From a virus: a stretch of DNA of 27,221 nucleotides. Below, piece by piece: positions 1-27,221 of this stretch. The notes under the pieces were generated by a model. It had not been told where the DNA came from. It saw nothing but the letters and a program-made list of their open reading frames with translations, and did not search any database. The DNA lies in the IMG/VR virus record IMGVR_UViG_3300006875_000124, positions 1 to 27,221 of that record, one strand, 5' to 3'. The translations under genes were made by a program, and so were the position numbers. Every line of letters starts with the position of its first letter. Within the stretch, counting starts at the first letter, position 1.

Positions 1-640
1 GGTGATTCTGCATCGTCGCCCCATGTTTCAGGGCTCCCCCGTCCGTGACTTCAATGCCTCTACCTTGCCCTTGCTAGGGGCGCATTGTTGGGTTACTGCC
101 GAGCGCTTTCAGTGTGCGGGAGGTGAGTCCCCTGAACGAGAGGCTTCGTCGTCGTTGGTCGTTCCACCGGCACCACCGTCGCCACCGCCATCCCCCGAGT
201 CTCGGGCACAGGCTCTCGTGCTGAGGTGGGCAGGGTGACCTACCCACCGGCACGCCCACGAGGTGGGCAGAGCATGGATGGTGGTGGAAGCAGGTGATGC
301 TGGCGGGGAGATGTCCACCGATGTTTCAGGTGGGCTCCGTCGCCGTTGGTGGCGCCCCGAACAGACCTTGGTGTTGGCGTAGTTCGGAGCGACGATTGGG
401 CATCGGGCTTCGCAGTTGTGATGACAGCGCCGTTCGCATTGGGCACTCGCCGGAATGGTGCGGGCATCCCTCTCAGGGGGGACAACCAGCGTGGCGGTGC
501 GAACCGTACGGTGGGGCATGGGCTGTGTTTGTCAGGGAACTGCTGGGGGCTTGGTGGTCAGGTCACCCCGACCACCTCGCTCTCAGCGACACACACACAC
601 TGTACACACGATTTCTCCCTGATCGAAACTAGGCACATAA
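1..640. other. GC-rich, hairpin-dense stretch without a convincing gene
   Basis: Open frames exist on both strands but overlap one another, have no Shine-Dalgarno or -10 element at their starts, and give low-complexity Arg/Pro/Gly/Ser-rich proteins that I do not recognise. Several strong inverted repeats are visible. 225-234 pairs with 239-248 around a GTGA (GNRA-type) loop with one mismatch. GCCCAC 254-259 pairs with GTGGGC 263-268. 353-362 pairs with 382-391 with one mismatch. GGTGGTC 553-559 pairs with GACCACC 570-576, followed by TCGCT 577-581 / AGCGA 585-589. CCCGAG-T-CTCGGG lies at 194-206. ATGTTTCAGG occurs at 23-32 and 321-330. This could be a structured RNA gene, packaging or replication DNA, or diverged non-coding sequence; I cannot tell which. 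Confidence 0.45.
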
Positions 641-746
641 TCCCTGCTCAGAGGGCATAAATGAGGGGTATTTATTTGCCCCCAAAGGGTGTCCCGTGAA
701 CGGTACAGAGGGGTGAATAGGGGGGTGGGGGTGGTGGCAATAAGCC

Positions 747-755
747 TGTGGATAA
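747..755 (-). promoter_or_regulatory. Perfect DnaA box
   Basis: TGTGGATAA on the + strand is the exact complement of the bacterial DnaA box consensus TTATCCACA. By chance a perfect 9-mer on either strand is expected about 0.2 times in a window this size; two are present (the other is at 6536). Its closeness to the three palindromes is what makes it suggestive. Confidence 0.5.
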
Positions 756-795
756 TGGGAGGGGGAATGGGGAGAGTACCTACCCCCACACCGCT

Positions 796-813
796 TTGTT
801 GCAAATGCAACAA
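796..813. repeat. 18-bp palindromic repeat, copy 1
   Basis: The sequence is TTGTTGCAAATGCAACAA. Arms TTGTTGCA and TGCAACAA are perfect inverted repeats around a 2-bp AA centre, as expected for a dimeric DNA-binding protein. Two further identical copies follow at 834 and 943. Confidence 0.85.
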
Positions 814-833
814 CTTGTAGACCCACGCCTAGG

Positions 834-851
834 TTGTTGCAAATGCAACAA
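834..851. repeat. 18-bp palindromic repeat, copy 2
   Basis: Identical to the copy at 796; start-to-start distance is 38 bp. All three copies have the same asymmetric AA centre, so they are also direct repeats. Confidence 0.85.
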
Positions 852-942
852 ACTGCGCCATGCGCCCAACCAGCCTGATTCCATTGGCTTTCTGTGCAGT
901 GAGAGGAGGCTGAGCCGGTGAGGGGGCGGGGCACGGGGGAGA

Positions 943-960
943 TTGTTGCAAATGCAACAA
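943..960. repeat. 18-bp palindromic repeat, copy 3
   Basis: Identical to the other two; 109 bp start to start from copy 2. I found no other full copy in the window, only scattered half-sites such as TGCAACAA near 21730. Confidence 0.85.
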
Positions 961-1000
961 CATTGCACCCCCCCATGGTTAAGCGGGGGCGCTCGCTCGG

Positions 1001-1025
1001 GTGGGGGGTAGGAAAGACCCCCCAC
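1001..1025 (+). other. Strong G/C hairpin before the first gene
   Basis: GTGGGGGGT (1001-1009) and ACCCCCCAC (1017-1025) form a perfect 9-bp stem with a 7-nt loop AGGAAAG. No T-run follows, so it is not a standard terminator. It lies directly upstream of the -10 element at 1033. Confidence 0.6.
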
Positions 1026-1029
1026 TGAC

Positions 1030-1038
1030 TGCTAAAAT
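1030..1038 (+). promoter_or_regulatory. Extended -10 promoter for the first gene
   Basis: TGCTAAAAT is an extended -10 (TGn-TAnnnT). It leaves a short leader that carries the Shine-Dalgarno AGGAG at 1062-1066 before the ATG at 1071. No clear -35 is visible. Confidence 0.5.
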
Positions 1039-1070
1039 GGCGATATAGACCTATTCCAACTAGGAGTAAC

Positions 1071-1529
1071 ATGCCCAAGCCCACTGGCCCACAGTTCTCA
1101 GCGTATGAACAAGAGTTGTTAAACGCCGTTGAGCGTCGCGCAAAAAACCCTGCACCACTAGGGCATGGTAGTCCCGGCGTTTTAGGCCCATTGGATGAGG
1201 ATCAGATCAATAGAACTCAGTCTGGAATTAGAAATTTGTCTGATTTTGGGTACACACTGAAGCATACTGGGCGTCGTGAGTTTGCTGTGGATACTGGTGA
1301 CCCTGATGTCCTTATCTCAGGGGGAGCACACCCCGAGACCGGTGGATTCCAAGTCGATCTGCTCCATTATGGGCGCTATGAAAGTAACGAAGATGGTTCC
1401 TATAAGTACCCCGAGAACTGGGGTACTGTTGGTGCCCACTTGAATGTCAGTGAACATGAACTCCCGACCGCCCTTATGGATTGGATAACCAGCCCTGAGG
1501 TGCAACACCATATGCGGAGACCGTCTTAA
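1071..1529 (+). CDS. Hypothetical phage protein (152 aa)
   Basis: I do not recognise this family. It is a 152-residue soluble protein with no signal peptide or membrane segment and mixed charge. The N-terminal part (residues ~9-25, YEQELLNAVERRAKNP) looks helical; the rest is rich in Gly/Asp/His turns. ATG was chosen for its AGGAG 4 nt upstream. It is the first gene of the accessory block. A 15-bp sequence GATRTAGACCTATTC lies 14-15 nt before its start (1042-1056) and before that of the next gene (1547-1561), suggesting shared control. Function unknown. Confidence 0.8.
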   Translation: MPKPTGPQFSAYEQELLNAVERRAKNPAPLGHGSPGVLGPLDEDQINRTQSGIRNLSDFGYTLKHTGRREFAVDTGDPDVLISGGAHPETGGFQVDLLHYGRYESNEDGSYKYPENWGTVGAHLNVSEHELPTALMDWITSPEVQHHMRRPS

Positions 1530-1561
1530 CTGGCCCACTATTCCACGATGTAGACCTATTC

Positions 1562-1570
1562 TGGTAAAAT
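1562..1570 (+). promoter_or_regulatory. Extended -10 promoter, leaderless start
   Basis: TGGTAAAAT ends 6 nt before the ATG at 1577. No Shine-Dalgarno is present, so transcription would begin at or next to the A of the start codon. The same TGGTAAAAT-N6-ATG arrangement recurs at 2004. Confidence 0.65.
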
Positions 1571-1576
1571 TAACCC

Positions 1577-2002
1577 ATGGTCGCATTTCACCACCTTAAC
1601 GATCAGTTATTCATGCCCGTCAGCACGCTGAAGGAGGCGACCCCTACGGAGGTCACCCATGCGGATGTGGAGAATGCTCGCGGCCATGTGAGGGACGACT
1701 ACACAGGACAGCGACGCCCGAAGACCGTTGAGGACGCCTTCTGGGAGCGCAAGGCTGAGGAGGCGGTTACCAGCGGTGTTTTCCGCAGTATCCAGCGGGA
1801 GGGCATTGTCAACCCAGTTGAGGTGAGCAAGCAGGGACGGTTTATCACGGTACTCAACGGGTACCACCGCATCGCCTCCGCCGACCCCCACGCCTTCGTT
1901 CCCGTGTCGTATAAAGCCTATAACGAGGTAGAGGGCCTACCTGTGCACTACAACCGCGTGGATGAGCGACCACTGCACCCCCGTGACGACGATAACGACT
2001 GA
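1577..2002 (+). CDS. ParB-like (ParB/Srx fold) protein
   Basis: A 141-aa protein with the core of the ParB N-terminal fold: residues 71-83 (SIQREGIVNPVEV) match the family's 'G-hh-x-P-h-x-V' strand, and residues 94-102 (NGYHRIASA) match its conserved NG-x-HR nucleotide-binding box. Stand-alone phage proteins with this fold include nucleases, CTP-binding proteins and unassigned members; there is no helix-turn-helix half here, so plasmid-type partitioning is unlikely. The N-terminus (MVAFHHLNDQLF) loosely fits the tag seen on neighbouring proteins. Start is set by the leaderless promoter 6 nt upstream; no Shine-Dalgarno is visible. The C-terminus is acidic (DDDND). Confidence 0.7.
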   Translation: MVAFHHLNDQLFMPVSTLKEATPTEVTHADVENARGHVRDDYTGQRRPKTVEDAFWERKAEEAVTSGVFRSIQREGIVNPVEVSKQGRFITVLNGYHRIASADPHAFVPVSYKAYNEVEGLPVHYNRVDERPLHPRDDDND

Positions 2003-2003
2003 A

Positions 2004-2012
2004 TGGTAAAAT
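2004..2012 (+). promoter_or_regulatory. Extended -10 promoter, leaderless start
   Basis: TGGTAAAAT overlaps the end of the preceding region and ends 6 nt before the ATG at 2019. A GTGACG 18 bp upstream (1983-1988) is a fair -35 (4/6). No Shine-Dalgarno. Confidence 0.65.
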
Positions 2013-2018
2013 TGACCC

Positions 2019-2549
2019 ATGAGCGCGTCTGAATCACTCCACGATGACCAGTTCATCAACCACCTAAAAGCATTCCAAGAGTCATCTGGCATATCATTGT
2101 ATGGCACGCATTCCGTCATTGGTGGTGTTACTTTACCTACTGTCTCACAGAATCTTGTGATAAAGCCCCATGATACTGGGAATAACTACTATTTTGAATC
2201 CAGAGTGGTTGGTAACGAGGGTAATATCCATCATTTAGGAGCAACAATAAAGGGTAACGAAAGGCACTATTCCTTGTCTGCCCAACGACCGGGGATGAAG
2301 CACCCAGAGTACACAGAAGCAACCGATCCAGATGACTTCTCAAAAGGGTTGCCCCATGCCCTTGCCGCATCTATTGAGTTTCCACCTTCACATAAAAAGC
2401 ATGGCGATTGGATGAGTAGTGCTGATGCCACAGAAGGTACTCTTGAAGAATTACACCGCACAGGGCGGTACGGAAACACAACTGTTAACATCATTGGTAC
2501 TGGTAAGCGGTCTTTAGTGTATGACCCAATCACTAGGAGACATCTGTAA
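2019..2549 (+). CDS. Hypothetical phage protein with N-terminal tag (176 aa)
   Basis: Family not recognised. No membrane segment or signal peptide. The N-terminus MSASESLHDDQFINHL fits the signature shared by several neighbours. The remainder is beta-rich in appearance, with many short hydrophobic stretches separated by Gly/Asn/His. It has its own leaderless promoter, and its TAA overlaps the next gene's ATG by one base, implying co-translation with the Arr-like protein that follows. It might be a partner or immunity factor for that enzyme, but nothing in the sequence proves it. Confidence 0.75.
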   Translation: MSASESLHDDQFINHLKAFQESSGISLYGTHSVIGGVTLPTVSQNLVIKPHDTGNNYYFESRVVGNEGNIHHLGATIKGNERHYSLSAQRPGMKHPEYTEATDPDDFSKGLPHALAASIEFPPSHKKHGDWMSSADATEGTLEELHRTGRYGNTTVNIIGTGKRSLVYDPITRRHL

Positions 2550-2833
2550 TGAGCGCTAAAGACGCGCTTAATCCACGCCTATTCCACGGCTCGCGCCACC
2601 TCCTACAGCCCGGTGACATTCTCCAGAACACCACACCGGGATATGGGACGGACGAATTGCACTCCTTTGCGACGGATAACCCAGAAAACGCCGCTCAGTA
2701 CGGTGGAAGAGTCTACGAGGTCAGTCCGGAGTCACAGATACACAGCGATCCGTATAACGACGATCCTGACTATGGAAATCCGGGCGTTAAAAATTTCAGC
2801 AGTAGCAAATTTGTTATTGTTAAAGAAGTATAA
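2549..2833 (+). CDS. Arr-like ADP-ribosyltransferase (small)
   Basis: A 94-aa protein resembling the rifampin ADP-ribosyltransferase (Arr) fold. Residues 11-24 (LFHGSRHLLQPGDI) match Arr's 'hHGT-x-L-x-x-GD-h' NAD-binding start, with H13 as the conserved His. Residues 40-52 (FATDNPENAAQYG) match the 'FAT-x-x-x-x-A-x-x-YG' helix. VYEVSP (55-60) matches the following core strand. Arr is about 140 aa, so this is a minimal version. ADP-ribosylation of a protein or nucleic acid is expected from the fold, as with the injected ARTs of T4 (Alt, ModA). The target is unknown and rifampin is an unlikely one. The N-terminus (MSAKDALNPR) carries the shared tag. Start overlaps the upstream stop (TAATG). Confidence 0.6.
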   Translation: MSAKDALNPRLFHGSRHLLQPGDILQNTTPGYGTDELHSFATDNPENAAQYGGRVYEVSPESQIHSDPYNDDPDYGNPGVKNFSSSKFVIVKEV

Positions 2834-2857
2834 TTACTGAAAAGTTAAGGAGTACCT

Positions 2858-3166
2858 ATGGACAGACAAGCCTTGAATCCGAATCGTACCGTTGATCGCC
2901 TCAGTCATCGACGCCTCGTTGGCGCAATGATGGCTGATGAAGTTGACGGCCTTAACACATATGTTAATAAACCAGATTACTACAACTACATGCTGGAAAA
3001 CCCCGGGTTAGGGAAGGGAGTGAGCGACGACATTCGTCGTACCATCGCAGATCGTAAGGGTGGAGAGCCCTTTGAAGACTCTGAGGTGACGCGCTCATGG
3101 GCCGGTGACGCATTCCGTAATCGCCGCGCATTGCGCGAAAAGTACGGACATATTGTTAAGTTCTAA
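2858..3166 (+). CDS. Hypothetical ~100-aa paralog A
   Basis: Unrecognised 102-aa protein. It is a clear paralog of the next gene: both begin MD-x-QALNPNR-x-VD, carry a (L/T)-x-GAMMA block near residue 23, a DD/TD-(I/V)RRT-x-x-D block near 58, and end AFRNRR-x-LR-x-KYGHI-x-KF. Charged and probably helical. ATG is supported by AAGGAG (2847-2852) within AAGTTAAGGAG, which is repeated before paralog B. The ALNPNR start echoes the ALNPR of the preceding ART-like protein, linking it to the shared N-terminal signature. Confidence 0.8.
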   Translation: MDRQALNPNRTVDRLSHRRLVGAMMADEVDGLNTYVNKPDYYNYMLENPGLGKGVSDDIRRTIADRKGGEPFEDSEVTRSWAGDAFRNRRALREKYGHIVKF

Positions 3167-3180
3167 GTTAAGGAGAAACA

Positions 3181-3486
3181 ATGGACAGTCAAGCATTGAA
3201 CCCTAACCGCAAGGTTGACTATGGTAAGCATTTGTGGCGCCTTACAGGTGCCATGATGGCTCAGGGTATAGAAAACCTGCATGAGGTGAGCCCCCATGAC
3301 CACAGCGATATGATGGATGATCCTGTGTTCTTTATGAAGGTTGATACTGATGTTCGCCGTACGCGAGAAGACAACATGGGAGGCAGGCCGTATCCCTATT
3401 CTGGACTTGTGCGTGCGGAGGCCGGACGGGCGTTCCGTAATCGTCGTGAGTTGCGGCAAAAGTACGGACATATCGCTAAGTTCTGA
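3181..3486 (+). CDS. Hypothetical ~100-aa paralog B
   Basis: 101-aa tandem paralog of the preceding gene. Ends and the central MGGRP / KGGEP region are conserved while the middle has diverged, so the duplication is old. The same AAGTTAAGGAG ribosome-binding sequence precedes it (3165-3175), showing that the copied unit included the leader. No membrane segment or known motif; function unknown. Confidence 0.8.
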   Translation: MDSQALNPNRKVDYGKHLWRLTGAMMAQGIENLHEVSPHDHSDMMDDPVFFMKVDTDVRRTREDNMGGRPYPYSGLVRAEAGRAFRNRRELRQKYGHIAKF

Positions 3487-3494
3487 TATTGGTG

Positions 3495-3500
3495 TAAAAT
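3495..3500 (+). promoter_or_regulatory. -10 element, leaderless mini-ORF start
   Basis: TAAAAT ends 6 nt before the ATG at 3507, the same spacing as at 1565 and 2007. No convincing -35. Confidence 0.55.
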
Positions 3501-3506
3501 AACACC

Positions 3507-3575
3507 ATGAGTGCACCCGATCATCTCCACGACTACTGGGCAGAGAAGTGGGCCAAGGAGGCTAGCGGTGACTGA
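3507..3575 (+). CDS. 22-aa leaderless mini-ORF, possible leader peptide
   Basis: The ORF begins 6 nt after a TAAAAT element and encodes MSAPDHLHDYWAEKWAKEA plus SGD. Its first seven residues match the MSARDHL start of the ParB-like protein at 9236, so it carries the shared tag. The Shine-Dalgarno AAGGAGG of the next gene (3556-3562) lies inside it, and its stop TGA (3573-3575) overlaps that gene's GTG (3568). It may couple translation, be a tiny tagged protein, or be the remnant of a truncated tagged gene. Confidence 0.5.
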   Translation: MSAPDHLHDYWAEKWAKEASGD

Positions 3576-4350
3576 CTCTTCAAAACCACGCTATACACGA
3601 TATGTGAGTGACGATGGGCTCGTGAGTGGTTATCGTTCCTATCCTGACAATAATAGGGATGCATTACCGTCCGCTTTTCTTATAGTTGAGCATCACCCCG
3701 AGAAAACATACCAAACGGTAATCCATGACGGTACGGACTCTAATCAAAACGTATATCCCTCTATTGATAGAGAGAAGTTTTACCAGCATCCAATGTTTAG
3801 TGACACAACACCTTGGCATGAGTCTGGATTAGTTGATAACCCAACTAATTCCAACGTCCCAGCGCGACCAGCAAGGAAAGACGAACAATTACAGTTGTTT
3901 GGCTACACCCCTGCCCGTCCATCAGTAGTTGACACTCTGATTTCCCGAAAAGGGCTGGGCTCCAGAATGAGCGCCATGACACTTCTTGGTATGGCCGATC
4001 TTCATTCACGCGAAAGATTTGGAACGCCCCTTAAACCATCGGACAACCTATCCGAGCACAGCATGCGTATTGTGCGACATCTAGGCCATCTTGGCGCGAT
4101 CTCAGCCGCAGATGTTCCAGACGATACTCAGAACCGACTGAACTTTTATGCGGCTGAGACTAATCTAAACAACGATGTAACCTACGGAGAACACACTTCT
4201 TCCCATCTTGCAGATGACGTAACGCACGACGCGCCTCGCGCCAAGCGTCATATCTCCAACATTTTGCGCTCTGGCAAGACAAAGACCAAGGCGGAACCTG
4301 AGAAGCCGGAGCAACTATCTATGCCCCTAGAGGGCTGGGACTCTAAGTAG
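3568..4350 (+). CDS. QLxLF paralog family, member 1
   Basis: First of four related genes (3568, 4357, 5220, 7125). The family has a variable N-terminal half with WHESGL-x-DNP, a RPAR-x-x-EQLQLF-x-YTPARP block, a conserved helical domain (GLGSRMSAMTLLGMADLHSR, then a G-x-PL-x-x-S-x-(D/N)LS-x-HSMRIVRHL stretch), a RAKRHI helix, and a C-terminal QL-x-(L/M)-type motif (here EQLSMPLEGW). QLQLF resembles the bacterial sliding-clamp binding pentapeptide QL(S/D)LF. GTG was chosen because AAGGAGG lies 5 nt upstream and homology begins there; an upstream in-frame GTG at 3511 has no such site. Biochemical role unknown. Confidence 0.75.
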   Translation: MTDSSKPRYTRYVSDDGLVSGYRSYPDNNRDALPSAFLIVEHHPEKTYQTVIHDGTDSNQNVYPSIDREKFYQHPMFSDTTPWHESGLVDNPTNSNVPARPARKDEQLQLFGYTPARPSVVDTLISRKGLGSRMSAMTLLGMADLHSRERFGTPLKPSDNLSEHSMRIVRHLGHLGAISAADVPDDTQNRLNFYAAETNLNNDVTYGEHTSSHLADDVTHDAPRAKRHISNILRSGKTKTKAEPEKPEQLSMPLEGWDSK

Positions 4351-4356
4351 GTACTT

Positions 4357-5172
4357 ATGGCTCGTTACTTTATTGATCCTTATCCGGGCGGTATTAGTTA
4401 TTCTTCGTACCTTAGCGATGATCCTGAGGAACGACCCGCGGCCATGTTGAATGTCCACAAGCAGGGGGACAGGACTTATACACACATAAAAACCCCTGAG
4501 CGGATGCGCGATGACAGATTGACTTTAGGCCAACATATGAGCAGTATGATTACGTTTGATAAAGAGTCAATAGATCATATAAATAGTCTTAAAACTGACA
4601 TTCCCGGATTTGTTTCAATACATGAGTCCGGCATGGTGTCAGAATCACCCAGTGTGTCTAATACTCGTCTGCGCCCCGCTCGGGAAAACGAACAACTACA
4701 AATGTTCTATAACTCACCCGAAAGCAACCATAGCGTAGACGCACTGTATTCTCGTGATAATCCGGGGGCCAGAATTAGTGCCATGACAATGCTTGGTATG
4801 GCAGATTTACATTCTCGCGCTCGTACTGGTCAGCCACTAGCACCAAGCACGGACCTCTCACCGCATAGCATGCGGATCGTGCGTCACCTTGCTGACGCAG
4901 GGGTTATTGACCATCCGCAAGACGAAGACGGCTACGATCTAGAGCCTAGTAACAGTATTAACTTTCATAGAGCAACTAATACGCTTAACTCTCTATCTCC
5001 ATTGTCTGACGCCGATAGATACCGTATTGATGTAACCCACCAATCTCGTCAAGCGCGCAGGCATGTCACCAACTTAATGCGCCTAGGGCGTGGGCGCAAA
5101 AACCAGCCTATTTATTCACCAAAGCCAGCGCCAGTTCTTAATGACACTCAATTAAAGTTGTTTGAGGACTGA
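4357..5172 (+). CDS. QLxLF paralog family, member 2
   Basis: 271-aa member beginning MARYFIDPYPGG. It keeps the RPARENEQLQMF block and the conserved domain (GARISAMTMLGMADLHSR, then HSMRIVRHLADAGVI), the ARRHV helix, and ends NDTQLKLFED, a good clamp-binding-type tail. It starts 6 nt after the stop of member 1 with only a weak ribosome-binding site, so it is probably translated by coupling. Its end is followed by a 22-bp sequence (5172-5193) repeated exactly after member 3, evidence that members 2 and 3 arose by tandem duplication. Confidence 0.75.
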   Translation: MARYFIDPYPGGISYSSYLSDDPEERPAAMLNVHKQGDRTYTHIKTPERMRDDRLTLGQHMSSMITFDKESIDHINSLKTDIPGFVSIHESGMVSESPSVSNTRLRPARENEQLQMFYNSPESNHSVDALYSRDNPGARISAMTMLGMADLHSRARTGQPLAPSTDLSPHSMRIVRHLADAGVIDHPQDEDGYDLEPSNSINFHRATNTLNSLSPLSDADRYRIDVTHQSRQARRHVTNLMRLGRGRKNQPIYSPKPAPVLNDTQLKLFED

Positions 5173-5193
5173 CATGGCCGCTAGAAGTAACCT
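5172..5193 (+). repeat. 22-bp direct repeat, copy 1
   Basis: The 22 bp from 5172 are identical to 6014-6035, beyond chance at this window size. Each copy lies just after a QLxLF-family gene and encodes the start MAARSNL. Confidence 0.9.
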
Positions 5194-5203
5194 AATTACA
5201 TAA
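5174..5203 (+). pseudogene. Truncated start (9 codons) of a MAARSNL gene
   Basis: ATG at 5174 encodes MAARSNLIT and then TAA. The first seven codons are identical in DNA to the start of the ART-like gene at 6016. It is most simply the leftover 5' end of a duplicated copy of that gene, cut off when the duplication was resolved. It could still be translated as a leader before the gene at 5220. No Shine-Dalgarno. Confidence 0.5.
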
Positions 5204-5204
5204 A

Positions 5205-5213
5205 TGGTAGAAT
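5205..5213 (+). promoter_or_regulatory. Extended -10 promoter, leaderless start
   Basis: TGGTAGAAT ends 6 nt before the ATG at 5220, repeating the layout at 1562 and 2004 with one base changed in the hexamer. Confidence 0.6.
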
Positions 5214-5219
5214 AAGCAC

Positions 5220-6014
5220 ATGGCCAGAGGTTCCAGAATAACACGGTACACACGACAGTACCACCCCCATGACAATCGGACCACTTATGGTGCTTATCTC
5301 CATGGGCAACCCGATGAACAGCCATCCGCTCTCTTAGATGTTGAGAATCATCCCGGAGTAACGATGCAATCCCAAGTTTTTTCTAGGAAACACCCTAAAC
5401 CCGTTGGTGTCGACATGGCTGACGAAGATGCTTACCGAGATGATCCTCACTGGTTAGTAGAACCTTGGCACGAATCTGGATTAATTGATAATCCTAATGC
5501 TCACATTTGGGATTATGACGGCCCTGATGACGCCCCAATACGCCCAGCGAGGGAAAACGAGCAATTGCAGTTGTTTAGTTATACGCCTGCTCGCCCACCA
5601 AAGGTTGGCCTTTTGGTTTCCAAGGATGGTCTGGGCTCCAGAATGAGCGCCATGACTCTACTTGGTATGGCCGATCTTGATTCTCGCAAAACAACGGGTC
5701 AGCCACTTGAAACATCAGATGACTTATCTCAACACAGCCTGAGAATTGTGAGGCACTTATCGGATTCTGGTGCTATTCCGTCCTTTGAGGTCCCACACCG
5801 GCCTACGAATTACTTTTCCTTTGAAACATCTGATTCTATATTAGGGTCGCGTCCCAACCTTTATACTTCTCAATGGCGTGGTGCAGAAGACGTAACCTAT
5901 AACGCTTCCCGTGCGAAGAGGCATATTGCTCAAATCATGCACCCCGATAAGGAGGAACGCAAGGCGAAGAAAACAGGAGAAAACACCCAACTTACTCTTC
6001 CGGGATTTGAATAA
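5220..6014 (+). CDS. QLxLF paralog family, member 3
   Basis: 264-aa member closest to member 1: PWHESGLIDNP, RPARENEQLQLFSYTPARP, DGLGSRMSAMTLLGMADLDS, then HSLRIVRHL and RAKRHIAQI. It ends NTQLTLPGFE, a QL-x-L-type tail. The N-terminal part (Y-x-x-YLHGQPDEQPSALLDVENHPG) aligns with members 1 and 2 (YRSYPDNNRDALPSAFLIVEHHP in member 1). No transmembrane segment. Start is fixed by the leaderless promoter 6 nt upstream; no Shine-Dalgarno is present. Function unknown; repeated retention of the motif suggests it matters. Confidence 0.75.
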   Translation: MARGSRITRYTRQYHPHDNRTTYGAYLHGQPDEQPSALLDVENHPGVTMQSQVFSRKHPKPVGVDMADEDAYRDDPHWLVEPWHESGLIDNPNAHIWDYDGPDDAPIRPARENEQLQLFSYTPARPPKVGLLVSKDGLGSRMSAMTLLGMADLDSRKTTGQPLETSDDLSQHSLRIVRHLSDSGAIPSFEVPHRPTNYFSFETSDSILGSRPNLYTSQWRGAEDVTYNASRAKRHIAQIMHPDKEERKAKKTGENTQLTLPGFE

Positions 6015-6035
6015 CATGGCCGCTAGAAGTAACCT
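6014..6035 (+). repeat. 22-bp direct repeat, copy 2
   Basis: Identical to 5172-5193; here it forms the first codons of an intact gene. Confidence 0.9.
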
Positions 6036-6534
6036 CCATCAAACTCAGTTCGTGGATTTTTACCACTCATCGTTAGATGACGTTGCACCCCATTTGTCGC
6101 AAATTTCTCCAAAAACATATCTTTTTGGTGGTACCAAGGACTCCGCCCTTGACCGCGCCGAAGCAGACGAAGACCGCGCGTTTATGCACCATTACCGGAT
6201 TCCTCGGCACATGATTCGCTCTGAGGTGTGGGCCGACGATCAACATATCCCTGAACGCCCTTATAGCAATAAGCGTGTCAATGATCTCGCTCCTGACCCG
6301 GGTCCCACACTTTGGGAAACGGTTCCAGTAGACCCCCGAGTAAAGCGGGGTGAGGTACTTCAGTACCGTAACCACCACGAGGACCCGGGGAGTATCTCGT
6401 ACATCATTCACAAACACGATGCTCGCCGTGGTGGGCCCATTGAATACCTTGGTGTTACCCAACTGCATGACCGCCAACCCCAGTGGGAAGAGGAGGATGA
6501 CTCGTATTCGACAACTGGGTTAAACGGGGACTGA
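6016..6534 (+). CDS. ART-like / RES-like phage protein with N-terminal tag
   Basis: 172-aa protein. After the tag MAARSNLHQTQF it has DFYHSSLDDV (14-23), resembling the 'hYH-G/S-T/S' NAD-site start of ADP-ribosyltransferase-like folds. LFGGTKDSALDRA (36-48) resembles the 'F-x-GT-x-x-AA-x-x-R' element. GEVLQYRNHHEDPGSISYII (112-131) is a pattern I associate with phage proteins of this kind. Catalytic residues cannot be confirmed by eye, so this is a fold-level guess. The ATG follows the upstream stop by one base with no Shine-Dalgarno; the in-frame extension upstream is an overlap artefact. C-terminus acidic. Confidence 0.5.
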   Translation: MAARSNLHQTQFVDFYHSSLDDVAPHLSQISPKTYLFGGTKDSALDRAEADEDRAFMHHYRIPRHMIRSEVWADDQHIPERPYSNKRVNDLAPDPGPTLWETVPVDPRVKRGEVLQYRNHHEDPGSISYIIHKHDARRGGPIEYLGVTQLHDRQPQWEEEDDSYSTTGLNGD

Positions 6535-6535
6535 G

Positions 6536-6544
6536 TTATCCACA
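6536..6544 (+). promoter_or_regulatory. Perfect DnaA box at a promoter
   Basis: TTATCCACA, followed by GGC; the 12-mer TTATCCACAGGC also occurs in the opposite orientation at 744-755. The box lies about where the -35 of the TAAACT promoter at 6556 would be, so host DnaA could affect it. Chance occurrence cannot be excluded. Confidence 0.4.
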
Positions 6545-6555
6545 GGCAGTTGTAG

Positions 6556-6561
6556 TAAACT
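6556..6561 (+). promoter_or_regulatory. -10 element before a 17-aa mini-ORF
   Basis: TAAACT ends 5 nt before the ATG at 6567. No clear -35 apart from the overlapping DnaA box. Confidence 0.45.
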
Positions 6562-6566
6562 GCGCC

Positions 6567-6620
6567 ATGTTAGTTAAAAAGCGTAGGAGTAATACTTATG
6601 CCGTCCCGCGAACTCCTTGA
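6567..6620 (+). CDS. 17-aa leaderless mini-ORF overlapping the next gene
   Basis: The ORF encodes MLVKKRRSNTYAVPRTP and is basic. It begins 5 nt after a -10 element, spans the Shine-Dalgarno of the next gene (AGGAG near 6585) and overlaps its first 23 bases in another frame. The layout copies the 3507 mini-ORF: a leaderless short frame running into a gene that has a good ribosome-binding site. A translated leader or a coincidence are both possible. Confidence 0.3.
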   Translation: MLVKKRRSNTYAVPRTP

Positions 6621-7125
6621 CTGGGGAGAAATATCCGATCTTGCAGGTGGTGAAGAGGTGGGCGTCCACCTCCACGCCCCTATGAGTCGTGAAGCGGGAT
6701 TCCCGGTGTACTCTGTTCTTCGGGGTAACAAATCCGTGGGTCAGACCGCTGGTGGAGTTGTGCTAAACCCCAGAATAAATATTAATAAATTTCAGTTTGT
6801 TCAGGCTCTTAATAACCCCACAAGGGCAAAGACCCGCAATACTTTGATCATGGGCACCCCCACTACCGACACACCTTCTGGGGAAGAACAGCCATTGCGT
6901 ATTCGTCTCGGTAAAGTTTCAGTGGGCGATAAAACAGTATTTGAAGTTCCCACAGAACCCGGTGATGTGCGATTGCGAAAAACAGTTCGTGGTAAAACTG
7001 GCCTCGCTGATCCAGCCCCGGGTCTCGTCATTTCTAAAGGGTTCTCCCCAAGATCACATGTTTTTGCCTCAGCAGTGGTTTTTGGTCGTCATGGGGTATC
7101 TGCGGTTGATCCAAGGGAGTTGTAA
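6598..7125 (+). CDS. Hypothetical phage protein with N-terminal tag (175 aa)
   Basis: Unrecognised. The N-terminus MPSRELLDWGEISDLAG aligns with MSARDHLSSQLSDLAG of the ParB-like protein at 9236, sharing R-x-x-L and SDLAG, though the bodies are unrelated. The rest is beta-rich with many Val/Gly/Pro residues and basic stretches (RLGKVSVGDKTVFEV, RLRKTVRGKTG). No membrane segment. AGGAG 8 nt before the ATG supports the start. Its TAA overlaps the next gene's ATG by one base. Confidence 0.75.
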   Translation: MPSRELLDWGEISDLAGGEEVGVHLHAPMSREAGFPVYSVLRGNKSVGQTAGGVVLNPRININKFQFVQALNNPTRAKTRNTLIMGTPTTDTPSGEEQPLRIRLGKVSVGDKTVFEVPTEPGDVRLRKTVRGKTGLADPAPGLVISKGFSPRSHVFASAVVFGRHGVSAVDPREL

Positions 7126-7823
7126 TGCGATATATAAGGAATGCCAAATACGACCGAAAAGGAAAACTCACCATGCTAAGCATGGCGGCTGTTGAGCCGA
7201 CCGTACCGACAGATTCAGTTACCCCACCCCCCGCAGTACAAATCCATTCGCAATTTGAAATGGAACATATGCCCGCCCGCGGTAGCAGGCAAATGGAAAT
7301 CTTTGACTCTCCACCCGGCGCTACTCCCGAGGAGAGCACTGGACGCCTTAATGACCAGTTAGAGCGGTTGAACAGAAAGGTGCCAAAGGGAGGACAGCAA
7401 GTGCTATTTCAGCACGAGCCGGGGATACCCGAGCATTATCAGGTGACTTACTTAGCGGGTAGCCGTATTGGGCGCATACATTCCATGAACTTGCTCGGCA
7501 TCGCCAAGCATATGGCTGACACACAAGGATTACCACTAAAACCGTCCGACGACCTATCCGAGCACAGCATGGGTATGTTAAAGCACATGGCTGATCGTGG
7601 CATTGTTCCTCACTCAGAGGTGTCAACCAAGATAGGTAATGCCTTGGATTTTGACGACGATTATGTGCTCGGTGAGGCAACCCTAAATAATATTTACAAA
7701 GAAGATGTACCTAAGAGCACAATATCCGCAGGGCGTGAGGCACTAAAGAGCGTGCTTAAGAGTTCTCGTCCCCCGCGCAAACCTTCCACGGTTCATCCAG
7801 ATCAGTTATCTTTTGACCTCTGA
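7125..7823 (+). CDS. QLxLF paralog family, member 4 (divergent)
   Basis: 232-aa distant member. The conserved domain is recognisable: AGSRIGRIHSMNLLGIAKHM and PLKPSDDLSEHSMGMLKHM, followed by DRGIVPHSEV. The internal motif is SRQMEIFDSPP, with a second QQVLFQ, and the C-terminus is HPDQLSFDL, so the position of the Q-motifs is kept even where sequence is not. The N-terminal half differs from members 1-3. ATG overlaps the stop of the gene before. The first ~15 residues are basic, and an internal ATG at 7173 is an alternative start. Confidence 0.7.
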   Translation: MRYIRNAKYDRKGKLTMLSMAAVEPTVPTDSVTPPPAVQIHSQFEMEHMPARGSRQMEIFDSPPGATPEESTGRLNDQLERLNRKVPKGGQQVLFQHEPGIPEHYQVTYLAGSRIGRIHSMNLLGIAKHMADTQGLPLKPSDDLSEHSMGMLKHMADRGIVPHSEVSTKIGNALDFDDDYVLGEATLNNIYKEDVPKSTISAGREALKSVLKSSRPPRKPSTVHPDQLSFDL

Positions 7824-7832
7824 CCAGCACTT

Positions 7833-8471
7833 ATGTCGGGTACTCGTATACATCATTTTTACCATTTGTACGCAGATGGTAATTGGCAATTATGCGTACC
7901 TGACCATATACGAGCGCTGGTTAACTACGGGCTTTACGAGAACCTAGCCTCTCTAAATATCGGCTTTGTCGGTAACTCTACGAACATTGTTTTGGCACAG
8001 GAGTATCTTGCTCTCCATGGTCTTACTTACAATGTCGCCGCTACTGCACCGGGCGGGTGGGAGCAAGTAACTCTTGATCCACTCTACGAGATGGCAGTAC
8101 AAGACCCTGACGCATATTACGTCTACGCCCACACCAAAGGTGCGGCTAATTTTGCCCCGGTTAATGATATTTGGCGTAACGGAATGACCAGAGTCAACAT
8201 CGTGGACTGGCAACGAGCCGTACAGGTGTTGGATGAGGGGTACACCACGGCTGGGTGTCATTACTACACGATTAACCCTGATAATCCCAATCCCTTTTGG
8301 GGAGGAAACTTTTGGTGGGCCACTGGTAAGCACATCAGCATGCTGGGTATCTGCGAGAAAGATTACCGCCATCGGGCTGAGGCATGGGTGGGTAAAATCA
8401 ACAATGACCCGTTCTATAAGCCCTACGACCTGTGGCCTGTAGGAATCGGCACGATACCTCAACCGTTCTGA
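7833..8471 (+). CDS. Glycosyltransferase-like protein
   Basis: 212-aa protein with features I associate with a family of phage and bacterial glycosyltransferase-like proteins: YVYAHTKGA (96-104), an aromatic-rich GGNFWWATGKH (157-167) and RAEAWVG (181-187). There is no DXD motif I can point to and no membrane segment. It might glycosylate DNA, virion protein or a surface polymer; the neighbouring methyltransferase does not resolve this. Its end overlaps the oppositely transcribed methyltransferase by 13 bp. The ATG lacks a clear Shine-Dalgarno; reading by coupling from the gene ending 9 nt upstream is likely. Confidence 0.55.
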   Translation: MSGTRIHHFYHLYADGNWQLCVPDHIRALVNYGLYENLASLNIGFVGNSTNIVLAQEYLALHGLTYNVAATAPGGWEQVTLDPLYEMAVQDPDAYYVYAHTKGAANFAPVNDIWRNGMTRVNIVDWQRAVQVLDEGYTTAGCHYYTINPDNPNPFWGGNFWWATGKHISMLGICEKDYRHRAEAWVGKINNDPFYKPYDLWPVGIGTIPQPF

Positions 8472-8971
8472 CTTAGGTTTACTGCCTCTGCATACAGGTC
8501 ACCGTGGTTTCGATCAATGATCAGATCACGGCATTCCCAATTAGTTTCCGTTAAAGCAAGTGCTAGGTCTAATGGGTCCACGTTGCCATAAAACTCATCC
8601 TCGGGCATTCCCGGTGTTCCGTAGGCGGAGTGCGGGTACCTTGGATCAGTGGCGCAAGTAATCAGAAGCACCCCCTGATATTTGATCGCCTTACCCAGAA
8701 CTTGTAAAACTTTACGATAATCAACAGGGGATATGTGCTCAAACATCTCAGTGCAGAGTCCCATGTCCCAAAGCCGGTCTGGATTCCAAGTAGTTGCGTC
8801 CGCAACTATATCCACGCCCTCGCCACCGATGTGGTCTAAGGCCGTATAAGGAGCATCAGGCCAAAGGTCACGAGGGCTACCGTTGATGTTCCGGCCCCCG
8901 ATATCCAAAATGCTGGTGGGGTGTAGTTCTTTGGATTTAAGTGTTAAAAAGTCCCAAGCCTCAGTATGCAT
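8459..8971 (-). CDS. SAM-dependent methyltransferase (class I)
   Basis: 170-aa protein on the minus strand, the only minus-strand gene I accept. SILDIGGRNINGSP (20-33) is the SAM-binding glycine loop (motif I). DHIGGEGVDIVADATTW (46-62) covers the acidic strand-2 region and motif II. GLCTEMFEHI (71-80) matches the 'h-x-x-E-V-h-EH' post-II element, and VLLITC (101-106) the following strand. Methyl acceptor unknown; small phage members act on sugars, nucleobases or small molecules. The start at 8971 is chosen because TATACT lies exactly 6 nt upstream; ATG at 8977 abuts that hexamer. A longer N-terminal reading would run antisense through the next gene and is rejected. Confidence 0.7.
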   Translation of the reverse strand: MHTEAWDFLTLKSKELHPTSILDIGGRNINGSPRDLWPDAPYTALDHIGGEGVDIVADATTWNPDRLWDMGLCTEMFEHISPVDYRKVLQVLGKAIKYQGVLLITCATDPRYPHSAYGTPGMPEDEFYGNVDPLDLALALTETNWECRDLIIDRNHGDLYAEAVNLSQNG

Positions 8972-8977
8972 GGTCAT

Positions 8978-8985
8978 AGTATAAT
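8978..8985. promoter_or_regulatory. Overlapping divergent -10 elements
   Basis: AGTATAAT gives TATAAT on the + strand (8980-8985), 8 nt before ATG 8994, and TATACT on the - strand (8983-8978), 6 nt before ATG 8971. The two hexamers share four base pairs, a symmetry known to drive bidirectional transcription in bacteria. Both genes would be leaderless. Confidence 0.6.
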
Positions 8986-8993
8986 TGCACTTT

Positions 8994-9239
8994 ATGAACG
9001 ATATTACAAATCTCAAAGCAATTAGCATGCGGATTCTGGCAGTATTTGCCGCCTCCGCCCTTGGTGTGGTTGGCGCAGGAGCCATCGCGGGGGTACCATT
9101 GTGGAAAGCCTGCCTCATGGCGGGAATCGGCGGTATGTCCACAGTTATTGAAGGACTTGCGCGGGCATACATTGATGATGGTAAGTTAGACGCTGGAGAG
9201 ATCAACGCAGTATTCGACAAAATTGAGAAGCAGAATTGA
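8994..9239 (+). CDS. Small membrane protein, holin-like candidate
   Basis: 81 aa. Two closely spaced hydrophobic segments (about residues 12-35 and 37-55: RILAVFAASALGVVGAGAIAG and LWKACLMAGIGGMSTVIEG) are followed by an acidic tail with DDGKLDAGEINAVFDKI, which resembles an EF-hand-like loop-helix. Small two-helix proteins with a D-G-K-L-(T/D)-x-x-E-I tail occur in phages and are often annotated as holins. It is not near the endolysin here, so the lysis role is uncertain. ATG follows the TATAAT by 8 nt; no Shine-Dalgarno. Confidence 0.65.
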   Translation: MNDITNLKAISMRILAVFAASALGVVGAGAIAGVPLWKACLMAGIGGMSTVIEGLARAYIDDGKLDAGEINAVFDKIEKQN

Positions 9240-9814
9240 GCGCACGAGATCACCTATCAAGTCAACTGTCTGACCTCGCCGGTATGGCGTACCCCGTGAT
9301 TCGTCCGGGGGTCACCAAGGCGTACGGTAGCCGTGACCCCGGCACTGTCTTTGGTCGCTGGACCGAGACTGACCCTGCAAAGATCGAACAGTACAAGAAA
9401 TATTTGGAAACCAACCCAAGGGCCGCGGCTAGTGGGCTGACTCTAGAAAAGTTGACATCGGGCTATCACCCCGTTGGGTCTGTCCCGTGGGAGAAGACCG
9501 ATAGGTATGCTCCCTACGACAAGGAACTTGTCGGCCATGTCTTGAATCAAGACAACACCCCCGAGACTGTTCGGGACTTCGACCCCCGTGCTCTCCACGC
9601 CAACCAGCCGTCACTTGTGTCACCTCATTTCTTGCACTACTTTGAGGGCAAGGAAGGGCTGGCTTCGGACAAGGATCAGCGTGGAAATGCAATGCCGTTC
9701 GTGTATATTCAGAAGTCCACCGGAATACACCGAATCTTGGCAGGACACCACCGCGCCGCGGCGGCACTTGTCAAGGGGGAACCACTACGGGCAAGATTTG
9801 CCATTGGAGAATAA
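9236..9814 (+). CDS. ParB-like protein 2 with N-terminal tag
   Basis: 192-aa protein with the ParB/Srx fold at its C-terminal end: DPRALHANQPSLVSPHFLHYF (116-136) followed by RILAGHHRAAAAL (166-178), the G-HHR box. The N-terminal ~110 residues are extra and unassigned. The TTG start (overlapping the upstream TGA) is supported by the tag MSARDHLSSQLSDLAG, which matches starts of other genes nearby. It is not a close relative of the ParB-like protein at 1577. No helix-turn-helix domain, so a stand-alone nuclease or CTPase-type activity is more likely than partitioning. Confidence 0.65.
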   Translation: MSARDHLSSQLSDLAGMAYPVIRPGVTKAYGSRDPGTVFGRWTETDPAKIEQYKKYLETNPRAAASGLTLEKLTSGYHPVGSVPWEKTDRYAPYDKELVGHVLNQDNTPETVRDFDPRALHANQPSLVSPHFLHYFEGKEGLASDKDQRGNAMPFVYIQKSTGIHRILAGHHRAAAALVKGEPLRARFAIGE

Positions 9815-9815
9815 A

Positions 9816-10037
9816 TTGAAGCATTATGTGAATCAGTGGCTGGCGGTCAACCCGTCAGCACCCCGGCTCTCTGTTTCTGAAGTCATCGCACTCAGGAAGC
9901 AGGGAAAGCGCGACATTGAGGTTCAGACCCGTTCGGACGCCGTCGCAGTACTGAACGCCCTCGGCTTGCCAATGGACGAGGCGGCGGCACTTGTGGCGAT
10001 GACGACCCTGTCGTCATCCACCCCGTGCTTTATCTAA
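9816..10037 (+). CDS. Hypothetical 73-aa protein
   Basis: TTG start with GGAG 6 nt upstream (9806-9809), one base after the ParB-like gene's stop. Helical, with a basic centre (VIALRKQGKRDIEV) and a small C-terminal helix (PMDEAAALVAM). No known domain. GTG at 9828 is a possible alternative start. Probably co-transcribed with the gene before it. Confidence 0.6.
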   Translation: MKHYVNQWLAVNPSAPRLSVSEVIALRKQGKRDIEVQTRSDAVAVLNALGLPMDEAAALVAMTTLSSSTPCFI

Positions 10038-10082
10038 GGCATACAGGTGGTCGTTATACAAGGTTGAGAAGTCGAACTAGGG

Positions 10083-10088
10083 TAAAAT
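10083..10088 (+). promoter_or_regulatory. -10 element and hairpin leader
   Basis: TAAAAT opens the intergenic gap 10038-10171. The predicted leader contains a 6-bp hairpin, GGGGTG (10105-10110) / CACCCC (10118-10123), with no T-run after it. A second possible -10, TAAGAT, is at 10150-10155, nearer the ATG at 10172. The gap contains no gene I can support. Confidence 0.4.
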
Positions 10089-10171
10089 AGAACGGCGCGT
10101 TCGAGGGGTGCCCAAATCACCCCAAAAAGTACACAAATTGGATTAAAAGTAAGATAAGAATTGGAGCACAA

Positions 10172-10456
10172 ATGTTCAACACATTGAATAACCCTGACAT
10201 TAGAGAGCACATCGTCTCCATTACTGATGACGAAGAGGTGCTTTTGCTGGATGGCTTTGACGAAGCAATCATTGGCATCACCAATAGGATCAACACCCCT
10301 GTGTTGGCGGTGTACTCGTGGGAATCCATTATCAACATTCTTATTGAGCGCGACGGTCTCTCGCTGGATGACGCAATGGAGTACACCGATTTCAACATCC
10401 TTGGTGCATGGGTTGGCGAAAGAACCCCCATCATCGTGATGCCTCTGGATATGTAG
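10172..10456 (+). CDS. Conserved phage hypothetical (94 aa)
   Basis: The sequence has a compact single-domain pattern: LLLDGFDEAIIGITNRINTP, then AVYSW, then LDDAMEYTDFNILGAWVGERTP. I recall small proteins with this DG-(F/Y)-(D)-EAI-(I/L)-G ... AVYS ... EY-x-x-FN-(h)-x-GAWVG pattern in many unrelated phages, where they have no assigned activity. Acidic, cytosolic, no membrane segment. Shine-Dalgarno TTGGAG lies 6 nt before the ATG. The next gene starts after a separate -10 element. Confidence 0.8.
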   Translation: MFNTLNNPDIREHIVSITDDEEVLLLDGFDEAIIGITNRINTPVLAVYSWESIINILIERDGLSLDDAMEYTDFNILGAWVGERTPIIVMPLDM

Positions 10457-10471
10457 TACCCAAAAATCGTG

Positions 10472-10477
10472 TAAAAT
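10472..10477 (+). promoter_or_regulatory. -10 element before the 76-aa gene
   Basis: TAAAAT, with the predicted start close to 10484. TAAAACC (10477-10483) and GGTTTTA (10498-10504) form a 7-bp inverted repeat that would cover part of the GGAGG ribosome-binding site (10495-10499). The 5' arm would be present only in read-through RNA, not in RNA started at this promoter. Confidence 0.45.
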
Positions 10478-10506
10478 AAAACCACCCGATCTATGGAGGT
10501 TTTAAA

Positions 10507-10737
10507 ATGGCACACGATCACAGAGGTCGCCCGATTGCTGACCCGCACATGCATGTTGTTGAGGCTATGCGCTCGCGGGCACGCCGCGGCGGAACCGGTC
10601 GCGCTGTACGCTTGGACACTGGAGCCGAGGGCTACATTGACCCTGAGGACATGCACGGTTTCTCGTTCGTAGGCGAAAACGGTAGTGAGGAAGATTACGT
10701 CAACGACCCGCACGACGACGAGGATTACGACCGCTGA
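10507..10737 (+). CDS. Hypothetical 76-aa protein, basic start and acidic end
   Basis: Unrecognised. Residues 1-35 are His/Arg-rich (DHRGRPIADPHMH, RSRARRGGTGR); residues 53-76 are strongly acidic and disordered-looking (SEEDYVNDPHDDEDYDR). No membrane segment or Cys. GGAGG 7 nt before the ATG supports the start. The tRNA promoter begins 10 nt after its stop. Confidence 0.75.
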   Translation: MAHDHRGRPIADPHMHVVEAMRSRARRGGTGRAVRLDTGAEGYIDPEDMHGFSFVGENGSEEDYVNDPHDDEDYDR

Positions 10738-10747
10738 CCTTGCTTCT

Positions 10748-10776
10748 TTGACCACGCATCACCCGGGCCTTATACT
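10748..10776 (+). promoter_or_regulatory. Sigma70-type promoter of the tRNA
   Basis: TTGACC (10748-10753), a 17-bp spacer, and TATACT (10771-10776): 5/6 matches to each consensus hexamer at ideal spacing, the best promoter in the window. Six nucleotides separate it from A10783, the first base of the mature tRNA. A 12-bp inverted repeat (10755-10766 with 10784-10795, one G-U) flanks the -10. Confidence 0.8.
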
Positions 10777-10782
10777 GATGGC

Positions 10783-10856
10783 ACCGGGTGGTGCGTCTGG
10801 TTGACGCAAGGTGTCTTATATACACTCGTAGACGGGTTCAATTCCCGTACCCGGTA
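10783..10856 (+). tRNA. tRNA-Ile (anticodon UAU)
   Basis: A full cloverleaf can be drawn. Acceptor ACCGGGT (10783-10789) pairs with ACCCGGT (10849-10855), discriminator A10856. D-stem TGCG/CGCA (10792-10795, 10805-10808) encloses a GG-containing loop. Anticodon stem GGTGT/ACACT (10810-10814, 10822-10826, one G-U) carries loop CTTATAT with anticodon TAT (10817-10819) and A37. The variable loop is 5 nt. T-stem ACGGG/CCCGT (10832-10836, 10844-10848) holds loop TTCAATT. No CCA is encoded. It decodes AUA directly, whereas most bacteria use a CAU tRNA with lysidine. It would supply a codon rare in many actinobacteria. Confidence 0.93.
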
Positions 10857-10860
10857 CTGA

Positions 10861-10939
10861 GGTTCTTGCATGATTATCACCTACGACATCAACACCCCCT
10901 ACATCGGTGATGCAAGAACCGTTGCTCTCCGCAGAGCAA
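10861..10939 (+). repeat. Two inverted repeats just downstream of the tRNA
   Basis: GGTTCTTGCAT (10861-10871) and ATGCAAGAACC (10910-10920) are perfect 11-bp arms 38 nt apart. TTGCTCT (10922-10928) and AGAGCAA (10933-10939) form a 7-bp stem with a CCGC loop. The first arm includes part of the ATG of the 52-aa gene (10870). No T-run follows, so these are not terminators; they could define the tRNA 3' precursor or control the downstream start. Confidence 0.6.
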
Positions 10940-11028
10940 AGGCAGAAGGTTGGAGGAGCGCTACCGTGATTAGTACCTACCCGACAGGACCGGGATCGTT
11001 TTCTGTAACACTTACGGTGGTTAAGTGA
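10870..11028 (+). CDS. Hypothetical 52-aa protein
   Basis: ATG at 10870 with a moderate GAGG 7 nt upstream; ends one base before the next gene's ATG. The sequence MIITYDINTPYIGDART, then ALRRAKAEGWRSATVISTYP and SFSVTLTVVK, suggests a small alpha/beta protein. The start codon lies in the arm of an inverted repeat. No family recognised. Tight spacing to the membrane-protein genes suggests the same operon. Confidence 0.6.
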   Translation: MIITYDINTPYIGDARTVALRRAKAEGWRSATVISTYPTGPGSFSVTLTVVK

Positions 11029-11029
11029 C

Positions 11030-11293
11030 ATGTGGGCCATCACTGTTGCTGAGGGAGTTCAAGCCGCCGCTGTCACCGCGGTTGGGGCGATCATCGTCGC
11101 TATTATCACGCGATTTAGCCGACAAAATGCCAAAGATCACGCAGTGGTACAACAGAAACTAGACAGGCTCTCTGATAGCCTTAGCGACACGCACACCACA
11201 ATAGTTGAGGTTCAAGCAGACGTAAAGTACCTGCGTAAGGACCACGACCGCGTGGAAGAGCGACTCAACCGCCACTTGGAGGAAAAGAAATGA
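11030..11293 (+). CDS. Membrane protein with coiled coil (DUF2746-like)
   Basis: 87 aa. One transmembrane helix (about residues 5-28, TVAEGVQAAAVTAVGAIIVAIIT) is followed by a charged coiled coil with heptad-like leucines and valines (LDRLSDSLSDTHTTIVEVQADVKYL) and a basic/acidic end. This layout matches small membrane proteins of actinobacteriophage lysis regions often placed in DUF2746. Its neighbour is another small membrane protein, as in holin pairs. ATGA overlap with the next gene. Confidence 0.65.
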   Translation: MWAITVAEGVQAAAVTAVGAIIVAIITRFSRQNAKDHAVVQQKLDRLSDSLSDTHTTIVEVQADVKYLRKDHDRVEERLNRHLEEKK

Positions 11294-11517
11294 AGACTCA
11301 GATTATGGACCAGACTGGAAAGGGAGCAATCCTCGGTCTAGTCGCTTACGCATTTCGTAACAATCCTGAACTTGCTGTAGTTGTTATTCCCGCCGTCTCG
11401 GCGGTTTTGGCTTGGGTGTCCACGTTGGTGGGCAACCCCAATATTGCCTCGTTCTTTGATAAGGCGACGAAGGAACTTGCCAAGGTCGCAGAGCAAACCA
11501 CAGCAAAGAAGAAGTGA
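11290..11517 (+). CDS. Small membrane protein, holin candidate
   Basis: 75 aa. A hydrophobic segment, broken once, spans about residues 12-48 (GAILGLVAYAF and LAVVVIPAVSAVLAWVSTLVG), enough for one or two helices. A lysine-rich tail follows (FDKATKELAKVAEQTTAKKK). Size, topology and basic tail suit a holin, though the endolysin is 9 kb downstream. Starts in the ATGA overlap with the gene before and ends overlapping the GTG of the next. Confidence 0.6.
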   Translation: MKTQIMDQTGKGAILGLVAYAFRNNPELAVVVIPAVSAVLAWVSTLVGNPNIASFFDKATKELAKVAEQTTAKKK

Positions 11518-12734
11518 CCCGCGCCGTATACTGGCGCATCACACGGGCACTTCAATGGCTACTTATAGCCGTTGCCATATTTCCAGTACAGACGGTTCAC
11601 GCCTCTGACAACCCAATTATCACGCAACCGACTGACTTTTGGTTCTCGTACTCAGAGACGACCCAATTCACGGCACGCACCTACGACCCGCCCGGGTATC
11701 CATCTGACCCGCATCTCTGGCTATATAACAGCGATACCGGGGTGTTGGTCGCCGCCAATGACGATTACTATGGTTTACAGTCAAACATAGATATTTCTCT
11801 GCCAGCAGGCAATTACCGACTTCGCGCTGGCATTTGTTGTGGAAACCCTGATGCTTGGAATACTTGGAATAACACTTGGAATGTCCAGTATGAACTATCC
11901 TTTAACGGAAATCCGATAAACACAACGACTACGACTCCGGAGACTACGACAACATGGGCCCCCACTACAACATCCACGGAACCAACGACGACAACTTCTA
12001 CTACTGTCCCCGAAACGACTGTCCCTGTCACGGAACCTCCGACAACTACCTCCACGGTGGTGGAGACGACAACTACGACAACTACTGCGGCCCCGACTGT
12101 TACATCTGTTATCCAAACGACATCAACGACAGTGACTACGGTTGCGCCCACTGTGGCGCCTTCTACCGAAGCGCCGATTATCACTACTGCCCCTCCTGTG
12201 GTTATCCCGCCCCCGGCCTCTACTACCTCCACTACAACAACGGTCGTCTCAACATCTACGAGCACCTCCATACCGGAATCAACCAGTCCTACTACGACTG
12301 TTCCTGAGGAAGTCAATGATTCAACTGCGGTAGTTGACGAGTTGGTTTCGTCTATCACTGAACTTAATTCAGAAGAAATAGACCAACTTATTGATACAAT
12401 TGACATCGCAGAACTAGATACTGAGGTAATTGGCGAACTATTGAGCAACGAGGTACTCGTTGAACTAACTGATGCTCAGACAGAGGCGCTGATTTCATCC
12501 ATTGCTGAGGCCGATTTGACGGATGAACAGGCGGAACAGATTGCCTTGACGCTTAGCGAGGCCCCCGATGGGGTTAAGGAAGAGTTTGAATCCCAAATAA
12601 ACGTGTTTGGTGGACAATTTGATAGTTATGTACCCACTGGATCTAATGTCTCGGTCGGGGTACGGCGTGTAATAGTCGCGGCAACAGCGGTCGTATTTGC
12701 AATGCCCACCCCAACCACCCGAGTGAGGAAATGA
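11514..12734 (+). CDS. Secreted Thr-rich protein with PPC-like head
   Basis: 406 aa starting at GTG inside the previous gene's end (GTGA). A signal peptide is clear: basic start, hydrophobic LQWLLIAVAIFPVQ, and a likely cut after VHA (residue 30). Residues ~38-130 resemble a prepeptidase C-terminal-type beta-sandwich (DPHLWLYNSDTGVLVAANDD, LPAGNYRLRAG). About 137-267 is a Thr/Pro/Val/Ser linker, an extracellular stalk type common in actinobacteria. About 268-370 is acidic and helical (LNSEEIDQLIDTIDIAELD). It ends with a hydrophobic stretch (RRVIVAATAVVFAM) and a basic tail that may anchor it. Export to the host envelope or attachment to the virion are both possible; it may be host-derived. 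Confidence 0.7.
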   Translation: MTRAVYWRITRALQWLLIAVAIFPVQTVHASDNPIITQPTDFWFSYSETTQFTARTYDPPGYPSDPHLWLYNSDTGVLVAANDDYYGLQSNIDISLPAGNYRLRAGICCGNPDAWNTWNNTWNVQYELSFNGNPINTTTTTPETTTTWAPTTTSTEPTTTTSTTVPETTVPVTEPPTTTSTVVETTTTTTTAAPTVTSVIQTTSTTVTTVAPTVAPSTEAPIITTAPPVVIPPPASTTSTTTTVVSTSTSTSIPESTSPTTTVPEEVNDSTAVVDELVSSITELNSEEIDQLIDTIDIAELDTEVIGELLSNEVLVELTDAQTEALISSIAEADLTDEQAEQIALTLSEAPDGVKEEFESQINVFGGQFDSYVPTGSNVSVGVRRVIVAATAVVFAMPTPTTRVRK

Positions 12735-12904
12735 CAATGAAGAAACTTTGGAAAGAATCCGCCGCACTGGCGTGGACGCTAGCCGGTACCGCTCTGGTCT
12801 TGATCACTCTGAGCGGTGATGTCAAGCGGACTGGCATTATTATCTCCGTAGCCGCACTAATCTTCCATCTTGCTGGTGTTTTTACCCCTGACGACGAGGA
12901 ATGA
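12731..12904 (+). CDS. Small two-helix membrane protein (57 aa)
   Basis: Starts in an ATGA overlap with the Thr-rich gene (alternative ATG at 12737). Two hydrophobic segments (SAALAWTLAGTALVLITLSG and TGIIISVAALIFHLAGVF) flank a short charged turn (DVKR), with an acidic tail PDDEE. Third small membrane protein in the block, so a holin or antiholin role is plausible but unproven. Confidence 0.65.
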   Translation: MTMKKLWKESAALAWTLAGTALVLITLSGDVKRTGIIISVAALIFHLAGVFTPDDEE

Positions 12905-12906
12905 GG

Positions 12907-12912
12907 TATTAT
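12907..12912 (+). promoter_or_regulatory. -10 element for the tail-fibre operon
   Basis: TATTAT ends 7 nt before the ATG at 12920 with no Shine-Dalgarno between, predicting a leaderless start for the first tail-fibre-module gene. No clear -35. Confidence 0.5.
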
Positions 12913-12919
12913 TGCAGGT

Positions 12920-13657
12920 ATGGTTTCACGGGCGTCATATACACTCACTAAAGGTCTCCCTTGGGAGCGGATGGTCGTCGTAAAAGACCGTCGTACCCGC
13001 CGACTCGTTCAGGTCACTGAAGCCCGAGGGGCAGTCAAAACCAGCACCACGGGGCGTATGGAGTTCGGTATTACCATAACAAATAAGGGTGAGATACTCA
13101 TTGCTCTGACCGAGGAGGACACCCTTAATCTTCCCACGGGTGACCTTGAGTTTGATGTGATTGCTACCTGTACTCGGGCAGTCGTGTACCCCGGGCAAAC
13201 TGCCACGATTACCCAGCCAGTTGTTCGCGGGATTATCTCCGTAGAAGCATCTAACGACATCACCCCTTCGGAGGACTCACAGACAATGGAGATACGATTC
13301 AAGCAACATGTGGACTTCCGCCGTACCTTTACTTGGCGGGACTCGGACGGGGTTATCATTACCGTCCAGAACGCTTACTTGCAGGCCGTTGACTCCACGG
13401 GAGCCACGGTACTTGATCTGCGCTGGTATTCCTCGGTGCCAAGTGAGGCGACAATCACTGCGCTCACCGGAAATCGCCGTGGTTATCTGGCCCCAGCCAC
13501 TGGCGCCACGCTTGAGATGCATGTTTCCGACAAAAACACCATAGCCGCGGGTAGTTACGCATTTGACCTGTTTGTTCAGGATACTGCTGGCGACTGGGAT
13601 AACTTGGCGGCTGGAACAATCATTGTTACTGCCGCGGTGGCGTCACCCCCGGCATGA
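12920..13657 (+). CDS. Putative baseplate/fibre-associated structural protein
   Basis: 245 aa. It looks like two beta-rich domains: residues ~1-110 (the second half includes GDLEFDVIATCTRAVVYPGQ) and ~125-240, where HVDFRRTFTWRDSDGVIITV is followed by LEMHVSDKNTIAAGSYAFDLFVQDTAGDW. The second pattern resembles the N-terminal domain of siphophage upper-baseplate (BppU-like) or similar fibre-anchoring proteins. The C-terminus overlaps the next, fibre-like gene (ATGA). Role as an adaptor between tail tip and fibres is inferred from position. Confidence 0.55.
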   Translation: MVSRASYTLTKGLPWERMVVVKDRRTRRLVQVTEARGAVKTSTTGRMEFGITITNKGEILIALTEEDTLNLPTGDLEFDVIATCTRAVVYPGQTATITQPVVRGIISVEASNDITPSEDSQTMEIRFKQHVDFRRTFTWRDSDGVIITVQNAYLQAVDSTGATVLDLRWYSSVPSEATITALTGNRRGYLAPATGATLEMHVSDKNTIAAGSYAFDLFVQDTAGDWDNLAAGTIIVTAAVASPPA

Positions 13658-14076
13658 GTAGCGTAGAGATCAGCCGCCCAGCGGGTAAATTTGTTACTGT
13701 TACCCGAACGAAGACCAATTCGGTCGTTGATGAGCCCGCTGATCGTACCCTAGAAGTTCACGATGCTGGTGTGGCTGGCCCTGCCAATGTCCTAACTATT
13801 GGAACTGTTACTGCTGGAGCCGCCTCGGTCAGCATTACGGGCACTGCCCCTTCCCAAGTACTGAACTTTGTTCTCCCCACAGGTGGTTCATACACCCATA
13901 ATCAGAACACCTCGGCATCCACTTGGTCTGTAACGCACAATTTGGGGTTCTATCCCGCTGTCACAGTGGTAGATAGCGGTGAAAATGTGGTTATTGGTGA
14001 TGTAACATATACGTCAGTCAATTCGCTCTCAATATCCTTTACGGCCTCTTTTGGTGGTAAAGCCTACTTATCGTGA
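13654..14076 (+). CDS. Short fibre protein with VTHNLG C-terminal domain
   Basis: 140 aa. The middle has a Gly/Ala/Thr-rich stretch (AGVAGPANVLTIGTVTAGAA). The C-terminal ~55 residues (STWSVTHNLGFYPAVTVVDS, then GDVTYTSVNSLSISF) form a small beta domain that recurs, diverged, at the end of the next gene's product. I take it as a trimerising or receptor-facing tip domain. Likely part of the tail fibre assembly. Confidence 0.65.
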   Translation: MSSVEISRPAGKFVTVTRTKTNSVVDEPADRTLEVHDAGVAGPANVLTIGTVTAGAASVSITGTAPSQVLNFVLPTGGSYTHNQNTSASTWSVTHNLGFYPAVTVVDSGENVVIGDVTYTSVNSLSISFTASFGGKAYLS

Positions 14077-14082
14077 GGTTCT

Positions 14083-15303
14083 ATGTCTAAGTTCCTAAAC
14101 AATATTGATTTAAATGGCAATGAGATTCGCAACATTGTCATTCACAACCTCGGCACCACACCGTCCCCCAGTTCCAAGGCTGGTGGGATGTACTTTGATA
14201 CATCGGCCAGCGTCATGGCTCTTAAGTATCACAATGGCACAAGTTGGGTGGAGATCAGTTCCGGTGGCTCAGGGACTTGGCAACCGTACGACGGTGATCT
14301 AGCGGCTATTGCGGCCCTGACGGGTACTTCGGGACTTCTGAAGAAAACTGCCGCAAACACTTGGGAACTTGATACCAATACTTATTTAACGGCTTCCACT
14401 GGTGTTACGAGTGTTAATGGTAATACGGGTGCTATTACGAATGTGGCCAAGACTACCGACAAATTGAGTGTCTTTGCGGCTACCTCTTCGTCTGAGTTGG
14501 CGGGAGTTATCTCGGATGAAACCGGCACCGGGGCACTCGTGTTTGGTACTTCTCCTGCCATCACCACGAGTTTGACGACCGGTAGCACGACATTTGCCTT
14601 GCTCAATACCACGGCCACCACCATTAACTTTGGTGGAGACGCTACGACAATCAATGTGGGTAATGCCGCAGGTACAGTGGTTATTGCCGGTAACTTGACG
14701 GTTAACGGAACCACTACCACAATTAACTCCACAACCATCACAGTTGACGACAAGAACATTGTGTTGGCTGAGGGCAACACTTTGGATTCTGGTGCTGATG
14801 GCGGTGGTATTACCCTTAGTGGCGCCACGAATAAGACCTTTAACTGGGTTGACGCCACGGATGCATGGACCTCCTCTGAGCACCTGAATCTTGCGAGTGG
14901 CAAGGCGTACTACATCAACGGTACTCAGGTTCTCTCGGGCTCGGCCCTTGGTTCTGGTGTTACTTCGTCCAGCCTGACCTCGGTCGGCACCATTGGTACT
15001 GGTGTTTGGCAGGGTACGGTTGTGGGCGTTGGTTACGGTGGTACGGGTGCTAGCACCGCCGCCGATGCCCGTACTAACTTGGGAGCCACCACGAAATATG
15101 CGGCTAGTGTGGGTAATGGCGCAGATAGTACGATTACGGTTACTCATAATCTTGGCACCACCGATGTTGTTGTTAGTCTGTACACGGCATCCAGCGGAGA
15201 GGTTGTTTTTGCTGATGTCACGCATGCGACCACAAATACCGTTACACTGTCTTTTGCTACCGCACCGACGAGCAACCAGTACAAGGTAGTTGTAATCGGC
15301 TAA
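14083..15303 (+). CDS. Tail fibre protein
   Basis: 406 aa. The N-terminal part (FLNNIDLNGNEIRNIVIHNL, then GGMYFDTSASVMALKYHNGTSWVEI) is a common fibre attachment region. The centre is a low-complexity Thr/Gly/Ala/Asn beta-repeat shaft with NFGGDATTINVG, NGTTTTINSTTITVDDKNIV and VGYGGTGAST. The end repeats the VTHNLGTTDVVVSLY domain seen in the preceding gene. Cys-free and secreted-looking in composition but with no signal peptide, as expected of a virion protein. Closely spaced with its neighbours (6 nt before, 17 nt after). Confidence 0.8.
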   Translation: MSKFLNNIDLNGNEIRNIVIHNLGTTPSPSSKAGGMYFDTSASVMALKYHNGTSWVEISSGGSGTWQPYDGDLAAIAALTGTSGLLKKTAANTWELDTNTYLTASTGVTSVNGNTGAITNVAKTTDKLSVFAATSSSELAGVISDETGTGALVFGTSPAITTSLTTGSTTFALLNTTATTINFGGDATTINVGNAAGTVVIAGNLTVNGTTTTINSTTITVDDKNIVLAEGNTLDSGADGGGITLSGATNKTFNWVDATDAWTSSEHLNLASGKAYYINGTQVLSGSALGSGVTSSSLTSVGTIGTGVWQGTVVGVGYGGTGASTAADARTNLGATTKYAASVGNGADSTITVTHNLGTTDVVVSLYTASSGEVVFADVTHATTNTVTLSFATAPTSNQYKVVVIG

Positions 15304-15320
15304 CAACTTAAAAGGCAGAC

Positions 15321-17924
15321 ATGGCTAACTTTCTAAAGTCCCTCTTTGTTAAGGGGGTTGAGATTGATACAACCGGTGCGTCCACCGGTAATGTTCTTTC
15401 ATACAACGGATCAAAGTTTGCTCCCGCTACCCCCGGTTCTGGCTCGCTCGCCTTAAACGACCTGTCAGATGTCGTTGTTGCTTCCCCAGAAGAGTTTCAA
15501 GGTCTTTCGTATAACGGCGTATCTTGGGTAAACAGCCATATCCCCCTCGTTTCGTATGTGCGGAATGCTGAATCCACCACCATTACCACAGGTACCTGTG
15601 TCTACCTGTTTGGCGCCACAGGTGACCACGCCACGGTAAAACGAGCCGACAACACCAGTGACACCACATCATCCAAAACTATTGGTGTTGTTGGTGCAGA
15701 CATCACGGCAAGCAACAACGGCCCAATTGTTACCCGTGGATATGTTGATGGTATAGACCTTTCAACTGGGTATACCGCTGGTGATATCCTATGGCTTGGA
15801 ACTAACGGACAGTTTACAAAGACTAAACCAACATCTCCAGCGCACTTAGTTTTTATTGGCGTTGTTGTTCGGGCAACTAATAACGGCATTATTTATGTTG
15901 CAACTCAAAACGGTTATGAACTGGACGAACTACATAATGTCAGTGCTGGGTCTCCCTCAGCGGGGGATTTCCTTAAATACAACGGATCACTGTGGGTAAA
16001 CGACGCAATTGATCTTGGTACTGATACCACTGGAAGTTACGTTGCCTCGTTGGTTGCAGGAACTGGTATTTCTCTTGCTAACAACTCCGGTGAAGGTGCT
16101 ACTCCAACCATTACAAATACAGGCGTAACGAGCATCAATACAACTTTGACTGGCGCCGTTACTGGTGTTGTGACTACTTCCGACACCGGGACAGTTACTT
16201 CCGCAATGATTGCTGATGGGACGATTGTTAATGCGGATGTAAGTACTTCTGCCGCAATTGCCCATAGCAAACTGGCAAATGCAACCGCTGGTCAAGTCCT
16301 TTTAGGAACGACAACTACTGGGGTCGTGACTGCAACAACTCTTTCGGGAGATGTAACCATTAACGGTGCTGGAGTAACGGCTATTGGGTCTGGTGTCATC
16401 GTTAACGCAGATGTGAACGCTTCTGCCGCTATCGCACTTTCTAAATTGGCAAGTGGTACAGCCGGTCAAGTTGTGGTGGCTAATGGTTCAGGAGTGCCTA
16501 CATACACCACTATTTCTGGTGATATCACTGTATCTTCCACTGGCGTTGCAACTATTGCCGCCAATTCCGTCATACTTGGTACAGACACCACTGGTAACTA
16601 CATGTCTGACATTTCAGGGACCAGCCCTGTATCGGTGTCCCATACTCCCGCTGAAGGATCATCAGCAACTGTTTCATTGGCAACTGCGTATGGAGATACC
16701 CTAAATCCCTATGGATCAAAAACGGCTAACTACGTCCTAGCCGCACCCAACGGTGCTAGTGGTACTCCTTCATTTAGAGCCATAGTTGCGGCTGATATAC
16801 CAACGCTTAACCAGAACACTACTGGTTCTGCCGCTAAATGGACGACCGCACGAACAATAACCCTTGGTGGTGATCTAACGGGTTCTGTGTCCATTGATGG
16901 TTCAGCAGATGCCACATTAACCGCAACTATTGCCGCTAATTCTGTTGAACTTGGTACAGACACCACCGGCAACTATGTATCTGGTGTCTCGGCTGGTACT
17001 GGTATTAGTGTTTCCCATACACCGGGAGAAGGCTCCACTGCAACAATCTCCGTGGACACCGCCTATTCCGGTTTTGCTCCTATTGGCTCGGTACAAATGT
17101 ATGCCGGTTCTACTGCTCCAACGGGATGGGCCATTTGTAACGGCGCAGAACTTGCTATTGCATCATATGGTGCTTTGTACGCAATCATTGGGACACGGTA
17201 TGGCGCACTAACTAACGGTGCTGGTGGGGCAGGTACGTCTCACTTTAAATTGCCATCATTTGGATCACGAGTACCTAAGGGTCTAACAAGCGGTACTCCA
17301 ACCGTTCCCACGACTGTTTCTACGGCGGCGGCTTCTGCTGTTGATACTCATACACACGGAGTTAACTCGTCTTTTACCGCTGGTGGTGTGAACTCGTCTT
17401 TTACCGCTGGTGGTGTGAACTCGTCTTTTACCGCTGGTAACGCAACAGCCCACACCCACCCACTTACTGGTAACGTCGCTACTGAATCAACCTTGCATTA
17501 CCACTTTTGGAACGGAAACGTAACAACCGGTGGCCAAAATGCTGACCACTCGCATGGTTATTTTAAACCCAACAGCGGAGCAAATGCTAACACTGCTGGA
17601 GCAAACGCCGGTCATACTCACAACTTTAACTTGACAGTAGGAACCGGCTTTCAAGTTGCTGGTGATGGTAACGCAAACGCATACCACAACCACCCTCTAA
17701 CCAACACCGCAAACCTCACTGGTGCAAACGCCGCGGCAAACAGCAACTCCACTACTACGGTGAACTCCACGTTTACTGCTGGAAACGTCAACTCCACGTT
17801 TACTGCTGGAAACGTCAACTCCACGTTTACTGCTGGAAACGCTTCAACTATCAATTCGTCCACAGCATCACACACGCACGCATCTGACGCTGTGGACATT
17901 GTCTTTATCATTAGGGTGTCGTGA
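15321..17924 (+). CDS. Large tail fibre with collar domain
   Basis: 867 aa. The start, MANFLKSLFVKGVEIDTTG, is followed by long Thr/Ser/Gly/Val repeats (NADVSTSAAIAHSKLANATAGQ and NADVNASAAIALSKLASGTAGQ are internal duplicates; LGTDTTGNY-type repeats recur three times). Residues ~589-655 form a phage tail-collar domain (SVQMYAGSTAPTGWAICNG, then GALYAIIGTRYG and FKLPSFGSRVPKG). The remainder is a His/Asn-rich tip (HTHG, AHTHP, LHYHFW, DHSHG, GHTHN, YHNH, SHTHA) with H-x-H pairs that typically bind metal along a trimer axis, and two blocks of 9-residue repeats. Probable receptor-binding fibre. Confidence 0.85.
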   Translation: MANFLKSLFVKGVEIDTTGASTGNVLSYNGSKFAPATPGSGSLALNDLSDVVVASPEEFQGLSYNGVSWVNSHIPLVSYVRNAESTTITTGTCVYLFGATGDHATVKRADNTSDTTSSKTIGVVGADITASNNGPIVTRGYVDGIDLSTGYTAGDILWLGTNGQFTKTKPTSPAHLVFIGVVVRATNNGIIYVATQNGYELDELHNVSAGSPSAGDFLKYNGSLWVNDAIDLGTDTTGSYVASLVAGTGISLANNSGEGATPTITNTGVTSINTTLTGAVTGVVTTSDTGTVTSAMIADGTIVNADVSTSAAIAHSKLANATAGQVLLGTTTTGVVTATTLSGDVTINGAGVTAIGSGVIVNADVNASAAIALSKLASGTAGQVVVANGSGVPTYTTISGDITVSSTGVATIAANSVILGTDTTGNYMSDISGTSPVSVSHTPAEGSSATVSLATAYGDTLNPYGSKTANYVLAAPNGASGTPSFRAIVAADIPTLNQNTTGSAAKWTTARTITLGGDLTGSVSIDGSADATLTATIAANSVELGTDTTGNYVSGVSAGTGISVSHTPGEGSTATISVDTAYSGFAPIGSVQMYAGSTAPTGWAICNGAELAIASYGALYAIIGTRYGALTNGAGGAGTSHFKLPSFGSRVPKGLTSGTPTVPTTVSTAAASAVDTHTHGVNSSFTAGGVNSSFTAGGVNSSFTAGNATAHTHPLTGNVATESTLHYHFWNGNVTTGGQNADHSHGYFKPNSGANANTAGANAGHTHNFNLTVGTGFQVAGDGNANAYHNHPLTNTANLTGANAAANSNSTTTVNSTFTAGNVNSTFTAGNVNSTFTAGNASTINSSTASHTHASDAVDIVFIIRVS
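17361..17441 (+). repeat. 27-bp tandem repeat, 3 copies, in the fibre tip
   Basis: Three near-identical units encode VNSSFTAGG (last copy ends GN). The DNA copies differ by only one to a few bases, so they are recent expansions. Confidence 0.85.
17760..17840 (+). repeat. Second 27-bp tandem repeat, 3 copies
   Basis: Units encode VNSTFTAGN three times. The peptide matches the block at 17361, but codons differ, so this second array expanded separately. Confidence 0.85.
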
Positions 17925-18616
17925 TGAAACTAAGTGATGAGCCAAAAGAGCCGGGTGCGGTTGGTTTTTGGGAAAAACGAATAAACCATAATGATGATGT
18001 TGGTTTTTTCTTAATTGCTCAACATCTTCCAATAAAAAACATACAGGTTATGGATGGGGATATTATTCGTTGTGATGCCACGGCCAAAACTGGTCCTCAG
18101 GGCTTTCATACTTGGGATGGGTCTGTTTGCTCGTGTGGACGCACAGACGAGCCTTATGGTTTGACAGCGCACCACTATTTGACTTTTCCAAATATGGCGG
18201 CAATATATCCGATAATAGAGGCAGTGCCTAGTGGTCACATACTTTATTTTGAATTACTTAATCCCGAAGATGAAGTAAAACTTATTAAAGAATCGCATTC
18301 AGATGGTGCAAGAACCCTACAGGAAGTTTTCCGACTTCTATTAGAATGGGATTTTGCTTACACAGAATTGGGTAATAGAGAGCGCATTGCGGAAGTTAGT
18401 CATGGAATAGTTCAAATACTAGATATTCCTGAGAATATAAAGACATGGATTTTAAGTGAAGTTCCGGGTGAAAAAGTCAGTCGTTTCTTGGCTGGGTTAC
18501 CCGATGCTCAGGAACGCGCAGACTCCTCTACGATCCCTCCGTTAACTGACGAGTTCAGTGAATGGTTGCATGACAAGATCACGCATACACGCCCAATCGG
18601 GGGCTATGATTCGTGA
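17924..18616 (+). CDS. Hypothetical protein in the tail-fibre operon (230 aa)
   Basis: Unrecognised. ATG overlaps the fibre gene's stop by one base (GTG at 17921 is an alternative). The N-terminal half carries GFHTWDGSVCSCGRTDEPYG, whose Cys-x-Cys could bind metal. The C-terminal half is helical and acidic (TLQEVFRLLLEWDFAYTEL). Composition and lower GC differ from the neighbouring fibres. It might be an accessory factor for the fibre or for the adjacent oxygenase. Confidence 0.7.
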   Translation: MKLSDEPKEPGAVGFWEKRINHNDDVGFFLIAQHLPIKNIQVMDGDIIRCDATAKTGPQGFHTWDGSVCSCGRTDEPYGLTAHHYLTFPNMAAIYPIIEAVPSGHILYFELLNPEDEVKLIKESHSDGARTLQEVFRLLLEWDFAYTELGNRERIAEVSHGIVQILDIPENIKTWILSEVPGEKVSRFLAGLPDAQERADSSTIPPLTDEFSEWLHDKITHTRPIGGYDS

Positions 18617-18617
18617 C

Positions 18618-19358
18618 ATGAAGATAACTTATCCCGCGGGTAAGGAAGCGCTGATCATGGTATGTGATGGCTTGATTGACCCAGTTATTTGTAAAGACTT
18701 CATTTCCGGACTTTCCTCGCTGTGGCCGGGAATCTCGTACCCGGGGCAGACCATGGGTGGGTTTTTCCCACAGACAAAAAGTAGTGAAGACGCGGCTTTT
18801 TCACAGTTGGGTTTTAACGAAAAGGGCGTTGCTTTTAGTGAGCCGTTTGCTCTCATAGAGAAAGCATTTGTTGATGCATTCTTTGGCGCCGTCGCGTTGT
18901 ACAAGAATGAGTTCCGAGCATTGTGGGACTGGAACAGTATTGAAGACACGGGTTTTCAAGTACAGAAGTACACCCAATACCACGGCTTCTACCGTGAGCA
19001 TGTTGACAGTTTTCCCGGAACCAATTCGGGTACTCGTGTTGCTTCCGGAATCATCTATTTGAACACCGTGGAATACGGAGGAGAAACAGCGTTCCCGCTT
19101 CATAACGCTCGCGTAGAAGCCGTTCAGGGGCGCATCGTGTTATTCCCAGCGCTTTGGACACACCCCCATGAAGGACGAACCCCATTGTCTGGCGACAAGT
19201 GGATTGTCAACACCTTCTTCTTGAACAAGCAAGAGTCTGCTCCGCAACCGGAACAACCAGATAACCAACCAGAACACATTCACGACCACTTTGATCCTGA
19301 GGATACATTTGAGTGGTCAGGAGAGGAAGACCATGGCCACGAAGACCACCAACACTGA
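18618..19358 (+). CDS. 2OG-Fe(II) oxygenase, prolyl-4-hydroxylase-like
   Basis: 246 aa. The double-stranded beta-helix signature is visible. YREHVDSFPG (125-134) gives the iron ligands H128 and D130, SGIIYLNTVEYGGETAFP (143-160) is the typical middle block, and HEGRTPLSGDKWIVNTFF (184-201) gives the distal His H184 and the 2-oxoglutarate-binding K194. It should oxidise a protein or small substrate using 2OG and O2. It sits between fibre genes, so a virion or fibre Pro/Lys is a plausible substrate. The C-terminal ~30 residues are His/Asp/Glu-rich and may bind metal. Start chosen at MKITYPAG; ATG at 18606 is possible. Confidence 0.8.
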   Translation: MKITYPAGKEALIMVCDGLIDPVICKDFISGLSSLWPGISYPGQTMGGFFPQTKSSEDAAFSQLGFNEKGVAFSEPFALIEKAFVDAFFGAVALYKNEFRALWDWNSIEDTGFQVQKYTQYHGFYREHVDSFPGTNSGTRVASGIIYLNTVEYGGETAFPLHNARVEAVQGRIVLFPALWTHPHEGRTPLSGDKWIVNTFFLNKQESAPQPEQPDNQPEHIHDHFDPEDTFEWSGEEDHGHEDHQH

Positions 19359-19485
19359 CAATCAGATTGACATCAACAAAGTTGTTGAGAGCCTGTCAAA
19401 CATGATTGCCCAACAGGCTGTCCGTATTGCCATGCTTGAAGCCTCTTTGGCGGCAGTTAAGCCCACGAAGGACACCAATGAGTGA
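19333..19485 (+). CDS. Small coiled-coil protein (50 aa)
   Basis: ATG preceded by a purine-rich AGGAGAGGAAG. The sequence IDINKVVESLSNMIAQQAVR and IAMLEASLAAVK reads as one amphipathic helix, likely a coiled coil. It overlaps the oxygenase end and the next gene's start. Short helical proteins next to tail-assembly chaperones are common; function not known. Confidence 0.65.
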   Translation: MATKTTNTDNQIDINKVVESLSNMIAQQAVRIAMLEASLAAVKPTKDTNE

Positions 19486-19762
19486 TCTTTCACCAGACAT
19501 ATTCAGAGTGTCTTTTGACGACTGGGCGGCGTCATTTCCAAGCGGCTCTAAGTTAGAGGTTGTTCGTTTGTTTCGTAACACCCTCCTTGCTTCGTCGGAC
19601 TGGACGCAACTTTCAGATGTCACTGTTGACAAGCAAGCGTGGGCAACATACAGACAACAATTGCGTGACATGACAAACGGACTTACTGAGGACAGCATTA
19701 TTACTTTTCCTACGCCACCGATTGTTTTTGAGGAATCGGTTGAAGAAGAGGTAGTTGAATAG
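19478..19762 (+). CDS. Phage tail assembly chaperone (Phage_tail_APC-like)
   Basis: 94 aa. The core VRLFRNTLLASSDWTQLSDV plus DKQAWATYRQQLRDM follows the tail assembly chaperone pattern R-x-x-L-L-x-x-(S/T)DWT-x-h-x-D ... W-x-x-YR-x-x-LRD (the family Pfam calls Phage_tail_APC). Members act in fibre or tail assembly and are not in the virion. The acidic C-terminus (EESVEEEVVE) is typical. Start overlaps the upstream gene by 8 bp; the longer upstream reading is in another gene's frame. Confidence 0.75.
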   Translation: MSDLSPDIFRVSFDDWAASFPSGSKLEVVRLFRNTLLASSDWTQLSDVTVDKQAWATYRQQLRDMTNGLTEDSIITFPTPPIVFEESVEEEVVE

Positions 19763-19764
19763 CC

Positions 19765-20811
19765 ATGTTTGATTCAGGTGGTCGTGTATACAGAGCGTTT
19801 GTTAAATCCTCTGATTTTCTTACCGGAGAGATCATTGTTACTATTCCAAATCTTTTTGGTGAAGAAGATGGACTATCTATTTCTTACATCGGTAGACAAA
19901 GTTACTTTAATGATACAGTTGGTATGTACACATGGAAAGTTCCATTGGTTGGAACCGTCATTGCCGTCGCATCGGACGATGATCAGTTCTCAAACTTGAT
20001 CTGGGTTGACACAGACCATGAATCTTGGGATATTCAACATGCCAAAAACCTAGCCCTCAACCCTACTGGGGCAATCCTTCCGTATGCCGGTGACGCAAAC
20101 AGTATTCCCGTTGGGTATTTTCTGTGCGACGGTGGCGCATTTGACGGTGTTGTTCACTCAGCACTTGCCAATATTGTTGGCGATAAATATGGAACGCATA
20201 TTGGGGATAACTACTATTTACCCAATCTAAAGGGAAAGGTAGTTGTCGGGCTTGATTCCAGTCAACTGGTATTTAATGCACTGGGTAAGACCGGGGGCTC
20301 CAGTACACATCTATTAACTACGACTGAGATGCCCTCACATACTCATACGCAAGACCAGCACACCCACGTTCAAAACCAGCACACGCATACCCAAGATCAA
20401 CACACGCACACCCAAAACGAGCACACGCACACCCAAAACGTCCACAACCATCTTGTTTGGATTGACACCGACGAGCAAGGAAACCACCGTCATACCTACG
20501 ATTATGAGAATACAGGTTCCGCCCTCCGCGGTACGTCTGCCCCCCAAGCAAACACGGCGACCGTCGCAAACACAGTCAGCGCCAACACTGGTTACGCTGG
20601 GACACACAAACATACAATTTTTGGTAACAGCGCTGACCAAACGGCTACGAATCAAAATACCACCGCAACCAATCAAAACACGACGGCCACAAACCAGAAC
20701 ACTACTCCCACCAACCAGAACACCACGGCCACAAACCAAAGTACCGGTGGGGGTGGGGCGCATAACAACCTTCAGCCCTACATCGTCCTTAATTACATCA
20801 TTAAGTACTGA
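19765..20811 (+). CDS. Tail collar fibre with His and TNQNT repeats
   Basis: 348 aa. Residues 20-82 look like a baseplate-type OB domain (GEIIVTIPNLFG, VPLVGTVIAVASDDD). Residues ~102-165 are a tail-collar domain (AILPYAGDANSIPVGYFLCD, then YYLPNLKGKVVVGLD). Five heptads HTHTQDQ (192-226) plus HNH line up histidines for a metal-bound trimer needle. Five heptads of the ATNQNTT type follow near the end, and the C-terminus NNLQPYIVLNYIIKY is the standard collar-protein end. Likely a short tail fibre or tail-tip protein. Confidence 0.85.
   Translation: MFDSGGRVYRAFVKSSDFLTGEIIVTIPNLFGEEDGLSISYIGRQSYFNDTVGMYTWKVPLVGTVIAVASDDDQFSNLIWVDTDHESWDIQHAKNLALNPTGAILPYAGDANSIPVGYFLCDGGAFDGVVHSALANIVGDKYGTHIGDNYYLPNLKGKVVVGLDSSQLVFNALGKTGGSSTHLLTTTEMPSHTHTQDQHTHVQNQHTHTQDQHTHTQNEHTHTQNVHNHLVWIDTDEQGNHRHTYDYENTGSALRGTSAPQANTATVANTVSANTGYAGTHKHTIFGNSADQTATNQNTTATNQNTTATNQNTTPTNQNTTATNQSTGGGGAHNNLQPYIVLNYIIKY
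20338..20442 (+). repeat. 21-bp tandem repeat, 5 copies (HTHTQxQ)
   Basis: Five in-frame 21-bp units coding for HTHTQDQ-type heptads, close in DNA sequence and so prone to copy-number change without frameshift. Confidence 0.85.
20644..20748 (+). repeat. 21-bp tandem repeat, 5 copies (ATNQNTT)
   Basis: Five in-frame 21-bp units coding for (A/P)TNQNTT, the last degenerate (ATNQSTG). Same unit length as the His-repeat array upstream in the same gene. Confidence 0.85.
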
Positions 20812-20868
20812 TCCCACGCCGTAATCTCGTCTGCTAACCTATAGGCAACCAAGTCTTTAGGAGGATAT

Positions 20869-21603
20869 ATGGGCCGTAAGTACACAGGATGGGACGCAAA
20901 CGCCTCTGGTAAGCGTGCCGGTTTGGAAAAGTTCGTTGAACTCACGATTAAGCACTTCAACAACGGCGTGTGGAACAACGGCACATGGTCGGTTCGCAAC
21001 ATGAAGAACCCCAACCTTGACAAGCCCCGCCCGTCCGTTCACGGCACGGGACGCGCCGCTGACCTGTCGTGGCGTAAGACTGGCAACAAGGGCTTTGGTG
21101 ATTACGCCACCGCTTGTCAGGTCGTGGACTTCTGGGTTGCTAACGCCGAACTGTTCTTGGTGGAAGAAATCCACGACTACTGGCCTGCACCTCACGGACG
21201 CGGATGGCGCTGTGACCGGTCTGTCTGGACGGTTTACAAGAAGCCGTCCATCGGCTCGGCCCCCGGTGGCGACTGGTTCCACGTTGAAATCGCCCCAGAG
21301 CACGCCGACGATCCTGCTTACTACGAACAGGCGTTTGCCAGCCTCGGAGGAGCACCTGCACCGGTCGCATCCCCGGCTCCCGCCGCATCAGCACCCGTGA
21401 TGAAGTTTGACTACCCGGGCGCCCCCGTCAAGCAGGGTTCTAAGGGTGATGCTGTGAAGTTGGTGCAGGCAATCGTCGGAGCAAAGCCCGACGGGGATTT
21501 TGGCGCCAAGACCCATGAACTTGTTCGTGTTTGGCAGAAGTCTAAGGGCCTCGTGTATGACGGGATCGTCGGTCCTACGACATGGAAGGCTATGTTCGGC
21601 TGA
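20869..21603 (+). CDS. Endolysin: M15-type peptidase with peptidoglycan-binding domain
   Basis: 244 aa. The N-terminal domain has the M15 D-Ala-D-Ala-carboxypeptidase-like zinc signature S-x-H-x-x-G-x-A-x-D as SVHGTGRAAD (56-65; H58 and D65) and DWFHVEI (135-141; H138, E140). A Pro/Ala linker (162-177) leads to a peptidoglycan-binding domain (186-243: QGSKGDAVKLVQAIVG, then DGDFGAKT and GIVGPTTWKAM). It should cut peptide bonds in cell-wall cross-links at lysis. No signal peptide, so holin-type release is expected. A strong AGGAGG 4 nt from the ATG suggests high expression. Confidence 0.9.
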   Translation: MGRKYTGWDANASGKRAGLEKFVELTIKHFNNGVWNNGTWSVRNMKNPNLDKPRPSVHGTGRAADLSWRKTGNKGFGDYATACQVVDFWVANAELFLVEEIHDYWPAPHGRGWRCDRSVWTVYKKPSIGSAPGGDWFHVEIAPEHADDPAYYEQAFASLGGAPAPVASPAPAASAPVMKFDYPGAPVKQGSKGDAVKLVQAIVGAKPDGDFGAKTHELVRVWQKSKGLVYDGIVGPTTWKAMFG

Positions 21604-21671
21604 TGCTTGCTATTACCCTGTCGCTGGCATTTATTGCCCTTGGCTTGTTGTTAAAAAACGGAGTTCGTTGA
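21603..21671 (+). CDS. 22-aa membrane peptide after the endolysin
   Basis: ATG overlaps the endolysin's stop (TGATG). The peptide MLAITLSLAFIALGLLLKNG plus VR is one hydrophobic helix with a basic end, inside-positive. Translational coupling with the endolysin and its composition suggest a lysis accessory or pinholin-like peptide, but such short frames can be fortuitous. Confidence 0.5.
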   Translation: MLAITLSLAFIALGLLLKNGVR

Positions 21672-21674
21672 AAA

Positions 21675-22277
21675 ATGGCTACTAAAAAGCGTGGCCTCGG
21701 CCCAGCAATGGGGGACCTACGCTCACGAATGCAACAAATGGCCGCTGAGGACATACGTTCGCAGGGTAAAGTTGACAAAGATACTGGCAAACGCCTCCCC
21801 CCGTCGCGGTTTTACCCGAGGGGACTAAACGCCGTAGTTCCCAGCGGTGCCGACTTTGAGGTCTACTGGGTATCACCCACAGACCAGTACTACCAAGGTC
21901 CGGGGCTGAGCACCTGTGTCGTGGCGCATGTGTTTATTCCGGTCCTTGCGCGTGACGAGTTGACTGAGGACATGCAGACACCCGAGGGTAAAACCTACGA
22001 AGAAAGCATGGAAGAGGGCATGAACACCCTCGGTGAGCAGTTCAAGGAGATGAGCAGTACTCGTTTGGATCGCTCCAAACTGGGGGCGGATTACAACATC
22101 CTTGGATATACCTATGTCATGTTTCGTAATCGCGCCGGAGTCACCAGCGGTGTGTATAAGTACGGCCCAATGCCCCTGCATGTATACCGTAGTTATCGTG
22201 AGTTCACCTCAAAGGGTCAGGGTATCCGCCGTATCCTTGAACCGTTTGGCTACACTAAGTCTTCTTGGCCCGTCTAA
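21675..22277 (+). CDS. Hypothetical protein, KTSC-like C-terminal region (200 aa)
   Basis: The N-terminus is basic (MATKKRGLG). The middle is VSPTDQYYQGPGLSTCVVAHVFIP, then an acidic helix. Residues ~160-197 (VYKYGPMPLHVYRSYREFTS, then KGQGIRRILEPFGY) resemble the small KTSC domain pattern 'Y-x-x-VP-x-x-h-Y-x-x-h-x-x-a-x-SKG'. Function unknown; the position between lysis and terminase genes suggests a virion or packaging-linked role. No strong ribosome-binding site; it begins 3 nt after the membrane peptide. Confidence 0.6.
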   Translation: MATKKRGLGPAMGDLRSRMQQMAAEDIRSQGKVDKDTGKRLPPSRFYPRGLNAVVPSGADFEVYWVSPTDQYYQGPGLSTCVVAHVFIPVLARDELTEDMQTPEGKTYEESMEEGMNTLGEQFKEMSSTRLDRSKLGADYNILGYTYVMFRNRAGVTSGVYKYGPMPLHVYRSYREFTSKGQGIRRILEPFGYTKSSWPV

Positions 22278-22292
22278 GAAAAGGATCACAAC

Positions 22293-22700
22293 ATGAAGTC
22301 ATTTTTGGTGATGTCGGCATGGCTGGCATCGGTCATCTGGCTTGGCATTAGCGTCTTTAATTGGGATGCCATGGCTATCCCGGCTTTGATCATTGCATTG
22401 CTACTTGGCTTTGCAATCTTCAAAGACACGATGAACGCCGTTCAGGCAGTGGGTCCCATTTACTGGATTACACGAGACCTCGTGCCCCCCAATACACCAT
22501 TGATTGGTCTTGGCTTTATGCGCCAAACCTCGTATCCATGGCGGATTGGTAAAGGAATCCAGATCAGATTTCCTCGCCACACCTTCCAGATTGGTTTCTG
22601 TATCCGCCCCGCTGAGTTTTCAGATAACGATGGGTTGCTCCACGCACTCAAGGGGCGGTTTCTTGAGCACAAGGCTGAGGACATCCGATCATGGGATTGA
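22293..22700 (+). CDS. Membrane protein with cytoplasmic domain (135 aa)
   Basis: Two N-terminal transmembrane helices (VMSAWLASVIWLGISVF and AIPALIIALLLGFAIF) are followed by a ~85-residue soluble part rich in aromatic and basic residues (PWRIGKGIQIRFPRH, then FQIGFCIRP). I do not recognise the family. AAGG lies a usable distance before the ATG. Overlaps the next gene by 10 bp. Confidence 0.7.
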   Translation: MKSFLVMSAWLASVIWLGISVFNWDAMAIPALIIALLLGFAIFKDTMNAVQAVGPIYWITRDLVPPNTPLIGLGFMRQTSYPWRIGKGIQIRFPRHTFQIGFCIRPAEFSDNDGLLHALKGRFLEHKAEDIRSWD

Positions 22701-22915
22701 GGCGTAAGAAAGAGAAAGACCTACCTAAGGTCGCCCGCATTGAGAAAATGAGCAACGCAGAACTTGCGTCATGGGGAGAACAATCGCTAGTGTACCTCTG
22801 TGTTGCTTTTGACAACTGGAGATACCATGGGCACGCCCATACGGAAGCGTTAAGGGCGACTGAGACGCTTCACACACTACTAAACGAGGTGGACAAACGA
22901 AGTCGTTTGTCGTAA
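22691..22915 (+). CDS. Hypothetical helical protein (74 aa)
   Basis: Starts inside the preceding gene's end. A basic N-terminus (GLRRKKEKDLPK) is followed by helices with conserved-looking aromatics (WGEQSLVYLCVAFDNWRYHG) and a charged end. Last gene before the terminator, so the end of the lysis-side operon. Function unknown. Confidence 0.7.
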   Translation: MGLRRKKEKDLPKVARIEKMSNAELASWGEQSLVYLCVAFDNWRYHGHAHTEALRATETLHTLLNEVDKRSRLS

Positions 22916-22999
22916 TGCTGAGACGGTAAGGCGGACGCCGCAGTTAACCAAACTGTTTTCAGTGCCTCACTTATATTATGTAACAAAGAATTAGGAAAG

Positions 23000-23025
23000 T
23001 GCCCCCGTAAGGGGGCATTTTCATT
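23000..23025 (+). terminator. Rho-independent terminator
   Basis: TGCCCCC (23000-23006), GTAA loop, GGGGGCA (23011-23017): a perfect 7-bp G/C stem followed by TTTTCATTT. It closes the operon ending at 22915. The rest of the gap 22916-22999 holds a possible -10 (TATATT at 22972) but no gene. Confidence 0.85.
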
Positions 23026-23031
23026 TATACT
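23026..23031 (+). promoter_or_regulatory. -10 element for the terminase gene
   Basis: TATACT begins right after the terminator's T-tract and ends 7 nt before the ATG at 23039. No Shine-Dalgarno is present, so the terminase mRNA should be leaderless. The -35 position falls in the terminator stem and has no consensus. Confidence 0.6.
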
Positions 23032-23038
23032 TACTCTT

Positions 23039-24613
23039 ATGACAGACCTATCAGATGTTGAAGAATCAGAGACAAACGACGACATTGGGGATTATCCGCA
23101 GGAAGAACTTGACGAAACATCGGCAGAATTCGTTGACCAATTGGTTATGAAACTAATCGTGTTTACGGAAGAGTTCTGTAATGTCACCTTGTTCCCCTAT
23201 CAGGTTCCAATTGCCTACCGAATCATTGAGTCCATCGTTCTGGGAGACGGCGAAGAACTAACTCTGGTTGCTACCCGTCAGTCGGGTAAGTCCGAGGTTC
23301 TTTCTAATGTGATGGCCTCCATGATGGTCATCCTCCCCCGTCTCTCTAAGGTTTACCCAACATGGCTCGGTAAGTTTGAGAAGGGCTTCTGGTGTGGTGT
23401 GTTTGCTCCTGTGGAAGATCAGGCTGACACGGTATTTGGGCGTATTGTCAGCAAGTTGACCAGCGAGCACGCCATGGACTTCTTGTTGGACCCGGAGATT
23501 GACGACAAGGCATCCTCGGGTGGAGCCCGCGGTAAGGGCCGGATCATCAGCCTTAAAAAGTCTGGGTCGCTTTGCCGAATGCAGACTTGTAACCCTAAGG
23601 CCAAGATTGAATCAAAGACTTACCACTTTGTCATGATTGACGAGGCGCAGGAAGCCGACGAGTTCATGATTTCAAAGTCCATCAAGCCAATGTTGGCCTT
23701 CAATAACGGGTCCATTGTTCTGACGGGTACTGCTACTCGTAGTAAGTCATACTTCTATAAAATGATTCAATTTAACAAACGGCGTGACACAAACGCTCGC
23801 CGTGGGCACCGCCAAGCACACTTTGAGTATGACTGGCGCACAGCGGCTAAGTACAACGAAAACTACGCCAAGTTCATCGCCAAGGAAAAGACCCGCATCG
23901 GTGAGGACTCAGACGAGTTCCAGATGTCCTACTGCAATAAGTGGATTCTGGAGAAGGGCATGTTTGTCACCGAGGAGCGCATGGAGCGCCTCTATGACCC
24001 GTCCATGACCCTGATTAAGAAGTGGTGGCGTAGCCCCATCGTTATGGGTATAGACGTAGCCCGTACCAACGACTCCACGGTCGCCACGGCGGTATGGGTG
24101 GACTGGGATCACCCGGACGGGTTTGGCTTCTTTGAGCACCGCGTTTTGGACTGGCTGGAGATCAACAATGTTGAGTGGGAACAGCAGTACTTTGAGATTA
24201 TTGACTTCATCCGTAACTTTGATGTCTACCGCATCGGGGTGGACTCACAGGGCGTCGGAGGAGCCGTCACGGAGCGCCTCCAGTTGCTCCTCCCCGAGAT
24301 TGAGGTGGTGGCTGTCTCGTCGGACGCCAAGGCTCAGAACGAGCGCTGGGTCCATCTCATGGAACTTATCCAGCGTGAGCAACTGATTATTCCGGGCCAT
24401 TCTAAGGCTCGGAGGACCCGCTCTTGGAAGAAGTTCAACCAGCAGATGTGCGATCTTGAGAAGGTTTACCGTGGCCCGTATCTGCTAGCGGCGGCTCCGG
24501 ATGAGAAGGGCGCATTTGACGACTTCCCCGATTCCTTGGCGATTGCCTGTTCTATGACGGTTTTAGACGTAATGCCTATGGTTGAATCTTTTAACTCTCC
24601 CTTCTACACATGA
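23039..24613 (+). CDS. terL: Terminase large subunit
   Basis: 524 aa, a usual length. ATPase: Walker A ATRQSGKSE (78-86), Walker B HFVMIDEAQ (196-204; D201, E202), coupling motif VLTGTAT (227-233). Nuclease, RNase H-like: GIDVAR (D339), GVDSQGVGG (D402) and FDDFPDSLA (D494/D495, D498). All expected catalytic acids are present, so it should cut and pump DNA into the prohead. No small terminase subunit is recognisable next to it. It starts a new transcription unit after a terminator with an apparently leaderless ATG. Confidence 0.95.
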   Translation: MTDLSDVEESETNDDIGDYPQEELDETSAEFVDQLVMKLIVFTEEFCNVTLFPYQVPIAYRIIESIVLGDGEELTLVATRQSGKSEVLSNVMASMMVILPRLSKVYPTWLGKFEKGFWCGVFAPVEDQADTVFGRIVSKLTSEHAMDFLLDPEIDDKASSGGARGKGRIISLKKSGSLCRMQTCNPKAKIESKTYHFVMIDEAQEADEFMISKSIKPMLAFNNGSIVLTGTATRSKSYFYKMIQFNKRRDTNARRGHRQAHFEYDWRTAAKYNENYAKFIAKEKTRIGEDSDEFQMSYCNKWILEKGMFVTEERMERLYDPSMTLIKKWWRSPIVMGIDVARTNDSTVATAVWVDWDHPDGFGFFEHRVLDWLEINNVEWEQQYFEIIDFIRNFDVYRIGVDSQGVGGAVTERLQLLLPEIEVVAVSSDAKAQNERWVHLMELIQREQLIIPGHSKARRTRSWKKFNQQMCDLEKVYRGPYLLAAAPDEKGAFDDFPDSLAIACSMTVLDVMPMVESFNSPFYT

Positions 24614-24617
24614 AATA

Positions 24618-24626
24618 TGGTACGAT
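24618..24626 (+). promoter_or_regulatory. Extended -10 promoter after terL
   Basis: TGGTACGAT just after the terminase stop, followed by a ~30-nt leader with AGGAGG before ATG 24664. This would give the structural-type genes a separate, well-translated transcript. Confidence 0.45.
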
Positions 24627-24663
24627 AGGGGGCACAAGGACCCTTATTAGGAGGAAACCCTAC

Positions 24664-25065
24664 ATGACAGTTGCACCCGTTCCCATGTTCCCTGAGAAGG
24701 GCACTCCCGTGTTTGAACGCTCTTTCGCTCCGAGCATCCCCGGTAACCGTGGACCGCTTCGTTTTGAGGAAGGCGTTGCTACTGACACCGATGTTCCTTA
24801 CGACTTCGGCGTTGGTGCTTACGAGGATACCGCCCCCTCGCCCATGCGGATGAACCACAACAACCCGGAAATGTTCTACAAGTACGCTGAGGAGACCATG
24901 CGCGAGCGTGCCCATGTCGGCTCGGCTTCGTGGATTGAGGCTCCGACCGTGCTCGGTGAGTTCGTTCAGGGCTCCATGGCCGGTGACATGATGCCGCAGT
25001 TTGAGTACTCGTACAACACGGGTGGCCACATGAACCGCCCGAACCCGACCGTCGTCTACGACTGA
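24664..25065 (+). CDS. Hypothetical structural-type protein (133 aa)
   Basis: Strong AGGAGG ribosome-binding site; the in-frame ATG at 24610 is rejected because it lacks one and would put the -10 inside the gene. Pro/Met/Tyr/Asn-rich, with no clear helix or membrane segment (PMFPEKGTPVFERSFAPSIP, YSYNTGGHMNRPNPTVVYD), as in minor virion proteins. Codon choice and high GC look like a well-expressed gene. Not recognised. Confidence 0.75.
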   Translation: MTVAPVPMFPEKGTPVFERSFAPSIPGNRGPLRFEEGVATDTDVPYDFGVGAYEDTAPSPMRMNHNNPEMFYKYAEETMRERAHVGSASWIEAPTVLGEFVQGSMAGDMMPQFEYSYNTGGHMNRPNPTVVYD

Positions 25066-25066
25066 T

Positions 25067-25510
25067 ATGTACGGCACCGAGAACTTCTCGGTGACTTACC
25101 CGAAACCCATCAGCGCCATCGGGGAGTCCCCGCAACTATCGTCCTACGCGGAGATGGCGAGCCGCTTCGCCCGTGTACGGAGTGGCTTGGGTGGTCAGAC
25201 AGAGCGTTCGTATATCAGTAACACCGCCGTTCCGAGCCCGTTTGTCCCCAGCCCCCTTGGGGGCAAGCGGGCATTGTTGGAGCCACGAAAGTTGGAGGGC
25301 ATGGGTGAGTTTGTTCTTGACCCCATGCAGAACTTCAAGCCCGAAAAACTGGACTTGGAGGGTTACAAATACGGTGGCGTGCACATGCCAGTGGCTCCAA
25401 ATAAAGCCACTGGAGCCAGTATTCGGCGTAAGGGCATCAGCGCGTATAAGCGCCAGCAGGCAGGCAAAAACCCAAGCCAACCCCCCAAGCAACGAAAAAA
25501 GGCATACTGA
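25067..25510 (+). CDS. Hypothetical basic protein (147 aa)
   Basis: Starts two bases after the previous stop, likely by coupling. Low in secondary-structure signals, with many Pro/Ser, and a very basic C-terminus (SIRRKGISAYKRQQAGKNPS, then QPPKQRKKAY), suggesting DNA or capsid-interior contact. Not recognised. TGA overlaps the next ATG. Confidence 0.7.
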   Translation: MYGTENFSVTYPKPISAIGESPQLSSYAEMASRFARVRSGLGGQTERSYISNTAVPSPFVPSPLGGKRALLEPRKLEGMGEFVLDPMQNFKPEKLDLEGYKYGGVHMPVAPNKATGASIRRKGISAYKRQQAGKNPSQPPKQRKKAY

Positions 25511-26898
25511 TGGCTAAAAAAGAAACAGCGCCGAAGACTCCTAAGAAAAAAGGAGCAACTCCAAAAAGGGTTGCTTCTGAGGGCGACAGCCTTGCCGATC
25601 CCGGGTATCCCTTGCCTAAAAGGGCTCTCTCATACCGTGATTTTGATGAGGCGGACAGACCACTACTTGATACTGCGATGGAAGAAGCCGGAACTCGTGC
25701 GTATGGGTCACCAATACGCATGGCAGACGCGGTAGCCACACGGGTAAACGCGGTTCAAGCGGCCATTGGGCGTATGGCCTCCGGGTCGTATGTTCCTGAA
25801 GGAGCGCTTTGGTACGGCGAACATCAGAGGGGATACCGTCAAGTTGCTAACAGAACTGGCACTCGCATTGGAAGCATTATTGATGCTGGGGCTATTGCCA
25901 GTGCCCGTAACACGCCTGATAAAGAGCGACTAGCCGCTGAATCAGCGGGTCATATTGCCGCTAATCCTGATCGTATGGTAACAATTACACCTGACATGGT
26001 CCCCCACATGGGTAACTCAGACATAACTGCAAAAGATTACCGCATCGGTGATCTAACGGACACTGACGTTGCCTACATTGGGTACGCAGAAACACAAGCA
26101 CTTAAATCCCGTGGGTTAGTGGATAAGCAAGGTAACGCCCTTGCTTCTGAGCGGTTTACTCCGCGAGAAGTTACTGGTGTTACATTGGATTCAGCAGGCC
26201 GCGAACACGCCATTAAGGCTGTCGCTGTCACTCGCGGAAAAACATTTGATGAAGTTACTAAAGGATCAACTCCTAAAACTCGTAACTATGCTCGCGCAGG
26301 ACATATCGCCAGTGATCCTGAGGACAGGTACAACATTGAGGTATTCCGAAGGATGGCTCAAACACCTACGTTTATAGAACCCGATGGAAGAGGTGGCCAC
26401 ACCACATTCCGTCAGGGTCATCTATGGACAGCGGCTGATGAAACGGGTTTTGACCCAAGTACCGCAGTGGGTGCTGACGAAAGCGTTGAAGACTATGTGA
26501 TGAACGCGATGACGGCACATGAAGCCGCGTCTCGTGGAACCACTGGTAGGAAGGCCAGAGCGGCACAGGAAGACGTAAAAGTAACAAAAGGAGGGCCCGG
26601 TGTGTTTGACCCGTCAGTTGATCCTGACGAGATTAGGCATGCTTTTAACGAAGAAGCCACGCGGCGAGCCGCCGCACACTTTGGTCTTCATGGGGAAAGC
26701 ATTACCCCACGAGCCGCTCAAGCCATTGCTTGGACAGAGTACCGTCGGCACACTCTTGGCGAAGATGATGAATATAATAGACAACAAAAAGAACTTGCTA
26801 AAGAAGCAAAAGCAGTAAAGTCAACTACTCCTGTCGCGGGGCCTGCGCCAGTCACACACCCCACCCCTGAGGAAAAAGGACAACTCACGCTTTTCTAA
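25510..26898 (+). CDS. Conserved phage protein, DUF7178-like, with QLTLF end
   Basis: 462 aa. The N-terminal ~25 residues are Lys-rich. Later blocks, TPKTRNYARAGHIASDPEDR and ESITPRAAQAIAWTEYRR (the latter near residues 405-422), resemble actinophage proteins placed in DUF7178, with a 'KVR-x-F-x-x-N-I-x-D' and an 'ITP-x-x-x-QA-I-x-W' signature; I am moderately sure. It ends EEKGQLTLF, the same QLxLF type seen in the four-member family at 3568-7823. Enzymatic activity unknown; position next to the terminase suggests a packaging-time or virion role. Confidence 0.6.
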   Translation: MAKKETAPKTPKKKGATPKRVASEGDSLADPGYPLPKRALSYRDFDEADRPLLDTAMEEAGTRAYGSPIRMADAVATRVNAVQAAIGRMASGSYVPEGALWYGEHQRGYRQVANRTGTRIGSIIDAGAIASARNTPDKERLAAESAGHIAANPDRMVTITPDMVPHMGNSDITAKDYRIGDLTDTDVAYIGYAETQALKSRGLVDKQGNALASERFTPREVTGVTLDSAGREHAIKAVAVTRGKTFDEVTKGSTPKTRNYARAGHIASDPEDRYNIEVFRRMAQTPTFIEPDGRGGHTTFRQGHLWTAADETGFDPSTAVGADESVEDYVMNAMTAHEAASRGTTGRKARAAQEDVKVTKGGPGVFDPSVDPDEIRHAFNEEATRRAAAHFGLHGESITPRAAQAIAWTEYRRHTLGEDDEYNRQQKELAKEAKAVKSTTPVAGPAPVTHPTPEEKGQLTLF

Positions 26899-26937
26899 TT
26901 GTTATGTTAATAGCGCTGATTTCAGGGCTCTGATAAC

Positions 26938-26964
26938 CTCTCCTTCCCAACGATATAAGGAGAG
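26938..26964 (+). promoter_or_regulatory. Hairpin covering a ribosome-binding site
   Basis: CTCTCCTT (26938-26945) and AAGGAGAG (26957-26964) are perfect 8-bp arms with an 11-nt loop CCCAACGATAT. The 3' arm contains the whole Shine-Dalgarno AAGGAG of the gene at 26969, so the hairpin would hide it. Confidence 0.65.
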
Positions 26965-26968
26965 ACAA

Positions 26969-27127
26969 ATGCACCCCGGAGATGCAGAACTGCTTGAAAC
27001 ATACTTGACACGGATTGCCCCGAGAGGCTATCAAGAGGAGCAGGAAGTGCTACGGTTACTGTCGGTGCTTAAGGGCATTCAGAAGAAGTCTTACCATAAG
27101 GAGCAGAAAGTTGAGCGAGTTAAGTAA
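26969..27127 (+). CDS. Hypothetical small helical protein (52 aa)
   Basis: ATG 4 nt after the AAGGAGAG arm. The sequence MHPGDAELLETYLTRIAPRG, then YQEEQEVLRLLSVLKGI and a lysine-rich end, is a two-helix protein, basic overall. No known motif. Overlaps the next gene by 17 bp. Translation is probably controlled by the hairpin over its ribosome-binding site. Confidence 0.65.
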   Translation: MHPGDAELLETYLTRIAPRGYQEEQEVLRLLSVLKGIQKKSYHKEQKVERVK

Positions 27128-27221
27128 GGAGTTACTCTCGCGTACACCCGTGAACTGGGGTTGCGCTATTGCGACTCTACGCGGAAACCTTAACGAGGAA
27201 GACCGCACAACCCTTGATGTG
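27111..27221 (+). CDS. Partial gene: small phage protein, possibly DNA-binding
   Basis: TTG start with AAGGAG 7 nt upstream; runs off the window after 37 codons. The visible start includes LSKELLSRTPVNWGCAIATL and NLNEEDRTTLDV. The pattern 'L-x-x-x-L-x-x-x-x-W-x-C-x-h-x-x-L ... L-x-x-x-DR-x-x-L' recalls small phage proteins that continue into a helix-turn-helix, but the part needed to tell is missing. Confidence 0.5.
   Translation, partial: MSELSKELLSRTPVNWGCAIATLRGNLNEEDRTTLDV

What the first reader, a model, noticed from the sequence alone, without database searches (positions are those of the whole stretch)
1577..9283. Shared N-terminal tag on unrelated proteins: possible virion-loading or sorting signal
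Proteins with different bodies begin alike: MSASESLHDDQF (2019), MSAKDALNPRLF (2549), MSAPDHLHDYW (3507), MAARSNLHQTQF (6016), MPSRELLDWGEISDLAG (6598), MSARDHLSSQLSDLAG (9236); MVAFHHLNDQLF (1577) and MD-x-QALNPNR (2858, 3181) are looser fits. The bodies include ART-like and ParB-like folds, the type of activity phages inject into hosts. A short common N-terminus on dissimilar effectors would fit a packaging or ejection tag, or a tag for a common partner. Function is inference; the similarity is visible.
Basis: partly seen in the sequence, partly recalled or inferred. Interest (0 to 1): 0.75.

Follow-up and report, generated by a model that had tools for sequence, protein, structure and literature searches.

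The report
Shared sorting tag on phage effectors
A family of viruses that infect aquatic and soil Actinobacteria puts the same short peptide tag on many unrelated small proteins (ADP-ribosyltransferase-like, ParB-like, acetyltransferase-like and others), most likely to load them into the virus head for delivery into the next cell, as T4 does with a different tag; the tag is real and under selection, the loading is inferred.

Summary
The shared N-terminus is real. In the window, five genes (1577, 2019, 2549, 6016, 9236) begin with a 12-residue tag, consensus M-[AS]-A-x-[DE]-H-[LI]-[NHS]-x-x-[QL]-[FLH]; 1071 carries a related spelling (MPKPTGPQF), and 3507 and 5174 are orphan tags without a body. 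Gene 6598 is not tagged; 2858/3181 are ordinary paralogs. In relatives the tag (also MTLNPxQF, HMSxQF, xLGPQF) precedes or follows more than 20 unrelated body families: ART-like, ParB-like, GNAT. It stays 13-14/14 identical while bodies fall to 43-51%, with 5-8 synonymous codon changes, so selection acts on the peptide. All 21 homologs of the ART-like protein 6016 carry exactly one tag, 10 at the N-terminus and 11 at the C-terminus. In distant relatives tagged genes overlap or flank the portal gene inside the portal-scaffold-capsid operon; in the window, 9236 overlaps a holin-like gene and is replaced there by an unrelated tagged ART in a near-identical phage. Best explanation: a virion (prohead) loading signal for injected effectors, analogous to but unrelated to the T4 capsid targeting sequence, and probably uncleaved. 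Virion location is inferred, not shown. Verdict: new variant of a known kind.

The parts
1071..1529 (+). 152-aa protein of unknown body starting MPKPTGPQF (GPQF spelling of the tag)
   Evidence: same spelling MPRPTGPQF / MPIPDGPQF / MATPNGPQF on other bodies in L239, L237, L187
1577..1612 (+). tag MVAFHHLNDQLF
   Evidence: 13 of 14 residues identical in G003 and G004 relatives with 5-7 synonymous codon changes
1577..2002 (+). tagged ParB-like protein, 141 aa
   Evidence: PHROG ParB-like E 0.02; model pLDDT 75, Foldseek top hits Noc/ParB/PadC, probability up to 0.99, no E below 0.001; PDB profile hit Noc E 0.019
2019..2054 (+). tag MSASESLHDDQF
2019..2549 (+). tagged protein of unknown body, 176 aa, no relatives found
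2549..2584 (+). tag MSAKDALNPRLF; start overlaps the stop of the 2019 gene
   Evidence: 11/14 identical to MAAKDALNKDLFHG in G004 while the body is 31% identical
2549..2833 (+). tagged ART (Arr-like), 94 aa
   Evidence: Pfam Arr-ms E 2.2e-4, below the curated cut-off; alignment A2
2858..3166 (+). not tagged; paralog of 3181
   Evidence: 50% identity over 103 aa
3181..3486 (+). not tagged; paralog of 2858
3507..3572 (+). orphan tag: 22-codon ORF MSAPDHLHDYWAEKWAKEASGD, promoter-like TGTAAAAT just upstream, overlaps the start of the 3568 gene
5174..5203 (+). orphan tag remnant MAARSNLIT
   Evidence: 93% identical over 27 nt to the start of 6016
6016..6051 (+). tag MAARSNLHQTQF
   Evidence: MAARSKLHQTQF in G002; residues 1-7 disordered in the model
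6016..6534 (+). tagged ART-like protein, 172 aa
   Evidence: Foldseek top hit MbcT (probability 0.96), then PARP/Arr, no E below 0.001; 21-member family with N- or C-tag
6598..7125 (+). not tagged; N-terminus belongs to its own family
   Evidence: Homologs start MVQKLNMIDWSELTD..., MGQKLNMIDWSELTD...
8994..9239 (+). holin-like membrane protein overlapping the tagged gene at 9236
   Evidence: PHROG holin E 1e-4; a better hit, phrog_26427, is labelled nuclease
9236..9271 (+). tag MSARDHLSSQLS (TTG start)
9236..9814 (+). tagged ParB-like protein, 192 aa; replaced at the same junction by an unrelated ART-like gene in G002

Best explanation
The tag is a short linear targeting signal recognised by a head-assembly component (scaffold, portal or capsid interior) of this family of T4-type actinophages. 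Tagged effectors are made late, captured in the prohead through the tag, ejected with the DNA, and act on the next host (ADP-ribosylation, ParB-like, acetyltransferase-like activities), probably against host defences or for take-over. The tag is modular: it can be at either end and is swapped among bodies in a fast-changing locus. Shown: the motif, its excess over chance, selection on the peptide, N/C placement, gene turnover, head-operon location in relatives. Inferred: binding partner, packaging, ejection, effector targets.
For: Same tag on unrelated bodies: locus L244 has seven tagged genes in 4.3 kb with five unrelated bodies; pattern scans of 2.9 million viral contigs find the tag before many further bodies. 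Peptide-level selection. In the ART-like family 10 of 21 have an N-tag, 11 a C-tag, none both, none neither. Giant disordered proteins (10 proteins, 9869 aa) hold 12 copies of [LM][GS]x(1,2)QF against 0.21 expected, three of them at the very C-terminus; for two giants the last 11 residues are the only shared stretch. Head-operon context in relatives whose portals are 54-59% identical (L254, L260, L265, L282): a tagged ParB-like gene overlaps the portal start (L260, TGATG), a tagged ART overlaps the portal start (L254, GTGA), in L265 one tagged gene overlaps the portal start (ATGA) and a tagged ART the portal stop (TGATG); in L284 a truncated tagged ART follows the portal. In the window 9236 overlaps a holin-like gene. 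No separate protease gene was seen between portal, scaffold and capsid genes in two genomes. All tagged records that could be placed belong to one phage family, which suits a phage-encoded partner. Precedent: T4 internal proteins are diverse proteins sharing only a capsid targeting sequence (PMC3012670; PMC9391042).
Against: No virion proteomics was found for these uncultured phages, and no partner was identified. In the window clade itself most tagged genes lie in a separate cassette, not beside the portal. The cultured relatives BRock and LuckySocke lack the cassette; they only have one protein each with an AMG[AS]QF motif. In 1577 and 6016 the Q-[LF] of the tag runs into the first beta strand of the body, so part of the similarity there may be structural. 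N- and C-tagged ART-like proteins form mainly two clades, so there were only one or two placement changes.
Confidence: 0.62

Rival explanations
1. The tag docks the proteins onto a common partner inside the infected cell (phage or host), for example a replication, membrane or lysis complex, without packaging into virions.
For: The same cassettes often also carry QLxLF-like motifs (EQLQMF, C-terminal QLKLF, QLTLF), which resemble sliding-clamp-binding peptides (resemblance from general knowledge; motifs). The tag is a short, disordered peptide at either end, as docking motifs are.
Against: Head-operon position and overlap with portal genes and with a holin-like gene point to late, assembly-linked expression; effectors made so late have little use in a cell about to lyse.
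Confidence: 0.22
2. The motif is a cleavage site of a phage maturation protease, with tag removal rather than binding as its role.
For: T4's capsid targeting sequence permits proteolytic processing (title of Mullaney and Black 1996, cited in PMC9391042); giants carry internal copies.
Against: No separate protease gene between portal, scaffold and capsid genes and no obvious capsid propeptide in two genomes; in several proteins the motif is the last few residues, where cleavage would remove almost nothing.
Confidence: 0.08
3. The tag is a DNA- or mRNA-level element for translation or recombination: similar 5' ends help leaderless initiation or serve as swap points for gene replacement.
For: An extended -10-like element sits just before several starts (1577, 2019, 5220); the 27-nt repeat between 5174 and 6016 shows that tag DNA can be duplicated.
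Against: Tag codons differ synonymously while the peptide stays the same (in L244 50 synonymous against 49 non-synonymous differences over codons 2-8 in all gene pairs); the tag also occurs at C-termini, where it cannot act on initiation.
Confidence: 0.05
4. Paralogy: the genes are diverged copies of one ancestor and the N-terminus is the best preserved part.
For: 2858/3181 are paralogs; 1577 and 9236 are both ParB-like.
Against: Bodies differ in fold (ART-like, ParB-like, GNAT) and most body pairs in L240, L244 and the window show no similarity once the first 14 residues are removed; within one ART-like family the tag changes ends.
Confidence: 0.03

Closest known systems
Capsid targeting sequence (CTS) of T4 internal proteins
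   Same: Short shared peptide on otherwise dissimilar small proteins; highly diverse set; T4-type contractile-tail phage; would work as a loading signal for injected host-directed proteins (PMC3012670, PMC9391042).
   Different: No sequence relation claimed (not compared here); occurs at either terminus; no protease gene found, so probably not cleaved; many body families with enzyme-like folds; packaging not shown here.
T4 Alt (packaged ADP-ribosyltransferase; from general knowledge)
   Same: An ART as candidate injected effector.
   Different: Small one-domain Arr-like or MbcT-like ART folds with a shared tag; no sequence relation tested or claimed.
Encapsulin cargo-loading peptides (from general knowledge)
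   Same: Short hydrophobic linear motif on diverse cargo captured inside an HK97-type shell, a mechanism that would fit.
   Different: No encapsulin here; different motif; direct binding to the capsid protein untested.
Streptomyces phage BRock group (BRock, LuckySocke, GiJojo, pSt2308)
   Same: Nearest cultured phages: terminase 46%.
   Different: No ParB-like family in BRock, LuckySocke or pSt2308; only one AMG[AS]QF-bearing protein each in BRock and LuckySocke.

Membership tests
T4-type capsid targeting sequence system | Short peptide common to otherwise dissimilar proteins | tested here: met
T4-type capsid targeting sequence system | Variable set of bodies with rapid exchange | tested here: met
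   9236 replaced by an unrelated ART-like gene at the same junction in a phage with 99% identical terminase; orphan tags at 3507 and 5174
T4-type capsid targeting sequence system | Sequence homology to the T4 CTS | not tested
   T4 sequences were not fetched or compared; no homology is claimed
T4-type capsid targeting sequence system | Processing of the signal by a prohead protease | tested here: inconclusive
   No protease gene seen between portal, scaffold and capsid genes in two genomes; a protease elsewhere is not excluded
T4-type capsid targeting sequence system | Tagged proteins present inside virions and ejected | not testable with these tools
   No proteomics for these uncultured phages; context only
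ADP-ribosyltransferase fold (window 2549, 6016) | Sequence or fold match to known ARTs | tested here: met
   2549: Pfam Arr-ms E 2e-4, under the gathering score; 6016: Foldseek MbcT, PARP, Arr among top hits, none below E 0.001. Catalytic activity not tested.
ParB-like N-terminal domain (window 1577) | Fold match to ParB/Noc N-terminal domain | tested here: met
   Foldseek Noc, PadC, ParB, probability up to 0.99, E 0.036 or worse; PDB profile Noc E 0.019

The most novel reading that the evidence does not exclude
A phage family of Actinobacteria carries a terminus-independent, uncleaved, 8-12 residue virion-loading signal, unrelated to that of T4, which lets any protein become injected cargo; it is used by a large, rapidly exchanged pool of effectors (ART-like, ParB-like, acetyltransferase-like and others) and by giant disordered proteins.
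Probability: 0.5. Interest if true: 0.87.

Novelty: new variant of a known kind. Interest (0 to 1): 0.75.

Why it matters
If right, the tag is a reading key: every tagged gene in these aquatic and soil phages can be listed as a candidate injected effector, including proteins with no recognisable domain. It would give a second, independent example of addressed cargo loading in a tailed phage head beyond T4, and a short portable signal for putting chosen proteins into actinophage particles.

Tried and rejected
Pfam and PHROGs on the window genes gave little beyond weak ART and ParB-like hits; PADLOC nothing. BLAST of window DNA or tagged proteins against 50,697 phage records found no tagged relatives, so cultured phages with proteomics could not be used. 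A short motif in core proteins (LGQF in the portal, GLRPQQF in a helicase-like protein) was set aside as fold residues. A strict first regular expression missed most family members and was loosened. The statistics include contigs chosen through the tag itself and are not used; one search replaces them. Counting 21 ART-like proteins as independent events was rejected after the tree. Leaderless-promoter spacing does not separate cassette genes from structural genes. Metagenome-assembled phage DSL-LC01, the only phage-collection hit to the holin-like protein, shows no tag in its first 40 kb. Papers: no description of this motif found in the held library.

Full report
Observation. The window is a 27.2-kb IMG/VR fragment of a phage whose terminase is 46% identical to that of Streptomyces phage BRock and 76-99% identical to those of many metagenomic contigs; relatives carry a tail sheath, so they are contractile-tail phages. 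Their similarity exceeded all 1000 trials of both controls. The list needs correcting: 1577, 2019, 2549, 6016 and 9236 are tagged genes; 1071 has the GPQF spelling; 3507 (22 codons) and 5174 (9 codons) are tags without bodies; 6598 is untagged; 2858 and 3181 are paralogs of each other.

The tag in relatives. Whole relatives were read. A scan of 2.9 million viral contigs for the DNA of M-T-[LF]-N-P-x-Q-F gave 44 contigs; about 20 show the tag at the start of a plausible gene, with a dozen bodies, and several other hits look like chance. A search with the ART-like alignment and a scan for M-A-A-x-D-H-L-N gave further cassettes, again with chance hits among the latter. From 26 N-terminal tags the consensus is M-[AS]-A-x-[DE]-H-[LI]-[NHS]-x-x-[QL]-[FLH]. 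Locus L244 has seven tagged genes in 4.3 kb: three GNAT-like paralogs, two ART-like proteins of different families, a protein with Cys/His spacing like transglutaminases (by eye only), and a 94-aa protein.

Selection on the peptide. Between window 1577 and its homologs in G003 and G004, 13 of the first 14 residues agree with 5-7 synonymous codon changes, while the rest is 43-51% identical; G003 against G004 is 14/14 with 8 synonymous changes; for 2549, 11 of 14 against 31% in the body. Chance, recent duplication and a DNA-level signal do not explain this.

Either end. In the ART-like family of 6016, ten homologs carry the tag before the domain and eleven after it (V-[KR]-[HY]-L-G-[PV]-Q-F, [LI]-S-[ST]-Q-Q-F); none has both and none lacks it. 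The tree shows two clades with one exception, so the switch happened once or twice; what is notable is that no member found has lost the tag. The family of the 5220 protein has C-terminal HMGPQF or HLNRTQF in some members. Giant disordered proteins carry the short form 12 times against 0.21 expected, three times at the very end.

Context. Between the window and G002, whose terminase is 99% identical, gene 9236 is exchanged at the same junction for an unrelated ART-like gene that starts MPAYEYINKDQVLFHGT (Pfam PARP E 1e-4). The upstream gene at this junction, 8994, is holin-like. In distant relatives the tagged genes sit inside the head operon and overlap or flank the portal gene: L254, L260, L265, L282 and L284. 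In L265 a tagged ART lies between portal and scaffold genes; from general knowledge of T4, that interval holds head-core genes there. Two genomes of the window clade show portal, scaffold and capsid genes in a row with no separate protease gene.

Folds. A model of 6016 (mean pLDDT 70) resembles MbcT, PARPs and Arr; a model of 1577 (75) resembles Noc, ParB and PadC. All Foldseek E-values are above 0.001, so these are fold-level assignments with moderate support. In both models residues 1-7 are disordered.

Mechanism. A short peptide conserved by itself, found at either end, attached to exchangeable, host-directed-looking proteins, and located within the portal-scaffold-capsid operon of relatives fits best with a loading signal bound by a head-assembly protein. 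T4 provides the precedent: its internal proteins are diverse proteins with only a common capsid targeting sequence (PMC3012670), packaged and then injected (PMC9391042). The present tag is not filed as a T4 CTS: homology was not tested, protease processing is unsupported, and virion presence is untested. It works like one, by inference. Confinement of all placeable tagged records to one phage family favours a phage-encoded partner over a host one.

Limits. Start codons were chosen by reading frame and context, not by annotation. Regular expressions for the tag were refined on the same data that show its diversity; the two tests least dependent on this are the window-only test and the terminase-selected genomes, although the motif was informed by a first look at some of those relatives. 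All tagged records are metagenomic. Effector functions are inferred from folds.

Noticed in passing
L171:1178-2733, L112:6058-6609, L265:5352-5863: A second shared N-terminal motif, roughly [DHN]P-x-R-[KRQ]-[VT]-x-R (HDPARKVGR, HHPARKVGR, NDPARKVDR, HPNRQVGR), on several different small proteins of the same phages, in L265 also between terminase and portal genes.
   Followed up: partly
L109:17522-18407, L200:5168-6614, L202:13769-14760: A third shared start, MAFN[LIV]xxIxGRN, on small proteins in several body clusters next to the giant disordered proteins.
   Followed up: no
window 3568-6014, 7125-7823, 25510-26898: Internal EQLQLF/EQLQMF and C-terminal QLKLF, QLTLPGF, QLSFDL, QLTLF motifs that look like sliding-clamp-binding peptides, on tandem paralogs and on a variable protein beside the terminase.
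   Followed up: partly
window 1560-1577, 2002-2019, 3490-3507, 5204-5220: Extended -10-like TGGTAAAAT/TGTAAAAT elements just before start codons, as expected for leaderless transcripts in Actinobacteria.
   Followed up: partly
L109:12236-16384, L200:1385-4348, L202:16032-19220, L113:14937-19928: Giant disordered proteins of 987-1663 aa at one syntenic place, several mutually dissimilar, with copies of the tag motif.
   Followed up: partly
L187:7188-8126: Cassette protein with a weak match to the M91 effector metallopeptidase family (E 0.006) and QLxLF motifs.
   Followed up: no
L220:5066-5938: Tagged protein (MTLNPTQFGKVGG) with a glycine-rich stretch and a LysM domain beside tail genes in a more distant relative.
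   Followed up: partly
window 10783-10857: tRNA-Ile with anticodon TAT downstream of the cassette.
   Followed up: no
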